Source: Taibaiella sp. (lineage in GTDB: Bacteria; Bacteroidota; Bacteroidia; Chitinophagales; Chitinophagaceae). From it: DNA of 64,000 nt. Position numbers and translations under genes: made by a program. The stretch spans positions 62,001 through 126,000 of the forward strand of contig JACDGL010000005.1 of NCBI GenBank assembly GCA_013815385.1, given 5' to 3'. Shown piece after piece: positions 1 to 64,000 of the stretch (within the stretch, counting starts at the first letter, position 1; each line of letters starts with the position of its first letter). The notes beneath the pieces are model-generated. The model saw only the letters and a list, made by a program, of their open reading frames with translations. It had not been told where the DNA came from and made no database searches.

Positions 1-2201
1 TCTTTTAATAAATTAGTATATTCTGTTGGCTTGCCTGCCTCTATATAGATATTCTTAAGCGCTTCCAATGCAGCTAGCCTTTCGGGTGATACCGGGTAAT
101 CAGTAATAACTTTTTTATAGGCTGCAATAGCTTTATCTGCATTATCAGTTTGCTGGTATGCAAATGCCATCTTCAGCAAAGCTTTTGGGGCAAAGCTTTG
201 TGTAGCGGCATCCTGGATGAGTGGCTGTAGCATGGCGATAGCCGCGGCATACTTCCCGACCTGTATATCTGTTACGCCCAATTCATAGCGGGCATTCGGC
301 GCATATTTTGATATAGGTACCTGGCTGATAACAGATTGAAGCAACTGTGTTTTCTCATTATCCTTACCCTGCAATCCAAGCAATATAGCTTTCTGGTAAC
401 GGGCATAGTCTGCATCTTCTCCCTTTGCGGCTATTATACGGTCATACAGCGCCTCTGCCCTGTTGTAGTCTTTCTGCATGAAGACTGCATCGGCTTCCCT
501 CACCAGGGCTACTGTATTGGTGCTACTGTCTTCATTATCTATATGCTGTGCATGGCTGAAATAGTTTTGGGCATCTTTGTATTCATCAAGCTCCATCAGG
601 GCATACCCGATAGTAAGGTTAGCATGTTGTACGGTGGCCGCATTGCTGAGCCTGTGTACTGCCTGAGGACGTATATCCTTTGATATAAAATCGCGGTTGT
701 AGCTAACCGCATCTTTGTAATGGTGCATCCTGTATCCCAGTTCGCCCTTCCAGAATGTTGCTACCGCCTCATAATCCATATCTTCCGGATATTGAAGGGA
801 TAGGGTGAGGAAACTGTCTGCTGCCTGTATATCGCCATTTCTCAATTGCTGCATCGCATAGCCATAAGTTACCTTTTGTGCTACCCTTTTGTAATGCTCA
901 TCCTTTATAGATACATCCTGTAGCTGCACCAGTGCATCAGAATAATTACTGGTCCTTATTAGTAATCCGGATAGTAAGGTTTTTGCTTCATCATGATAAG
1001 GAGACGATGGGAAATTGTTTAATAATGTGTGCAGCGCATCCATTGCATTATCATCGTAGCCCATCTCATAAGAGAGCTTGATATACAGTATCAATGCAGC
1101 TTCCTGTTGCGCAGGATTGAAGCGCATATCAGCACATATAGCAAAGGCAGTGCGTGCACTCATTTTATCATTTGTATGCAGGTAACAGTCGCCCAGCAGG
1201 TACATTGCTGTCTGGCCCAACGAATCCTTTGCATCTCCCAGTGGTTTGAATTTATCTATTGCCTGTACCCATTGCTCTGTTTTGAAATAGCAATAGGCCA
1301 TTTCATAAAGATCTTCCTTTCTTATCTGCTCTATATTATTATAGTAGTATTCAAAATAGGGTAATGCCTCGCTGTACTTCTGGTCCTCAAACAGGCATTG
1401 TCCGGCAAGCAAATGCAACTCATTATCGTAGTATAATTTTTCAGGCCTTGCGATCAGCTCTTTCGAATAGACAAGCGCACGTTCATGCTCGCCGGTAAAA
1501 TAATATATCTCCGCTATATAGTATGGTACTATACTTTGGTATTCCTTCAGGTCTTTTATACGTTCAAAGCTTTGCAACGCATCCTTATAATTATTTTCAT
1601 TGTAGGCAAGCAGGCCATAATAATAATTACCGGGTATATAATACTTGCCCACTTGCAATTCTTTAATGGCACCTAATAATATAGTGGCTTTATCAAATTG
1701 ATGGTTATTAAAGTAGCAATACGCGAGTTCAAATTTTTCGTCTATCAGCTCTCTGTTACTTAGGTTGGCTATATCTGCTGTTTCGTAATAGGGTATTGCA
1801 GCAGCCAGTTCATTATGTATAAAGTAGTAGTGGGCTAATGCATATGCTATCCGATCATGATAAGCGCTGCTTGCCGTCTGCTTCAGAAACGCTATTGCTG
1901 TATCAGCGCATCCTTTACTATCGAGCTGTAATAGGGAGGAGCTGATATAATAAGCTGCCCTATTTGTTTCTTTGGCAAAGGGCCATTGTGGCGACCAATC
2001 TTTAACAGCCGCAATATATTTTGTTGCAGACTGCGCAGCAAGGCGATAATGTTGTTGCAGGTATTGATCTTCTGCAATATTTATATATAAGGATGGAGTT
2101 TGTGCCGCAGATGACTGCGCGCCTGCATGTATAGCAGGAAGCAGGCCCAGAAGCATGCAGGTTATTTCGGGTATAAACCGTTTCAATTTTATTTGCCTCA
2201 T
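1..2201 (-). CDS. Secreted tetratricopeptide-repeat protein (C-terminus outside window)
   Basis: About 733 codons are open on the minus strand, from an ATG at 2201 to the window edge, so the C-terminus is missing. The N-terminus has a charged stretch (MRQIKLKRF) and a hydrophobic segment ending near AGAQS, which looks like a signal peptide. The rest is a long series of TPR-like helices with repeated YF/AY and A..Y motifs (for example AYCYFNNHQFDKA and LPYFEYYYNN), so a periplasmic protein-interaction scaffold is likely. The start lies 7 bases after the stop of the TonB-dependent receptor, so the two are almost certainly co-transcribed. Function beyond protein binding cannot be read from the sequence; a role with the receptor is inference. 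Confidence 0.85.
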   Translation of the reverse strand, partial: MRQIKLKRFIPEITCMLLGLLPAIHAGAQSSAAQTPSLYINIAEDQYLQQHYRLAAQSATKYIAAVKDWSPQWPFAKETNRAAYYISSSLLQLDSKGCADTAIAFLKQTASSAYHDRIAYALAHYYFIHNELAAAIPYYETADIANLSNRELIDEKFELAYCYFNNHQFDKATILLGAIKELQVGKYYIPGNYYYGLLAYNENNYKDALQSFERIKDLKEYQSIVPYYIAEIYYFTGEHERALVYSKELIARPEKLYYDNELHLLAGQCLFEDQKYSEALPYFEYYYNNIEQIRKEDLYEMAYCYFKTEQWVQAIDKFKPLGDAKDSLGQTAMYLLGDCYLHTNDKMSARTAFAICADMRFNPAQQEAALILYIKLSYEMGYDDNAMDALHTLLNNFPSSPYHDEAKTLLSGLLIRTSNYSDALVQLQDVSIKDEHYKRVAQKVTYGYAMQQLRNGDIQAADSFLTLSLQYPEDMDYEAVATFWKGELGYRMHHYKDAVSYNRDFISKDIRPQAVHRLSNAATVQHANLTIGYALMELDEYKDAQNYFSHAQHIDNEDSSTNTVALVREADAVFMQKDYNRAEALYDRIIAAKGEDADYARYQKAILLGLQGKDNEKTQLLQSVISQVPISKYAPNARYELGVTDIQVGKYAAAIAMLQPLIQDAATQSFAPKALLKMAFAYQQTDNADKAIAAYKKVITDYPVSPERLAALEALKNIYIEAGKPTEYTNLLK

Positions 2202-2208
2202 TCAGGAT

Positions 2209-4551
2209 TTAAAAACGCAACGTCAGGTTCAGGCTAGGGAAAACAGGTAGTTGATAAACTTTTACATTGGTAACCCGGTCAACGTAAAATATATTTCTTC
2301 TGTCATAAACATTAGTTACACTCGCGGTAGCATCAATGCTGGTGTTTTTAGTCAGCTTAAAAGATTTCTTAGCCGATATATCGAGGCGGTGGTACCAGGA
2401 TAGTCTGCCACCATTTATATCGTTAGGGTACAGGATATTGAGGGTGCCATTATTCTGGTTTATATTAGTAGAGATATTGCTTGATGGACTTATGCCCCCT
2501 TCAGCAAACGCCTGGGTTTGTGTAAAAGGGAACGGCGATCCCAGATTAAAGCGAATTGAAAGTTCCAGGTCTTTATGTTTGCCGGCATTGTACGCACCCA
2601 GTAAATTAACATTCAGCCTGCGATCAAAAGGAGCGGGAAAAGTTGCGACCAGCGTTTTACCTGGATTTGCAGGATCAGGAACAACTGTAGTAAACATCAC
2701 GTTCTGTACCGATACTACACCCCACAGATATACCCTGCCCGAGCTATATTTACCAGACAGGTCTACTCCATAGGCCTTTGCAGTGCTGGCTGTAAAATCA
2801 GATTGCGCTGCGGTAGTTTTTATATGGCTCAGCGTTATATCCTGGGTAAAGTTCTTAAACCATGGCTCCAGGTTCAGTTCTACTTTGTTAATATCCACTT
2901 CTACTCCACCAAGTACATGATATGCCCGTTGCAGATTGGTAGCTACATTATCGCCGTTAGTGTTCTTTATTGTTTCGTCAGGACTAAGCAGGAAGCCTGA
3001 AAAAAGGTTCACTATATCCCTATCGCTTTTGGTGGTGATGATATCCTGGGTATAGGTACCTGCTGCTGCCTTAAGACGTATATTTTCCGTAATATTATAC
3101 TTGATACCGATGCGGGGCTCAGGAGATATAGAAGACAATTCTGAATAGTATTGAAAACGGATGCTTGGCTCCAGTATCAGCTTATCGCTAATATCCTTAC
3201 GGTACACCAGATAAACTGCCGCTAATGTATTCTGCCGGTTCAGTACATTGGAAATGGCACCTGAGTAGTAGTTAATATTGGTGCTGAATCCTGATACTTC
3301 AAGGCCGTATTTTACCTCGCTGTAACCCTTAAGGAAATTCGTAAAATTAATACCAGTTTCAAACCCGCTAATGCCACTGCTTGCAGGATTTAATCCCTGC
3401 TGGCTGGCATCAATGCTATAATTAGAGTAGGCAAACTTACCATCTATCAATGTAGCAGACCCTGTAGGGGATACTACGAATGTAGCGCCGCCGCCTTGTG
3501 CTTTCCACTTATAATCTGCAGTCTGTACATGTGTTGAGGGGTCTACCAGTCGGGCATCGTCGTTAAAGCTGAATCCAAACAGATTTACTTTGCTCCCGTT
3601 ATCCCCGCTCAGTGTTATTTTTCCATAAAGGTCAGTAAAGCTGTAAGGTAACCCGCTTTTAAATGGTTCACCCAAGCCACCATATATCGATTTGGACGTT
3701 TGGTCCAGATAGCTTGTTTTAGCAGATAGTACATAGGTAAGATTGGTCGTCTCATTCTTTTTAGATTTCAATAACGGCCCTTGTAATACCGCCCTTGTCA
3801 TGATAGGTGATACAGACAATATGCCTGTAGTGCGGTTCTTATTACCATCTATCGTATGCACATCCAATATAGCCGATACCCGGTTGCCATGCTCCGCATT
3901 GAAGCCCGCTGTCTGTACATCTACGTTGCGTATGGTTTCGGTTTCAAATACTGAATAAAAGCCTATAGAGTGGAATGGATTATAAATAGTCACACCATCC
4001 AGCAATATGCCTGTTTGTGCAGGCGAGCCACCGCGTATATATAACTGCCCGCCCTGGTCGCCGGTAAATACTACACCCGGTACTACCTGAAGGTATTGTG
4101 ATACATCGGGTTCACCACCCGCGCTGGGCAGCAATTTTATATCCTTCTGTGCTATGCTGGTGACACCTACATTAATATGCGTCACCTTTTCTGTTTTCTG
4201 TGCATTTACTTCTACCTCACCAAGCGCTATATCTTTCTCTGTTACGTATAGTTTCTGCGTCAGCTCCTGCCCTGCTTTTACTACTACCGTTACAATGGTA
4301 GTATCATAGCCCAGTATACTCACCATCAACTGGTAGGTGCCGGGGGGTACCTGGGTGATAGAGTAAAATCCATTCACATCGGTTTGTGCGCCTGTTTTGG
4401 TGCCACGCAGGTATACATTGGTATAGATAACAGGTTCCCCCGTTTTTCTATCATAAACAAATCCTTTGATGCCTGCATTATTCTGCGCCGTAGCTGCAAA
4501 TGATAATAAGAGAAGTAATACGCTGAACAGGTAAGAGCGTTTATGCCACAT
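2209..4551 (-). CDS. TonB-dependent receptor with carboxypeptidase-regulatory-like domain
   Basis: A 780-residue outer membrane receptor. Residues 1-22 form a signal peptide ending in AATAQ. Residues about 27-110 are a CarboxypepD_reg-like beta-sandwich (IKGFVYDRKTGEPV, VPPGTYQLMVSILGYDT), typical of Bacteroidota receptors. A plug domain follows at about 130-225, with the motifs YIRGGSPAQTGILLDG and TIYNPFH. The remainder is a beta-barrel ending in an aromatic residue (LNLTLRF). At 780 residues it is shorter than SusC proteins and no SusD neighbour is present, so it is not a standard polysaccharide-utilisation pair; the substrate is unknown. It is the first gene of an operon with the downstream TPR protein. 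Confidence 0.92.
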   Translation of the reverse strand: MWHKRSYLFSVLLLLLSFAATAQNNAGIKGFVYDRKTGEPVIYTNVYLRGTKTGAQTDVNGFYSITQVPPGTYQLMVSILGYDTTIVTVVVKAGQELTQKLYVTEKDIALGEVEVNAQKTEKVTHINVGVTSIAQKDIKLLPSAGGEPDVSQYLQVVPGVVFTGDQGGQLYIRGGSPAQTGILLDGVTIYNPFHSIGFYSVFETETIRNVDVQTAGFNAEHGNRVSAILDVHTIDGNKNRTTGILSVSPIMTRAVLQGPLLKSKKNETTNLTYVLSAKTSYLDQTSKSIYGGLGEPFKSGLPYSFTDLYGKITLSGDNGSKVNLFGFSFNDDARLVDPSTHVQTADYKWKAQGGGATFVVSPTGSATLIDGKFAYSNYSIDASQQGLNPASSGISGFETGINFTNFLKGYSEVKYGLEVSGFSTNINYYSGAISNVLNRQNTLAAVYLVYRKDISDKLILEPSIRFQYYSELSSISPEPRIGIKYNITENIRLKAAAGTYTQDIITTKSDRDIVNLFSGFLLSPDETIKNTNGDNVATNLQRAYHVLGGVEVDINKVELNLEPWFKNFTQDITLSHIKTTAAQSDFTASTAKAYGVDLSGKYSSGRVYLWGVVSVQNVMFTTVVPDPANPGKTLVATFPAPFDRRLNVNLLGAYNAGKHKDLELSIRFNLGSPFPFTQTQAFAEGGISPSSNISTNINQNNGTLNILYPNDINGGRLSWYHRLDISAKKSFKLTKNTSIDATASVTNVYDRRNIFYVDRVTNVKVYQLPVFPSLNLTLRF

Positions 4552-4606
4552 ACTGGTTAAGTTGGTTGAGAGGTAAGTGTATGCAATGCTATCTGTAAAA
4601 GACGAG

Positions 4607-4638
4607 CAAAGATAGGGATTAGACCATTGCAGCCAAAA
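4607..4638 (-). promoter_or_regulatory. Bacteroidota-type promoter of the TonB receptor operon
   Basis: On the minus strand TTTTG (4638-4634) is followed after 19 bases by TATCTTTG (4614-4607). This matches the Bacteroidota housekeeping consensus TTTG-N17-23-TAnnTTTG. The 5' leader to the ATG at 4551 would be about 50 bases. Both elements are seen directly; activity is inferred. Confidence 0.6.
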
Positions 4639-4753
4639 GGTGAAGCAGACTATGTGGTGAAGGTATGTTTTTTATATACATTCTGTTTTTAATGCAATAA
4701 TTCGTGAGCGATAATTATTATCGGAAACATTTCAAATACTGTAATTTGGCATA

Positions 4754-6268
4754 ATGAAAATATTCTCTGCTGCGCAGATACATGCCTGTGATGCCTATAC
4801 CATTCACGCCCGGGGTATTACCTCGCTTGCATTGATGGAGCAGGCTGCAATCGGATGTATGGAATGGATAGCAGCTCATCTTCCAAAAGATACCCTGTTC
4901 GTAGTAGTATGCGGATGTGGCAATAACGGCGGTGATGGATTGGCTGTTACCCGTCTGCTGCATCATGCGGGCTATGGTGTAAAAGCCTTCCTGCTCCGAT
5001 TCAGTGAAACCCTTTCTCCTGATTGCGCCGCTAATCTGGAGAAACTACAAAAAGACCATCCTGACCTTATAGAAATATTACAGCCGGAAACCTTTATAAC
5101 AGACATACCGGCCAATATTATAGTAATAGACGCCATACTGGGTACCGGCCTCAGTAGGCCGGTAGAGGGATGGGTAGCAAAATTCATTAACCAGCTAAAC
5201 AGCCTGCCTAACCGCAGAATAGCTGTAGATATACCCAGCGGTATGCCGGCAGATAATATACCTGATAAGGATGCCGTGGTGATGCAGGTGAGCGACACAC
5301 TTAGTTTCCAGTTTTATAAACGCACATTCCTGCACCCCGAAACCGGGGTGTATGCAGGTAAAATTCATCTTATAGACCTGGGGCTTGAGCAAACATTTAT
5401 AAAGGGTACCCATACACAATACCACACTATAGATCATGAGAAGGTTAAAAGCATGTACCGGCCGCGTACCCCTTTCTCGCACAAGGGTACTTATGGGCAT
5501 GCCCTGATAATAGGTGGCAGCTATGGAAAGATCGGCGCTATAACCCTTAGCGCTAAGGCAGCTTTACGTGCCGGCGCCGGACTCGTAACAGCCCTGCTGC
5601 CGCAATGCGGCTACGAGGTAGTACAAACAGCAGTACCGGAAGTAATGTGCCTTACCAGTGGGGAAAAGCACATTGGGGAAATAGCAGATTGGAAAAAAAA
5701 TCAGGCTATAGGTATAGGCCCCGGACTGGATACCAACACCGTAACAGTAAAAGCATTTGCTGACTTTATAGATGAATGCAAGCAGCCGGTAGTGATAGAT
5801 GCTGACGCACTGAATATACTGGCAAAGCATAATGAACTGCTGGCACGTATACCACCGGGCTCGGTGCTGACCCCGCATCCCAAAGAATTTTCACGCATAT
5901 TCGGAGAGAGTGTTAATAGCATGATGGAGCTGGAGCACGCACGCACACAGGCTATGCGCTACAATATATTTATAGTGCTAAAGGGGCATCATACCGCAGT
6001 AGTAACGCCGGAAGGTGAATGCTGGTATAATATGACCGGTAATGCGGGAATGGCAACAGGCGGTGCGGGCGATGTGCTGACGGGTATTATTACCGGTCTT
6101 ATAGCGCAGGGATATGATGGCGGAGATGCCGCAATGCTGGGCGTATACCTGCATGGACTGGCCGGTGATAAAGCCGCAGAAAAATCATCTATGGAAGCAA
6201 TGATAGCAGGAGATATCATTGATAACCTGGGCCACGCATTCGCTTCATTAAAAAATCTCACTAGCTAA
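4754..6268 (+). CDS. nnr: Bifunctional NAD(P)HX epimerase / ADP-dependent NAD(P)HX dehydratase
   Basis: A 504-residue fusion that repairs hydrated NADH and NADPH in the cytoplasm. Residues 1 to about 220 are the YjeF_N epimerase domain (GCGNNGGDGLAVTRLLHHAG and VIDAILGTGLSRPVEG). Residues about 225-500 are the ribokinase-like dehydratase (GTYGHALIIGGSYGKIGA, GIGPGLDT, TPHPKEFSRI, and the GAGD loop in ATGGAGDVLTGII). The length matches the usual bifunctional protein. The gene is divergent from the TonB receptor, and its stop overlaps the stop of purD, which converges on it. The ATG at 4754 fits the family N-terminus (MKIFSAAQIHACDAYTI). Confidence 0.95.
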   Translation: MKIFSAAQIHACDAYTIHARGITSLALMEQAAIGCMEWIAAHLPKDTLFVVVCGCGNNGGDGLAVTRLLHHAGYGVKAFLLRFSETLSPDCAANLEKLQKDHPDLIEILQPETFITDIPANIIVIDAILGTGLSRPVEGWVAKFINQLNSLPNRRIAVDIPSGMPADNIPDKDAVVMQVSDTLSFQFYKRTFLHPETGVYAGKIHLIDLGLEQTFIKGTHTQYHTIDHEKVKSMYRPRTPFSHKGTYGHALIIGGSYGKIGAITLSAKAALRAGAGLVTALLPQCGYEVVQTAVPEVMCLTSGEKHIGEIADWKKNQAIGIGPGLDTNTVTVKAFADFIDECKQPVVIDADALNILAKHNELLARIPPGSVLTPHPKEFSRIFGESVNSMMELEHARTQAMRYNIFIVLKGHHTAVVTPEGECWYNMTGNAGMATGGAGDVLTGIITGLIAQGYDGGDAAMLGVYLHGLAGDKAAEKSSMEAMIAGDIIDNLGHAFASLKNLTS

Positions 6269-7539
6269 TCAAATTCGTAGCCTATATCCCTGCGGTAGTA
6301 CTTGCCTTCGTATTGTATCTTCTCCGCACTGGTGTAGGATGTTTTCAGCGCGTCTTTAACCGTATCGCCATAAGAGGTTACTGCCATTACCCGCCCACCG
6401 CTAGTTATTGTATCACCCTCCTTTTTTGAGGTACCTGAATGAAATACGAGGCTGTCGGTTATTTCCTTATCGCCCGTTATCAACTTACCTTTTGTATAGC
6501 TGCCCGGATAACCTTCTGAGACCAGCATTACCGTGCATGCAGCCCTTTTGTCGTGCAGTACATTCACTTCATTCAGCCTGCATTCATTCATTTTTACTAT
6601 CAGTTCTACAAGGTCATTTTGCAGTCTGGGCATTACCACTTCCGTTTCGGGGTCGCCCATGCGGCAGTTATATTCTATTACATAGGGGTCGCCATTCACC
6701 TTTATCAGCCCGAAAAATATAAAACCCTGGTAAGTGATGTTTTCTTCCTTCAGTCCTTTTACAGTAGGTTCTATTACCTGTTGTACCACCTTGTGCATAA
6801 ATGCCGCGTCTGCAATAGGCACAGGCGATATAGCACCCATACCACCGGTATTCAATCCCTTATCACCTTCACCAATGCGTTTATAATCCTTTGCTTCGGG
6901 CAGCAGCACATAATTGCTGCCATCAGTCATAGCAAATACAGAGAGCTCAATACCCGTCAGGAACTCCTCTACCACTACTTTTTTGCTTGCATCGCCAAAC
7001 TGTGCTTCTTTTATCATAGTGGTAAAGGCATCTACAGCGGTTTGCGTATCCTCTGCTATTACCACACCCTTACCTGCTGCAAGCCCATCGGCCTTTATTA
7101 CTATCGGCAGCGTATGTTGCTGCAGATAGGTGATGCCTTCCTCAAAATTATCATTACTGAATTCCCGGTAAGCAGCAGTTGGTATATTGTGCCGCTGCAT
7201 GAACTGCTTGGCAAATGCCTTGCTCCCCTCCAGCTTCGCGCCTTCTTGTGATGGGCCTGCCACTATTATATGCTTCAGCTGGCTATCTGCCTTTATATAG
7301 TCGTAGATGCCGGCTACCAGTGTATCCTCCCCACCGGGGAACAAAATATCTATCTGTTTATTGATGCAGGTCTTTTTTATCTCTTCAAAGTCGGTGAGCG
7401 ACAGGGGGATATTAGTTCCGTAGCTTGCTGTGCCGGCATTGCCGGGTGCTATATACAGCTCATTACAAAGTGAGCTTTGGCTCATTTTCCATGCAATTGC
7501 GCTTTCGCGCCCGCCCGACCCAAGAAGAAGTATATTCAT
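6265..7539 (-). CDS. purD: Phosphoribosylamine-glycine ligase (GAR synthetase)
   Basis: A 424-residue enzyme of de novo purine synthesis that joins glycine to phosphoribosylamine with ATP. The N-terminal loop reads GSGGRESAIAWKMSQS, where most homologues have GGREHA; this His-to-Ser change is the only oddity noticed. The ATP-grasp core is clear: KADGLAAGKGVV, the FLTGIELSVFAMTDG strand, GTGGMGAISP-type loop (LNTGGMGAISPVP) and YNCRMGDPETEVVMPRL. The C-terminal domain (GRVMAVTSYGDTVKDALKTSY) is complete. The TAG stop overlaps the stop of the convergent nnr gene, leaving no room for a terminator between them. Confidence 0.96.
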   Translation of the reverse strand: MNILLLGSGGRESAIAWKMSQSSLCNELYIAPGNAGTASYGTNIPLSLTDFEEIKKTCINKQIDILFPGGEDTLVAGIYDYIKADSQLKHIIVAGPSQEGAKLEGSKAFAKQFMQRHNIPTAAYREFSNDNFEEGITYLQQHTLPIVIKADGLAAGKGVVIAEDTQTAVDAFTTMIKEAQFGDASKKVVVEEFLTGIELSVFAMTDGSNYVLLPEAKDYKRIGEGDKGLNTGGMGAISPVPIADAAFMHKVVQQVIEPTVKGLKEENITYQGFIFFGLIKVNGDPYVIEYNCRMGDPETEVVMPRLQNDLVELIVKMNECRLNEVNVLHDKRAACTVMLVSEGYPGSYTKGKLITGDKEITDSLVFHSGTSKKEGDTITSGGRVMAVTSYGDTVKDALKTSYTSAEKIQYEGKYYRRDIGYEFD

Positions 7540-7630
7540 TATAAATGCTGTTGGAAGGCAAAAAAAGTAAAAAGAGGGATACTACCCTAAATAATTTTAT
7601 TTATTTTGGCATCTTCTGAAGCAAAGCTAT

Positions 7631-9220
7631 ATGGATAAAAATAAAGTACAAGCAGAGGCAACGGCACTTGATATGCCGGTTGATATGAACGCTACACCGG
7701 AAGGTAAGGGTCACCCGAAAGGTTTATACGTCTTGTTTGCTACCGAATTCTGGGAGCGCTTCAGTTATTATGGCATGCGCGCCATTTTTGCGCTGTACAT
7801 GACCAAAATGCTGTTACTTGACAAGGCACTTGCGAGTAACATATATGGCAGCTACACAGGTCTGGTATATCTTACACCCCTCATAGGCGGTTATGTAGCA
7901 GACAGGTACTGGGGCAATCGCAAATCAATATTTGTAGGCGGATTGCTGATGGCAATGGGGCAATTCCTTATGTTCTTTTCAGCCACGTTCTCTCATAGCA
8001 CTGACAAGGGAATGGCCATATCTTTCATGTGGGCAGGTCTGGCCTTCCTGATTTTCGGCAATGGTTTCTTTAAGCCCAATATATCTACCATGGTGGGGCA
8101 ATTATATAAAGAAAATGATACTCGTAAAGATGCCGCATATACAATATTTTACATGGGTATCAACGCTGGTGCATTCATTGCGCCCCTGATCTGTGGTTAC
8201 CTGGGTGAGAATGTTGATTTTAAATGGGGCTTCTTTTCAGCAGGGCTGGGTATGCTGGTAAGCTTGCTTATTTTTTATGTTACCAAGAATAAATATGTTG
8301 TAGCCCCTGATGGACGGCAGCTTGGCATAGGACCAAATAAACTAACCGATACTACGGGTAATGCGGTTGCCGGTAGTGGTGGTTTTAGCAAGCAGCAATT
8401 GCTGATACTGATAGGCGGTATCGTTACCATGTTCTCTATCTTGTACTTTGGATTCCATGTGGATGTGTGGGGCTCTTTAATATATGGCATGACGCTGGTA
8501 GGCCCTTTCGTTATCATTACAGATAAATCGCTTACTAAAATAGAAAAGGACAAGCTTTGGGTGATCATCATCATCATGATCTTCGTTATTTTCTTCTGGA
8601 TGTGTTTTGAGCAGGCAGGTGCATCATTAACCTTCTTTGCTTCTGAGCAAACAAATCGCCGTATTTTAGGCTGGGAAATGCCGGCAAGTTATTTCCAGAG
8701 CTTTAATGCAGGCTTCATCGTTATCCTGGCACCTATTATCAGTGCCATGTGGGTACGGTTTGCAAAAAAGGGTGTCAATCTTGCGGCGCCATACAAACAG
8801 TCGATGGGTCTGGCATTTCTTGCGTTAGGTTTCCTCTTTATATCCTTCGGCTCTAAATCTATACCGCAGCAGGGTGCCAGTATACTATTCCTTACCGGGT
8901 TGTATTTTCTGCACACAATTGGCGAGCTGTTCCTTAGCCCAATAGGCTTATCAATGGTCAATAAGCTTACTCCCGGCAGGTTTACATCGCTAATGATGGG
9001 TATATGGTTCCTGGCTATTGCCACAGGTAATAAACTGGCGGGTACTATGAGCTCATTGTATCCTGATCCTAAAAACCCGGTACATCCGCATCTGTTCAAT
9101 ATAGAAATAGACAGCCTGCATACTTACTTTATGATATTTGTCGCGTTCTCAGGTACAGCAGCTGTTATGTTGTTCCTGTTGTGCAGGAAACTGCAAAAAA
9201 TGATGCATGGTATTTCTTAG
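7631..9220 (+). CDS. POT/PTR2-family proton-dependent oligopeptide transporter
   Basis: A 529-residue major-facilitator protein with about 14 hydrophobic segments. The POT signatures are present: the helix-1 motif EFWERFSYYGMRAIFALYM (ExxER) near residues 38-56, GGYVADRYWGNRKSIFVGG after helix 2, and GFFKPNISTMVGQLY near 138-152. It should import di- and tripeptides with protons across the inner membrane. A hydrophilic N-terminal tail of about 30 residues precedes helix 1. The gene stands alone between divergent purD and a strong terminator at 9252-9294, so it is probably monocistronic. Confidence 0.94.
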   Translation: MDKNKVQAEATALDMPVDMNATPEGKGHPKGLYVLFATEFWERFSYYGMRAIFALYMTKMLLLDKALASNIYGSYTGLVYLTPLIGGYVADRYWGNRKSIFVGGLLMAMGQFLMFFSATFSHSTDKGMAISFMWAGLAFLIFGNGFFKPNISTMVGQLYKENDTRKDAAYTIFYMGINAGAFIAPLICGYLGENVDFKWGFFSAGLGMLVSLLIFYVTKNKYVVAPDGRQLGIGPNKLTDTTGNAVAGSGGFSKQQLLILIGGIVTMFSILYFGFHVDVWGSLIYGMTLVGPFVIITDKSLTKIEKDKLWVIIIIMIFVIFFWMCFEQAGASLTFFASEQTNRRILGWEMPASYFQSFNAGFIVILAPIISAMWVRFAKKGVNLAAPYKQSMGLAFLALGFLFISFGSKSIPQQGASILFLTGLYFLHTIGELFLSPIGLSMVNKLTPGRFTSLMMGIWFLAIATGNKLAGTMSSLYPDPKNPVHPHLFNIEIDSLHTYFMIFVAFSGTAAVMLFLLCRKLQKMMHGIS

Positions 9221-9251
9221 ACAAATCAGATAGTATCTAATGACTGAAGTT

Positions 9252-9294
9252 AAATTACTGGATAGCCCCAATGAGGCTATCCAGTAATTTTTTT
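9252..9294 (+). terminator. Rho-independent terminator after the peptide transporter
   Basis: A perfect 16-bp stem pairs 9252-9267 with 9275-9290 around a 7-base loop, and is followed by a T run ending at 9294. It lies 31 bases after the transporter stop codon. Confidence 0.9.
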
Positions 9295-9452
9295 AGAGAA
9301 ACCCAGTTTAAATTAGATTTTCTTTCCCAGCTACCTATGTTAACCCGCATTAACTTCCAGGTTAAAATTTTGCCAAACAAGGTCTCCTACCCAACCAGCA
9401 TATTGTATTGGTGGTCTATCTTAGCCCTTACTCGTTCCTAAAACTTTATCCT

Positions 9453-11849
9453 ATGCGTTCTGCGTTACTCCTTGCAATCGCTTTCATTACTTGCAGTGCC
9501 TATGCCCAATCGGCACGCAACATTACCGGGGTTATAAAAGACAGTACCGGCAAGCCTGTTACCAACGTAGTTATAACATTATTGCAGGCCTCAGATTCTT
9601 CATGGGTGGCTACACAGCTATCTGCGGATGATGGTGCATTTACCTTTAAGGATGTTACAGTTGCAAAATATATTATTGATGCACGCTCATTAGAATTCGC
9701 TCCTGTGCAGGTTGTAGTAGCAAATATAAATCCGGTTATAGTAACACTAAAGAAAAATACGGCATCATTGAAGGATGTGGTCATCACAGCTACAAAGCCA
9801 TTGATAGAATTAGGATTAGGCAAAACAACTATAAATGTAGAAAACTCAATAACCAACGCAGGCCTCAATGTACTCGACCTATTAAAAAAGTCTCCCGGTA
9901 TTACGGTTAGTGCCAATAGTAATATTTCTATGCTGGGGAAGAATGGTGTGCAGGTAATGATCAACGAACGTCCTACGTACCTCTCGGGTCAGGAATTAGC
10001 AGATTATCTAAAAACGCTCTCAGCAAATGAAGTGGCTCAGCTGGAACTAATAACACAACCATCCTCCCGTTATGATGCTGAAGGCAACGCGGGCATTATC
10101 AATATCAGGCTGAAACGAAATAACAAGATCGGATTTAATGGCAATGGTTCTGTTACTTACGGGCAGAGTGTTTATCCGTGGGGAGAAGGCGATATGCGCG
10201 TTAACTACAGGAAAGGGAAAATGAATCTATATCTTACAGGCAGTACCAACAATGCAATCGGCTTTGCCGACTGGACAGAAACAGAAACATTTAAAGATGA
10301 TAATAATAATGTTACTGGTCAGCGCTCTTTCCATTCTCATCCTGTAGAGCATTTTGCAACCCATAGCTCACGCATCGGTGCTGATTACGAGTATTCATCA
10401 GCTAGCACTTTTGGCGGCAGTTTCAGTGGCACCTATCATACAAATACCAATCGCGATGATATTTCCTATCGTACCATTGATCTGGTCAATAAAGACACTG
10501 TCTATTCTCTTTCAAGAACACCCGACAATTTTGTACGCAAAGACCTTGCTGCCAATGCCTATTACACAACACATTTTAGCAAGCAAAGCGATCTCAATTT
10601 AAATTTTGATTACCTGCTGTATATCAATGATCCACACCAGCGTATATCAACATCATCCTCCGATGCCAATATGCTGCCATTGCCCGGTAATATAGAACTG
10701 CGCAGTGCCAAACCCACTGACATAAGCGTATACAGCGTTAAAGCAGATTATACAAATATGCTCACAGACAGTATAAAGCTGGAGGCAGGTATAAAAACAA
10801 GCTTCGTATCTACAGGTAATAATTCAATGTTCGATATCTACCGGAATGGTGTTTGGCAGCCCGATACTACACGCAGCAATCACTTTATTTACAACGAGAA
10901 TATCAATGCTTTATACTTAAGTCTCAATAAAGCATTTTCTTCCAGGTGGTCTGCGCAGGCAGGTATGCGGGCCGAAAATACAAATAGCAAGGGTACGCAA
11001 TTGGTACACGAACAGACTCTCTCGCGAAGCTATGTATCATTTTTCCCTACAGCATATATTTCTTACAAACTGGACTCTGCTAATGAATTCCAACTGAATT
11101 ATGGCAGGCGCATCGATCGTCCAGCTTATCAAACATTGAACCCATTTATCTATTATTCATTCCAGTACAATTATTTTGTTGGCAATCCTTATCTCCAGCC
11201 GCAATATACCAACAGTCTAGAGCTAAAGCATAGCTATAAGAACCAGCTCATTACTACCATCAGTTACGCGGCTACCAACAACGCCTTTAATGATATCCTT
11301 GCTAAAGACACCGCTGGTATTATATTTAGCACTACTAAGAATATCGCCAGTAGCAAAGTGCTTCATTGCTCCGTATTATTTAGCAAAGAGGTGTACAACT
11401 GGTGGATGCTGAATATGTCTGCGTCTGCATTCTATGCTGAATATATAGGGGTTACAGGCATACAATCTACAAAAGCAACAGGCACAGGGTACGTATTCCA
11501 TACAAGTAGCCAATTTACATTACCCAGCGGATGGAAGACAGAGCTTATGTACTACTTCGTTGGCACCAGTATTGCAGGGCTCACTTCCATTGCTGCGCCC
11601 ACACAATACATTAGCGTGGGGGTATCTAAGAAATTCGGCTCTGATAGTACATTAAGCCTGAACGTAAGCGATACTTTTTATATAAATACTTACGCCTACC
11701 ACGATACATTGCCGGGGTTTGAAACACGCACCACCTATCGTGGAAGTAGCAGAGCAGCCACACTTACATATGCTTATAACTTCGGTAAAAAAGCTGCACA
11801 ACATCAGGCAGATGCACCAGATGAAACCAAACGTATGAGGATATACTGA
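9453..11849 (+). CDS. TonB-dependent receptor-like outer membrane beta-barrel protein
   Basis: About 798 residues from the ATG at 9453, chosen because a clear signal peptide starts there (MRSALLLAIAFITCSAYAQ); the in-frame start at 9408 would add 15 residues before it. Residues about 22-105 are a carboxypeptidase-regulatory-like domain (NITGVIKDSTGKPVTNVVI). A plug-like region follows (LDLLKKSPGITVSANSNI, MLGKNGVQVMINERPTYL, NEVAQLELITQPSSRYDAEG). The rest is a barrel of the outer membrane beta-barrel family 3 type (PYLQPQYTNSLELKHSYKNQ). These receptors lack a recognised ligand. Flanking genes suggest no substrate. Confidence 0.88.
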   Translation: MRSALLLAIAFITCSAYAQSARNITGVIKDSTGKPVTNVVITLLQASDSSWVATQLSADDGAFTFKDVTVAKYIIDARSLEFAPVQVVVANINPVIVTLKKNTASLKDVVITATKPLIELGLGKTTINVENSITNAGLNVLDLLKKSPGITVSANSNISMLGKNGVQVMINERPTYLSGQELADYLKTLSANEVAQLELITQPSSRYDAEGNAGIINIRLKRNNKIGFNGNGSVTYGQSVYPWGEGDMRVNYRKGKMNLYLTGSTNNAIGFADWTETETFKDDNNNVTGQRSFHSHPVEHFATHSSRIGADYEYSSASTFGGSFSGTYHTNTNRDDISYRTIDLVNKDTVYSLSRTPDNFVRKDLAANAYYTTHFSKQSDLNLNFDYLLYINDPHQRISTSSSDANMLPLPGNIELRSAKPTDISVYSVKADYTNMLTDSIKLEAGIKTSFVSTGNNSMFDIYRNGVWQPDTTRSNHFIYNENINALYLSLNKAFSSRWSAQAGMRAENTNSKGTQLVHEQTLSRSYVSFFPTAYISYKLDSANEFQLNYGRRIDRPAYQTLNPFIYYSFQYNYFVGNPYLQPQYTNSLELKHSYKNQLITTISYAATNNAFNDILAKDTAGIIFSTTKNIASSKVLHCSVLFSKEVYNWWMLNMSASAFYAEYIGVTGIQSTKATGTGYVFHTSSQFTLPSGWKTELMYYFVGTSIAGLTSIAAPTQYISVGVSKKFGSDSTLSLNVSDTFYINTYAYHDTLPGFETRTTYRGSSRAATLTYAYNFGKKAAQHQADAPDETKRMRIY

Positions 11850-11895
11850 CAGATTATTAGGGCTGGTTGCTTAATTTTGCAGCTTAATCATTCCA

Positions 11896-12429
11896 TTGCA
11901 GAGTACTACTTACCAGACAGATCTTGCCATCATCTCTCTTACTGCCCAAAAGAAGCAGGAAGAGAACGACCGGTTTGCCAGTTCGCTACAGCACCAAGAC
12001 ACTTTGGCGCTTGATCGTCTTGTGCACGGGATCAACAAAACAGTGAGCGCTGCTATCGACTGCACCCAATGCGGTAATTGCTGCAAAACGCTTATCATCA
12101 ACGTCACCAGACCCGAAGCGGCCCACCTTGCCGATCACCTGGGTATGCCACTGGCAGATTTCAATGATAAATACATTGAGGAAAGCCAGCAGGGAAATTG
12201 TTTTATGAACACTATGCCATGCAACTTCCTATCTGAAAATAAATGTACAGTTTATACCAACCGCTTTAAAGAATGCCGCGATTTTCCGCATCTGCATAAG
12301 CCCGGTTTTCGTGCCCGCTTCGCCGGTACTTTAATGCACTATGGCAATTGTCCTATTATTTATAATGTGGTAGAGGAGCTGAAGCAGCAGCTTGCATTTT
12401 CAGATGCTCCTTCAGCGCCTGCCATATAG
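11896..12429 (+). CDS. YkgJ-family cysteine-cluster protein
   Basis: A 177-residue protein with the CxxCxxCC signature (CTQCGNCC, about residues 56-63), then further cysteines in a family-typical arrangement ([24 protein letters not shown] and HYGNCPI). The family is thought to bind zinc or an iron-sulfur centre; its role is unsettled. No ATG exists before the motif in this frame, so translation must begin at TTG 11896 or another non-ATG codon. A perfect -7 box TAATTTTG lies at 11872-11879. The 3' end overlaps the convergent DnaJ-like gene by 18 bases. Confidence 0.85.
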
Positions 12430-13116
12430 ATACATAAGTACGCATAATGCCAGGGTTACCAGTATAATTACCAGCGGCAATCCTTTTCTTTTCTGCTCCT
12501 TCTTCTCCTTTTCCTGTAGCTGGCTGTGTATCTGTCGGATACTTTCTTCGGCACCTTCCGCAAGTAGCAGCATCCGTGCAGCCACACTATGACTATATCG
12601 CAGTTCCAGGCGCTCGGTAGCATGCAGCAGCACATTAATTATCGTTGCCCTTATTGCTTCATCCCCCTCATTTTTTAATACTGCCAGGTGCGAGTCTGAT
12701 AAGATGATCAATACATATTCCTGTAGTGCTGCATGGCTCATGCGGTAGGTATCTATATCGCTTATATGTTTTTTCAGTTTGTTGCTTTCCTTCAGTATCC
12801 ACTCAGGCGTTATGGCCTGGCGGTGCTGCATCCGGTTGCTCATCCCCGATAGCCAGCATTCCCCATCGTACTTTCTTCGGCTATGTACATCAGATAACAC
12901 GCTGTATGCCTCCTGTACCTCCCTGAAGTGTGCCTCTGCAAATGCATTGTTCACATTTGTATCGGGATGGTATTTAAATGCCAGCGCCCTGTATGCTTTT
13001 TTTATTTCAGCTACTGTTGCGCTAGCGGATATGCCCAGTGTTCGGTAGTGGTCTTTTGGTTGCAAATCAGCACAGGTATATCTTGCAAATGTAATAGTAA
13101 CGGGCTGTATAAGCAC
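12412..13116 (-). CDS. Membrane-anchored J-domain (DnaJ-like) protein
   Basis: A 234-residue protein. The J domain spans about residues 20-85 ([24 protein letters not shown] with the HPD triad in KYHPDTN). The middle is helical and charged, and residues about 213-230 form one transmembrane helix ([18 protein letters not shown]), so this is a tail-anchored cochaperone that should stimulate an Hsp70. There is no G/F or zinc-finger region, so it is not DnaJ itself. The longest frame starts at GTG 13116. A perfect -7 box, TACATTTG, lies inside that N-terminus at 13086-13093 on the same strand, so TTG 13065 just before QPKDHY is a credible alternative start. Confidence 0.85.
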
Positions 13117-13143
13117 ACCTTATAGATGCATTAACTGTATGGA

Positions 13144-13175
13144 TTTGGTAATTGATGTACATACATCTAAATTTG
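13144..13175 (+). promoter_or_regulatory. Bacteroidota-type promoter of the DOPA dioxygenase-like gene
   Basis: TTTG at 13144-13147, a 20-base spacer, then TAAATTTG at 13168-13175: a full match to TTTG-N17-23-TAnnTTTG. The ATG follows at 13196. Confidence 0.65.
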
Positions 13176-13195
13176 TATGGTAATAACTTATCATT

Positions 13196-14080
13196 ATGGA
13201 TAGGCGTTCTTTCATCAAAAACAGTGGGCTGCTGGCAATGGCCCCATTTCTTCCTATGAATGGTTTATCAGCTTTAGCAGCACTCGGTAATAGCCTGGCC
13301 CCTGCATCCCGCATGCCTGCACTATTCATCGGCCATGGCAGTCCTATGAATGCAATTGACGACAATGAATTCAGCAGGAGTTGGAAAGCGCTTGGCAAAA
13401 CATTGCCCCGTCCCCAGGCTATCCTTTCCATATCGGCACACTGGCTTACCAATGGCACCAGCGTTACAGCCATGGCGCAACCGAAAACAATTCACGATTT
13501 CGGCGGCTTCCCTAAGAATCTGTTCGACCAGCAATACAATGCGCCGGGTGCTCCCGAACTGGCTAAGTCCACGCAGGATCTAATAACAACAACATCTGTA
13601 CATGCTGACAATACCTGGGGACTGGATCATGGTACGTGGAGCGTATTGCTGCCTATGTATCCTGCTGCTGATATTCCCGTTTACCAGCTAAGCCTCGACT
13701 ATGATAAGCCTGCATCCTACCACTACGAATTAGGACAGCAGCTCAATAAGCTACGCGATAAGGGCGTGCTGATTATTGGCAGTGGCAACCTTGTCCACAA
13801 CCTACAGCGTGTGGACTGGAGCGGTGGTAACACGGTGTATGACTGGGCGCAGGAGTTTGATACCAAAATGAGCGGCTGGATACAAACCGGCGATCATAAG
13901 TCGCTTGTCAATTACCAGCAGATACTGGGCAATACAGCCACTATGGCACACCCTACTTACGATCATCTGCTGCCATTATTTTACATCATGGGGCTACAGC
14001 AAAAAGAAGAGCAGGTTACCTTCTTCAATTCCAAGTTCGATATGGGCTCCATATCTATGCGCTCATTGCAGATAGCTTAA
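13196..14080 (+). CDS. ygiD: 4,5-DOPA-extradiol-dioxygenase-like protein (LigB/YgiD family) with Tat-like signal
   Basis: A 294-residue LigB-superfamily protein. After a presequence, the mature part shows FIGHGSPMNAIDDNEFSRSW, LSISAHWLTNGT and HDFGGFPKNLFDQQYNAPG, with histidines expected to bind the active-site metal, and GSGNLVHNLQRVDW near residue 200. YgiD-type enzymes open catechol rings, but the natural substrate in this organism is unknown. The N-terminus MDRRSFIKNSGLLAMAPFLP has twin arginines in a Tat-like context followed by a hydrophobic stretch, so export of the folded metalloenzyme is likely; E. coli YgiD lacks this. Its promoter is at 13144-13175. Confidence 0.9.
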   Translation: MDRRSFIKNSGLLAMAPFLPMNGLSALAALGNSLAPASRMPALFIGHGSPMNAIDDNEFSRSWKALGKTLPRPQAILSISAHWLTNGTSVTAMAQPKTIHDFGGFPKNLFDQQYNAPGAPELAKSTQDLITTTSVHADNTWGLDHGTWSVLLPMYPAADIPVYQLSLDYDKPASYHYELGQQLNKLRDKGVLIIGSGNLVHNLQRVDWSGGNTVYDWAQEFDTKMSGWIQTGDHKSLVNYQQILGNTATMAHPTYDHLLPLFYIMGLQQKEEQVTFFNSKFDMGSISMRSLQIA

Positions 14081-14107
14081 CACGGGTTGCTCTATCTTTG
14101 CCACCTT

Positions 14108-14602
14108 ATGAACACCGCATACCTGCTGCTCGGCGGCAACGAAGGGGATACAACCCTGTACCTGCAAAGCGCCTATGGGCTTATTTCCGCTTCGTGCGGC
14201 GCTATTATCCAATACTCCCCTGTTTACCAAACCGCAGCATGGGGGCTCCAGGAGCAACCCGATTTTCTGAACCAGGTAATTGCCATCCATACCACGCTAT
14301 CTCCATTCATCCTGCTGGAAAAAATTCAGGATATAGAGAAGGAGTTGGGGAGGCAACGCACCATCAAATGGGGGCAACGTACACTGGATATAGACATATT
14401 GCTTTATGATGATGTAGTAATAGATACACCCCTGCTCACCATCCCTCACCCATCTACGCCAATGCGCCGTTTCACGCTGGCACCACTGGCTGCCATAGCA
14501 CCTGCATATGTGCATCCTGTGCTGAAAAAAACTATACAGGAACTGCTGGATGAATGTCCTGATCCCTTGCCCACCCTGCGTTTAGATATTAACCTGCATT
14601 AG
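14108..14602 (+). CDS. folK: 2-amino-4-hydroxy-6-hydroxymethyldihydropteridine pyrophosphokinase
   Basis: 164 residues from the ATG at 14108, chosen because the family N-terminus reads MNTAYLLLGGNEGD; the upstream in-frame start at 14087 adds seven unrelated residues. HPPK makes the pyrophosphorylated pterin for folate synthesis. Signatures present: LLLGGNEGD, WGLQEQPDFLNQV, KELGRQRTIKWGQRTLDIDI and the catalytic PHPSTPMRRFTLAPLA. A perfect -7 box, TATCTTTG (14093-14100), ends only 7 bases before the ATG, so the mRNA may be almost leaderless. The deoxynucleoside kinase follows 52 bases later. Confidence 0.95.
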   Translation: MNTAYLLLGGNEGDTTLYLQSAYGLISASCGAIIQYSPVYQTAAWGLQEQPDFLNQVIAIHTTLSPFILLEKIQDIEKELGRQRTIKWGQRTLDIDILLYDDVVIDTPLLTIPHPSTPMRRFTLAPLAAIAPAYVHPVLKKTIQELLDECPDPLPTLRLDINLH

Positions 14603-14654
14603 ATATCCACATTATTTCATCGTTGCGTGGTGTGCCCTTATCTTTAGGCTTTCT

Positions 14655-15287
14655 ATGTCTTACAAGTATATTGCTATAGAGGGGAATATTGGTTCCGGTA
14701 AAAGTTCATTGGCGCGGCTGCTGGCTGCCCACTACGATGCGCGGCTGGTGCTCGAGGAGTTTGCCGACAATAACTTCCTCGCGAAATTCTACCAGGATGC
14801 GGATCGCTATGCATTCCCATTAGAGCTGTCCTTTCTTGCTGATCGTTATACACAGTTGAGACAATTACTATCAGCGCAGGATCTATTTCGCGAAAAGATC
14901 GTTACCGATTATTTGTTTACCAAGAGCAAGTTGTTTGCTCGGGTCAATCTGCGGGAACATGAGTACGAGTTATTTCAGAAACTGTTTGGTATCATAGATC
15001 CCCAGCTATCACCACCCGATCTGCTCATCTACCTTCATGCCCCCGTCAATCGCCTGCAGCAGAATATCAAAAAGCGCGGCCGTGCCTATGAGCAGAATAT
15101 AACCGGCGAATATCTGGAGAAAGTGCAGGCCGTATACCAGCAATACCTGAAGCAGGAGATACAGAAAACCATCATCATAGATACCTCTACCGTAGATTTT
15201 GTGAGCAACCCCGCCCACTTCCAGTCAATAGTCGATTTTCTGGATAAGGATTATGATTTTAAGACGCACTACATCTCTGTACAGTAA
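14655..15287 (+). CDS. Deoxynucleoside kinase (dGK/dAK-type)
   Basis: A 210-residue P-loop kinase that phosphorylates deoxynucleosides for salvage. The Walker A motif is in YIAIEGNIGSGKSSLARLL at residues 4-22. Also present are LEEFADNNFLAKFYQD (substrate-binding Glu), FLADRYTQL, and the LID-type arginines in KKRGRAYEQNI. The base preference (dAdo, dGuo or dCyd) cannot be decided from sequence. The variant box TATCTTTA (14639-14646) lies 9 bases before the ATG. The stop is 6 bases from the stop of the convergent histidine kinase. Confidence 0.9.
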   Translation: MSYKYIAIEGNIGSGKSSLARLLAAHYDARLVLEEFADNNFLAKFYQDADRYAFPLELSFLADRYTQLRQLLSAQDLFREKIVTDYLFTKSKLFARVNLREHEYELFQKLFGIIDPQLSPPDLLIYLHAPVNRLQQNIKKRGRAYEQNITGEYLEKVQAVYQQYLKQEIQKTIIIDTSTVDFVSNPAHFQSIVDFLDKDYDFKTHYISVQ

Positions 15288-15293
15288 ATTGCA

Positions 15294-17411
15294 TCATACA
15301 CCACTAAGCAGCGACAGGGTGAACTTTGCCCCTTTCCCTTCCTTGCTATCTATATCTATTTTGCCGCCGTTCTTCTCTGCCAGCTCGTAGCACAGATATA
15401 GCCCCAGGCCTGTGCCTTTTTCGCCTTCCGTGCCGCGGGTAGTAAACAGCATCCTGTTCCTTGCCTGCTCCAACTGTTCCACATTCAGCCCTATGCCGCT
15501 GTCTATAATATGGATGAACACCTTGCTTCCTATCTCGTTTACTTTTATAGTAATGTTTCCGCCTACAGGGGTAAACTTCACTGCATTGTTTATCAGGTTG
15601 CGCAGCAATATAGTTACATGGTCGTGGTCAGCAAAGCACGTTATGCCCGGCTTACCTTCCTTTATATCTATTGTCAAATTTTTTGCCGCTATGGCCACAT
15701 CATACAGCCCCAGGCAATTGTTTATCACATCCATAATATTCAGCGTCACGGGGCTTATAGATAAGCCCTGCATCTGGCTCTTAGCCCATTGCAGCATCTT
15801 ATCCATTGCATCATTTAAAAAACGCACATTTACCTGCACCTCTGCTACATAGACAGTAAACTCGTCTGTGCTGATACTGCCATCCTGTACCAGATCCAGC
15901 AGCGATTGCAGACTGTTTATAGGCCCCTTCAGGTCATGCGCTATTATGGAGAACAGCTTATCTTTTGTTTTATTTATCTCCTCTACCCGATCCTTTATCT
16001 GTATCAGTTCTTCTTCTCTTTGTTTTTGCTTGTCTATATCCTGGTACAGACCTCTTAGCCGTACCACACGCCCACTGTTATCCTTTATAGGTATGCCTAT
16101 AGACCGTATCCATTTTACATTCCCCTTTACTGTTATCAGCTTCACTTCTATATCAAAGGGCGCTCCGTCTTTCTGCGCTTTATGCATCGCCTCATTGATG
16201 AGTGCATGGTGCTCAGGGGCATAGTTTGCCAGCCGGTTGACTGTTAATTTATAATCAGGCTCCGCTTCGTAGATATCATAAATGGTCTTAGACCACTTCA
16301 TTTCTTTTTTCAGTATATCCATATCCCATGCCCCCAGCAGCGCTATCTTACCTGCTTCTTCCAGCAGGAACTGGTTGTCGGTAACTTCCATACGGGCATT
16401 TACCATATCTTCTACATCTATCAGGGATCCTGCCATGCGTATGGGCCTGCCATCCTCGTCCCATTTGGCCTGTCCGCTTATCTCGTACCAGCGGTAAGTG
16501 TCATCTTTATGCTTCAGGCGCACTTCTTCTTTATACGGTTCCTGGTGCAGCAGGTGCCGGAGTGTGGCCGTCTGTACCCGCTCCTTATCGTTGGGGTGCA
16601 GCAATTGCTCTGTAAAACATGCGTAGGTGGCGGGTATTTCATTTTCTTCGTAGCCCAGCAGCTGGTAGAATTTCGCTGACCATTGCTCCTGCCCGGTTTC
16701 TATATCCCTATCCCACACACCGGCAGCTATGCCCTTTACCAGAAGTTCGTAAGTATCATTCAGCGCTTTGCGCAGGTGGCTCTGGCTCTCCAGCTCATCC
16801 TGCTGGCGTATCATCTTATTATACCCGTGCATCAGCTTTTTATGGTAAGGGTATATGAATACCAACATTTCCAGCACTAATACCAGCGCCGATAGCAATA
16901 GGATGGTTGCCTCCGAGCGCTGCGCATATTGCTGGTGCCTTTCGGCAGCATACTCCAGGCTATTTACTATAGCATCCATACGCGGCAGGTATTGCTGCGC
17001 GCGCGCATTTATTTCATTGAGCAGTGTGGCATTTATCTTACCGTTGCCAGCCTGTAAAAAGGAATGGTACAACGCTTGCTCCACAGGGCCTATGGCCGCT
17101 ATCTGCCGGGTAAGTGCAGGGTCGTACCGGGTTAGGTTAGCGCTATTATGCGTTAGCGCGTAGTGTACCTGGTTCCATGTACGGGCATTGTCCAGTATCT
17201 GCTGTTTTTTATTGCCGCCCAGGTAGTCTTCGTAGCATAGCTTTGTTACCAACTGGCTTAGCATGCGCTGCCGGCCTGCGTCATTAAGCACTCTGGGATA
17301 GCGGGTATTGCGCCGGGCCTCCTTTTCTATTTTTGCATAGTTGATACCGGCAAGTGCCGCTATGGAAAGGAAGAATAAAATATATGGCCAGTAGAATTTA
17401 TTTTTCAGCAT
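15294..17411 (-). CDS. Sensor histidine kinase with PilJ-like sensor and two PAS domains
   Basis: A 705-residue membrane kinase. A first transmembrane helix is near residues 7-25. A periplasmic type-IV-pili/PilJ-like four-helix domain follows, with the family motif AGRQRMLSQLVTKLC. The second helix is near 166-190 (LLLSALVLVLEMLVFIY). Two PAS/PAC modules follow (about 215-335 and 345-465; YRWYEISGQAKWDEDG and VKWIRSIGIPIKDNSG), then HisKA (FSIIAHDLKGPINSLQSLLD, phospho-acceptor His) and HATPase_c (NLINNAVKFTP, DSGIGL, GEKGTGLGLYLCYELAEKNGG). There is no receiver domain and no adjacent response regulator, so it is an orphan; the signal is unknown. Confidence 0.93.
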   Translation of the reverse strand: MLKNKFYWPYILFFLSIAALAGINYAKIEKEARRNTRYPRVLNDAGRQRMLSQLVTKLCYEDYLGGNKKQQILDNARTWNQVHYALTHNSANLTRYDPALTRQIAAIGPVEQALYHSFLQAGNGKINATLLNEINARAQQYLPRMDAIVNSLEYAAERHQQYAQRSEATILLLSALVLVLEMLVFIYPYHKKLMHGYNKMIRQQDELESQSHLRKALNDTYELLVKGIAAGVWDRDIETGQEQWSAKFYQLLGYEENEIPATYACFTEQLLHPNDKERVQTATLRHLLHQEPYKEEVRLKHKDDTYRWYEISGQAKWDEDGRPIRMAGSLIDVEDMVNARMEVTDNQFLLEEAGKIALLGAWDMDILKKEMKWSKTIYDIYEAEPDYKLTVNRLANYAPEHHALINEAMHKAQKDGAPFDIEVKLITVKGNVKWIRSIGIPIKDNSGRVVRLRGLYQDIDKQKQREEELIQIKDRVEEINKTKDKLFSIIAHDLKGPINSLQSLLDLVQDGSISTDEFTVYVAEVQVNVRFLNDAMDKMLQWAKSQMQGLSISPVTLNIMDVINNCLGLYDVAIAAKNLTIDIKEGKPGITCFADHDHVTILLRNLINNAVKFTPVGGNITIKVNEIGSKVFIHIIDSGIGLNVEQLEQARNRMLFTTRGTEGEKGTGLGLYLCYELAEKNGGKIDIDSKEGKGAKFTLSLLSGV

Positions 17412-17529
17412 TTTTCCGCAGTGTGTATGCGCAGGGAATAAGGTGTATGTGCCTAAAATTATTCTTTTTCATGCATTTACAGGTTATTTTAATAATTCAT
17501 TGTTTTTAATTGTCCTATATCTTTACCAT

Positions 17530-17730
17530 ATGGAATTACAGTCTGTTATTACCTGCCCTGCCTGCGGCCATAAAAAGACGGAGCAGATGCCGGTAGATGC
17601 CTGTACCTATTTTTATGAGTGTGAGCAATGCAAAGCAAGGCTAAAACCACTACCCGGCGACTGTTGCGTATTTTGCAGCTACGGCACTGTAAAATGCCCA
17701 CCTATACAACAAGGGCAGAAGTGCTGCTAG
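17530..17730 (+). CDS. Small cysteine-rich zinc-ribbon-like protein
   Basis: 66 residues from the ATG at 17530. An upstream in-frame start at 17443 would add 29 hydrophobic residues that do not fit the rest. The sequence has paired cysteines (CPACGH, CEQCKA, GDCCVFCSYG, CPP, CC), typical of small zinc- or metal-binding proteins, and the GDCCVFCSYG block looks conserved in family members. Function unknown. A -7-like box TATCTTTA (17518-17525) precedes the start by 4 bases. The stop lies 3 bases from the stop of the convergent terminase-like gene. Confidence 0.75.
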   Translation: MELQSVITCPACGHKKTEQMPVDACTYFYECEQCKARLKPLPGDCCVFCSYGTVKCPPIQQGQKCC

Positions 17731-17733
17731 CTT

Positions 17734-18717
17734 TTACCAATCACCGAGCTGGCGACGGGTGAAGCCCAACTGGTATAGCTGCTGCAACTCATGGTATTTT
17801 ATCTCCCGTTTTTTATTAATTACAGGGTCAAAGACATTGCCGTTGCCTAGCCAGCAAATACCAGATGGCAGGGAAATAGTTTGCGCCAGGGTAACACTTT
17901 CTGAACTATTTATGTGGGAGGTAATGGGAGGTGGAACGGGCGAAGATGTTTGCTGCTGCAGAGTTATGGCATTTTCTGTAATGTTACATAATGTCGCATT
18001 GGTACTCTCTTGTGATTGAGCGAGTGTTTGGTCATTGGTAGTTCGCGAGGCTGCTTCCTGCGTCGCAGAGGTTTTGTGATCTTGGTTATTTGTAGTTAGC
18101 GGGGGTGTTTCCTTTGGCGCAGCGGTTGTTTGAGCTTGGTCATTGGGATTCCGCGAGGCTGCTTCCTGCGTCGCAGTGACGGGGAGGTCTTGTTCCAGTT
18201 CCTGTTCTTCGTCTTCTATGTAGGGCTCCGCACCTGCGAAATTATCCTCTTCCTCATCGTAGAGGAACATATGTGATGGACGATGGCGCTTTTTGTAGGT
18301 GACCATCTTATCCATATAATAACTGAGGCGTTTTTTTACATCCGTATCGCCTGCGGCTGATACATAGCCGAGCAACTCACTGAATATCTGCAGGTAATTG
18401 GCAATGGGCTGACCACTGCCTGTTTTTATTGACATCATGAGCCGACGCTGCACGAGGGACTCATCAGGTGTAGGAAATTGTTCTTCAGGATCGCGCCTGC
18501 TGATGGCCGCATTCAGGTTGGCTAACTGCCCGTGCAAGCTCTCGAGCGCTATAGCAGGCCCATGGTGGGCAACCTGTTTCATATGCTGCCAGCGGCCTTC
18601 TTTTATCCACAAGCCAATGGTCTTGCGGTTTACATCGAGCAGGTCTGCTATCTGCTGCTGGGACATATCGGACTGGAAAAATAGCTGGCGTGCCTGGTGG
18701 TGTTTAGGAGCGGACAT
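17734..18717 (-). CDS. Orphan terminase-small-subunit-like HTH protein
   Basis: A 327-residue protein. Residues about 5-45 form a helix-turn-helix resembling phage terminase small subunits (HHQARQLFFQ, MSQQQIADLLDVNRKTIGLW, IKEGRW). Residues about 80-150 are helical. An acidic stretch follows (DEEEDNFAGAEPYIEDEEQE), then a low-complexity linker with three 18-residue repeats, then NATLCNITENAIT, and a C-terminal block (KYHELQQLYQLGFTRRQLGDW) that looks folded. No large terminase, portal or capsid gene is nearby, so packaging is unlikely; a DNA-binding regulator is possible. The exact family is not settled. Confidence 0.75.
   Translation of the reverse strand: MSAPKHHQARQLFFQSDMSQQQIADLLDVNRKTIGLWIKEGRWQHMKQVAHHGPAIALESLHGQLANLNAAISRRDPEEQFPTPDESLVQRRLMMSIKTGSGQPIANYLQIFSELLGYVSAAGDTDVKKRLSYYMDKMVTYKKRHRPSHMFLYDEEEDNFAGAEPYIEDEEQELEQDLPVTATQEAASRNPNDQAQTTAAPKETPPLTTNNQDHKTSATQEAASRTTNDQTLAQSQESTNATLCNITENAITLQQQTSSPVPPPITSHINSSESVTLAQTISLPSGICWLGNGNVFDPVINKKREIKYHELQQLYQLGFTRRQLGDW
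18013..18174 (-). repeat. Three 54-bp in-frame tandem repeats in the terminase-like gene
   Basis: Three consecutive 18-residue units are encoded: ATQEAASRNPNDQAQTTA, APKETPPLTTNNQDHKTS and ATQEAASRTTNDQTLAQS. The outer two are nearly identical in DNA (18028-18068 and 18136-18176 match at most of 41 positions); the middle one is degenerate. The unit is a multiple of three, so copy-number change keeps the frame. Confidence 0.85.
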
Positions 18718-18899
18718 AGGTTTTATAGGGTTTAATGGGGTGTAGAGTTAAAAGGGTAATAGTTAATCAGCTAAAAGATCTTTTGGGTGTAAAGTTGCGA
18801 AGGTGCTGAAGAATAGAAAAAACGGGGCGGTATGACACTGCTATAAGTGTAGTATGATACAGCAGATATAGGGGTATGATAAAAAGTGAGAGCTAGTGT

Positions 18900-19089
18900 G
18901 GGCGTGGCAAACGCCCTGCCGTAGCGTGCTCTGAAAATTCAAGGACGAGTGGGGCTTTTTTAAGCCAATGGGGTAGCTTCAAGGCTATGAATGCCGGTTG
19001 TAAACCGGATGAATTATAAGGCCCAAGAACGATACGCTAACTCTTGCGCCAGCGTGAAAATGATGGCCGTTACGCTCAAAATCAGTAAC
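18900..19089. other. Cluster of short hairpins in a 524-base gene-free stretch (18,718-19,241)
   Basis: No convincing gene or tRNA was found between 18,718 and 19,241. The stretch holds compact inverted repeats: GGGCGT/ACGCCC (18900-18905/18911-18916), GGCTT/AAGCC (18953-18957/18962-18966), CCGGTT/AACCGG (18994-18999/19003-19008), ACGCT/AGCGT (19034-19038/19051-19055) with a second ACGCT at 19072-19076 that could pair instead, and GTTAC/GTAAC (19069-19073/19085-19089). The G+C-rich, short-loop hairpins resemble REP-type extragenic repeats, or a structured RNA. No transposase accompanies them. Confidence 0.5.
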
Positions 19090-19241
19090 GATTTAAGACC
19101 GGTAAGTTTACACATCTACGATTTACCCCGATTTGTTCATCTATACTTTTTTTACAAAATACAACGTATGGTTGAAATATAAAACATTGCATTGCATTAT
19201 TTAAGTGGGTTGAGTAGGTTTGGGTTGCCAAACTATAAAAA

Positions 19242-20322
19242 ATGGAAATTACGTTAACAACGGAAGGTCTTGATATTTTAAATAATATATTACCTATCAT
19301 AAATCCACATGATGAATTCTTTAATGTTGATTCACTTTACGCACCTTTCATAAAGGAAAAATATCCAATTGTAGTATCAGGAGTTCGTACAGGGATGTAC
19401 GATAATGTAATGTTAGCCCACAGAAAATTTTTTGACAATCTTACCCAGTGGTTACTTCAACAAGGATTTGCAACCAAAGTTACACCACCATCAAGTATAT
19501 ATATTGATCTTAAATTAACGTATGAAGGGGAAATATTGTGGGCGTATGGCAGTGTTGAAGAATACTATAGATCGCTAACTAAAAGCCACGATGAAGAAAT
19601 TAAAGGCAGGGTTGAAGAGATAATTAAAATGGCTTTTAATTATGGTGAATTTCATATTCAACCCGCCACGCCAAATATGCAAGTGGTCAATATAAATTTC
19701 CTAAATCCAAATGAAAAAGAGGAGAGGGATAAAATAGATGCAGCCATCTCTGGCAAACTCAAACTTATCGATATTCATGAAAGAAGTAAAATTGATGAAG
19801 AGGCTATTGGTTATTTAATTCAAGAAGGGTTTGCTGTGAATAGACATGATATACAAGTGCCTAATAAGATATATAGACAACTTACGGACAAAGGGAGAAA
19901 ATTGAAAGGATTTGGCACTTTGCAGGCATTCAATGAATGGAATGCTAACGAAAAAGAACAAGAAAAAATTAAAACTCAAACAGAGAGAATATATAAAAAA
20001 ACAAAACGAATTTATTGAAATAAGTAAAGATTTCACGTTAAAACAGACTGAACTTATAAATAATCAATTACTAACTAATAAAAATATTATAAATACAAAC
20101 TCACACATTATAGCCACAAATAAAATTCTAAAAAACATTTTTATGTGGACGGCAGTGATAGCTGCCATAGGGGTAATAGTCGGAGGTGTTAATACGTTTT
20201 TAGAATTTCGCAAACCAGCGCGACCACAACAATTACTCTGCAAAGAGCCAATATCGCAAGTAAAACCGTCTGAAACTTCTCCAAAAACGATTCGCCTTGA
20301 TTCCGTGCATCGTAAGCCATAA
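19242..20322 (+). pseudogene. Frameshifted gene: duplicated winged-helix-like module, coiled coil and membrane helix
   Basis: The first frame (19242-20018) encodes 258 residues and stops soon after an A7 run at 19995-20001. The +1 frame continues without a stop to 20322 and gives a coherent end: KKQNEFIEISKDFTLKQTEL (coiled coil), then FMWTAVIAAIGVIVGGV (transmembrane helix) and a short tail. Dropping one A joins them into about 359 residues. Two parts of the first frame resemble each other: LLQQGFATKV..IYIDLKLTYEG..GSVEEYY and LIQEGFAVNR..IYRQLTDKGRK..GTLQAFN. The gene is A+T-rich compared with its neighbours. It may be a pseudogene, a sequence error, or productive slippage. Function not recognised. 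Confidence 0.65.
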
Positions 20323-20343
20323 GGTATTGCACCGCACAGATAT

Positions 20344-20529
20344 GTGATTAATCATTATAGCCCAATAGTACCTGTGCGGTGGCCTATCATTAGCCAATTG
20401 TTCTATAATCTGCATTATGATGACCTGTATGCCAAGACCCTTCTTGAAAATACAGAAATATACAGAGTGCAGATGCAAAATGATGCGCAGCAAATAGAAG
20501 GGATAATATCCACCCTTAAAGGACAATAA
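20344..20529 (+). CDS. Doubtful small protein or gene remnant
   Basis: A 61-codon frame beginning at GTG 20344, in the same frame as the end of the split gene just upstream, whose stop is at 20320-20322. The product has a plausible amino acid mix (RWPIISQLFYNLHYDDLYAK and a polar helical end) but matches nothing recognised. It could be a small protein, a remnant of a longer 3' end, or chance. Confidence 0.25.
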   Translation: MINHYSPIVPVRWPIISQLFYNLHYDDLYAKTLLENTEIYRVQMQNDAQQIEGIISTLKGQ

Positions 20530-20597
20530 GGGATTTCGCAGCTCTTGCCTGGTAATTGAGCCATTAAGCCGTTACCTTTGCACTTTCTGATAAGATA

Positions 20598-22454
20598 ATG
20601 GGTAAAGTAGCAATAAATATAGTGACGGGCAGCCTGCAGCAGCAGGAAACGATAGTGGGTATAGACCTGGGCACTACCAATAGCCTGGTGGCCATAGTAC
20701 GCCCAGATGAAAGAATGCCGATAGCCCTGCGCGAAACAGACGGCCTGACACTGGTGCCATCGATAGTGCATTTTGATAAAGAGGGAAACCCAACGGTTGG
20801 CAATGCAGCGCGGGACCTACTGGTAGCCGAGCCGGAACGCACCATCTACTCCGTAAAGCGGCTGATGGGCAAGGCGTACAAGGATGTGAGCGGCCACGCA
20901 GGCATGTTTGCCTACAAGGTAATAGATGACGATACAGATAGCCTGGTGAAGATACAGGTGGGCGAAAAATTCTACTCGCCCATAGAGCTATCCTCTTATA
21001 TACTGAAAGAATTGAAGCACCGCGCGGAGCACTTGCTGAAAACGCCGGTAACCAAGGCTGTAATAACTGTACCGGCCTATTTTAACGATGCGCAAAGGCA
21101 GGCCACGCGCGATGCGGGCAGGCTGGCCGGGCTGGATGTGCTGCGCATAGTGAATGAACCCACAGCAGCCAGCCTCGCATACGGACTGGGCGCAAAACCT
21201 AACGAAGAAAAAACAATAGCGGTATATGACCTGGGCGGCGGAACGTTTGATATATCGATACTGCACATAACCAATGGCATATTTGAGGTGCTGGCTACCA
21301 ATGGCGATACCTACCTGGGCGGCGATGATATGGATAGGGCGCTGGCCACATACTGGCAGCAACAGGCAGGATATACCGATGCGGAGCTTAGCGCAGACAG
21401 ATCGCTGGTGCAGCAACTACGCCTTACTGCTGAAGAAGCGAAGAAGCACCTTACAGATAATGCAATGTATACCGGTACTATTAACGGCAAAGAAGTGACG
21501 GTGACCCGTACACAGTTTGATGCACTGATAGAACCCCTTGTGGCACGTACCCTTACCAGTTGCAAAAATGCACTGAAAGACGCAGGTCTGCAAACAACGC
21601 AGATAGACGCGGTGGTAATGGTGGGCGGCAGTACCCGTGTACCGTTGGTGAAGGAGAGTATCCGCAATTTTTTTGGCCGTGAGCTCTACGACCAGCTTAA
21701 CCCTGATGAAGTGGTAGCCCTGGGCGCCGCTGTGCAGGCCGATATACTTGCAGGCAATAATACTGATATGCTGCTGCTGGATGTAACCCCACTATCGCTG
21801 GGGATAGAAACCATGGGCGGACTGATGGATGTACTGATACCCCGCAACTCGAAGATACCCATGAAGGCGGGTAGGCAATACACTACACAAAAGGACGGAC
21901 AGGGCGGTATGCGCATCTCCGTTTTTCAGGGGGAGCGCGACCTGGTACAGGACAACAGGAAACTGGCGGAATTTAACCTAACCAATATACCGGGCATGCC
22001 TGCCGGGATGCCCAAGGTGGAAGTAACCTTTCTTATAGATGCAGATGGCATACTGAAGGTGAGCGCTACAGAACTGCGCAGCGGCGTGGCGCAAAGCATA
22101 GATATGAAGCCGCAGTACGGCCTTACAGATGCGGAGGTGGAAAAGATGCTGATGGACTCCCTGACGCACGCAAAGGATGATATGCAAACCCGCGCACTGG
22201 TAGAAGCAATAACAGAGGCACAGCAAATGCTGGATACTACCGATAAATTCCTGCTGAAGAACCGGGCTATACTGAGCGATGAAGAAGTGAACATGACACT
22301 GGGCCAGATGCAACTGCTGCGCGAAGCGATGAACGCCCAGAATAAAGACCGCGTGCAGCAGGAAACCGAAAAGCTGAACGACCTATCGCGCCCCTATGCT
22401 GAGCGGGTGATGGACGCAGCGCTGAAGGATGCGATGAAGGGAAGGAAAGTTTAG
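20598..22454 (+). CDS. hscA: Hsp70-family chaperone, HscA-like
   Basis: A 618-residue Hsp70. The nucleotide-binding domain shows [15 protein letters not shown] near residue 20, [51 protein letters not shown] and GGDDMDRAL; the substrate-binding domain ([25 protein letters not shown]) and helical lid follow. The extra N-terminal segment before the first motif ([14 protein letters not shown]), the length and the short lid favour HscA, the iron-sulfur-assembly Hsp70, over DnaK. No isc or suf genes are adjacent, so HscA is a family-level inference. A perfect -7 box TACCTTTG is at 20573-20580, 17 bases before the ATG. Confidence 0.88.
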
Positions 22455-22475
22455 GGTTGATTAAAGCATATAAAA

Positions 22476-23237
22476 GTGAAAACCCGGAAGACTACAGTTA
22501 CCATCGTGATCCTAATACTTGTAAATACAAGTACAAGGGCAAACAAAATCTTTGAACATATGTTAAGGGATTTTGGCTCAACACAAAATCTAAATATCAG
22601 TTTTTATGAGTACTCAGATAGGGGAGAAGCATTTTTGTATTTATATAAAAGTGGGGTAAAGTGCGACAGTTTCCATCTTAAACCTGTACAGTACTATGTA
22701 TCAGAAAAGGTATTTGGTGGAAAAAGTTTTTTGTTACTAACATTTAGTAAGCATCCAGGAACTGGAATTACTTATAGTGTTAATTATATTTTTTGCATAA
22801 AAAACAGCAAAATAGTCTGCTCGCTAACCTTGACTAATTATTATTATTCTGTTTGGAACGAAATTACTAGTGATGCAGTGATAGAAGAGGAAATGCAGAT
22901 GCTATCTATTACATCCACTGGCACATTCAATAATATTAGTTTGATGATAAAAGACTCTTCCTATTATACTTCGAATATTCACCCTACAAAAAATCGAAAA
23001 TTTATTAAAAAATATCCGTTATCCTTCAACACTAACTCTTGTGTATTTTATAACGCAGATACTGTATTAGATGGAAAAATTAAGTTCTTAAATGCCCTTG
23101 ATAGTTTTAGTTATTCAAAAAAAATCCATCAACAAAAAATACCAGAAATAAAAATTGATGCTGACTATTACTATTATTTTGATAAAAAATGGATGTGTAG
23201 ATATGATAAGCTCAATGTATTTCTTTACATTCTTTAG
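22476..23237 (+). CDS. Hypothetical secreted protein, A+T-rich
   Basis: A 253-residue protein from a GTG at 22476, 21 bases after the chaperone gene. The N-terminus (MKTRKTTVTIVILILVNTSTRA) looks like a signal peptide. The rest is rich in Tyr, Asn, Ser and Lys with alternating beta-like strands (YYVSEKVFGGKSFLLLTFSK, VNYIFCIKNSKIVCSLTL). No family was recognised. Its base composition is much richer in A+T than the chaperone before it and the aspartokinase after it, which suggests later acquisition. It may be read through from the chaperone promoter. Confidence 0.6.
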   Translation: MKTRKTTVTIVILILVNTSTRANKIFEHMLRDFGSTQNLNISFYEYSDRGEAFLYLYKSGVKCDSFHLKPVQYYVSEKVFGGKSFLLLTFSKHPGTGITYSVNYIFCIKNSKIVCSLTLTNYYYSVWNEITSDAVIEEEMQMLSITSTGTFNNISLMIKDSSYYTSNIHPTKNRKFIKKYPLSFNTNSCVFYNADTVLDGKIKFLNALDSFSYSKKIHQQKIPEIKIDADYYYYFDKKWMCRYDKLNVFLYIL

Positions 23238-23248
23238 GATTTAGAATC

Positions 23249-24514
23249 TTATTTCATTATCACCTGCACGGTTTGCCTGGTCTTTTGCTCCAATAGGATA
23301 TGGCGGCTTTTTGTAAGGTCAAAGAGGACTTCGGGGGTAAAGTGGCGGATGGTAAGCAGGCTTACATTCTCATTGGTAAAAACCTTGTAGTCTTCGCCCA
23401 ACACCTGGAGGAGCTGCTGTACCTTATCATCCTTGTTATCTATACAGGCTACGAAACTGATGGCCGCATTCTGTATCAGGTTCACCTTTACATTGAGCGC
23501 ATGGAAGATGCTGTATAGGCGGCTGAGGTTATCTTCGGTAATAAAAGAAAAGTCGCGCGTAGTTACCTGCAGCAGCACCTGGTCTTTCTTCAGGATGATG
23601 AGCGGCGGATAAAAGATGCTGCTTACCTCACTCTGTATCACAGTGCCCTTTAGGTCCTTATTGAGAAAGCAGCGTACATACAGCGGTATGTTATTGTTCT
23701 GGAGCGGCTTTATGGTTTTAGGGTGTATTACCTGCGCGCCGTAGTAGGCCATTTCTATTACCTCGTGGTAGGTGATGGCTTCTATCTTTACCGTGTTGGG
23801 AAACAGCTTAGGATCCGCATTCTGCAAGCCTTCCACATCCTTCCATATAGTGACGCCCTCGGCACCCAGCATAGCAGCCAGCAGCGCCGCTGTATAATCG
23901 GAGCCTTCGCGGCCCAGGGTAACAGATGTATTATCGGCTGTAGCCCCTATGAACCCCTGCGTTACAATGCTGATGCCCTTATCAAGCAGCTTACCCAACA
24001 CCTGCTTCGCTTGTTGTTCAGAATATTCGAGGTCTACGCGCGCATCGCGGTAGGTATCATCGGTGCGGAGCACATCGCGTATATCCACCCATTCCTGCTG
24101 CAAGCCTTCCTGCTGCAGGTATATAGAGAATAGTTTTGTAGAGCATATTTCGCCGAGGCTTACCACCTGGTCGTAAGAATAATCGAAACGGGCTGCATCA
24201 GCGCCATCTATGGCCCATTGCAACTCGGTGAAGCAAATATTCAGTTCTGCCTGAGCTGTCTTATAATACGTATCATCAAGCAGTTGCCTTGCATAGTCCA
24301 GATGCTCCTGTTCCAGTTGCTTCATCAGCCGCGTAGCTGCATCCTTATCGCCCTGGCAAGCAGCAGTAACTATTTTTTCGAGCGCATTGGTTGTTTTGCC
24401 AATGGCAGATACCACCAATATAACGGGCTGCTTAGCACTGTTCACTATCGGCAAAAGCGCCTTCATACGGTCGGGCGTAGCTATTGAAGCACCACCAAAT
24501 TTATAAACCTGCAT
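23249..24514 (-). CDS. lysC: Aspartate kinase (monofunctional)
   Basis: A 421-residue aspartokinase: the first step of lysine, methionine and threonine synthesis. Visible motifs are the N-terminal VYKFGGASIATPDRM, SLGEICSTKLFSIYL, TLGREGSDYTAALLA, WKDVEGLQNADPKLFPN and AYYGAQVIHPKTIKPLQ. A C-terminal regulatory region of about 130 residues with ACT-like sequence follows (VLLQVTTRDFSFITEDNL, NAAISFVACID), so feedback control is expected. No homoserine dehydrogenase is fused. It is the second gene of an operon with the aminotransferase (39-base gap), and both lie behind the putative leader-peptide attenuator at 25828-25938. The symbol is by function; the paralog class is not certain. Confidence 0.92.
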   Translation of the reverse strand: MQVYKFGGASIATPDRMKALLPIVNSAKQPVILVVSAIGKTTNALEKIVTAACQGDKDAATRLMKQLEQEHLDYARQLLDDTYYKTAQAELNICFTELQWAIDGADAARFDYSYDQVVSLGEICSTKLFSIYLQQEGLQQEWVDIRDVLRTDDTYRDARVDLEYSEQQAKQVLGKLLDKGISIVTQGFIGATADNTSVTLGREGSDYTAALLAAMLGAEGVTIWKDVEGLQNADPKLFPNTVKIEAITYHEVIEMAYYGAQVIHPKTIKPLQNNNIPLYVRCFLNKDLKGTVIQSEVSSIFYPPLIILKKDQVLLQVTTRDFSFITEDNLSRLYSIFHALNVKVNLIQNAAISFVACIDNKDDKVQQLLQVLGEDYKVFTNENVSLLTIRHFTPEVLFDLTKSRHILLEQKTRQTVQVIMK

Positions 24515-24553
24515 AATTTATATGAAAAAATAAAAGAACAATAAAAGTTGTGA

Positions 24554-25810
24554 TCATTTCAGTTTTGCTAAGGCGGCCTCCAGCTTTGCAAGCATCTGGC
24601 CTATCTCTTCTTTTTTGCAAGTACCTACGCTAAGACGATACCAGGGAGATTGCTTATCGGCACCAAATGCATAGAAGGGCACTATAGCCAGCTTTGCCTC
24701 ATTGAGCAGGTAATCGGTAACATCTACCTGGCTTGCGAGTACCCTGTCGCCTGCGTGCTTCCCTTTCAGATCGATCTTAACGGTAAGGTATATTGCTGCC
24801 ATCGGGGTTACGGCATCTACCGCGAAACCCTTATCCCTTAAGGCTATAAAACCATCGTAGATAAGATGCAACCTTTCCTGAAGGCCTGCTTTAAATGTAG
24901 CGAAGAAGGCTGCTATCGCATCGTCCTTGAGCAGGAATTCTGATACCGCTTTCTGCTCTGCCATGGGCGCCCATGCACCAATGTGGCTGAGCAACGCCTT
25001 CATTTTACCCATTACATTGGCCGGCCCGAAGGCCCATCCTACACGCACACCGGTAGCGGCAAATGCTTTTGAGATACCATCTATATAGATGGTGTAATCC
25101 TTCATCTCCGGCCTCAGCGATACGGGATCATGATGCATCGTATTGCCGTAGGTGAGGGCAAAGTACATCTGGTCGAACATCACATACAGCTTCTTTTCGT
25201 TAGGTGCGCGGCGCTTGTTCTCTTCGATTACCAGATCGCAGATAGCTTGCAGTTCCGACTTGTTGAGTGTAGTGCCCGTGGGGTTTTGCGGCGTACAAAG
25301 GCATAGCAGTGCGGCGCCTGCGATGTGTGGCGCAACATCAGCGGCCGCAGGCATAAAATTATTTTCGGGGTAGGCAGGTACCACACAGTGTAGCCCGCCA
25401 TTCATATGCACGTAGTGATTATTATTCCACGACGGAACCGCATAGATCACCTTATCATTTTTGTTAACTATGGTCTTGAATAAAGAATATATAAGCGGAC
25501 GGCCACCGCTGGCTATCAATATTTCATTGGCTGCATACTGGAGGCCTTCCTGCTGTTTTATATAATGCGCAACAGCGTTCCGCAGCTCCAGCAAGCCATC
25601 ACCTGGAGGATAATTTGTATAGCGGTCTTTGTATGCCGCAATGATCCCCTCTTCCAGTTCTTTAGGAATAGGAAATATCTCGGGATCAAAATCTCCAATT
25701 GTATAATTGTAGATCTTCTCCCCATTTTTGATACGGGCATTTATTTCGTTGCCCAATCGCACTATTTCAGACCCTATCAGTGTTTCTGCAAGGTGGCTTA
25801 GCTGGCTCAT
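24554..25810 (-). CDS. Class I/II PLP-dependent aminotransferase
   Basis: A 418-residue aminotransferase. The fold is clear: YTIGDFDPEIFPIP, TNYPPGDGLLELRNAV, ILIASGGRPLIYSLFKTIV, LCTPQNPTGTTLNKSELQ, MFDQMYFALTYG, and the PLP-lysine motif DGISKAFAATGVRVGWAFGP. The C-terminal YRLSVGTCKKEEI supplies the substrate-carboxylate arginine. Substrate specificity is not readable, but an aspartate-aminotransferase-like activity would fit its position directly before aspartokinase. The ATG at 25810 lies 17 bases after the U run of the attenuator, with no other promoter seen between them. Confidence 0.92.
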   Translation of the reverse strand: MSQLSHLAETLIGSEIVRLGNEINARIKNGEKIYNYTIGDFDPEIFPIPKELEEGIIAAYKDRYTNYPPGDGLLELRNAVAHYIKQQEGLQYAANEILIASGGRPLIYSLFKTIVNKNDKVIYAVPSWNNNHYVHMNGGLHCVVPAYPENNFMPAAADVAPHIAGAALLCLCTPQNPTGTTLNKSELQAICDLVIEENKRRAPNEKKLYVMFDQMYFALTYGNTMHHDPVSLRPEMKDYTIYIDGISKAFAATGVRVGWAFGPANVMGKMKALLSHIGAWAPMAEQKAVSEFLLKDDAIAAFFATFKAGLQERLHLIYDGFIALRDKGFAVDAVTPMAAIYLTVKIDLKGKHAGDRVLASQVDVTDYLLNEAKLAIVPFYAFGADKQSPWYRLSVGTCKKEEIGQMLAKLEAALAKLK

Positions 25811-25827
25811 TATCCAATCAATTTACG

Positions 25828-25896
25828 AAAAAAGGCTTACCCTATGGTAAGCCTCTATAAAATATGGTTGTGAACTATATAATAGATGGGCTTACC
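25828..25896 (-). promoter_or_regulatory. Putative transcription attenuator of the aminotransferase-aspartokinase operon
   Basis: Along the minus-strand transcript come segment 1 GGTAAGCC (25896-25889), segment 2 GGCTTACC (25853-25846), segment 3 GGTAAGCC (25841-25834), and then T6 (25833-25828). Segments 2 and 3 make a 9-bp terminator stem with a 4-base loop. Segments 1 and 2 can pair instead, and that stem extends by TCTAT/ATAGA across a 2-base bulge to 13 bp, destroying the terminator. Segment 1 starts at the base after the leader-peptide stop. A further 10-base inverted repeat (25919-25928 with 25873-25882) spans the leader and the spacer. Alternatively, the 2:3 hairpin may simply terminate the upstream OstA-like operon. 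Confidence 0.65.
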
Positions 25897-25938
25897 TTAT
25901 GGCATGCACTTTACCTGTTTATATAGTTGCTTTATCAT
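25897..25938 (-). CDS. Putative attenuator leader peptide, MIKQLYKQVKCMP
   Basis: A 13-codon frame (ATG 25938, TAA ending at 25897) between a TAnnTTTG box and the attenuator hairpins. Three of 13 codons are lysine (positions 3, 7, 10) and Met is repeated at 12, both products of the aspartate pathway that the operon feeds. A ribosome finishing the peptide would sit on segment 1 and let the terminator form; one stalled at the Lys codons would leave segment 1 free for the antiterminator. Translation is inferred, not shown. Confidence 0.55.
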   Translation of the reverse strand: MIKQLYKQVKCMP

Positions 25939-25955
25939 TTTTGCTTAACTGCGGG

Positions 25956-25963
25956 CAAAACTA
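25956..25963 (-). promoter_or_regulatory. -7 box upstream of the leader peptide
   Basis: TAGTTTTG on the minus strand is a perfect TAnnTTTG match, 17 bases before the leader-peptide ATG. It lies between the OstA-like stop codon (25993) and the leader. The -33 element is weak (CTGG near 25983-25980). Confidence 0.5.
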
Positions 25964-25992
25964 ATGAAGAAATTTATTTCCAGAAAAATATT

Positions 25993-27666
25993 TTATTGAA
26001 AAAGCTCTTCCCTGCTCTTAGGTCTTTTTTCTATGAGCCATTTGAACCGGCTGAGGCGGGTGGCGCCAATATCTGCCTGCTCTATGGGGGTCATCGTCTG
26101 GTGTACCTCCTGCTCAAAGAGGATCTTCGATATCTTGCGATCTACAAAGAATACCTTCATGCGCTCGCTCTGCGCCTGGTTGACCCCGAGGTACGCGCCT
26201 GCATCATCCTTTGAGTAATAGATGCTTTCCGCATTAGGCTTTACCAGCATGTAGGTAATATTGTTATTCACGAAATCGCCCCTGAGCGTTTTGCCCTGTA
26301 CCTGGTCGTACATTCCGGAGGCGGGAGGCCCGGAGAGGGAAACGACCAATGCGTTATTCGGCACATAAATCCTTTTCAACTTATTGCTGTCCATTTTCAA
26401 CAGTATGGTGTCGCCGGTTATCTGGCTATTGCGCGACCATGCTACCGGGTTGTACATCATGCGTATCACACTATCGGCCTGGGAGTAGCTGACACTATCG
26501 CAACGCCCCTGCAGGGAATCTGAAAAGATAAGCACGTGGTGATAGCCTATAAAATAGCGCGGACTGGTAGAGTCTGCCACCGTAGTATCGGCCATTGGTA
26601 CGGCATTGAGCTGCCGTTTGTTTTTGCCTTTGTGAATCGTTTCTGAACGCATTTGCTTCAGTCCATTATTCAATAGGGTGTCTTTGCGTTTTGGTACCGG
26701 TGCAGAATAAAATGAATCGGCACGGATAAACAAACTGTCTTTGCCTGTTACCTGTTTTAAAACAGGCTTGATAGTAGCCCATAATACACGGCGGTTGCGG
26801 TAATATTCTGCATAGCCGGAGTATAAGGTTGTGTGCTGGGTAGTATCTATAGCCACTACATTGCCCAGGGCTTTCCCGAAACCAATCGTCTTGTCGTAAT
26901 CGAGTTTATCTGCCTCGAGGTATTGGTCATCATTAATAACAGAAGAGCGGCCTGTAAAATGTGCTATCTGGCGTTTGCTGTCGTAAGTGCCCACGGATGT
27001 GTGCAGTACGGACTTATCGCTGGTAACTACTGAGGGAGAATTGAAAAATGTAACCAGCTTGGTTTCTGTATTAAACCCCATATCGCCCGATGTAGCCTGG
27101 TACTGGGGGTCGCTCACCAGCACATCGCCTGTGAAGCGGGCATCCTTGGTATGGGTATTGTAAGTACCCGCATTGCTGGATACAGTAGTGGTGCTATCCT
27201 GCAGCGTGCCCCCATTGGTGTATACACCTGTTTTTGTGGCTACATTATAGGTCAGTTCCTCGCACCAGAGTTTGCTCTTGCCATCGGTAAGGCTTACGTT
27301 GCCTTTCATGTATGCCATCTTATCGCTGCTGGTATAGCGCATGTAATCGCTCTGCGCCTGTGTGCCATCGGCCTGTGTAATGCGTGCATTGCCAAATGCT
27401 TCTATATTGCTGCCCCGCATATAGGCACTATCGCAATACAGGTTGGTCTCGCCCTGCTGGAACTGCACATCGCCTATAAACTTATCTATCTCACCGCTAT
27501 CGGTCTTTACGTGCACGAACAGTTTTTCATTCTTTATGATAACGGGAACCTTACCTGCTGTATCACTTTTTTTCTGTGCATACGTATCGCTTGCCATGGC
27601 CAGTAAGGCAAAGCAGAACAGGATAGCTAATATGTTTTTAAAATGCTGATGGCAGAAAGAAAGCAA
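25993..27666 (-). CDS. OstA-like protein (LptA/LptD N-terminal-like), lipopolysaccharide transport
   Basis: A 557-residue exported protein. The N-terminus has a hydrophobic segment (ILAILFCFALLAMASDTYAQ) as a signal peptide. The first 250 residues show repeated OstA-type strands: DKFIGDVQFQQGETNLYCDSA, YMKGNVSLTDG, GVYTNGGTLQD, ARFTGDVLVSD and DKLDYDKTIGFGKALGNVVA. This beta-taco fold carries lipid A/LPS across the periplasm in LptA. The C-terminal 250 residues are also strand-rich. It is co-transcribed with the MCE protein 21 bases upstream, which links it to envelope lipid traffic; the specific partner is inferred. Confidence 0.85.
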   Translation of the reverse strand: MLSFCHQHFKNILAILFCFALLAMASDTYAQKKSDTAGKVPVIIKNEKLFVHVKTDSGEIDKFIGDVQFQQGETNLYCDSAYMRGSNIEAFGNARITQADGTQAQSDYMRYTSSDKMAYMKGNVSLTDGKSKLWCEELTYNVATKTGVYTNGGTLQDSTTTVSSNAGTYNTHTKDARFTGDVLVSDPQYQATSGDMGFNTETKLVTFFNSPSVVTSDKSVLHTSVGTYDSKRQIAHFTGRSSVINDDQYLEADKLDYDKTIGFGKALGNVVAIDTTQHTTLYSGYAEYYRNRRVLWATIKPVLKQVTGKDSLFIRADSFYSAPVPKRKDTLLNNGLKQMRSETIHKGKNKRQLNAVPMADTTVADSTSPRYFIGYHHVLIFSDSLQGRCDSVSYSQADSVIRMMYNPVAWSRNSQITGDTILLKMDSNKLKRIYVPNNALVVSLSGPPASGMYDQVQGKTLRGDFVNNNITYMLVKPNAESIYYSKDDAGAYLGVNQAQSERMKVFFVDRKISKILFEQEVHQTMTPIEQADIGATRLSRFKWLIEKRPKSREELFQ

Positions 27667-27687
27667 GGGGGAAATGATTAAAAAAGG

Positions 27688-28635
27688 TTAATTCTTCTTT
27701 TTGCCAAAGATAGTAACGTTTATATAATGGGTAGGATGCGACTTTACATCAACAATAAGGTTGTTAAGCGATGCAAGTGAAGTGTTGAGGTTGTTATAGA
27801 GTTCTTTGTCGTTCACCAATAATCCAAGAGTACCCTGATTGCTGTTTATTTTACCTACTACTGCCTGTAACTGCTTCATTGTTTCTTCCAGCTCTTCAAA
27901 CGATTGCTTTATAGGCGCTTTGTTCAGCTTTTCGGATGCTTCCGTGGCATTGGATATGAAGCGGGTAATATTCTCATTATTAGCAGCAATGTTTGTGGTT
28001 ACCTTATTTACATTACCTACTATCTTGTCTATGGTACCGGTCTCCCCATTAAGCTTTTGTGAGAGTATGGCAATATTATCTGTTGCCACCCTGAGTGATG
28101 CAATGCTCTTTGAAAGGTTTTGCTGCCCCTGGTCGTCCAGTACGCTGTTTACACTCATCAATGTAGTATCCAGCCTTCTTACCATACCCCTTATATCTAT
28201 CAGCAATGGATTAAGCTGTGCAGAAAGGTTATCTACAATACCATGCGCAGCTATCGCGGGCAGGGTAGATCTATTTTCAAGTATCTGTGAGCTATTGCCC
28301 AAAGTGAGTTCTATTACCTTAGCACCGGTTATAAAGTCGGCAGATGCAAGGTTGGCTACCGTACCCTTTGGCAGCAATACATCCTTACTAATGGACAGTG
28401 TGACGCGCACACCCTTATTATCAATAAGCTTTGTACCGGACACCCTACCTACACTTACCCCCCTTATCTGGATGCTGGCTGATGACTGCAATCCCTGTAC
28501 ATCCTCATAAAAACAATAATATTCATTTTCGCCGGAGAAGACATTGAGCCCCTTGAGAAAATAAAACCCAACGAACAATACCGCAACGGAAATACCTACC
28601 AGCAGCCCTATGCGGGCTTCTTTTGATAAACTCAT
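27688..28635 (-). CDS. mlaD: MCE/MlaD-family lipid-transport protein
   Basis: A 315-residue single-pass membrane protein. The transmembrane helix is near residues 9-27 (IGLLVGISVAVLFVGFYFL), followed by the MCE domain (YYCFYEDVQGLQSSASIQIRGVSVGRVSG through about 120) and a long helical tail (SQKLNGETGTIDKIVGNVNK). MCE proteins form hexameric lipid tunnels with an MlaE permease and an MlaF ATPase. Here the MlaE gene is about 7 kb away at 35342 and no ATPase is adjacent. A perfect -7 box TACTTTTG lies at 28672-28665 on the same strand, so this gene heads the operon with the OstA-like protein. Confidence 0.88.
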   Translation of the reverse strand: MSLSKEARIGLLVGISVAVLFVGFYFLKGLNVFSGENEYYCFYEDVQGLQSSASIQIRGVSVGRVSGTKLIDNKGVRVTLSISKDVLLPKGTVANLASADFITGAKVIELTLGNSSQILENRSTLPAIAAHGIVDNLSAQLNPLLIDIRGMVRRLDTTLMSVNSVLDDQGQQNLSKSIASLRVATDNIAILSQKLNGETGTIDKIVGNVNKVTTNIAANNENITRFISNATEASEKLNKAPIKQSFEELEETMKQLQAVVGKINSNQGTLGLLVNDKELYNNLNTSLASLNNLIVDVKSHPTHYINVTIFGKKKN

Positions 28636-28712
28636 ATGTGGGGATAACCCGATTTACTAATCAGCAAAAGTACTAAAATGATGCTTAACTCTTACCCGGT
28701 CTTTATGAAATT

Positions 28713-28740
28713 GTAAAGCCACCCCGAAGGGCGGCTTTAC
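28713..28740 (-). terminator. Terminator-like hairpin after the M43 protease
   Basis: GTAAAGCC (28713-28720) pairs with GGCTTTAC (28733-28740), with extra CCC/GGG pairs inside beside a mismatch. It sits 26 bases beyond the protease stop. No strong T run follows on the minus strand, so it is a weaker candidate. Confidence 0.45.
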
Positions 28741-28765
28741 CTCTCTTTTGTTGTCTGTTAGTCAA

Positions 28766-31700
28766 CTATTTTTTTAATGCAATGCTTATGGTACCAATTT
28801 TACCATCGGTAGCTGTAAGCACTACAAAGTAATTACCATTAGCAAACTGGGATAACTGCAGCGTTTTGCGCGACTGGTCGATCACCACATCGTGCAGCAA
28901 TTGCTGGCCTATGCTGTTATACACATCCACTTTCATATTCACCGTCTCATTGCCCCAATCCAATGTTACTTCTCCACTTGTAGGGTTAGGATATACCTTC
29001 ACCGCATCGAGATTATATGAAGGAACCTTTAGCAGGGATATACCTATTGTATTAGATGGTTTAGAACTACAGCCATTATTTGTAATCTCCGCATAATAGT
29101 ACCCTTGAGCAGGAGGATGAATAGACTGGGTGGTAGCACCCACTACCAGGCCGCCCGGGCCGAACCATTTAAGAGTACCGGGGATATTAGAAACGAGCAT
29201 ATTCCCAATCAATGATATAATAGGCGCAGTAGGCGTAGGCGACAGCACCATATTTATATCCGCAGCAACAGCTGTATCTAGAGAATAACAGCCATTATCT
29301 GACGGGGATACTTTAAAAGTTACGATATCACCATTCTTAAGCCCTGCGGTAGCATATGAAATGCCCGTAGCTGTATAAACACCATTTACAAACCAGGAAT
29401 ATATAGGGGCAGCACCGGTATTAACCGATGAACCTGTGAACTGGATAACAGAATCGAGACAGCCCGGGTTACTACCTACGGTAATAGCTACCGAAGCAGT
29501 AGGTATAACTGGATCACTAACCGTTGCCGTTAATGTATTTGAAGTGTCTACATGGTTAATAATACAGGAATCATTTGCAGTAAGTACACAGTAGATAACA
29601 TCGCCATTGGCTATAGTGCCTGAAATAAATATAGGAGAAGTAGCGCCGAATATAGGCAGGTTATTAACGTACCACTGGAATGAAGGGCTGATACCTGCAT
29701 TCTTGACCGTAGAACTGAATATGACCGCCTTACCCGCACAAGTAGGGAAAGAATCAGCAGCAATACCTATACTATCTATCAGTTTCATGTGATAAATGAA
29801 AATGGTATTGGACGTAGCCCCTGTGGGAGAAGCGCAAGGGGAGCTTGAAGTAAGCCGAAGCCTCACAAAATCACCTGCATTCAATGTAGCGGTATAAGTA
29901 GCACCTGTAGCTACCAGCACACCATTTACATACCACTGTAACAGCGGCGTAGTACCACCATTTGTAGGATAAGCAGTAAAAGTAGTAGCATGACCTGCAC
30001 AACCGGGATTATTACCTGTGGTTAGCGCAATAGATACAGTAGGCGCAAGCGTTGCCACCCTTACGACTGTAATAGTATTGGAACTAGCACTATCGTTACC
30101 GCATGCACCCGGGTAGTAAACCTTTACATAAACTGTAGAGCCATTAGTAATAGTACTGGTACGGAATGAATCTGTAGTAACTCCGTTAGGTGTGCCATTT
30201 ACAAACCACTTGTAAGTAGCGCTGGTAACGCCAGCACTTAAAGTAGACTTAAATGTAAGCGTAGAGCCGATACATGATGGATTGCCACCAGGCGGTAACG
30301 CAATAGATACCGTTCCAGTAGATGCACCCGAACCCATTATCACCAGACTATAATCCTCTGCCTGGCCATATGCCAAAGGCCCGCATACATTTGGTGTGCT
30401 ACTTGCCGCATCGGATATAACGCGCATACGCAGCGGCTGGCAAGTTATTAGAGAAGATAAAGTAGCCGTTGTAGGCAATGTTAATGAAAAAGTGTCTGCT
30501 TCGTAAGCGGAAGATGCCGTGTGGCTATATATCTGCTCAGATGCGCTGAATACACCATCATTATTATAATCGATGTAAACAAGCACTTTTTCTGCAGATG
30601 TGTTACCGGTACGAACCATGAACAAATACTGCTTGCCTGCTACCAGTGTAGCGCCCTGCTTGCAGGTAAGATCGCGATAAACATTTTTACCATCTGTATT
30701 GTAACCTCCTGAAGGATAATCGAGATAAGTATTTACAGTGCTGAATGTGGAATCCGGAGCATCAGTGATACGAACTTCTGTAGGACCCGCATCAAACGAA
30801 TTGACAGGATTTGAAATAGATGGTATACACGTAGTACTATGCGGAGACAGACCCGGCGCAATACTGCCCAGTGAACCTATCAATGTAGTACGCGTATTAT
30901 CATTCGTTAATGTATATAACATCCTGGAGCGCTGGCCCTTTGTAAACCTATCCTGGCAGCTTGAATAATCCATGAAATTATGCTGTGTATTATTATATCC
31001 TGAACCTGTACATGGATTAATACCGGTGGGACAAGTAAAATTTGATTGCTTAATAGGGTCTGTATCACAAACATAGTCTCCTGAGGTAAGGCAGGAACCG
31101 GTAACAGTAGGGCATGTAGTAGGAGTACCATCGGGCCCAAAAACATGAGATAAGCCCATAGAGTGGCCTAATTCATGGGGCAAAGTTACATTAGTAGTAC
31201 CGGCTGTAACTTCTGCAAATACCTGCTGGGCCAGCATCACCACGCCATCATTAGCAGCAGGATTGCCCGGTGGTATATAAGCATAACCCGCTATGTATGA
31301 ACTTGAAGCTGAATAGCCATCGGTGCTGTCTATTTTGTTTACTATCCAAATATTCAGGTATTGACTTACAGGCCACCTGTTAACGTTCTTAACGCTGATC
31401 TCATTAGCACAGGTTACACAGCTACCGGTAAGTTTGATACCCCCATTTGTATAACCTGTAACGCCGGTACCATCATTACGGGTAATACCGGTTGTGCTGC
31501 TACAGTTAGTGTCGCGCTGGGCAAGAATAAATTGAATAGGGATGTAAGCACCACCACTGGCACTATCAGGAAAATGCGCGGAGTAATTGGTTGCATACAC
31601 CTTATTCACGTAAGCTATCATGCTATCTACCTGAACATCAGTAGGATTATAAGCAGAGCCCAGCGTACCCCCTGTATGTATTATATGCACTACCACAGGT

Positions 31701-31945
31701 ATCTGGTATACAACCTGCGTACCGGTAGGCGCAGCTACCGTGCGCGCAAAACGGGAAGTAACCCCCGCATGTGCATTGGCCCATGTAACCCATTTGGAAG
31801 TAAAATCATTCAGCTTACGATTATAAGCGGCAGGGTCGGCTGCTTTAACCGCTGCATTTACATCATCAGTACCACAACGCTGCGCATAGGATGCAGTGCA
31901 TAGGGATAGAATCGCCAGGATTGAAAGCGTAAATTTCCTTATCAT
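28766..31945 (-). CDS. T9SS-exported M43-family zinc metalloprotease with GEVED and Ig-like repeats
   Basis: A 1,059-residue secreted protease. A signal peptide (residues 1-21, ending ASYAQ) precedes a pappalysin-like domain with the extended zinc motif HELGHSMGLSH near residue 258 and a downstream Met turn region (HNFMDYSSC). A GEVED domain follows (YIDYNNDGVFSASEQIY; CGPLAYGQAEDYSLVI). Four Ig-like repeats of about 85 residues come next, each with a GxNPxC start and a W(F/Y)VN core (YKWFVNGTPNG, LQWYVNGVLVA, FQWYVNNLPIF, YSWFVNGVYTA). The C-terminal 70 residues are a type A T9SS sorting domain (VYPNPTSGEV to the end). It should be released or surface-attached after sorting. Confidence 0.92.
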   Translation of the reverse strand: MIRKFTLSILAILSLCTASYAQRCGTDDVNAAVKAADPAAYNRKLNDFTSKWVTWANAHAGVTSRFARTVAAPTGTQVVYQIPVVVHIIHTGGTLGSAYNPTDVQVDSMIAYVNKVYATNYSAHFPDSASGGAYIPIQFILAQRDTNCSSTTGITRNDGTGVTGYTNGGIKLTGSCVTCANEISVKNVNRWPVSQYLNIWIVNKIDSTDGYSASSSYIAGYAYIPPGNPAANDGVVMLAQQVFAEVTAGTTNVTLPHELGHSMGLSHVFGPDGTPTTCPTVTGSCLTSGDYVCDTDPIKQSNFTCPTGINPCTGSGYNNTQHNFMDYSSCQDRFTKGQRSRMLYTLTNDNTRTTLIGSLGSIAPGLSPHSTTCIPSISNPVNSFDAGPTEVRITDAPDSTFSTVNTYLDYPSGGYNTDGKNVYRDLTCKQGATLVAGKQYLFMVRTGNTSAEKVLVYIDYNNDGVFSASEQIYSHTASSAYEADTFSLTLPTTATLSSLITCQPLRMRVISDAASSTPNVCGPLAYGQAEDYSLVIMGSGASTGTVSIALPPGGNPSCIGSTLTFKSTLSAGVTSATYKWFVNGTPNGVTTDSFRTSTITNGSTVYVKVYYPGACGNDSASSNTITVVRVATLAPTVSIALTTGNNPGCAGHATTFTAYPTNGGTTPLLQWYVNGVLVATGATYTATLNAGDFVRLRLTSSSPCASPTGATSNTIFIYHMKLIDSIGIAADSFPTCAGKAVIFSSTVKNAGISPSFQWYVNNLPIFGATSPIFISGTIANGDVIYCVLTANDSCIINHVDTSNTLTATVSDPVIPTASVAITVGSNPGCLDSVIQFTGSSVNTGAAPIYSWFVNGVYTATGISYATAGLKNGDIVTFKVSPSDNGCYSLDTAVAADINMVLSPTPTAPIISLIGNMLVSNIPGTLKWFGPGGLVVGATTQSIHPPAQGYYYAEITNNGCSSKPSNTIGISLLKVPSYNLDAVKVYPNPTSGEVTLDWGNETVNMKVDVYNSIGQQLLHDVVIDQSRKTLQLSQFANGNYFVVLTATDGKIGTISIALKK

Positions 31946-32089
31946 GCAATTACAATATTTATATTCAAGATTAAGTCGGTTCGTAAAAATAGCTTTTTCC
32001 TTTATAAAATACTAACATAATTTTAAGAAATATACTTTATATAAAACTTTTAAAATTCGTGTAATTCTTTTATTTTTTATATTAAATCC

Positions 32090-32097
32090 TATCTTTG
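32090..32097 (+). promoter_or_regulatory. -7 box for secDF
   Basis: TATCTTTG, a perfect TAnnTTTG match, leaves a leader of about 45 bases to the ATG at 32148. No clear TTG is seen at the right distance upstream. The 202-base divergent gap to the M43 protease is otherwise very A+T-rich. Confidence 0.5.
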
Positions 32098-32147
32098 CCC
32101 ACTCTTCATTTTTTCAAAACACATATTAGTATTAATAACACATTTCT

Positions 32148-35100
32148 ATGCAATTAAAAGGGTTGGTAAAATTCTTTACCGCAGCACTTATCCTTATCTC
32201 TCTGTACCAGCTATCGTTCACTTTTATTGTACGTAATGTAGAGAAGAATGCCCGGGCGAAAGCACGCCACGCGGCCCTTGCCGAAAAGCCAACCGCCACC
32301 GGCACCGAACTTGAAAAACTTACCGACAGTCACTACCAGCAGATAACGGACAGTATGCAGGGCGAAACCGTGCTGAACATACCGATACTGAAGAAATATA
32401 CCTTTCAGGAAGCAAAAGAACAGGAACTGAACCTGGGGCTGGATCTGCAGGGTGGTATGAACGTGACACTGGAAGTAAGCCTTGATGAGATGGTGCGCTC
32501 CATGTCTAATAATCCTAAAGACCCTGTGTTGAATAAGGTTATAGCCGATGCCAACGCCATGAAAGCGAACAGCCAGGCCAGCTTTGTAAGCCTATTTGGC
32601 GATGCATTCAAAAAGAACAACCCGGATGCTAAAATGGCTTACCTGTTTACCAAGCCATCTGAAAAGGACATTACCCTGAACAGCACCAATGACCAGGTGC
32701 TGAGCAAAATAAATAAAGAAGCAAAGGACGCGATAAAACGTACCTATAATGTATTGCTTACCCGTATTGATAAATTTGGTGTTGCCAACCCTAATATGAA
32801 CCTGGATGAAAATAAAGGCATCATAACAGTGGAGCTGGCGGGTGTACGCGACCCTGAGCGTGTACGATCGTACCTGCAGGCTACCGCCAAACTGCAATTT
32901 TTTGAAGCTTATGGTAATAATGATGTGATACAGGCGCTGCAACCGGCTAATGATGCCCTTGCCGCTTACCTATCCGGCACTGCCGACAGCACTGTAACCG
33001 ACAGCAATAAGTTGGCAAAGGCTACGGCAGATACTGCTAAAGTTACCGGTGGCAGCGATACTGCCAGCCTTGCAGCAACATTTGGCAAAACCACTTCTAA
33101 AAATGGCAAAACCCTGGGCAAAGACTCCCTGGCTATGCAACAGCTGGAACAACAAAAGAAAAACCCGCTGCTGGCCGTATGGTATCCTAATATAACAAAG
33201 GATGGCAACGCTAACGAAGGCCCGGTAGTAGGCCTGGTAGCTAAAAAAGACACTGCCAAACTGAACCATTACCTAAGCCTGGATATAGTAAGGAATAAGT
33301 TCCCCAATAACATCAAATTCGTGTATGGCGCAGAAAACAAAAGCGACCATCGCAACCCGAATGCACCCCTGCTGCTGTACGCAATAAAGACAATGCCCGG
33401 AACCGATGGCGGATCTAAGCTGGAAGGCGAACACGTAACCGATGCCCGTATGGACTTTAGCCCGTCAAACGGACAGGCAGAAGTATCGATGGATATGGAT
33501 GCAAGCGGTGCACGTATCTGGAAGAAAATGACCGGCGACAACGTAGGCCGCTATGTAACCGTAGTGCTGGATGATAAAGTTTACTCAGCCCCAATAGTAA
33601 ATGGAGAGATCAGTGGTGGCCGCACATCTATTGAAGGCCATTTTACTGCCGAAGAAGCATCTGATCTTGCCAACATCCTGAAATCGGGTAAGCTACCCGC
33701 ACCTGCACATATAGTACAGGAACAGGTAGTAGGCCCTACCCTGGGTGCTGAGTCTATAGCTGCCGGTTCGCACTCGCTTATCATCGCATTCATTGTGATC
33801 TTTATACTGATGCTGGTATATTATAATACTGCCGGTATAGTAGCCAATATATCACTGATACTGAACCTACTTTTTACCATAGGTATCCTCTCTGCCCTGC
33901 ATGCAACGCTTACCATGCCTGGTATAGCGGGCCTTGTACTAACAATAGGGCTGGCTGTGGATACGAACGTTATCATCTTTGAGCGTATCAAGGAGGAGCT
34001 ATCATCGGGCAAAAGCTACCAACAGGCTGTAGCCGACGGGTACAAACGATCGTATGCACCTGTACTGGATGGCCACGTTACCACCCTTATTACCGCTATT
34101 ATATTATTCATATTTGGTCTGGGCCCTGTACTTGGTTTTGCCACTACACAGATAATAGGTATACTGCTTTCATTGTTCTGCGGTATCCTGGTATCGCGCC
34201 TTATTACTGATATATATATGAAGCGCCAGCGGCACTTCCAGTATTTTACCGGCTTATCAAAATCTATATTCCGCAAGGCCCACTTCAAGTTTGTGGAAGC
34301 CCGTAAATACACTTACGTGATCTCTGTTATCGTGCTTCTTTTAGGTGCCAGCACTTATTTTACAGGATTTGATTACGGTGTGGAATTCAAGGGGGGTCGC
34401 AGTTATACGGTGAAGTTTGACCAGCCACACAAAACTGACGAAGTACGCCAGAAACTGAAAAATTATTTTAACGGTGAATATCCTGTTGTAAAAACAATTG
34501 GTACTAACAACCAGCTGAATATCACCACATCTTACATGATAACCAAGAATGGTGTAACGGTAGAAAAAGAAGTAGCGCAGCACCTGTATGACGGCCTGAT
34601 AAAAAGCGGCCTGATACCACCGGGCACTACAATGGATGTATTCCTGGCCAAATACCTGCAAAGCTCACAAACGGTACTGCCTACCATATCTGATGACCTG
34701 AAGGCAGGTGCGGTAAAGGCTACGTTCATATCCATCATCGCTATCTTCATATACATACTTATACGTTTCCGTAAGTGGCAGTATTCCCTGGGTACGCTGC
34801 TTTCGCTGCTGCATGATGTGTGCGTTACACTGGCTGTATTCTCTTTCTTCCGCGGCAGGGTGCCCTTCGCGCTGGAAATAGACCAGCACTTTATAGCTGC
34901 GATACTTACGGTGATAGGGTTCTCGATGAATGATACGGTTATTGTATTTGACCGTATACGTGAGTACTTCCGCAAGTCGCCTAATGAGGATAAGAAGAGC
35001 GTTATCAACCGCGCTATCAATGATACACTTAGCCGTACTATCATGACGTCGCTGACGGTATTCCTTACATTGCTGATACTGTTTATATTCGGTGGTGAAG

Positions 35101-35264
35101 TAACCCGCGGTTTTGCATTCGCAATGCTAATAGGTGTATTTACCGGTACTTATTCTTCCATCTTTGTAGCTGCGCCCGTACTGGTAGATATGGACAAGAG
35201 CGGATCGCTGAAGGTAGAAGTAGATCGTGATACACATATAGAAGAATTGAAAAAACTGGCATAA
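32148..35264 (+). CDS. secDF: Fused protein translocase subunit SecDF
   Basis: A 1,038-residue fusion that helps pull proteins through SecYEG using the proton gradient. The SecD half starts with a transmembrane helix (residues 8-28) and the signature LGLDLQGGMNVTLEVS; the periplasmic domain includes VELAGVRDPERVRSYLQATA and a low-complexity insert rich in Thr, Asp and Lys near 285-330. The conserved ending PAPAHIVQEQVVGPTLGAESI leads into the first membrane bundle with GLAVDTNVIIFERIKEEL. The SecF half begins near residue 700 (FDYGVEFKGGRSYTV) and has GFSMNDTVIVFDRIREYFR. Fusion is normal in Bacteroidota. Confidence 0.96.
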   Translation: MQLKGLVKFFTAALILISLYQLSFTFIVRNVEKNARAKARHAALAEKPTATGTELEKLTDSHYQQITDSMQGETVLNIPILKKYTFQEAKEQELNLGLDLQGGMNVTLEVSLDEMVRSMSNNPKDPVLNKVIADANAMKANSQASFVSLFGDAFKKNNPDAKMAYLFTKPSEKDITLNSTNDQVLSKINKEAKDAIKRTYNVLLTRIDKFGVANPNMNLDENKGIITVELAGVRDPERVRSYLQATAKLQFFEAYGNNDVIQALQPANDALAAYLSGTADSTVTDSNKLAKATADTAKVTGGSDTASLAATFGKTTSKNGKTLGKDSLAMQQLEQQKKNPLLAVWYPNITKDGNANEGPVVGLVAKKDTAKLNHYLSLDIVRNKFPNNIKFVYGAENKSDHRNPNAPLLLYAIKTMPGTDGGSKLEGEHVTDARMDFSPSNGQAEVSMDMDASGARIWKKMTGDNVGRYVTVVLDDKVYSAPIVNGEISGGRTSIEGHFTAEEASDLANILKSGKLPAPAHIVQEQVVGPTLGAESIAAGSHSLIIAFIVIFILMLVYYNTAGIVANISLILNLLFTIGILSALHATLTMPGIAGLVLTIGLAVDTNVIIFERIKEELSSGKSYQQAVADGYKRSYAPVLDGHVTTLITAIILFIFGLGPVLGFATTQIIGILLSLFCGILVSRLITDIYMKRQRHFQYFTGLSKSIFRKAHFKFVEARKYTYVISVIVLLLGASTYFTGFDYGVEFKGGRSYTVKFDQPHKTDEVRQKLKNYFNGEYPVVKTIGTNNQLNITTSYMITKNGVTVEKEVAQHLYDGLIKSGLIPPGTTMDVFLAKYLQSSQTVLPTISDDLKAGAVKATFISIIAIFIYILIRFRKWQYSLGTLLSLLHDVCVTLAVFSFFRGRVPFALEIDQHFIAAILTVIGFSMNDTVIVFDRIREYFRKSPNEDKKSVINRAINDTLSRTIMTSLTVFLTLLILFIFGGEVTRGFAFAMLIGVFTGTYSSIFVAAPVLVDMDKSGSLKVEVDRDTHIEELKKLA

Positions 35265-35282
35265 GCCAACGTTGCTTATATA

Positions 35283-35317
35283 AAATCCCGTACCATACTG
35301 GTACGGGATTTTTTTTT
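35283..35317 (+). terminator. Rho-independent terminator of secDF
   Basis: A 12-bp stem (35283-35294 with 35300-35311) with a 5-base loop is followed by a T run to 35317. The mlaE reading frame opens at the very next base. Confidence 0.92.
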
Positions 35318-35341
35318 GTGTTATTAACTTACTTTTGCGTT

Positions 35342-36085
35342 GTGTTACAGAATTTCTTCGGGCATTTCGGAAAGATCATACTGATGGTAAAGGGCGGGTT
35401 TACCCGACCCGAGAATACCAAAGTATACTGGAAGGAATTTATGGAGCAATGCAGCGATATAGGTATCCGCACCCTGCCCATAGTTATTATTATTTCTCTT
35501 TTCCTGGGCATGGTACTTACCATACAGACCGCTTACCAGCTGGTAAACCCCCTGATACCCAAATATGTAGTGGCAGGTATAGTGCGCGATTCGACCATAC
35601 TGGAATTATCCCCTACTGTTATCTGTATAGTACTGGCAGGTGTGGTTGGGTCTAAGATCGCCTCTGAGCTTGGTAATATGCGGGTAAGCGAACAGATAGA
35701 TGCGCTGGAGATAATGGGTATAAATACCAAAACCTACCTGGTACTGCCCAAAGTATTAGCTGCGCTGATAATGATACCGTGCCTTATTGTTATTTCCATT
35801 GCCATAAGTATATGGGGTGGGTATCTTGCGGGCAGGTTCTCGCACATACTCAGCAGGCAGCAATTCTACGATGGATTGATAAAAGGGTTCCTTCCGTACA
35901 ATCTCTTTTTTGCCATGATAAAATCGGCAACATTTGCCCTTATCATTTCTATCATCCCGTGCTATTACGGATATTATGTAGAAGGTGGCGCTCTGGAAAT
36001 TGGGCGAGCATCGACCACTGCTGTGATCATAAGCTGCATAATGATATTGTGCGCAGATTACGGATTATCCATATTGCTGCTATAA
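35342..36085 (+). CDS. mlaE: MlaE-family ABC transporter permease
   Basis: About 247 residues of an inner-membrane permease for phospholipid transport. The MlaE signatures are visible: IGIRTLPIVIIISLFLGMVLTIQTAYQL, GSKIASELGNMRVSEQIDALEIMGI and FLPYNLFFAMIKSATFALIISIIPCYYGYYVEGGALEIG. I chose GTG 35342 because the other in-frame GTG (35318) touches the secDF terminator T run, and the perfect -7 box TACTTTTG (35330-35337) lies between them; the family N-terminus (KIILMVKGGFTRPENTKVYW) rules out a later ATG at 35384. The transcript would be almost leaderless. No MlaF ATPase follows, unlike the usual operon. Confidence 0.9.
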   Translation: MLQNFFGHFGKIILMVKGGFTRPENTKVYWKEFMEQCSDIGIRTLPIVIIISLFLGMVLTIQTAYQLVNPLIPKYVVAGIVRDSTILELSPTVICIVLAGVVGSKIASELGNMRVSEQIDALEIMGINTKTYLVLPKVLAALIMIPCLIVISIAISIWGGYLAGRFSHILSRQQFYDGLIKGFLPYNLFFAMIKSATFALIISIIPCYYGYYVEGGALEIGRASTTAVIISCIMILCADYGLSILLL

Positions 36086-36118
36086 CGGATAAATATCCTG
36101 TAGTAAATATCCTGCCTT

Positions 36119-36925
36119 CTATACAGACATATTAAATTCCCGGAGCGCATCATTAAGGCTTGTCTTCAGGTCGGTAGATGCCTTACGCTTACCTATTATC
36201 AAGGCACAGCTTACCTGGTACTCACCCGCAGGGTAATGTTTGGTATAGCTGCCCGGTATCACCACACTGCGTGACGGTACCCTCCCCTTGTACTCTACAG
36301 GCTGGCTGCCAGATACATCAATGATCTTGGTAGATTGCGTAAGCACTACATTGGCCCCCAGCACTGCTTCTTTTTCTACTACCACCCCCTCTACCACTAT
36401 ACAGCGTGAACCGATAAAGCAACCGTCTTCTATAATTACAGGCGATGCCTGCAATGGCTCCAGTACGCCGCCTATACCTACTCCGCCACTCAGGTGAACG
36501 CCCTTGCCTATCTGCGCGCAGGAGCCTACAGTTGCCCAGGTATCTACCATTGTTCCTTCATCTACATAGGCTCCTATATTCACGTAAGAGGGCATCAGCA
36601 CTACGTTCCGGCCCAGGTAGGCGCCATAGCGCGCTACTGCATGTGGCACCGCACGTACGCCCATACCGGCATAGTCTTTTTTAAGCAGCATCTTGTCATA
36701 GAATTCAAATGGGGCTACATCCCATGTCTGCATAGGCTGTATGCTGAAGTAGAGCAGGATGGCCTGCTTTACCCACTCATTTACTTTCCAGCCGTCTGCT
36801 GATGGCTCTGCTACTCTCAGCCTGCCTTTGTCCACTTCTTCTATTACTTCCCTTACTGCATCGGCATATTTTGCGTCCTTCAGTAATTCCCTGTTCTTAT
36901 ATGCTGCTACTATTGTTTCCTGCAT
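36119..36925 (-). CDS. dapD: Tetrahydrodipicolinate N-succinyltransferase
   Basis: A 268-residue hexapeptide-repeat enzyme that succinylates tetrahydrodipicolinate in the diaminopimelate/lysine pathway. The N-terminal helical region (ETIVAAYKNRELLKDAKY) and the left-handed beta-helix (MPSYVNIGAYVDEGTMVDTW, ATVGSCAQIGKGVHLSGGVG, IGGVLEPLQASPVIIEDG) are typical and full length. Its ending is shared with the family (TSLNDALREFNMS). It converges on mlaE with a 33-base gap. A promoter with both boxes lies just upstream at 36951-36978. Confidence 0.95.
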   Translation of the reverse strand: MQETIVAAYKNRELLKDAKYADAVREVIEEVDKGRLRVAEPSADGWKVNEWVKQAILLYFSIQPMQTWDVAPFEFYDKMLLKKDYAGMGVRAVPHAVARYGAYLGRNVVLMPSYVNIGAYVDEGTMVDTWATVGSCAQIGKGVHLSGGVGIGGVLEPLQASPVIIEDGCFIGSRCIVVEGVVVEKEAVLGANVVLTQSTKIIDVSGSQPVEYKGRVPSRSVVIPGSYTKHYPAGEYQVSCALIIGKRKASTDLKTSLNDALREFNMSV

Positions 36926-36950
36926 GGTCTTTGATTAAATATCCGGTGCG

Positions 36951-36978
36951 CAAAACTACTAAGATTTGCCTAAAACAA
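36951..36978 (-). promoter_or_regulatory. Bacteroidota-type promoter of dapD
   Basis: On the minus strand TTG (36978-36976), a 17-base spacer, then TAGTTTTG (36958-36951). The ATG is at 36925. The -33 element lies inside the terminator of the preceding gene. Confidence 0.5.
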
Positions 36979-37007
36979 TAAAGCCACCGTGCGGTAGCTT
37001 TATTGTT
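36972..37007 (-). terminator. Terminator of the DUF6089/PorG-like gene
   Basis: A 16-bp stem with one mismatch (36974-36989 with 36992-37007) ends in TTTT on the minus strand. It begins 17 bases after the stop codon at 37025. Confidence 0.75.
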
Positions 37008-37024
37008 GATAAACAGAATTTGAA

Positions 37025-37882
37025 TTATTTATAGAATACAGGACAGCGGCCCAGTATATAGTCTTTCATATTGCCAAATGCCTTGAGGTAAACGGTAATG
37101 GTAATGTTACCAAACCAATACCAGTCATTTGTTTTGCTATCGCCACGCTGGAATTTGTAATCAGGGTATACCTTATCAAATCCGGGTCTTTGGTCGCCAC
37201 GGAAAGACATTTGTGTAGCCAGTTTACTTTTATGGGCCATGAGCGTATCCAGGTTCACATAAGATTTGCTCACATCATCCAGGTAATCTGTGTTTGTATA
37301 GCGGAAACCTATTTCAGGAGTGATGATAAACGTCTTGCCTATAAAGAATTTAAGACCACCACCTATAGGAAATGCCAACTGCACATTGTTGTATTGCTTA
37401 CGATCAGGGTATGCTGCCAGCCCCTGGCCTTCGGTGCTCAGTGGTTTCAGGAAAACCTTGTCCCCTGCGGGATCCATTGCATAAGGATTAAAGTAAAATA
37501 CTGCCAGTCCGCCAAAAACGTATGGTGTCACCTTCATCCTGTCTATATCTATAGGCAGCAGATTAAGTTCCAGTGCTATATGCCCTTCAATAATGTTTGT
37601 AGCGAAACTTAGATTACGCGCCTTATTTGCAGGAATGTCGGATAAGCTATCCGCAGCGGTTATGGAAGCATAGCTGATGCCCATTCTGATACCTACATGA
37701 GGGCTCATGAAATACTTATAAACGATGCCTGCCATTGGCTTATACCCATAAGTGGGAAACAAGTTGCTTTGCAGATCGCCATAATAGTTTGCTACGCCCA
37801 GTGATATGCCAAGCTCGTGGTGCTGCTGTGCCTGCAGGCATAGTGGCAATGCCAATGCTATTGCTAGTATAATTCTTTTCAA
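37025..37882 (-). CDS. DUF6089-family outer membrane protein (PorG-like)
   Basis: A 285-residue protein with a signal peptide (MKRIILAIALALPLCLQAQ) and alternating beta-strands: HHELGISLGVANYYGDLQ, PMAGIVYKYFMSPHVGIRMG, PYVFGGLAVFYFNP and PIGGGLKFFIGKTFIITPEIGFRYT. The pattern fits the DUF6089 family, which includes the T9SS component PorG. Assignment to PorG proper is uncertain because the isoprenyl-transferase/BamA neighbours of the classic locus are missing. A T9SS role would fit the two T9SS substrates in this window, but that is inference. Confidence 0.75.
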   Translation of the reverse strand: MKRIILAIALALPLCLQAQQHHELGISLGVANYYGDLQSNLFPTYGYKPMAGIVYKYFMSPHVGIRMGISYASITAADSLSDIPANKARNLSFATNIIEGHIALELNLLPIDIDRMKVTPYVFGGLAVFYFNPYAMDPAGDKVFLKPLSTEGQGLAAYPDRKQYNNVQLAFPIGGGLKFFIGKTFIITPEIGFRYTNTDYLDDVSKSYVNLDTLMAHKSKLATQMSFRGDQRPGFDKVYPDYKFQRGDSKTNDWYWFGNITITVYLKAFGNMKDYILGRCPVFYK

Positions 37883-38050
37883 TGCCTTAATTTTTTGTTA
37901 AGATATTCAGACGAAAGATAACAACATTTTTCCAAAAACAAAAGAAAGGGACAATTAAATTAGCCAACAGTATACATGCTAATTTTTGTAATGATGCCGA
38001 CCAGCAGTAAGGGTTGTGGAAATTATCACGGTACAGAAGAGTGCAAATAT

Positions 38051-38058
38051 TACTTTTG
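38051..38058 (+). promoter_or_regulatory. -7 box for tyrS
   Basis: TACTTTTG, a perfect TAnnTTTG match 19 bases before the ATG at 38078. No TTG is seen at the expected upstream distance. Confidence 0.45.
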
Positions 38059-38077
38059 CAGGAAGCAATAACAAATA

Positions 38078-39355
38078 ATGAACCTGATAGAGGAGCTAGT
38101 AGCCCGTAACCTGGTGCAGGATATAACCCCTGGTACAGAAGAACAACTGAACAAAGAAATGACAGCCGGGTATATAGGCTTTGACCCAACGGCCGATAGC
38201 TTACATATCGGGAGCCTGCTACAAATTACCTTGCTGATGCGCCTGCAGCGTGCGGGCCATAAGCCCTATGCCCTGGTAGGAGGGGCTACGGGTATGATAG
38301 GCGACCCATCGGGGAAATCGCAGGAGCGCAACCTGCAGGATGCTGACACTATAGAGCGGAATTGTGAGGGTATAAGAAAACAATTAGGTAAATTCCTTGA
38401 TTTTGATGCTGCTACCCCCAATGCCGCCGTCATGGTCAATAACTATGACTGGCTGAAGGATTATTCCTTTCTGCACTTCATACGCGATATAGGCAAGCAT
38501 ATCAGCATCAACTACATGCTGTCTAAAGACTCGGTACAAAAACGCCTGGAGACCGGACTTTCATTTACTGAATTTACTTACCAGCTGATACAGGGTTATG
38601 ATTTTTACTACCTCTACAACAGCCACAATGTAAAGCTGCAACTGGGCGGCGCCGACCAGTGGGGAAATATTCTGACGGGCACTGAGCTGATACGGAGAAA
38701 AGGAGGAGGAGAAGGATATGCCCTTACTTCACCACTGATTACTAAAAGCGATGGCAGCAAATTTGGCAAATCGGAAGGCGGCAATGTATGGCTAGACCCC
38801 GAACGCACATCGCCCTATCAATTCTATCAGTTCTGGCTGAAATTGCCCGATGTGGAAGCAGAGAAAATGGCGCTCGTATTCTCTTTTAACACAGTTGAAG
38901 AAATAAGGACGCTGATAGCCGCGCACCAGGAAGCCCCACATCTGCGTAAGCTGCAAAAAGCACTTGCTGAAGAATTGACCATAATGGTACATAGTGCTGA
39001 GGACCTCGCATTTGCCCAAAAGGCATCGGATATATTATTCGGGCAATCGTCTCTTGAAGCGCTGCAAACACTGAATGAACGGCAGCTACTGGAAGCAATG
39101 GAAGGCGTACCCCAGGTAACGGCTACAAAAGAAGCACTGGGTGAAGGAATAGACCTTATTACCTTCCTGGCAGACCGTAGTGTATTTGCATCAAAGGGAG
39201 AAGCCCGGAAGATGATACAGAACGGCGGGGTGAGCATTAATAAACAAAAAGTAACCGGCGCTGACTTTATACTTACAAACGAACATTTACTGAACAGCAA
39301 GTACATGCTGATACAAAAAGGCAAATCAAATTATACGCTCGCCATTTTCAATTAG
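38078..39355 (+). CDS. tyrS: Tyrosine-tRNA ligase
   Basis: A 425-residue class I aminoacyl-tRNA synthetase. The HIGH-type motif reads HIGS (in TADSLHIGSLLQITLL, about residue 48), the tyrosine pocket is seen in YALVGGATGMIGDPSGKSQERN and TYQLIQGYDFYYLY, and the KMSKS-type loop reads KFGKSEGGNVWLD. A C-terminal S4-like RNA-binding domain is present (SKGEARKMIQNGGVSINKQK). Length and domains are normal for bacterial TyrRS. Confidence 0.97.
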   Translation: MNLIEELVARNLVQDITPGTEEQLNKEMTAGYIGFDPTADSLHIGSLLQITLLMRLQRAGHKPYALVGGATGMIGDPSGKSQERNLQDADTIERNCEGIRKQLGKFLDFDAATPNAAVMVNNYDWLKDYSFLHFIRDIGKHISINYMLSKDSVQKRLETGLSFTEFTYQLIQGYDFYYLYNSHNVKLQLGGADQWGNILTGTELIRRKGGGEGYALTSPLITKSDGSKFGKSEGGNVWLDPERTSPYQFYQFWLKLPDVEAEKMALVFSFNTVEEIRTLIAAHQEAPHLRKLQKALAEELTIMVHSAEDLAFAQKASDILFGQSSLEALQTLNERQLLEAMEGVPQVTATKEALGEGIDLITFLADRSVFASKGEARKMIQNGGVSINKQKVTGADFILTNEHLLNSKYMLIQKGKSNYTLAIFN

Positions 39356-39450
39356 GAATGTAGCATATAAGTTCCGCAAGAGGGCGCAGGTTGCGGAAGG
39401 TATTTCGTCAACGTTCCTTAGCTGCGCCTTTATTCATTAAATTTGAGGCT

Positions 39451-41403
39451 ATGTGGTTGCGCCCGGTACGTACGGTTCTGTTATTTGTCTGCCTCGTAGC
39501 AGCTACCCTGCCTGCGTTCTTTTGCAACAGCCCGAAGAGCAATGAGCCAGTAACGGATGGATCGCCGTGGAGGAATGTATATGATACTACGGTACACTAT
39601 ACAGGAATGCAAACATGCCGCACCTGCCACGAATCTGTTTACCAGACTTTTATACAAACAGGTATGGGGCAGTCTTTCGACCATGCTACCCGCAGTAAGT
39701 CAGCCGCAGATTTTACGCCAGCCCATGCGGTGGTATATGATAAAGACCTTGATTATTATTACAAACCCTACTTCGACCATGATACCATGTTCATCATGGA
39801 GTTTCGTACCGAGGGAAAGGACACGGTACATAAAAGGGTACAGCGTGTAGACTACATAGTAGGTTCGGGGCAGCATACCAACTCACACATCTATAATAAG
39901 AATGGCTATTTCTACCAGGCACCAATAACCTTTTATACCCAGAAGCGGCAATGGGACCTGGCCCCAGGTTTTGAAAAAGGCGCCAGCAGCCGATTTGATA
40001 GGATGATACAAATTGAGTGCATGAGCTGCCACAACGGTTATCCTGATTTTGTAGCCAACAGCGAGAACAAATTCCTGAATGTAAAAACGGGTATTGACTG
40101 CGAGCGCTGCCATGGGCCCGGCAGCCTGCATGTGCAGGAAAAACAAGCCGGCAATATTACTGACACATCTAAAGGGCCCGACTATAGTATCGTTAATCCA
40201 TGCAGGCTACCAACAGAGCTACAGAATAATGTTTGCCAGCGCTGCCACCTACAAGGCATATCTGTACTGAACGATGGAAAAAATTTCTTTGATTTCCGGC
40301 CGGGTATGAAGCTATCTGAAGTGATGAATGTTTTTATGCCGGAGTATGAAGGTGCGCAGGATAAAATGATCATGGCATCGCACGTGGAGCGCATGAAGAA
40401 AAGCCAGTGCTATGTGCAGTCGGGTAAAATGAGCTGCATTACCTGCCACAATCCGCATATCAGTGTCAAATTCACACCGCGCATACAATACCTCAATGCC
40501 TGCCAGAGCTGCCATGGCACCGCAAAAGGCCAGCAGCAATGCACCGAAAAGCTTGAAGTACGGGCACTGAAAAATAACGATTGTGTTACCTGCCATATGC
40601 CCCACAACGGCAGCATAGACATACCGCACGTAGCCGTAACAGACCACTATATACGGAAGCGCCCTATTGAGGATTCTGAAAAAGTAAAGATCACTGCATT
40701 CCTGGGTATAAAATGTATTAATAATGACCATGCAGATGCTATAACCACAGCGCGCGGCTATATGGAATTTTATGAGCGCTATGCACCCACCCGCAACCTG
40801 CTTGATTCCGCACTGCTGTATCTTGGCAAAGCAAATAATGCGGAAGAAACACAGAAGCAAAACAGGGATTACATACGTGCTTACTATTTGCTAAAAGATG
40901 ATGGCCGCGTGGCGCAACTGGCCGCTAACCTGCAACCGGCTACTATTAATGATGCATGGACCGCGTACCGCATAGGCGCTTGTTATTACGATCTGCAGCA
41001 AAACGACAAGGCATTACCCTGGTACAAAAGGGCAACTGAAATATGGCCGTACGCGCTCGATTTTGAAAATAAATATGGCACGTGCCTGCTTGCCGCGGGC
41101 AACAATGCAGCAGCCCAAAAAGTATTTTCATTCCTATTAAATGAAAATCCGGATCACATCAGCGCCAATACTAACCTGGGCTATTTGTATATGCAGCAAG
41201 GGAACAGTACCATGTCTTACAATTACCTGCTGCACGCAAACGAACTGGACCCTGACCACGAACAGAACCTGATAAACCTGGCAGTATGGTACCATAATAA
41301 CCGCCAACCCGACAAGGCAAAAAAATGCCTGGAACATCTGTTAAAAAAGCATCCTGATAACCAGAAAGCCAAAGCAATGCTCCTATCGCTTGCACAATCT
41401 TAA
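39451..41403 (+). CDS. Seven-heme cytochrome c with C-terminal TPR domain
   Basis: About 650 residues from the ATG at 39451, chosen because a membrane or signal segment starts there (VRTVLLFVCLVAATLPAFFC) and a perfect -7 box, TAAATTTG (39438-39445), ends just 5 bases before it. Seven CxxCH heme sites are visible: CRTCH, CMSCH, CERCH, CQRCH, CITCH, CQSCH and CVTCH. About 210 C-terminal residues form TPRs (AAQKVFSFLLNENPDHISANTNLGYLYMQQG). It should be a periplasmic electron-transfer protein, or a heme protein with a redox enzyme role, held in a complex by the TPRs. No partner oxidoreductase is next to it. Confidence 0.9.
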   Translation: MWLRPVRTVLLFVCLVAATLPAFFCNSPKSNEPVTDGSPWRNVYDTTVHYTGMQTCRTCHESVYQTFIQTGMGQSFDHATRSKSAADFTPAHAVVYDKDLDYYYKPYFDHDTMFIMEFRTEGKDTVHKRVQRVDYIVGSGQHTNSHIYNKNGYFYQAPITFYTQKRQWDLAPGFEKGASSRFDRMIQIECMSCHNGYPDFVANSENKFLNVKTGIDCERCHGPGSLHVQEKQAGNITDTSKGPDYSIVNPCRLPTELQNNVCQRCHLQGISVLNDGKNFFDFRPGMKLSEVMNVFMPEYEGAQDKMIMASHVERMKKSQCYVQSGKMSCITCHNPHISVKFTPRIQYLNACQSCHGTAKGQQQCTEKLEVRALKNNDCVTCHMPHNGSIDIPHVAVTDHYIRKRPIEDSEKVKITAFLGIKCINNDHADAITTARGYMEFYERYAPTRNLLDSALLYLGKANNAEETQKQNRDYIRAYYLLKDDGRVAQLAANLQPATINDAWTAYRIGACYYDLQQNDKALPWYKRATEIWPYALDFENKYGTCLLAAGNNAAAQKVFSFLLNENPDHISANTNLGYLYMQQGNSTMSYNYLLHANELDPDHEQNLINLAVWYHNNRQPDKAKKCLEHLLKKHPDNQKAKAMLLSLAQS

Positions 41404-41449
41404 AAAACTATTTCCGTTTTAGTATTTTATATATATTTGTATAGCCCCT

Positions 41450-42067
41450 ATGCGAAATATCAATATACATTTTTGCCTGCTAGTTATCTTATTAGCTTGT
41501 TCGTATGGTACCCTGCGGGCACAAAACAATATGGTACCCGCAAGCAAGTCCTGCCCGGTATTTTATCTGGGTGCCAGTACCGGCATCAATAACTCAGCGG
41601 GTCTTTTTGGTATTAATGCAGACCTCCCTATTTCAGCTAAGGTATCTATAGGAGCCGGAGTTGGCGCCAGTTTTTGGGGCAACAAAACGTTCCTTGATGC
41701 TACGTATTATTTCAGGCAATGCCACAGGGGATGGGCTGTAGGCGCAGGTGTTACCCGCAATTCAGGAATGACCGACACACGGAGAAAGCTGCATACAACC
41801 ACAGGCACTGAAACTGTAACCCTGGACCTGAAACCAAAAACAAACGTATTTATTGCAGGGTACCGTTTCTGGTCTACCGGCAAAAGGGGAAACCGTATCT
41901 ATCTTATGCTGGGATGGTCGGCAGGCGTGACTAATACAAAGTATGTGGTTCGCTCAGGCCAGCAACTTACCAATGACCAGAGAAACCGCATAGATGCTTT
42001 TTCACCGGGCGGCCTTGTAATAGGTGCAGGATTCAATTTTGCTTTCAACAGCCGCAAGAACAACTAA
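41450..42067 (+). CDS. Predicted outer membrane beta-barrel protein
   Basis: A 205-residue protein with an N-terminal signal sequence (CLLVILLACSYGTLRAQ) and alternating strands with aromatic and glycine residues (KVSIGAGVGASFWG, ATYYFRQCHRGWAVGAGVT, NVFIAGYRFWSTG, GGLVIGAGFNFAF), consistent with a small 8-stranded barrel. Function unknown. A perfect -7 box TATATTTG is at 41432-41439, 10 bases before the ATG. It ends 4 bases from the convergent uvrA stop. Confidence 0.7.
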   Translation: MRNINIHFCLLVILLACSYGTLRAQNNMVPASKSCPVFYLGASTGINNSAGLFGINADLPISAKVSIGAGVGASFWGNKTFLDATYYFRQCHRGWAVGAGVTRNSGMTDTRRKLHTTTGTETVTLDLKPKTNVFIAGYRFWSTGKRGNRIYLMLGWSAGVTNTKYVVRSGQQLTNDQRNRIDAFSPGGLVIGAGFNFAFNSRKNN

Positions 42068-42071
42068 GGCT

Positions 42072-44936
42072 TTACATATATTGCCCTGTATAGCTTTCCT
42101 GTACAGTACTGATACCTTCAGGAACACCCTCGTATAGTAGGTAACCACCCCCCACTCCGCCTTCAGGACCCAGGTCTATTATCCAGTCAGCGCTTTTTAT
42201 CACCTCTGTATTGTGCTCTATGACTATGATGGAGTGCCCCTGCTCTATAAGCGCGTCAAAAGACTGCAATAGCTTTTTAATATCATGGAAGTGCAGGCCT
42301 GTAGTAGGCTCATCAAAAATAAAAAGTACTTTTTCTTTCACCTTGCTTTTACCGAGGAACGATGCCAGCTTCACCCGTTGTGCCTCGCCGCCGCTAAGCG
42401 TATTGCTGCTCTGCCCCAGCTTTACATAACCAAGCCCTACATCGCTGAGCGGTTGTATAGCACCAGCCAGTTTTTTCTCATCCTGAAAAAAGAAGATCGC
42501 TTCATCCACGCTCATCTGCAGCACATCATTGATGCTTTTAGTGCGGTAGGTAATTTCCAGCACCTCGTCTTTGAACCGCTTGCCCTTGCACGCTTCACAA
42601 AGCAAGTGCACATCTGCGAGGAACTGCATTTCCACTACCACTTCCCCCTCACCCTTGCAGGTATCACAGCGCCCGCCATCTGTATTGAAAGAAAAATGCT
42701 TCTCTACAAAGCCGCGCATTTTAGCCAATGGCTGTTTTGCGTAGAGCTTGCGTATCTCATCGTATGCTTTTATATAAGTAACCGGGTTGCTACGCGATGA
42801 TTTGCCTATCGGGTTCTGATCCACCATTTCCACGTGGCCTATCCGTTTCAGGTCGCCCGTAAGGTTCCTGAACGTTCCAGGCCTTTCTGTACCCTCGCCA
42901 TAGTGTTTCTGCAAAGCAGGGTATAAGGTCTGCTTTACTAATGTCGTTTTCCCGCTACCGCTTACGCCTGTCACTACACACAATACATTCAGCGGAAAAT
43001 CGACCGTTATATCTTTCAGGTTATTTTGCTTGCAGCCCTCTATTGTTATAGTACCCTGCTTCCTGCGCTTTACAGCCGGCACCTCAATCTTCATTTCGCC
43101 GGAGAGGTATTTACCTGTAAGGCTTGCTTTATTTTTTATCAGTTCCTTATACGGCCCCGCAGCTACTACCTCACCCCCCAGGTGGCTTGCAAACGGCCCC
43201 ATGTCTATAATATAATCGGCCTCGCGCATCATCATTTCATCATGCTCTACCACAACAACCGTATTACCCAGGTCGCGCAGTGTTTTCAATACACCTATCA
43301 GCCGCTCTGTATCGCGCGAGTGGAGGCCTATGCTCGGCTCATCAAGGATGTACAGTGAATCAGTAAGATTGCTGCCCAGGAATTTGGTAAGTTGTATGCG
43401 CTGGCTTTCTCCCCCGCTAAGCGTATTTGCCAGACGGTTGAGTGTAAGATATCCCAGGCCTACATCCAGTAAGGTTTTCATGCGCTGGTTTATCTCCAGT
43501 AATATACGCTTGGCCACCTGGTGCTCATGTACGCTCAGATCTATATTCCGGAACCATTCGTTAAGATCTGATGAAGGCATGGTCATCAGGTCTGCAATGG
43601 TAGCAGTACTTACCTTTACATACAATGCTTCTTTACGTAACCTTGTCCCCTTGCATGTAGGGCAACTGGTACGGCCACGGTAGCGGGCCTGCATCACCCT
43701 GTATTGTATCTTGTACAGGTTCTGCTCCACCATTTTAAAGAAATCGCGGATACCGTTTACCTTACTGTTACCATCCCACAGCAAGTCGTATTCACTCTTG
43801 CTCAGGTCAGCAATCGCCTTATGTACAGGAAAATTAAACTTCGCTACGGTGCGTATAAAATCACTCTGCCACTCACTCATTTTCTCCCCGCGCCAGCAGG
43901 CCACCGCACCTTCGTACACACTTAGTCTTTTATCCGGTATCACCAGGTCTTCATCTATACCCAGCACCTGCCCAAAGCCTTCGCAATGCGGGCACGCACC
44001 AAAGGGATTATTAAAAGAGAAAAGGTTAGGCATCGGCTCTTCAAACACGATCCCATCGGCCTCAAAGCGGCTGTTAAAATGATGCTGTTCTTTCCCGTTT
44101 GTCTCCACTATACAATCGCCTTCGCTTTCGTAGAATGCGGTCTGTATACTATCACCAAGCCTGTGTATATCATCCTCGTCAAAGTCCTTTACCACAATAC
44201 GGTCTATGAGCAGGAAGAGTTTTTTGCCCGCAACAGGAGTAACCCCGCTGAGTATATCTTCTATCCTTAATGCTTTATCATCGGTACCCAAAGCATACAC
44301 ACGCGAGAAGCCTTTCTGCATCAGTATATTCAGCTCTTCTTCTACCGTACGGCTATACCTGGTTACCAGGGGCACTATGAACTGAACTTTTGTACCCTTC
44401 GGCAGTGCCTTTATAAAATCAACTACATCGCTTATCGTATCCTTTTTTACTTCCTTACCGCTTACAGGTGAGTAGGTGCGCCCTACCCTGGCAAACAAGA
44501 GGCGTATGTAATCATATATCTCCGTCATGCTGCCCACAGTGCTGCGCGGCGTGCGTGTTGTTACTTTTTGTTCTATAGCTATGGCAGGGCATATGCCGCG
44601 TATATAATCCACATCGGGCTTATCCATACGCATCAGGAACTGGCGCGCATAAGCGCTGAGGCTTTCTGCATAACGGCGCTGGCCTTCTGCAAAAAGGGTA
44701 TCCATGGTAAGCGATGATTTACCGCTGCCACTTACACCTGTTACTACTACCAGCTTATTACGGGGTATGGCCACATCTACATTCTTCAGGTTGTGCATGC
44801 GCGCACCCTTTATGAAGATGTCATCATTATGTGGACTATTAGCTAATTCTTCGGTCTTGTGCGCAACTTCCGGTTGCGAGATGCCCTCTATCCTTGCCGG
44901 CTTTCCTTTTTTCCCTGCCGCTTTCTTTTCTGCCAT
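42072..44936 (-). CDS. uvrA: Excinuclease ABC subunit A
   Basis: A 954-residue DNA damage-recognition ATPase of nucleotide excision repair. Both ABC modules are complete: [24 protein letters not shown] and [19 protein letters not shown] for Walker A, two LSGGE signatures ([24 protein letters not shown]), and the DEPSIGLH and DEPTTGLH Walker B regions. Zinc cysteines are present ([36 protein letters not shown]). The length matches the family. A perfect -7 box TAAATTTG (44954-44947) ends 10 bases before the ATG. Confidence 0.97.
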
Positions 44937-44997
44937 AATACTTAAACAAATTTAAGGTATTAAAGCCACGTAAAAAGAAAGGGGATATTATCAAATA

Positions 44998-45450
44998 CTA
45001 TGGCAGGGTGGCGGTAAAGGTACCGCTAGTGACAACCACCGAATTAGCAGTAGTAAATTCAAAAGTGCCCTTTGCAATGCCTGCGGTAACGCTGCTGACG
45101 ATGACTGTACCGGATGAAGCATTATCATACAGCGAGCCATTAGGAGTATAGATGGCATATGCCTTTGCATTGGAACCGCCTATGGTGAATGTACCGGTAG
45201 TGCCGGCATAATCGAATAAGCCTATCGTTACTCCCTTGTTAGTACTATCCTTGCCAAATATAATGGTCTCTGCTGGGGCAGTGGTCTGCTTAGAGGTATA
45301 TACATTGCCCGCGTTCCATAGCTGGCCATTTATGAGCGCAGCCATAGCCGGGGTATTGGATGATGGTGAAGTGCTGCCGTCCTTAGAGCAGGAAGCAAAA
45401 ACAAATGCTACAATAGCAAGGGCGAAAACGTAATTAAATATCTTATTCAC
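44998..45450 (-). CDS. Small lipoprotein, first of a tandem family
   Basis: A 150-residue predicted lipoprotein. The signal ends in the lipobox-like FASC (about residue 20). The mature part has AALINGQLWNAG near the N-terminus, GTTGTFTIGG in the middle, and ends GTFEFTTANSVVVTSGTFTATLP. The two upstream genes share the same plan, as does 49832-50359. The ING..W/F start and the ..SGTF(..)LP ending resemble the DUF6252 family of Bacteroidota lipoproteins. Function unknown. The gap to the next family gene is 19 bases, so they are co-transcribed. Confidence 0.75.
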   Translation of the reverse strand: MNKIFNYVFALAIVAFVFASCSKDGSTSPSSNTPAMAALINGQLWNAGNVYTSKQTTAPAETIIFGKDSTNKGVTIGLFDYAGTTGTFTIGGSNAKAYAIYTPNGSLYDNASSGTVIVSSVTAGIAKGTFEFTTANSVVVTSGTFTATLP

Positions 45451-45469
45451 TGGGAGTTATTTTTTTTAG

Positions 45470-45910
45470 TTAGTCAGGTACAGACGCAACAAATGTGCCA
45501 TTTGCTATACGGGTAGAATCTTTGGTAACAAAGTTAAAAGTACCGTACATAAACCCGTACGAAACTTTGGTGAGCACTATCTGGCCCGATGTAGCCTGCG
45601 ATAGCGAGCCCGCACTGGTACCATACCACGCCAGTGTAGATGCGGTATCAATGGTATATAGCCCTGTGTTGCCTATATAGTTAAGGAAGTATAATTCTAT
45701 ATTATGCCCTGTTGCCAGGTCTACGCCGGTTATACGTATCTCCACACCGCTGGAAATGTGCCTCTGAGAAACAACCTGGCTAAATTGCTCCTGGTTAGCA
45801 TTTACCATGGCAGCCATTGTAGTGCTCACTTCTGTTTTTGTATCCTTATTGCAGCCTGCAATAAATAAGAGAGCGAAGATGATGGAGATGAAAAGGGTTG
45901 TGTGTTTCAT
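45470..45910 (-). CDS. Small lipoprotein, second of a tandem family
   Basis: A 146-residue predicted lipoprotein with a lipobox-like FIAGC ending near residue 20. It shares AAMVNANQEQFSQ, YIGNTGLYTID, ATSGQIVLTKVSYGFMYGTF and the ending NGTFVASVPD with its neighbours; it lacks the G of the usual ING motif. Function unknown. Confidence 0.75.
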   Translation of the reverse strand: MKHTTLFISIIFALLFIAGCNKDTKTEVSTTMAAMVNANQEQFSQVVSQRHISSGVEIRITGVDLATGHNIELYFLNYIGNTGLYTIDTASTLAWYGTSAGSLSQATSGQIVLTKVSYGFMYGTFNFVTKDSTRIANGTFVASVPD

Positions 45911-45992
45911 TGCAATGTAAAATGTGCTTTAAAGATAAGAACTCTTTTTATATAGCGGTATTAGTGCATGGCAATTAGCCGGAGTAATAATG

Positions 45993-46014
45993 AAAAAGCC
46001 GCCAGTAGGCGGCT
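45993..46014 (-). terminator. Terminator after the third lipoprotein gene
   Basis: AGCCGCC/GGCGGCT (45997-46003 with 46008-46014), loop of 4 bases, then TTTTT on the minus strand. It follows the stop at 46037, so 46037-46537 may be a separate transcript from the two genes below it. Confidence 0.8.
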
Positions 46015-46036
46015 ATAAAATGGTTATCGGTTATCC

Positions 46037-46537
46037 TTATTGGGGGATGCCTACATTAAAGTAGCCCGAAGTAATAGTTACAGAATCGGTTGTGAATTGG
46101 AAAGTGCCTTGTACATAATTGTAGTTGGTACCGGTAACTTTTATAATGCCCGATTTTGCTTTGTGCAAAAAGGGCGGCGTCAGCCCTATGCTGTATTGCG
46201 CCACATTATCGCCTGTATCCGTATTTACAATATTATAAGTGCCTATGCCTGTAAAATTCTTCATGGTCAGCACTATTTCCTGCAGCGATGAGTCTTTAGC
46301 GCTATGCACTATGTAATTAGCACCGAGCACTACCATTATTTGCTTGTGATGCGCCGTATCCGGTGCCAGGAATGCCGTACTACTGTGCGAACCCGAGTTG
46401 AAGCTGCTGCCATTAATAAGGGCCGAGAGCTGTCCGCCAGGGGCATTAGGTGGCGTACCATCATTGTTTTTATTGCACGCTGTCAGCGACAATACAAGCA
46501 TTGCCACTATAGGTATAAAGGGAATAATTCTTTTCAT
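46037..46537 (-). CDS. Small lipoprotein, third of a tandem family
   Basis: A 166-residue predicted lipoprotein (signal ending SLTAC near residue 21). Shared family features are SALINGSSFNSG, FTGIGTYNIVN, AKSGIIKVTGTNYNYVQGTF and the ending SGYFNVGIPQ. It is terminated by a strong hairpin (45993-46014) before the next paralog. Function unknown. Confidence 0.75.
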   Translation of the reverse strand: MKRIIPFIPIVAMLVLSLTACNKNNDGTPPNAPGGQLSALINGSSFNSGSHSSTAFLAPDTAHHKQIMVVLGANYIVHSAKDSSLQEIVLTMKNFTGIGTYNIVNTDTGDNVAQYSIGLTPPFLHKAKSGIIKVTGTNYNYVQGTFQFTTDSVTITSGYFNVGIPQ

Positions 46538-46611
46538 ACTGGATATTTACTGCGATAAAGATAACAAAACCCCATAATTTTTGCTATTCCCTATTAACGT
46601 ATATTTAAAGC

Positions 46612-48345
46612 ATGATAAAAATATATCTATCAGTTGCTTTATTATTTATTATAAGCAGCATTTCCTATGCACAGCAAATGCCTACGCCTTATGAAATTTC
46701 GGGTGGTACCCATACTGCTACTTATGCAGAAGCCATAGACTATTACAAGGCGCTGACAGGCAAGTACCCTGTTATAAAAATGGAAGAAGCAGGTCAGACC
46801 GATGCGATCTACCCGCTGCATGTAGTGTACTATAGCCGGGATACGGATTTTAATGTCAACGGCTGGAAGCAAAAAAATAAAATAGTGCTGCTCATCAACA
46901 ATGGCATACACCCCGGCGAGCCTGATGGGATAGATGCCTGCATGATGCTGCTGCGCGATGCTGCCGCAGGAAAGATAAAAATACCCCGCAATGTGGTATT
47001 GGCGGTAATACCCATCTACAATATTGGCGGAGCGCTGAACCGGAACAGCTACAGCCGCGCCAACCAGAATGGCCCTGAGGCATATGGATTCAGGGGCAAC
47101 GGGCAGAACCTGGACCTGAACCGCGATTTTATAAAGGCCGATGCAAGGGAATCGCGCTCGTTTGCGGAATTGTTTCACAAGCTGGACCCGGATATTTTTA
47201 TTGATAACCATGTAAGCGATGGCGCCGATTACCAGCATATAATTACCTTGCTGGCAACCCAGCACAATAAACTTGGCGGCGCTACCGGCAGGCTAATGGA
47301 TAGTACCATAGTACCGCTTGTTTATGAAAGTATGAAGCACCGCGGCTACGACCTGGTACCCTATGTAAACGATTTTGCCACCACTCCCGATCATGGGTGG
47401 ACGGCGTTTTATGATCCGCCCCGTTTCTCCAGCGGGTATGCGGTACTGTTCCAGACCATGGCATTTGTGCCCGAGACCCATATGCTGAAGCCCTACAGGC
47501 AAAGGGTGCAGGCCACCTATGCCTTAATGCAGTCTTTTATACAGATAGCCGCGCGGAATGCCGATGCGATAACTGCCGCGCGTACCAGCGACCGCAAGGC
47601 GCTGGAGCAGGCCAAGCGGCTGACCCTGCAATGGACAGCCGATACTACACGGTACAGGATGATACCCTTTAAAGGATACGAGGCAGGCTATAGGGCCAGC
47701 GCAGTATCGGGTAAGCCACGGCTGTATTACGACCACGACAAACCCTTTACGAAACAGGTGCCTTTTTATGATCATTTCGTACCGTCTTCATCTGTTACCG
47801 TGCCCTCGGCTTACCTGCTGCCGCAGGGGTGGAAGGATGTGGCCGACAGGTTGCGTATGAATGATGTGGTGTTAGCGCCTTTGGAGCATGATGTTACAAT
47901 ATATGTAACCGCCTATCATATAGATAAGTACGAGACCGTACCCCGGCCTTATGAAAAACATTACCTGCACCGCAACATCACCGTTACGCCCGAAAAGCAA
48001 ACCATAAAATTCTTGAGAGGTGATTACATTATAGCTACCAGCCAGCCTGCAAAACGGTATATAGTAGAAACCCTGGAGCCTACTGCCCCCGATGGTTTCT
48101 TTGCGTGGAATTTCTTTGATGCCATACTGCAGCAGAAGGAATATTTCAGCGACTATGTATTTGAAGACGAGGCCGAACGCCTATTGCAAAAAGACCCTAC
48201 CCTGCGTAAAAAGCTACAGGAGAAAATGCAAAGCGATACCACCCTGCGCAATAATGGCGCCGCACAGTTAGACTTCATCTACCGCAGCAGCCCGTATATG
48301 GAGCCGGGGTATATGCGGTATCCGGTATTTAGGGTGGAGGAATAG
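46612..48345 (+). CDS. M14-family metallocarboxypeptidase
   Basis: A 577-residue exported peptidase with signal peptide MIKIYLSVALLFIISSISYAQ. The M14 core is about residues 40-300: NNGIHPGEPDGIDA (HxxE zinc ligands), NGPEAYGFRGNGQNLDLNRDF (substrate arginine and Asn-Arg pair), FIDNHVSDGADYQH (third zinc histidine) and FVPETHML, where the Glu is the likely catalytic residue. The remaining 280 residues are strand-rich and of unknown fold. It probably trims peptides in the periplasm or at the surface; no T9SS domain is seen. Confidence 0.9.
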   Translation: MIKIYLSVALLFIISSISYAQQMPTPYEISGGTHTATYAEAIDYYKALTGKYPVIKMEEAGQTDAIYPLHVVYYSRDTDFNVNGWKQKNKIVLLINNGIHPGEPDGIDACMMLLRDAAAGKIKIPRNVVLAVIPIYNIGGALNRNSYSRANQNGPEAYGFRGNGQNLDLNRDFIKADARESRSFAELFHKLDPDIFIDNHVSDGADYQHIITLLATQHNKLGGATGRLMDSTIVPLVYESMKHRGYDLVPYVNDFATTPDHGWTAFYDPPRFSSGYAVLFQTMAFVPETHMLKPYRQRVQATYALMQSFIQIAARNADAITAARTSDRKALEQAKRLTLQWTADTTRYRMIPFKGYEAGYRASAVSGKPRLYYDHDKPFTKQVPFYDHFVPSSSVTVPSAYLLPQGWKDVADRLRMNDVVLAPLEHDVTIYVTAYHIDKYETVPRPYEKHYLHRNITVTPEKQTIKFLRGDYIIATSQPAKRYIVETLEPTAPDGFFAWNFFDAILQQKEYFSDYVFEDEAERLLQKDPTLRKKLQEKMQSDTTLRNNGAAQLDFIYRSSPYMEPGYMRYPVFRVEE

Positions 48346-48428
48346 GGGATTTAATGACGATTTTTCAGTGGAAGAGAAGAGCGATATGATATGTGATCAT
48401 GGCTATTGTTTCCATAATAAGATAACCA

Positions 48429-49733
48429 CTATTGTTTAGTAAATTCCTTTACTGCATAGCCATTAATTTTTATAAAGTACACACCTGATTGGAAAGATTT
48501 AATATCCAACTTAACGTGTTGTGTTTGATTATAGAATTGTTTATAAACTATCTTACCTATAGTATTTGTTATCATAATGGATTCAATTTTCCCGCTACAC
48601 GTAATATTTATCTGATCATTTGTAGGATTGGGGAATATTTGAATGTCATTTATTAGATTGACATTATTTACGACAGAAGAATTAAAGGTTACTTCCCTCA
48701 CTCTTAAATTGTAAAAATCAGCGATATATATATTTCCAATGGAATTAACAGCAATTCCATTTGGTGAAGAAATGCTTGCCAATAGCGCTGATCCCCCATC
48801 ACCACTATATCCAAATGAACCATTTCCAGCAACAGTACTAATAATCCCCGATGCATCAATTTTTCTTATTGAATGATAATCTCCAATATAAATATTTCCT
48901 TTGGAGTCTAATGCTACATCAATTGGAGAACTTAATTCAGCATGAATAGCTACCCCTCCATCGCCACTATACCCTATAACCCCCGTACCAGCAATGGTGT
49001 TAATTTGTCCGTATTTGTCAATTTTCCTAATAACAACATTCTGATTATCAGCAATAAAAATATTTCCCAGCGAGTCAACACGTATTCCTGTCGGTAAATT
49101 TAATTTAGAATTTATTGCTGGTCCACCATCCCCACTATAACCAGACGATCCAGTACCAGCAATCGTAGAAATTATACCAGAGTTATCTACTTTACGTATT
49201 GTATGATTAACTTCATCCGCTATATATAAATTATTTTCTTTATCGACATCAATACCAGAAGGAGAAGCGATTTGTGCTAATTTTGCTGATCCGCCATCTC
49301 CACTATATCCTGAAATTCCACAGCCCACTATAGTATTAATTATTCCAACTTTATTTATCTTACGAACTCTATAATTAAGAAGATCTCCGATGTAGATGTT
49401 ACCGCTATCATCCGAAGCAATATCCGATGGAGAATTTAATGATGCATTAATTGCAGGTCCACCGTCACCGCTAAAACCTTTAATTCCATTTCCAGCAACA
49501 GTCGTAATAATTCCATTAATATCAATTTTTCTAATAGCATTATTATATTGGTCAGCTATATAGATATTCCCTGTCTTGTCAAGGCGTATTCCCGTTGGAC
49601 CGTATAAGGTTGCATTTATTGCTGGGCCACCATCTCCCGTATACCCTTTATGGCCATTCCCTGCTATAGTAGTTATAATCTGTGCAGACGCACCAGTACA
49701 GATAAACAATAATAGAAATAATAAGCGGAGCAT
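48429..49733 (-). CDS. Six-repeat NHL-type propeller protein with T9SS sorting domain
   Basis: A 434-residue secreted protein. After a signal peptide (ending TGASAQ) come six NHL-like repeats of about 56 residues, each with T(I/V)AGxGxxGYSGDGG, then a GNIYIADxxNxxIRKI core, enough to close a six-bladed propeller. Residues from about 362 form a T9SS sorting domain (IQIFPNPTNDQINI and GVYFIKINGYAVKEFTKQ). The gene is visibly A+T-richer than the M14 gene next to it. A perfect -7 box TAACTTTG (49746-49739) ends 5 bases before the ATG. Ligand unknown. Confidence 0.88.
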   Translation of the reverse strand: MLRLLFLLLFICTGASAQIITTIAGNGHKGYTGDGGPAINATLYGPTGIRLDKTGNIYIADQYNNAIRKIDINGIITTVAGNGIKGFSGDGGPAINASLNSPSDIASDDSGNIYIGDLLNYRVRKINKVGIINTIVGCGISGYSGDGGSAKLAQIASPSGIDVDKENNLYIADEVNHTIRKVDNSGIISTIAGTGSSGYSGDGGPAINSKLNLPTGIRVDSLGNIFIADNQNVVIRKIDKYGQINTIAGTGVIGYSGDGGVAIHAELSSPIDVALDSKGNIYIGDYHSIRKIDASGIISTVAGNGSFGYSGDGGSALLASISSPNGIAVNSIGNIYIADFYNLRVREVTFNSSVVNNVNLINDIQIFPNPTNDQINITCSGKIESIMITNTIGKIVYKQFYNQTQHVKLDIKSFQSGVYFIKINGYAVKEFTKQ

Positions 49734-49831
49734 ATAATCAAAGTTACATATAAAGATTACTCCTTCACCACCTTGCCCAATAAGTTGATAATTGATAATG
49801 GATTACCTTTAAAAATCTAAAACGCTGGATA

Positions 49832-50359
49832 ATGAGATACTTTATTGTAATAATGCTGGTCTTCTTACTTAGCTGTAAAAAAAACAATATAGTTACCGAT
49901 GGATTACCACCAATAACGCAGAACGGGCGCAATACTTTAGCCTTTTTATTAAATGGCAATCCATTTGTTTATCAGGATTATGCAAGTTGGAATACTCCTT
50001 ATGGAATTTTAATTGACAATGATCCCGCAGAAGGACCCCATTTTACCATCTTTGGCTTTAATGCTAATAATGCTAAACATAAGGATGATTTCACTATGTG
50101 TGTTAGAACATCTTCTCCTGTTGTGATTGGTATGAAATATTATTTTACCAGTATTCCTTTCGGGCAAAACCAATCCGGGTATGTGGATTATCCAATTAAT
50201 ACTTCTTATGGTGTTCCTTACACCTTTGATACAACCAAATCATATATTGTATTTGCCAGGTATGATACTATCGTTGCCGGTAAGTTCGTAGCCTTTGGTG
50301 CGAATAGTTCTATTGATACAATAAATATTTCTAAAGGCTTCTTTGACATAAAACTTTAA
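49832..50359 (+). CDS. Lipoprotein related to the tandem DUF6252-like family
   Basis: A 175-residue predicted lipoprotein: signal ending LLSC (about residue 15), then RNTLAFLLNGNPFVYQDYASW, and an ending VAGKFVAFGANSSIDTINISKGFFDIKL. The LLNGNPF start and the SKGFFDI end correspond to the ING..F start and SGTF end of the three paralogs at 45-46.5 kb. It is divergent from the NHL protein and A+T-rich like it. Function unknown. Confidence 0.7.
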   Translation: MRYFIVIMLVFLLSCKKNNIVTDGLPPITQNGRNTLAFLLNGNPFVYQDYASWNTPYGILIDNDPAEGPHFTIFGFNANNAKHKDDFTMCVRTSSPVVIGMKYYFTSIPFGQNQSGYVDYPINTSYGVPYTFDTTKSYIVFARYDTIVAGKFVAFGANSSIDTINISKGFFDIKL

Positions 50360-50467
50360 TACACGAAAAGAATAAATAGGTTGGTGTCTTATAACCATCC
50401 CTTCCAACCCTAAACAGAATGTGCATATCTTCTTTTGGAAAACCGCTTGCGTCTATGTTATCTTGCA

Positions 50468-50725
50468 ATGGGTACAAGCTCTTTGAAATATAGCATAGAA
50501 AAGCATTTTAGTTGGGGCAAAAGTCGCGCAGATAATTTGACCATTATCACATCAGCTAATTCTATAATGGAAGGTAATGTGACATTATGTAACATTACAG
50601 AATATCGCATAACGCAATGTAATAAGGGGTTACGGGATATAAATGTAACACAACCTCCCAATAAAAAAGTTCTTGGGAGTGTTACCTTACCTCCTCAAAA
50701 GATGATTTTTAGCTTTTACTTTTGA
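50468..50725 (+). CDS. Doubtful small reading frame carrying an NVTLCNITE element
   Basis: 85 codons from the ATG at 50468 (96 from TTG 50435) in the 466-base gap 50,360-50,825. The only recognised part is NVTLCNITEYRIT, nearly the same as NATLCNITENAIT in the terminase-like protein at 17734-18717, with the same reading frame and 34 of 38 identical bases. Later N/S-V-T motifs (DINVTQPP, GSVTLPP) follow. It may be a decayed relative of that gene or a real small protein. A 7-bp hairpin lies at 50655-50661/50673-50679. Confidence 0.35.
   Translation: MGTSSLKYSIEKHFSWGKSRADNLTIITSANSIMEGNVTLCNITEYRITQCNKGLRDINVTQPPNKKVLGSVTLPPQKMIFSFYF
50576..50613 (+). repeat. 38-base element shared with 17,963-18,000 (opposite strand)
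   Basis: The stretch matches the minus strand of 17,963-18,000 at 34 of 38 positions, including 22 identical bases in a row around GACATTATGTAACATTAC. The core is an imperfect palindrome, TGTnACAT-T-ATGTnACA. Both copies encode the same peptide frame. Confidence 0.75.
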
Positions 50726-50825
50726 ATCATTTCAAACGGATATAACAAAATTATAATTTCAGTTTTAAGGCAGGGAATGTATAATTTTGCAAACTTTATA
50801 GTTTAGTAAATAAGTATCGTAAAGG

Positions 50826-52379
50826 ATGGCATTGCTGGGAAACATAATAGCACGTTCACTAAAAATAAGAAAACAGTTCACACCACCTGTGGCTACACCA
50901 CAGGTATACCAGCGCCATACGCTCAGGCAACTGCTGGAGCGCAGCCAGTACACCGCATTTGGTAAGCAATATGGCTTTGCAGACATGCTGGGCCAGGACC
51001 TGGACCCGGTAAAGAGCTTCCGCAAAAATGTACCCGTGCATACCTATGACAATATGCATAGCGAATGGTGGTACCGGTGCCAGCTTGGCGAGGAGAATGT
51101 AACATGGCCGGGCAAGGTGAAATATTTTGCCCTTAGCTCCGGCACATCAGAATCTGCCAGCAAGCATATACCTGTAACCCAGGATATGATAAAGTCTATA
51201 AAGAAGGTCGGGTTCAAGCAGCTCTACAGCCTGGCCAACTACAAGATACCCAAGGGCGCGTTTGGCAAGGGTATACTCATGCTGGGGGGTACTACATCAT
51301 TATTTGAAAAAGGCGAATATTACGAAGGGGATATGAGTGGCATCAGCGCCAAGAATATGCCCCGCTGGGTATCGAACCTGCTGTACAAACCCGGGCAAAA
51401 AATATCGAAACGCCCTAAGTGGGAAGACCGCATAAAGCTGATAGTACGCAAGGCCCGCCAATGGGATGTAGGCACCGTATGCGGGGTACCTGCATGGGTG
51501 CAGATAGTGCTGGAAGAAGTAGTACGGTACCATAAGGTAAAGAACATACACGAAATATGGCCTAACCTGGGCATCTATATACACGGCGGCGTTGCCTTTG
51601 AGCCCTACAAGGAAAGCTTTAAAAGGCTGCTGGGCAAGCCCATCACCTATATAGAAACGTACATGGCTTCTGAAGGCTCTTTCGGCTTCCAGGCCAGGCC
51701 GGGCGGCGGCATAAAGCTGGTGCTGAACGCTGGTATCTTTTTTGAGTTCATCCCCTTTACTGCCGAGAATTTTGATGAGGATGGCAACGCGCGCAAAAAT
51801 CCTAAATCGGTATTGGTGCACGAGGTAAAGGAAGGTGTGGAATATGCTGTGATGCTGAGCACTTGCTCGGGCGCGTGGCGTTATATAATAGGCGATGTGG
51901 TCCGCTTTACCAATGCCGCTGAGTACGAAATAGCTATAGTAGGGCGTACCAAGCAGTTCCTGAGCATGTGCGGCGAGCACCTGTCTGTAGATAATATGAA
52001 CAAGGCTATAGATACAGTAGCTAAGAAACTGAAAATAACCATTCGCGAGTTTACAGTAACCGGGTGCAAGCATGAAAACCTTTTTGCCCACCACTGGTAC
52101 ATAGGCTGCGATGACGGTTGCACCAATGCAGCAGAAATAAAAACGCTGCTGGACGAGACCATCTGCGAAATAAATGATGACTATGCAGTAGAGCGTACAT
52201 CGGCACTAAAGGAGATATTTGTACAGATACTGCCCAGTAATGTATTTTATGACTACATGCGCTCAAGGGGCAAAGAAGGCGGCATGAACAAATTTCCCCG
52301 TGTACTGAAGGGTACACAGCTAAAAGAATGGGAAAGTTATCTAAGCAAGAATAAGGTGCAGGCGCTATCTGCTATCTAG
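50826..52379 (+). CDS. GH3-family acyl-adenylate synthetase-like protein
   Basis: A 517-residue member of the GH3 family, named after plant auxin-conjugating enzymes. The ATP motif is YFALSSGTSESASKHIPVT near residue 101, then HGGVAFEPYKESF, IETYMASEGSFGFQ and the lid region GDVVRFTNAAEYEIAIVGRTKQFLSMCGEHLS. Bacterial members are poorly understood; the fold predicts adenylation and amino acid conjugation of a carboxylic acid. A perfect -7 box TAATTTTG lies at 50782-50789. It is not in an operon; its stop is 19 bases from the convergent kinase gene. Confidence 0.9.
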   Translation: MALLGNIIARSLKIRKQFTPPVATPQVYQRHTLRQLLERSQYTAFGKQYGFADMLGQDLDPVKSFRKNVPVHTYDNMHSEWWYRCQLGEENVTWPGKVKYFALSSGTSESASKHIPVTQDMIKSIKKVGFKQLYSLANYKIPKGAFGKGILMLGGTTSLFEKGEYYEGDMSGISAKNMPRWVSNLLYKPGQKISKRPKWEDRIKLIVRKARQWDVGTVCGVPAWVQIVLEEVVRYHKVKNIHEIWPNLGIYIHGGVAFEPYKESFKRLLGKPITYIETYMASEGSFGFQARPGGGIKLVLNAGIFFEFIPFTAENFDEDGNARKNPKSVLVHEVKEGVEYAVMLSTCSGAWRYIIGDVVRFTNAAEYEIAIVGRTKQFLSMCGEHLSVDNMNKAIDTVAKKLKITIREFTVTGCKHENLFAHHWYIGCDDGCTNAAEIKTLLDETICEINDDYAVERTSALKEIFVQILPSNVFYDYMRSRGKEGGMNKFPRVLKGTQLKEWESYLSKNKVQALSAI

Positions 52380-52398
52380 ATGGTTGCCCGTTGCAGGT

Positions 52399-53391
52399 TT
52401 AAAGCAGTTGCATGCTTTCCTGCTGCAGCAGTTCCTTATTGACCGGCACTACCCCTACCTCCTCGCACACCAGCCCCCCTGCGATATTGGATATTTCCGC
52501 CATCAGCGCAGCATCTTTGGTAATGGCATATACCATAGCCGCCGTAGCTATCACTGTATCACCAGCACCTGATACATCGGCAATATTGCGTACGTGCGTG
52601 GGGAATATAGCTGATGCAGCGCCATCATTAAAATAGACACCCTTTTCGGAAAGTGTAATGAAGGTAACCGAGTGCTGCAAGGTATTTTTCAGTTGGTTGT
52701 GTACCATATCCAGTTCCTGTAGCGTTACACTTTCCAGCGGTATGTTCAATGCCTCCCGCACCTCTTTCAGATTGGGCTTAAAGATGGCAACATCCTTATA
52801 AGACAGGAAATTTTTCTTCTTGGGATCTACCGCGGTAACGATACCTATCTCTTTACAATGTGCGGTTATCCGGTCTATCACATTCTGTTTGAGCACCCCT
52901 TTGTTATAATCTTCGAATAGGAGCACATCCGGCTTTTCGCGCTGCAAAAAGCGCAGCACCATATCTATAAAAGGATGCTCCTCTTCGAGGTACAGGTCGT
53001 CTGTTATTTCATCATCAAGGCGCAGCATGTGCTGGCCACGGCTGATGACGCGGGTCTTGGTAGTAGTAGGGCGTTGGCTGCTCATTACCATCAGGCTGCT
53101 GTCTATGCCTGCATCGGCCGCCAGTTTCCTCAGCAACTGGCCATCTGCATCATTGCCTACCACACTGGCCATAGTAACCTTAGCGCCCAGGGCTTTGCAG
53201 TTAAGCGCTACATTAGCCGCACCGCCCAGCCTGCTCTCTCGCTTGTTAAGGGTAACCACCGGTACCGGCGCTTCGGGTGATATACGCTCCACATCGCCCC
53301 ACCAATAGTTATCCAGCATTACATCGCCAACCACCACCACATGCAGCCGCTCCATTTTATTAAATACCTGTGCCAGTTCTTCCTTATTCAT
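52399..53391 (-). CDS. PfkB-family heptose-7-phosphate kinase (RfaE1/HldE-N-like)
   Basis: A 330-residue sugar kinase most like the RfaE domain 1 that makes D-glycero-beta-D-manno-heptose 1,7-bisphosphate for LPS. Signatures: VVVVGDVMLDNYWWGDVERISPEAPVPVV, RLGGAANVALNCKALGA, LLFEDYNKGVL, VDPKKKNFLSYKDVAIFKPN and the catalytic DVSGAGDTVIATAAM. The cytidylyltransferase half of HldE is absent, so it is a stand-alone kinase. The ATG overlaps the end of the upstream permease by 8 bases, suggesting translational coupling. The heptosyltransferase at 62611 would fit the same pathway. Confidence 0.88.
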   Translation of the reverse strand: MNKEELAQVFNKMERLHVVVVGDVMLDNYWWGDVERISPEAPVPVVTLNKRESRLGGAANVALNCKALGAKVTMASVVGNDADGQLLRKLAADAGIDSSLMVMSSQRPTTTKTRVISRGQHMLRLDDEITDDLYLEEEHPFIDMVLRFLQREKPDVLLFEDYNKGVLKQNVIDRITAHCKEIGIVTAVDPKKKNFLSYKDVAIFKPNLKEVREALNIPLESVTLQELDMVHNQLKNTLQHSVTFITLSEKGVYFNDGAASAIFPTHVRNIADVSGAGDTVIATAAMVYAITKDAALMAEISNIAGGLVCEEVGVVPVNKELLQQESMQLL

Positions 53392-54805
53392 TTGCTCCGC
53401 GCTTTTGCAGTATGTAGTATATAGGTATGCCTATCAGCACTATTATGAGCCCGGGCCATGTATAAGTTGGCTTATACAGCAGCAGCACGACGCATATAAA
53501 GGCAGCTACGATAATATAAATAAGCGGTATCACCGGGTAGCCAAATGCCTTATACGGGCGTGGCATATCAGGCTGGGTTTTTCTTAGCTTAAAGATGCCG
53601 GCTATAGTAAGTATGTAGAAGAGCAATACAGTAAAGATGATAAAATCGAGCAGGTTGCCATATTGCCCACTGATGCACAGCAGCAATGCCCAGATGCATT
53701 GCATCCATAAGGCCTTGGCAGGTACGCCTTTATTATTCAGCTTTTTTGCCGCAGGAAGGAAGAGCCCATCATTGGCCATAGTATAGTAAACGCGGGCGCC
53801 GGATAGTATAAGGCCATTATTACAACCAAAAGTGGAGATCATTATCATTACCGCTATGATGGTAGTGCCTGCCGCACCAAATATATTAAGCGATGCAGCC
53901 ACTGCTACCCTGTCTGCCGGGGCGTGGGCTATGTCAGTAATGCTCATTACATTCAGGTACATCAGGTTCATAGATACATACAGCAGTGTTACTACCAGTG
54001 TACCTATGAAAAGGCTGAGGCCTATGTTGCGTTCAGGGCGTTTTATTTCCCCGGCTATAAATGTTACATTATTCCATGCATCGCTGGAGAAAAGGGCACC
54101 TACCATTGCCACACAAAGCGATACGATCAATGTGCCGGTGGTTAACCCTTCGTGCAATATGGAGCCGGCGGTAAATGTGATTTTCTTTGCTGCCCATGCC
54201 CCTGACCAGTTATTTTGCCATATAGCATGGTTCTTTACGAATATAAAGCCAAAGATGATGAGCGCAGCCATAGCCGCTATCTTGGCAAATGTGAAAAAGA
54301 ATTGTATCCACTTACCGCTTTTAACCCCCTGTGTATTAATGAACGTGAGCAGCACTATGATCCCTACACCTAATAGCTGGGCCGCGGAGATATGAAAGCC
54401 ATCCTTAACACCCATTAGCAAATGCTCGTCGCCTAATGCGGGATTAAGATAACCGGTGAATTTACCAAATGCCACCCCTACAGCCGCAATAGTACCTGTT
54501 TGTATTACCGCAAAGAATGACCATCCGTAAAGAAAGCCATACATTTTGCCAAAAGCCTCGCGCAGGTATACGTACTGGCCGCCGGCCTTGGGATACATGC
54601 CGCTTAGCTCCCCATAACTTAGTGCTGCAGCCAAAGTAATAAAGCCCGAAACGAGCCAAACCACTATGAGCCAGCCCGCGCTCCCAACATTGCGCGCTAT
54701 ATCAGCGCTGACAATGAAAATGCCGGAGCCGATCATGGAGCCTATTACCAACAGCGCCCCATCTAATAATGTAAGTGTTCGGTGAAAAGAAGGCTTATTT
54801 TCCAA
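53384..54805 (-). CDS. APC-family amino acid permease
   Basis: A 473-residue transporter with about 12 transmembrane helices. The APC signature begins at helix 1 (LDGALLVIGSMIGSGIFIVSADIARNVGS) and continues with GGQYVYLREAFGKMYGFLYGW. The sequence resembles LAT/serine-threonine exchanger-like bacterial members; the substrate is unknown. The first codon must be TTG 54805, since the next in-frame Met is residue 23, inside helix 1. That TTG lies in a hairpin arm (54804-54817 pairing with 54822-54834), which could affect initiation. Confidence 0.9.
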   Translation of the reverse strand: MENKPSFHRTLTLLDGALLVIGSMIGSGIFIVSADIARNVGSAGWLIVVWLVSGFITLAAALSYGELSGMYPKAGGQYVYLREAFGKMYGFLYGWSFFAVIQTGTIAAVGVAFGKFTGYLNPALGDEHLLMGVKDGFHISAAQLLGVGIIVLLTFINTQGVKSGKWIQFFFTFAKIAAMAALIIFGFIFVKNHAIWQNNWSGAWAAKKITFTAGSILHEGLTTGTLIVSLCVAMVGALFSSDAWNNVTFIAGEIKRPERNIGLSLFIGTLVVTLLYVSMNLMYLNVMSITDIAHAPADRVAVAASLNIFGAAGTTIIAVMIMISTFGCNNGLILSGARVYYTMANDGLFLPAAKKLNNKGVPAKALWMQCIWALLLCISGQYGNLLDFIIFTVLLFYILTIAGIFKLRKTQPDMPRPYKAFGYPVIPLIYIIVAAFICVVLLLYKPTYTWPGLIIVLIGIPIYYILQKRGANE

Positions 54806-54832
54806 GTAGTTATATTTTCAGAAATATACTAC

Positions 54833-55435
54833 TTATTTTTTCTTTGTTGCCTCCGCATGCATTGTATTCATGCCTTTTATTACATCGTTGGTTATATCCA
54901 GCTGCTTATTGGCAAAGAGGATAGAACCGGAAGTACCATAAGAAAGTATGTAGTCGTAATGCTTCTCCTTATTGTACTGCTCCAGAAAACTATCTAACTG
55001 GCTTTTAAGGGTTTTATTAAATTCTTCCTGGTCTTTCATCAGTTCATCGGTAAGCGCCTGTTTGCGTGTCACCAGGCTTTGCTGCATCTGCCCAATCCTT
55101 TTCTGGGCTGCTTTATATTCCGCTTCGCTCAGTGTACCTGCCTGTGCCTTGCTCTGCACTTGTGCCGCATCGTCTTCCATTTGCTTTGCAGAACGTTCCA
55201 GCTCTGATTCCATGCGCTCTTGCTTGGACTTGAATTCCTGTTTCTTTGATTTCAGGTAGTCGTAATTCGCTTCCAGCGTATCAATATTAACGTAGGCTAT
55301 ACGGCTCCCCGCGCTGACAGCAGAGGTAGTGGTGGTTGAAGATGTAGCTTGTTTGCCCGTATTATTGCACGAAGACAAAAGGAACAGAGCAATTGCTATA
55401 AGGGATAATCTGCTAAACTGATTTATATTTTTCAT
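54833..55435 (-). CDS. OmpH/Skp-like periplasmic chaperone, probable lipoprotein
   Basis: A 200-residue protein. The signal ends in the lipobox LLSSC (about residue 23). The mature part is the OmpH family: RIAYVNIDTLEANYDYLKSKKQEF, a long charged coiled coil (ERMESELERSAKQMEDDAAQVQSKAQ, given here in part), and YDYILSYGTSGSILFANKQLDITNDVI. Skp-like proteins hold outer membrane proteins in the periplasm. A perfect -7 box TACTTTTG (55477-55470) precedes it. The permease follows after 27 bases. Confidence 0.87.
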   Translation of the reverse strand: MKNINQFSRLSLIAIALFLLSSCNNTGKQATSSTTTTSAVSAGSRIAYVNIDTLEANYDYLKSKKQEFKSKQERMESELERSAKQMEDDAAQVQSKAQAGTLSEAEYKAAQKRIGQMQQSLVTRKQALTDELMKDQEEFNKTLKSQLDSFLEQYNKEKHYDYILSYGTSGSILFANKQLDITNDVIKGMNTMHAEATKKK

Positions 55436-55559
55436 TAATTATGCTTTACTGTAAAACGATATGATGCGCCAAAAGTAATACGTTCCACCCAAATGCTGTA
55501 TGCGCTATACACCTAGCTTATGGCTAAAGTATTGTTAATACAAATAGATGGACTGCCAA

Positions 55560-56495
55560 CTAAATGTGTTGTTTAAAATATTCCAGCGTTCTTTTCAGTC
55601 CTTCGCTACGATCTACCTTCGGTGACCATCCTAATATTTCCTTAGCTTTTGTAATATCCGGCTGGCGCTGCTTTGGATCATCCTGCGGTAAGGGTTCATA
55701 AATTATTTTCACATTAGATCCCGTCAGGGCTATTACTTCCTCTGCAAAGTCTTTCAGCGTTATTTCAGATGGGTTACCAATATTTACCGGCTTGTAATAA
55801 TCTGATAGCAGCAGGCGATATATGCCATCTACCAGGTCATCAACATAACAGAAAGAACGCGTTTGCGAACCATCGCCATATACCGTAACATCCTGACCAC
55901 GGAGTGCCTGACTCATAAATGTTGGCAGCGCACGTCCATCATCGAGCCGCATACGCGGGCCATAAGTATTGAATATACGGATGATGCGTGTCTCCAGCTG
56001 GTGGTAGTTATGATACGCCATTGTAATACTTTCCATGAAACGCTTTGCCTCATCATATACACCACGCGGGCCTATCGGGTTTACATTACCCCAATATTCT
56101 TCCTGCTGCGGATGCACCTGTGGATCGCCATATACTTCTGACGTAGAGGCAACCAGTATGCGTGCATTTTTTGATTTTGCAAGCCCCAGCAGATTGTGGG
56201 TACCCAACGCGCCCACCTTCAATGTCTGTATCGGCATTTTGAGGTAATCAATAGGGCTGGCAGGAGACGCAAAATGCAATATGTAATCTATATCGCCCGG
56301 AACATGAACAAATTTGGTGATATCGTGATGATAGAACTCAAACTCAGGTAAAGGGAATAAATGCTCTATGTTCTTTATGTTGCCCGTTAGCAGGTTGTCC
56401 ATCCCTATTACTTTGTACCCTTCCTTCAGGAAACGATCGCAGAGATGGGAACCAAGAAAGCCCGCGGCCCCTGCTATCAATATTCTTTTAGCCAT
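55560..56495 (-). CDS. uxs: UDP-glucuronate decarboxylase (UDP-xylose synthase)
   Basis: A 311-residue extended SDR enzyme that converts UDP-glucuronate to UDP-xylose with bound NAD. Motifs: [62 protein letters not shown], the YDEAKRFME catalytic Tyr/Lys, and [19 protein letters not shown]. It follows UDP-glucose dehydrogenase by 36 bases, so the pair makes UDP-xylose from UDP-glucose in two steps for a surface polysaccharide or glycan. No xylosyltransferase is close by. Confidence 0.92.
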
Positions 56496-56531
56496 TTTAT
56501 TATGCAGTTCTGATTATTTTATAAATATGGA

Positions 56532-57911
56532 TTAATCGAGATGACCCCTCTCGCGGATAATTGTATCAGTTGGTACCGGCAGGGTTTCCCTTACCTGGGC
56601 ATGCACTATTTTACGACCCATGCTTTCATAATAGAAGCCAGTCTGTTCCATCTTTTCCAGCGTGTACAAATTACGTCCGTCAAATATTGCGGGATGACTT
56701 AACAGTTCGCCAATACGATCAAAGTTAGGGTTGCGGAACTCGCTCCATTCCGTAACTATTATCAGGGCGTCACATCCTTCTATCGTATCATACTGGTCTT
56801 TGGCATAATATAGTTTATCGCCGAATATCCCTTTCACATTTACCATTGCTTCCGGGTCAAAGGCCCTAATTTGTGCTCCCGCTTCCAGCAGGTCATTGAT
56901 CAGTTCCAAAGCCGGTGCCTCACGTATGTCGTCGGTTTCGGGTTTGAAAGCCAGACCCCATATAGCAAAAGTGCGCCCACTGAGGTCGCTGCCAAAGTAT
57001 TCTTTTATTTTTCTTCCCAATATCGTTTTCTGGTGATCATTCACCTTCATTACCGTATTCACTATCTGGAAATCATAATCCATTTCGCGCGCCGTTTGGG
57101 CCAGCGCCTGTACATCTTTAGGGAAACAGCTACCGCCATAGCCCACACCAGGGAAAAGAAAACGCTTGCCAATACGCGAGTCGCTGCCTATACCAGCACG
57201 CACCCAATCTACATTAGCTCCAGCTTTTTCGCACAGATTAGCCATTTCATTCATAAAGGAAATGCGCATAGCCAGGTAAGCATTGGCAGCATACTTTGTC
57301 ATTTCTGAGGAGCGCTCATCCATAAAATACAATGGATTTCCCTGTCTCAAAAAGGGCTGATAAAGCTCTTCCATTAGTTTCTTAGCTCTTTCGGAAGAGG
57401 TACCTAGCACCACCCTATCGGGCTTTAAGAAATCCTCAACAGCCACCCCTTCGCGCAAAAATTCGGGATTGGAGACTACATCGAACAAATTCCTGTCCAG
57501 TTTCTTAGCCAATACTGCCGTTACTTTTTCAGCCGTACCCACAGGGACGGTGCTTTTGTTAACAATTACAGTATATCTATCTATAATATCACCCAACTGG
57601 TCGGCTACCCTTAATACAAACTGGAGATCGGCAGCACCATCCTTACCCGGGGGGGTAGGAAGGGCCAGGAAAATGATCTGTGCCTTTTTAATCCCTTCTG
57701 TAAGTGATGTTGTGAAGGTGAGCCTTTTGTCTTTTATGTTACGCTCCAGCAATACATCCAGACCCGGCTCATATATAGGCGATTTGCCCGCTTTAAGATT
57801 TTTTATCTTATCTTCATTAATATCCACACAGACCACATCATTACCAGTTTCAGCAAAGCAAGTACCTGTTACCAATCCCACATAACCAGTGCCTATAATA
57901 GTTAATTGCAT
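56532..57911 (-). CDS. ugd: UDP-glucose 6-dehydrogenase
   Basis: 459 residues from the ATG at 57911, where the NAD-binding start MQLTIIGTGYVGLVTGTCFAETG begins; the frame extends 32 codons upstream but those lie in the promoter region. The catalytic cysteine is in GYGGSCFPKDVQALAQ. Also visible are ALPTPPGKDGAADL, VNKSTVPVGTA, NPEFLREGVAVEDFLKPDRVV and WGLAFKPETDDIREAPAL. It oxidises UDP-glucose to UDP-glucuronate. The upstream gap has a -7-like TACTTTTA on this strand. Confidence 0.95.
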   Translation of the reverse strand: MQLTIIGTGYVGLVTGTCFAETGNDVVCVDINEDKIKNLKAGKSPIYEPGLDVLLERNIKDKRLTFTTSLTEGIKKAQIIFLALPTPPGKDGAADLQFVLRVADQLGDIIDRYTVIVNKSTVPVGTAEKVTAVLAKKLDRNLFDVVSNPEFLREGVAVEDFLKPDRVVLGTSSERAKKLMEELYQPFLRQGNPLYFMDERSSEMTKYAANAYLAMRISFMNEMANLCEKAGANVDWVRAGIGSDSRIGKRFLFPGVGYGGSCFPKDVQALAQTAREMDYDFQIVNTVMKVNDHQKTILGRKIKEYFGSDLSGRTFAIWGLAFKPETDDIREAPALELINDLLEAGAQIRAFDPEAMVNVKGIFGDKLYYAKDQYDTIEGCDALIIVTEWSEFRNPNFDRIGELLSHPAIFDGRNLYTLEKMEQTGFYYESMGRKIVHAQVRETLPVPTDTIIRERGHLD

Positions 57912-58031
57912 GTATCGAATAATTTGAGCGTAAAAGTAATTATATTTTTGAGCCCTGATATTGTAAAATAAAGTTTTACTATAAATTAAACCTTCCGCAA
58001 CATTCAACGTCTTAATAAAAAATAAAACGAT

Positions 58032-58868
58032 ATGAAAGCATACTCTTTCCTGAAAACCGGCACTTTTTTGATTGCCATCTCTATGTTATCCCTTACTGCA
58101 TGTAAGAGAAATACCGACGCTCCAGTAAATGCTGATGATGTAACATCGGCATCGGACCACTCGCAACTGGAAAGAGAAAACAATGACGCAGAAAATGTGG
58201 GAGATGTAGCCTACACATCTGGCGGAGCTAACCTGCGCACCACACCCGGCGACCTGGGTAGCTGTGTAACAGTGACTAATAATACTGCTGTAACCCCACA
58301 TGTGCTGACCATAGACTTTGGGACCACTAACTGCACAGGAGCTGATGGACGCAATCGCCGTGGTAAGATCATTATTTCCTATACCGGTGGCTACAAAGAT
58401 TCAGGCAGCACCCATACAATTACATTTGATAACTACTTTATAGATGACAACCAGCTATCGGGTTCCAAAACTGTAACCAACATGGGCAGAAATGCAAGCG
58501 GACAGTACTATTACAACATATCAGTTAATGACTCGCTGAACCTGGGCACAGGAAATGGCATCATCAGCTGGACAGCTACCCGCACCCGTACCTGGATAGC
58601 CGGCTACAGTACAGATACCCGCACTGATGATGTATATGATATATCAGGCACCTCTACTGTTACGCGTTCGAACGGTAAAGTATTTACTGTAACGATCACT
58701 ACTCCTTTACAAGTAGCAATCGGTTGCCGTTGGGTTGAGTCAGGCGTAGTTAGTATCTCCCGTTCTACAGGTGGCACTATGACCCTAGATTATGGCTCCG
58801 GCAATTGTGATGCTGAGGCCCAGCTAACTGTAGGCAGCCATACTTATAATATTACATTAAGGCACTAA
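58032..58868 (+). CDS. Hypothetical lipoprotein
   Basis: A 278-residue predicted lipoprotein: the signal ends in LTAC (about residue 24). An acidic linker (ADDVTSASDHSQLERENNDAEN, shortened) is followed by a strand-rich domain with CVTVTNN, IDFGTTNCTGADGRNRRGKIIISYTG, and a final TLDYGSGNCDAEAQLTVG. The layout is common in Bacteroidota genomes, but the function is not known. A perfect -7 box TATTTTTG (57943-57950) lies in the gap divergent from ugd. A bidirectional terminator follows at 58884-58919. Confidence 0.7.
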   Translation: MKAYSFLKTGTFLIAISMLSLTACKRNTDAPVNADDVTSASDHSQLERENNDAENVGDVAYTSGGANLRTTPGDLGSCVTVTNNTAVTPHVLTIDFGTTNCTGADGRNRRGKIIISYTGGYKDSGSTHTITFDNYFIDDNQLSGSKTVTNMGRNASGQYYYNISVNDSLNLGTGNGIISWTATRTRTWIAGYSTDTRTDDVYDISGTSTVTRSNGKVFTVTITTPLQVAIGCRWVESGVVSISRSTGGTMTLDYGSGNCDAEAQLTVGSHTYNITLRH

Positions 58869-58883
58869 TTGATTCCTCAGTAC

Positions 58884-58919
58884 AAATAATAAAAGCGGCA
58901 CTTGCCGCTTTTATTATTT
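58884..58919. terminator. Bidirectional terminator between convergent genes
   Basis: A perfect 17-bp stem (58884-58900 with 58903-58919) with AT-rich ends serves both strands. The stop codon of the transaminase gene (58914-58916) lies inside it. Confidence 0.9.
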
Positions 58920-60095
58920 TAAGGCGTCTAATAATATATTGCAGGCGTATTTTATCTCCTCATTTGATATTGTAAGGGGCGGCGCAATACGTATACAATC
59001 AGGCGCGAATAAAAACCAGTCGGAAAATAACCCTCCTGCCAATGAATGTTGCAGTACGAGCATCACTTGTTCGGCGCTGTTTAATTGCACTGCTATCAAT
59101 AATCCTTTGCTACGCACTGCTTTAATAGCCGGATGCTTCAACAGCGATATAAACAGGTTCCCTTTTTCCTCCACCCCATTTATCATCTCTTCATCGAGCA
59201 ACGCATGCATTGCGGCCATACCTGCTGCACAGCATACCGGATGCCCGCCAAATGTGGTAATATGGCCCAGTACCGGATCGGTTGACAATGATCGCATTAT
59301 ATGCAAGGAAGATACAAAGGCGCCCATTGGCATACCCCCACCTAAAGCTTTGCCCAATAATATTATATCCGGGATGACATTATAATGTTCAAAACCCCAC
59401 AGCTTGCCTGTGCGGCCGAAGCCACATTGTATCTCATCCAATATCAACAATGTACCAGTCTGGCTGCATTTATCGCGAACTCCTTTTATCCATTCGTAAT
59501 ACGGCTCTATTACCCCTGCCTCTCCCTGCATTGTTTCCAGTAGCACGCATGCTGTGTTTTCATTAATGCTCTCTATAAGGGCTGCACTGTTATAGTCATA
59601 TCGCCATACACCGGGCATTAGCGGGCGGAAGGCACTTCGCCAGTATTCACTACCCATTACACTTAATGCACCCAGCGAACTACCATGATAGCTATTATTG
59701 CAACTAATCACATCAGTCCTGCCGGTATATCTCCTTGCCAGTTTTATAGCGCCATCAGTAGCCTCGGAACCAGAATTAGTGAAGTAAATACACCCCAGTG
59801 ATTCGGGTAAATATTTTGCCAGCAATGCAGCATAGTGCACCTGAGGGCTTTGTACCAACTCTCCGTACACCATAGCATGCAGATAGGTATCTGCCTGTTT
59901 CTTTATCGCCTCCACCACAGCGGGATGGCGGTGACCTACATTACAAACACTTATGCCGCCAATAAGATCCAGATATTTGTTGCCGGCAATATCATATATA
60001 TAATTGCCTTCCGCAGACGCGATCTCCAACCCAATGGGTGCTAGTGATGTCTGCGCAAGATGCTGCTGGAATAACTGGCGTGTGTTCATGATCAT
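58914..60095 (-). CDS. Class III aminotransferase (acetylornithine/4-aminobutyrate type)
   Basis: A 393-residue PLP enzyme. Visible are LDLIGGISVCNVGHRHPAVV, FTNSGSEATDGAIKLARRYTG, the LILDEIQCGFGRTGKLWGFEHY motif and the PLP lysine in LLGKALGGGMPMGAFVSS. It most resembles acetylornithine/ornithine aminotransferases, but no arginine genes are nearby, so the substrate is open. The start overlaps the stop of the macro-domain gene (TAATG arrangement); an ATG two codons further on is an alternative. Confidence 0.88.
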   Translation of the reverse strand: MIMNTRQLFQQHLAQTSLAPIGLEIASAEGNYIYDIAGNKYLDLIGGISVCNVGHRHPAVVEAIKKQADTYLHAMVYGELVQSPQVHYAALLAKYLPESLGCIYFTNSGSEATDGAIKLARRYTGRTDVISCNNSYHGSSLGALSVMGSEYWRSAFRPLMPGVWRYDYNSAALIESINENTACVLLETMQGEAGVIEPYYEWIKGVRDKCSQTGTLLILDEIQCGFGRTGKLWGFEHYNVIPDIILLGKALGGGMPMGAFVSSLHIMRSLSTDPVLGHITTFGGHPVCCAAGMAAMHALLDEEMINGVEEKGNLFISLLKHPAIKAVRSKGLLIAVQLNSAEQVMLVLQHSLAGGLFSDWFLFAPDCIRIAPPLTISNEEIKYACNILLDALK

Positions 60096-60613
60096 TACAT
60101 TGAGGGCCTATTTAATAATTGCTGGTAAAGGAGATAGTTCTCCTCATCATAGCAAACAAAGTACACATCAGTAACATCATAAGGATGCTGTGACAAAAAC
60201 CGGTTAACAGCACTTACCGCAATCTGTGCTGCTGTTTCTTTAGGAAAATGGTAAACCCCAGTGCTGATGTTAGGGAAAGCTATTGATCGTATCCCATTCT
60301 CCTTGGCAAGCATAAGACTATTGGTATAGGCATCCTGTAATAATGCAGCTTCATTGGCCTTACCACCATTCCAGTAAGGCCCCACAGTATGTATCACGTA
60401 CTTTGCCGACAAATTGTATCCCTGTGTTATCTTAGCTTCGCCGGTTTTACAGCCGTTAAGGGTACGGCACTCCTGCAGTAACCGGGGGCCTGCAGCGCGG
60501 TTGATAGCACCATCTACCCCACCACCGCCAAGCAGGGATGTATTTGCTGCATTGACTATGGCATCTACCTTCATGCGGGTAATATCTTCCTTAACTAAAT
60601 GAATTTGTGCCAT
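60095..60613 (-). CDS. Macro-domain protein (O-acetyl-ADP-ribose deacetylase-like)
   Basis: A 172-residue stand-alone macro domain. Motifs: [35 protein letters not shown], and [20 protein letters not shown], which form the ADP-ribose pocket as in E. coli YmdB. It should remove ADP-ribose esters or O-acetyl groups from ADP-ribose. It sits two bases after the CCA-adding enzyme gene and overlaps the next transaminase, so it is part of a tightly packed operon of tRNA and amino acid genes. Confidence 0.93.
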
Positions 60614-60615
60614 CG

Positions 60616-62046
60616 CTATTGCTTTACCGGTTTTATATCCATTTCTGCCGCTTTCTGAAGCACATAGCCATATGCAGCAGCATAATCATTGGGTATAATG
60701 CCATCCAGTATCGCTTCCCTTACTGCTGTTTTTAATATCCCTACTTCACGGGATGGAGCAAGACCAAAAATCTTCATGATCTCCGCACCATCTATAGGCG
60801 GCTGCCAATTGCGTATCCTGTCCTTTTCTTCTACAACTTTCAGACGCTCCTTTACCAGCTCAAAATTCTCGAGGTAGCGTTTTACCTTGAATTTATTTTT
60901 TGAAGTAACATCGCTTTCACAAAGTATCATCAGCGCCTCGAGATCGGCGCCCGCATCAAATAAAAGACGGCGCATGGCCGAGTCAGTAATATCTTCTTTA
61001 GTGAGACCAATAGGCCGGAGATGAAGCCCCACCAGCTTTGCCACAAACTTCATGTTCTCGTTCTGCGGAAGCTTCAACTGGCGAAAAATACGCGGGGTCA
61101 TCTTCTCCCCCAACGCTTCATGTCCATGAAAAGTCCAGCCATGTCCCTCCTCAAATTTTTTGGTAGCCGGCTTTGCAATATCATGCAACACTGCAGCCCA
61201 CCGCAGCCAAAGATTATCGCTGCGTTGAGCAACATTATCAAGTACCTGCAGGGTGTGATAAAAATTATCCTTGTGCCCTTTGCCCTCTATTATTTCCACT
61301 CCGGCGAGTTCGGTCATTTGCGGAAAAAACTCATGCAGCAACCTACTTTTATAAAGCAGATCAAAGCCTACGGAAGGCTTAGGCGTGACCATTATCTTGT
61401 TTAGTTCATCCGTTACCCGCTCCTGCGATACTATTTTTATCCGCTCCTTATTCCGACTAATCGCTTCGAAAGTTTCGGGCTCTAATACAAACCCTAATTG
61501 TGTGGCGAACCTTATTCCACGCATCATGCGTAATGGATCGTCTGAAAAGGTTATATCCGGATCAAGCGGAGTGCGTAATATTTTGTTACGCAGATCTTCC
61601 ATACCATTGAACGGATCTATCAGCCTACCGTAATTTTCTTTATTAAGGCTGATGGCCATCGCATTGATCGTAAAATCCCTACGCCGCTGGTCGTCCTCTA
61701 TTGTCCCTTCTGAAACTTCGGGTTTTCGACTATCGCTGCTGTATGATTCCTTGCGCGCCCCAACAAATTCCACATCGAAGCCATTCAGCTTAAACTGCGC
61801 GGTACCGAATGTTTTAAAAAAATTGACTTGCGGCCTGTTTGGGTAGCTTGCTGCTACTGCCTGTGCCAGGGCTATACCATCGCCGGTGCATACAATGTCT
61901 GCATCTTTTGTATCCCTGCCCAGTATTTTGTCACGTACAAAGCCGCCAACCAGGTAGCAGTGCACCTGCATACCCTGTGCTATACTACTTATTCTCTCAA
62001 ATAAAGCCTGCTCCTCCGTGCTGCACACAATGTCCATAAGCCGCAA
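60616..62046 (-). CDS. cca: CCA-adding tRNA nucleotidyltransferase with HD domain
   Basis: A 476-residue class II nucleotidyltransferase. The head domain has [22 protein letters not shown] (GG and DxD catalytic residues) and [14 protein letters not shown]; the neck has [19 protein letters not shown]-terminal HD domain is visible ([27 protein letters not shown]). Length and order fit Bacteroidota enzymes annotated as CCA tRNA nucleotidyltransferase; a poly(A) polymerase function cannot be excluded. Confidence 0.92.
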
Positions 62047-62062
62047 AGCTAAAAAGAATAAA

Positions 62063-62635
62063 TTATGGCCGTAAGACTTCTATATCGCCCTTATTATTGA
62101 GACGAACCAACCTGGAGGGTGCGTTATTGCCTTCATCCTCCTGCCGGTATTTTACCACATAGTCAACAGTAGCAATTATCTGGGGGGATATATGTAAATA
62201 CATTGATGCTGCCGGGCTACCACTGATATTGGCAGAAGTAGAAACAATTGGCCTACGGAATCTCTTTATCAATGCTTTGCAAAATGGATCGGCAGTAACC
62301 CTTATGGCTATGCTACCATCTTCATTTATAACATTACCGGCAAGACCTAACGCCCCATCATATATAACGGTGGTGGGCCTATCGAAACCTTCCAGTATAT
62401 CTACTATATCATGTGGTGGCGCGGCAACACAGTGCAAAATATCTCGCGCATCTGCCAGCAGCACTATCATGCTTTTTTCTTTAGGGCGCTTCTTCAGGGT
62501 AAACACCTTATCCACCGCAGACGCATTTGTCGCATCGCAGCCTATACCCCATACAGTATCTGTCGGGTACAATATAGTGCCACCTTCCGCCAATATCTGT
62601 ACACACTGTTTTATATCTTCTTCGTAATCCACCAT
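62063..62635 (-). CDS. tsaC: L-threonylcarbamoyladenylate synthase
   Basis: A 190-residue YrdC/Sua5-domain protein that makes threonylcarbamoyl-AMP for t6A37 of tRNA. Motifs: EGGTILYPTDTVWGIGCDATN (residues about 15-35), KKRPKEKSMIVLL, PTTVIYDG, and RPIVSTSANISGSP. It has only the YrdC domain and lacks the C-terminal Sua5 domain, hence TsaC. The start overlaps the upstream glycosyltransferase by 25 bases, and the CCA-adding enzyme follows after 16 bases; both act on tRNA. Confidence 0.93.
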   Translation of the reverse strand: MVDYEEDIKQCVQILAEGGTILYPTDTVWGIGCDATNASAVDKVFTLKKRPKEKSMIVLLADARDILHCVAAPPHDIVDILEGFDRPTTVIYDGALGLAGNVINEDGSIAIRVTADPFCKALIKRFRRPIVSTSANISGSPAASMYLHISPQIIATVDYVVKYRQEDEGNNAPSRLVRLNNKGDIEVLRP

Positions 62636-63621
62636 AACAATTGTTCATTTGTTATTTCCAGCGCGCACCTGAAGTGCCCTTCAGGACAAGCCTTATGACC
62701 ATGCAAGCCACAGGGGCGACAGTATAGCCGTTCTTTAATCTCTACTACCCTGCTGTTATCGGACAATGGACCAAAACCAAATGCCGGTACCGTGGAGCAA
62801 TATACTGCAGTAACAGGTGCATTTACGGCTGATGCAAAATGTAATGGGGCCGAATCATTAGCGTAATTCATAACAGCACCCTGTATGAGCGCCGTAGATT
62901 GCAGGAAACTCAACTTACCGGATTGGTCGTGCGCGGCAGGGTGAGTTACCTGCTGTAACACCTGCTGAACATTGTTTTTATCTGTAGTACCACCTAATAC
63001 ATATATCCTGTATTCATATGGCAATGAATTAATAAGGGCTGCCCATTTTTCAACAGGGAATTGTTTGGTGAACCATACAGACGATGGAGAGATGCAGATA
63101 TAAGGTTTACCCTGTAGTGGTGCTACCCGTTCGTAGTCAGTCTTAGCGGGGTATAATTTAGGCCTGGCCGCAGTTCCATCTGTTATATCATCTATTAACG
63201 CCTGGTTGCGCTGTACCTCATGAACAATATCAGCAGCATAAGGCTGTGAGATAATATGCTTTACTTTCTTTGTATAGCAAAATGCGAAGGGATTTTTATC
63301 AAAACCTATCTTATTATCAGCCCCCGATAAAAATGTAATGAAGCCCGATGTACCAAAGCGGTGCAGGTTAATGACATGGGTGTATTTCTTTTTGCGCACC
63401 GCCAATGCCATACGCCAAAGATTTTTGAGTTTGTCCTGTTTTTTATCCCAAACCCATACCTTATTAATAAAAGGATTGTTTGAGAGCAATGATTCATTGC
63501 CTTTGCGAAGCAAAAAATCAATGGGTGCATCAGGATGATATTGATACAGCTTCTCTATTACAGCAGTTGCCAGTACTACATCACCTATAAAAGCGGTCTG
63601 GATAACGAGGAATCTGGGCAT
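62611..63621 (-). CDS. Glycosyltransferase family 9 (ADP-heptose:LPS heptosyltransferase-like)
   Basis: A 336-residue GT9 protein. Motifs: LVIQTAFIGDVVLATAVIEKLY (residues 5-26), INLHRFGTSGFITFLSGAD, SPSSVWFTKQFPVEKWAALI, YVLGGTTDK, NYANDSAPLHFASAVNAPVTAVYCST and CRPCGLHGHKACPEGHFRC. It should add heptose to the LPS core, and with the PfkB heptose kinase at 52399 would point to heptose-containing lipooligosaccharide. It is the first gene of the minus-strand operon through tsaC, cca, macro and transaminase. Confidence 0.9.
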   Translation of the reverse strand: MPRFLVIQTAFIGDVVLATAVIEKLYQYHPDAPIDFLLRKGNESLLSNNPFINKVWVWDKKQDKLKNLWRMALAVRKKKYTHVINLHRFGTSGFITFLSGADNKIGFDKNPFAFCYTKKVKHIISQPYAADIVHEVQRNQALIDDITDGTAARPKLYPAKTDYERVAPLQGKPYICISPSSVWFTKQFPVEKWAALINSLPYEYRIYVLGGTTDKNNVQQVLQQVTHPAAHDQSGKLSFLQSTALIQGAVMNYANDSAPLHFASAVNAPVTAVYCSTVPAFGFGPLSDNSRVVEIKERLYCRPCGLHGHKACPEGHFRCALEITNEQLLWWITKKI

Positions 63622-63676
63622 TTGAGTGTCAAAAATACAATTGTATGACGTTAAGCAAGCTTTAACAATAATAAAA

Positions 63677-63707
63677 TTGCCTTTTTTATCTTTCGGTATT
63701 AAATTTG
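63677..63707 (+). promoter_or_regulatory. Bacteroidota-type promoter of the DUF1573 gene
   Basis: TTG (63677-63679), a 20-base spacer, then TAAATTTG (63700-63707): both boxes at the consensus distance. The ATG at 63748 gives a leader of about 35 bases. Confidence 0.6.
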
Positions 63708-63747
63708 TAATGTATCATTGTAACATTCAAAACCTTAACCATTATCA

Positions 63748-64000
63748 ATGAAAAGATTTTTTTTCTCTGTTTGCAGCATTATGTGTCTTTCCAGCATTGC
63801 TTTTGCACAGAACCCAACCCAACATCAAACAGTTGCGCCAAAAGCCGTTGCTACAGCTCCTGCCTCTGCAACTATGAAAGCAGAAGCCATGGCGTTTACT
63901 ACTGATACGCATGAATTTGGCACTGTACCCGAAGGCCCGGCTGCCGAGTATGAATTTAAATTTAAAAACAGCGGGAAAGAACCAATAATACTGCAACACG
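63748..64000 (+). CDS. DUF1573-domain protein, N-terminal part only
   Basis: The first 84 residues of a protein cut by the window edge. A signal peptide (MKRFFFSVCSIMCLSSIAFAQ) is followed by a low-complexity Ala/Pro/Thr linker and the start of a DUF1573 domain (TTDTHEFGTVPEGPAAEYEFKFKNSGKEPI), an Ig-like fold usual in Bacteroidota periplasmic or surface proteins. Its function is unknown. Confidence 0.85.
   Translation, partial: MKRFFFSVCSIMCLSSIAFAQNPTQHQTVAPKAVATAPASATMKAEAMAFTTDTHEFGTVPEGPAAEYEFKFKNSGKEPIILQH

Follow-up and report, generated by a model that had tools for sequence, protein, structure and literature searches.

A predicted leader-peptide attenuator with lysine codons upstream of an aspartokinase operon in Taibaiella sp. 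and related Chitinophagales

Upstream of an operon for an aminotransferase and an aspartokinase, the window (the whole 64,000-nucleotide stretch of Taibaiella sp. DNA analyzed here) very probably contains a conserved attenuator with lysine codons, built on a scaffold that Chitinophagales use for several amino acids; how it works in cells is inferred. Three features expected of a classic attenuator were found: a conserved short leader with codons of the regulated amino acid, competing protector, antiterminator and terminator pairings (with an equilibrium switch in only six of the 26 lysine-class elements), and a U-run terminator before a gene of that amino acid's pathway. The initial annotation had interpreted the element as an attenuator with a lysine-containing leader, and this reading is supported by the recurrence of the element, the conservation of leader and stems, and the match between codons and pathway. 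Its picture was incomplete rather than wrong, since a protector hairpin and a wider family also exist.

Structure of the element in the window

All parts named in the initial annotation were recovered on the minus strand, letter for letter and position for position. The letters TAGTTTTG (25963-25956) form what we take to be a −7 type promoter box, judged by the Bacteroidota consensus TAnnTTTG. The leader frame MIKQLYKQVKCMP (25897-25938, 13 codons, ATG at 25938, TAA at 25899-25897) carries lysine codons at positions 3, 7 and 10. Segment A, GGTAAGCC (25889-25896), lies directly after the leader stop and represents the 5′ arm of the antiterminator. Segment B, GGCTTACC (25846-25853), is common to the antiterminator (A:B) and the terminator (B:C); the loop ATAG separates it from segment C, again GGTAAGCC (25841-25834), which forms an intrinsic terminator with the adjoining T6 (25833-25828). 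The three segments follow one another in this order (GGTAAGCC, GGCTTACC, GGTAAGCC) at a single place in 64 kb and in none of 100 dinucleotide shuffles. The 146-nt stretch folds at −34.5 kcal/mol compared to −24.2 kcal/mol for shuffles (z −2.98), none of 200 shuffles being as stable. An antiterminator with a 2-base bulge had been proposed and was confirmed, but the proposed 13 bp (8 + 5) were not, as duplex folding gives 8 + 4 bp at −15.2 kcal/mol.

Two pairings absent from the initial annotation were obtained from the fold. Segment X, ACTATATAA (25927-25919), is located inside the leader codons and is the 5′ arm of an outer protector stem, the 3′ arm of which is segment Y, TTATATAGT (25882-25874), beyond the leader stop. 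In the inner protector stem, segment P (TGCC, 25904-25901), located shortly ahead of the leader stop, is paired with the letters GGTA in segment A; P is longer in relatives than in the window (TTACC/TTGCC). As predicted by folding, X:Y and P:A complete the classic 1:2, 2:3, 3:4 pairing set.

A sigma-70 scan, which does not cover other promoter types, gave no minus-strand site at the leader. In the 50 nt preceding the leader ATG, the motif TAnnTTYG was present in all 26 lysine-class, 63 of 74 hisG-class and five of eight asd-class elements; in the 50 nt downstream, the respective numbers were 0, 4 and 2. The hairpin of the window was not listed by a simple terminator scan, probably because its stem extends into the T-run, as we infer.

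The first gene of the operon (24554-25810, minus strand) encodes a class I/II aminotransferase (Pfam PF00155) and the second (23249-24514, minus strand) an aspartokinase (Pfam PF00696; NCBIfam TIGR00657 above cut-off). A 1059-aa protein encoded at 28766-31945 on the minus strand contains HELGHSMGLSHVFG, presumably a metalloprotease-like motif, and a C-terminal stretch that we assume to resemble a type IX secretion signal. The gene upstream of the element on the same strand is OstA/LptA-like. The position of the element 3′ of this gene and a hairpin with T6 that resembles a terminator would also fit the alternative named in the initial annotation, i.e., an intrinsic terminator that merely serves the OstA-like gene, next to a short frame that arose by chance.

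Conservation of the lysine leaders

Gene order offered a test that is independent of any RNA model. The aminotransferase search gave a match in 233 of 294 family genomes, and the best 30 loci were examined (L002, L007-L035). OstA, aminotransferase and aspartokinase were found together in 11 of these best 30 loci, the window included, and the element was present in ten of the 11; L009 has kept the gene order and lacks the element. Among the remaining 19 loci, eight were read upstream, all without the element, and in none of the 19 was there a match above 24 bits to R1, a covariance model built from lysine leaders. In an aspartokinase scan of named genomes, from which the best 80 loci were taken, the 18 closest loci (L036-L053) included six with the element (L036, L037, L041, L043, L044 and L047), L037 and L041 being repeats of L013 and L019. 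In the other 12 the element was absent or the upstream sequence incomplete (L046 and L053 end too soon upstream). No R1 match above 19 bits was detected in L054-L115.

In three loci (L036, L134, L145) the element precedes the aspartokinase gene without an aminotransferase gene. At three loci from Taibaiella species (lutea, chishuiensis and koreensis; L043, L044 and L047) it is present with no upstream match to OstA. Because the element occurs without the aminotransferase (L036) and without an OstA match (the three Taibaiella species), it is assigned, as far as sequence comparison can tell, to the aspartokinase operon of one group and not to OstA. The plain OstA terminator was rejected on the same grounds, the element standing at loci without an OstA match and before other genes; the conservation of lysine leaders together with X:Y also speaks against it, and we regard it as very unlikely.

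The initial annotation had named the lack of a conserved leader frame or of paired segments in close relatives as a refutation of the attenuator; both are conserved. Alignment A4 comprises 14 leaders, all from loci carrying the element. Most lysine leader peptides contain K-x-[YH]-K followed by K-[RCH], as in MIKQLYKQVKCMP (window), MTRKLHKNMKRLAKR (L036) and MTRHKVYKNMKRFTNPR (L047). Segment B is identical in 13 of the 14 leaders and differs at the first base in the remaining one. The terminator stem shows changes on both sides at two positions. Two-sided changes also occur in the three outer pairs of X:Y, which hold in only 59% of cells, and the six inner pairs hold in 95%. Two of five column-count measures gave weak signals: five pairs with two-sided changes against 2.8 in shuffles (reached by 27 of 500) and 15 further pair types against 13.9 (reached by 146 of 500). 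RNAalifold recovered only the terminator from A4. MAFFT places P, and in some rows X:Y, out of register, so that P:A and X:Y rest on single folds, column counts and comparisons of own with swapped arms. X:Y, P:A and B:C were seen together in single folds of five relatives. Across the lysine class (n = 26), X:Y reached −12.9 kcal/mol with its own arms, −8.8 with arms swapped within the class and −6.4 with shuffled ones. When the first bases of X and everything before them are removed, the window sequence folds into A:B instead.

Related leaders before other amino acid genes

With R1, matches at E ≤ 0.01 were obtained in 302 of 394 family genomes. This is an upper count that includes false positives, because three of five order-level genomes outside the family (G501, G557, G593) gave only terminator-like matches (E 7e-6 to 8e-5). 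The 115 oriented elements examined consist of 30 of these R1 matches, 80 further listed ones, drawn from the top of the listing with several skipped, and five weak matches in the window's own genome. The first downstream gene encodes HisG in 75 cases, an aminotransferase in 21, Asd in nine, an aspartokinase in three and none of these in seven, namely the five weak own-genome matches, L191 before lysA and L182 before a GNAT gene. The five own-genome matches examined (L146-L150) resemble terminators that lack such a leader and were rejected. Another 21 R1 matches comprised eight before hisG, eight before asd, one before lysA, one before trpE and three terminators only. The HisG and Asd proteins and the complete LysA of L253 scored above the NCBIfam cut-offs; the LysA of L191 and the trpE product are partial and fell below them, the latter with Pfam support.

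In the genome of the window (G000), asd and lysA, matched by the Asd and LysA queries, lack the element. The HisG search was empty there; without a positive control this shows nothing, and the genome is possibly devoid of histidine biosynthesis. A Lys-rich leader of the same kind precedes a GNAT acetyltransferase gene (Pfam PF00583) of unknown role in G096 (L182/L280), which might be a further lysine-linked function.

The codons of the leaders follow the downstream pathway. HisG leaders contain runs of His (MIQNLHIHHHHLTQW...), Asd leaders combine Lys and Thr (MKMNKHTKRTKKHS), the leaders at the two lysA loci are rich in Lys (MISIPTAKQIKKIKLYPER and, in another family, MMIYKHKSSKRFLPKW), and the trpE leader, found in one genome (G491), contains WWW (MKNNNTIQAWWWNLPQ). 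Per leader, 3.85 Lys and 0.42 His were counted in the lysine class (26 leaders) compared to 0.70 Lys and 4.92 His in the hisG class (74 leaders). At least three Lys occur in 23 of 24 distinct lysine-class peptides versus one of 72 hisG-class peptides. The His runs cannot be ascribed to the search, for which a model trained on Lys leaders (R1) was used; the choice of matches by likeness to lysine leaders favors similarity between lysine and histidine elements, but neither the hisG context nor His codons. The class statistics exclude L146-L150, elements without a called leader (one asd, one hisG), the 21 further matches and L151, and count related genomes as separate rows. Leaders were called as the longest frame starting with ATG; some of them came out too long or misread (L138, L143, L197) and were kept in the counts. 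Among the asd elements of Chitinophagaceae, L201, L211, L215, L266, L268 and others have leaders rich in Lys and Thr (KHTKRTKK) on the same scaffold with altered stem letters.

Lysine as the signal is supported by the lysine leaders of the two lysA loci and by the use of the same scaffold with His before hisG (74 leaders) and with Trp before one trpE. A true attenuator might nevertheless respond to something other than lysine alone, be it arginine (KR motif), several amino acids or the general speed of translation; Arg is the second most common residue (11.4%) in aminotransferase-class leaders, and the asd leaders join Lys to Thr. Against such a mixed signal, Lys occurs two to five times in every lysine-class leader and is abundant in both lysA leaders, and its codons stop at a structural limit given with the simulated stalls below. 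We consider it unlikely and retain lysine as the signal.

Covariation of the three segments, which had been suggested as a check, was found for B:C (two-sided changes) and, between classes, for A:B, but A:B was uninformative within the lysine class. There, own pairs are hardly better than swapped ones (−12.6 vs −12.4 kcal/mol), and because A is near-invariant, covariation cannot be judged; in Taibaiella, A:B contains a mismatch. Typical Asd elements have altered letters in all four of P, A, B and C together (TTCC, GGAAGG, GGCCTTCC, GGAAGGCC). The Asd leader region pairs at −13.0 kcal/mol with its own B, at −7.2 with lysine-class B, at −5.9 with his-class B and at −6.1 with shuffled B. Conversely, Asd B reached −8.8 kcal/mol with the lysine-class and −7.8 with the his-class region, for which the values were −12.6 and −12.1 with their own B and −6.9 each with shuffled B. 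The leader regions and B segments of the lysine and his classes are interchangeable, own partners being hardly better than swapped ones within a class. The change between classes, inferred from these predicted duplex energies, is the main evidence for A:B. P:A likewise rests on a comparison between classes and is weak in the asd class (own −4.2, shuffled −2.5).

When the lysine leader L117, which is the element found at L036, is aligned end to end with the his leader L138, 90 of 128 columns are identical, 25 differ and 13 are gap positions; their peptides are MTRKLHKNMKRLAKR and, read from an inner ATG, MTVILHIHHHHLAKR. The pair scores 91, all lysine-his pairs have a mean of 35.9, and 2000 comparisons in which one partner was shuffled have a mean of 7.8 and a maximum of 39. 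Homology with a codon swap appears to be the simplest reading for L117 and L138, and the alignment suggests a specificity switch between lysine and histidine by codon replacement; its direction is unknown and there is no tree. We lean towards one ancestral Chitinophagales scaffold that has been reused by codon swaps in a fixed leader stretch (His for hisG, Lys for aspartokinase and lysA, Lys/Thr for asd, perhaps Trp for trpE), in which case the lysine attenuator of the window would have arisen when specificity changed, the his version being its sister or its source. For trpE, the evidence comes from a single genome.

Simulated ribosome stalls, proposed mechanism and known systems

The ribosome was modeled as unpaired bases from −14 to +14 nt of the first base of the A-site codon, an assumed footprint. 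In the full-length fold of the window, the probability of the terminator was 0.00-0.09 with the ribosome at codons 2-10 and 0.98-1.00 from codon 11 to the stop; the switch point coincides with the last Lys codon (0.08 at codon 10, 0.98 at codon 11). Full-length folds with a terminator probability below 0.5 at any target codon were obtained for six of 26 lysine-class elements (window included), 12 of 74 his-class and four of eight asd-class elements. With an equilibrium switch in so few elements, the model needs co-transcriptional order, and because equilibrium folding failed as a switch test for most of them, RNA ending after B was used. Under this condition, the mean P(A:B) at target codons, at other codons and at the stop was 0.86, 0.60 and 0.34 for the lysine class, 0.89, 0.51 and 0.24 for the his class and 0.86, 0.64 and 0.23 for the asd class. 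In the three classes, P(A:B) changed from >0.5 at the best target codon to <0.5 at the stop in 20 of 26, 57 of 74 and six of eight elements, respectively. In the window, P(A:B) was 1.00 at codons 2-10, dropped to 0.60 at codon 11 and was still 0.45 with the ribosome at the stop. Regulatory codons are confined accordingly: Lys accounts for 96 of 295 codons up to the last permissive codon and for four of 137 beyond it, His in the his class for 347 of 816 and 17 of 457, and Lys/Thr in the asd class for 55 of 109 and two of 26. Without a ribosome, P(A:B) in RNA ending at B was 0.67 in the lysine class (window 1.00), 0.37 in the his class and 0.78 in the asd class. The full-length fold without a ribosome gave the terminator (window 1.00), so that the untranslated state is unsettled.

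With high confidence, we interpret the element as a ribosome-mediated transcription attenuator that senses lysine via charged lysyl-tRNA, although no expression, term-seq or ribosome data are available. The RNA would begin a short distance past the −7 box, and ribosomes would translate the 13-codon leader. With plentiful lysine, the ribosome is expected to reach the stop and cover A, so that B is left to pair with C and the polymerase terminates at T6. When lysine is scarce, the ribosome would stall at one of the Lys codons (3, 7 or 10), where it would sit on the protector arms X/P and leave A free; A would pair with B once B is made and let the polymerase enter the aminotransferase and aspartokinase genes. 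X:Y and P:A would serve as protector and possibly as a polymerase pause hairpin. Whereas anatomy, conservation, covariation, the match of codons to pathway and the simulated stall positions were observed, the order of events, the tRNA signal and a change of termination in cells are inferred.

Conserved structure upstream of biosynthetic genes could also indicate a riboswitch, or a site in the RNA that a protein binds, with an incidental frame. Rfam gave no credible match in positions 23000-29000 of the window; His_leader, Trp_leader, Thr_leader and Bacteroid-trp had no above-threshold match there or in 10 relatives, and neither the lysine riboswitch (RF00168) nor a T-box matched upstream of aspartokinase in the window or 10 relatives. 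A riboswitch or T-box was rejected for want of such a covariance-model match. Codon identity that follows the downstream pathway on one scaffold is not predicted by riboswitch or protein models, which we regard as extremely unlikely here, and the attenuator remains the preferred interpretation.

The lysine riboswitch senses free lysine via an aptamer, and T-boxes also control lysine genes. Like the element of the window, the lysine riboswitch before lysC represents RNA control of aspartokinase, but it was not found in the window. The lysC gene is associated with a lysine riboswitch (PMC2659441) and lysine genes are controlled by the L-box riboswitch (PMC1262725). In the literature searched, which did not include subscription papers, we found no description of a leader-peptide attenuator for lysine, nor of one upstream of aspartokinase in Bacteroidota. 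A lysine leader-peptide attenuator would fill a gap among attenuator specificities and provide a testable model for Bacteroidota; as his and lys leaders from the same family can be aligned over their full length, one can test directly whether replacing codons alters the specificity. Repeated emergence of leader peptides has been suggested because leaders of Firmicutes and Proteobacteria lack similarity (PMC2965389).

The thr operon leader contains threonine and isoleucine codons. Like the window, the thr attenuator of gamma-proteobacteria (Thr_leader RF00506; thrA encodes aspartokinase I/homoserine dehydrogenase) precedes an aspartokinase gene, but it does not match the window. PMC2659441 places Thr_leader before thrA, i.e., a leader-peptide attenuator before an aspartokinase gene is known. 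Within Bacteroidota, short frames like leader peptides were described for Bacteroides (PMC7366714). For Flavobacterium psychrophilum, which belongs to the same phylum as the window, PMC9723704 gives clues to leader-peptide attenuation before amino acid operons and conserved structured 5′ elements including hisG and pheA; the words "lysine" and "aspartokinase" do not occur in its main text. Bacteroid-trp RNA (RF01692), which Table 1 of PMC2864571 gives for Bacteroidetes, is a leader RNA before trp genes in Bacteroidota. It is resembled below threshold by the trpE element with the WWW leader (L260:101-215, G491; Bacteroid-trp 27.6 bits, gathering threshold 49; Trp_leader 32.5 of 41 bits), which lies on a similar scaffold. 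Bacteroid-trp is restricted to tryptophan, and it is matched neither by the window nor by any of 10 other elements (lysine, his, asd and related ones).

Enterobacterial His and Trp attenuators consist of a leader peptide with regulatory codons, a protector (1:2), an antiterminator (2:3) and a terminator (3:4). The window differs from His_leader (RF00514) and Trp_leader (RF00513) in its lysine codons, the aspartokinase pathway, a protector in two parts (X:Y outside, P:A inside) and the lack of a match, but shares with them the leader peptide and the 1:2, 2:3, 3:4 layout.
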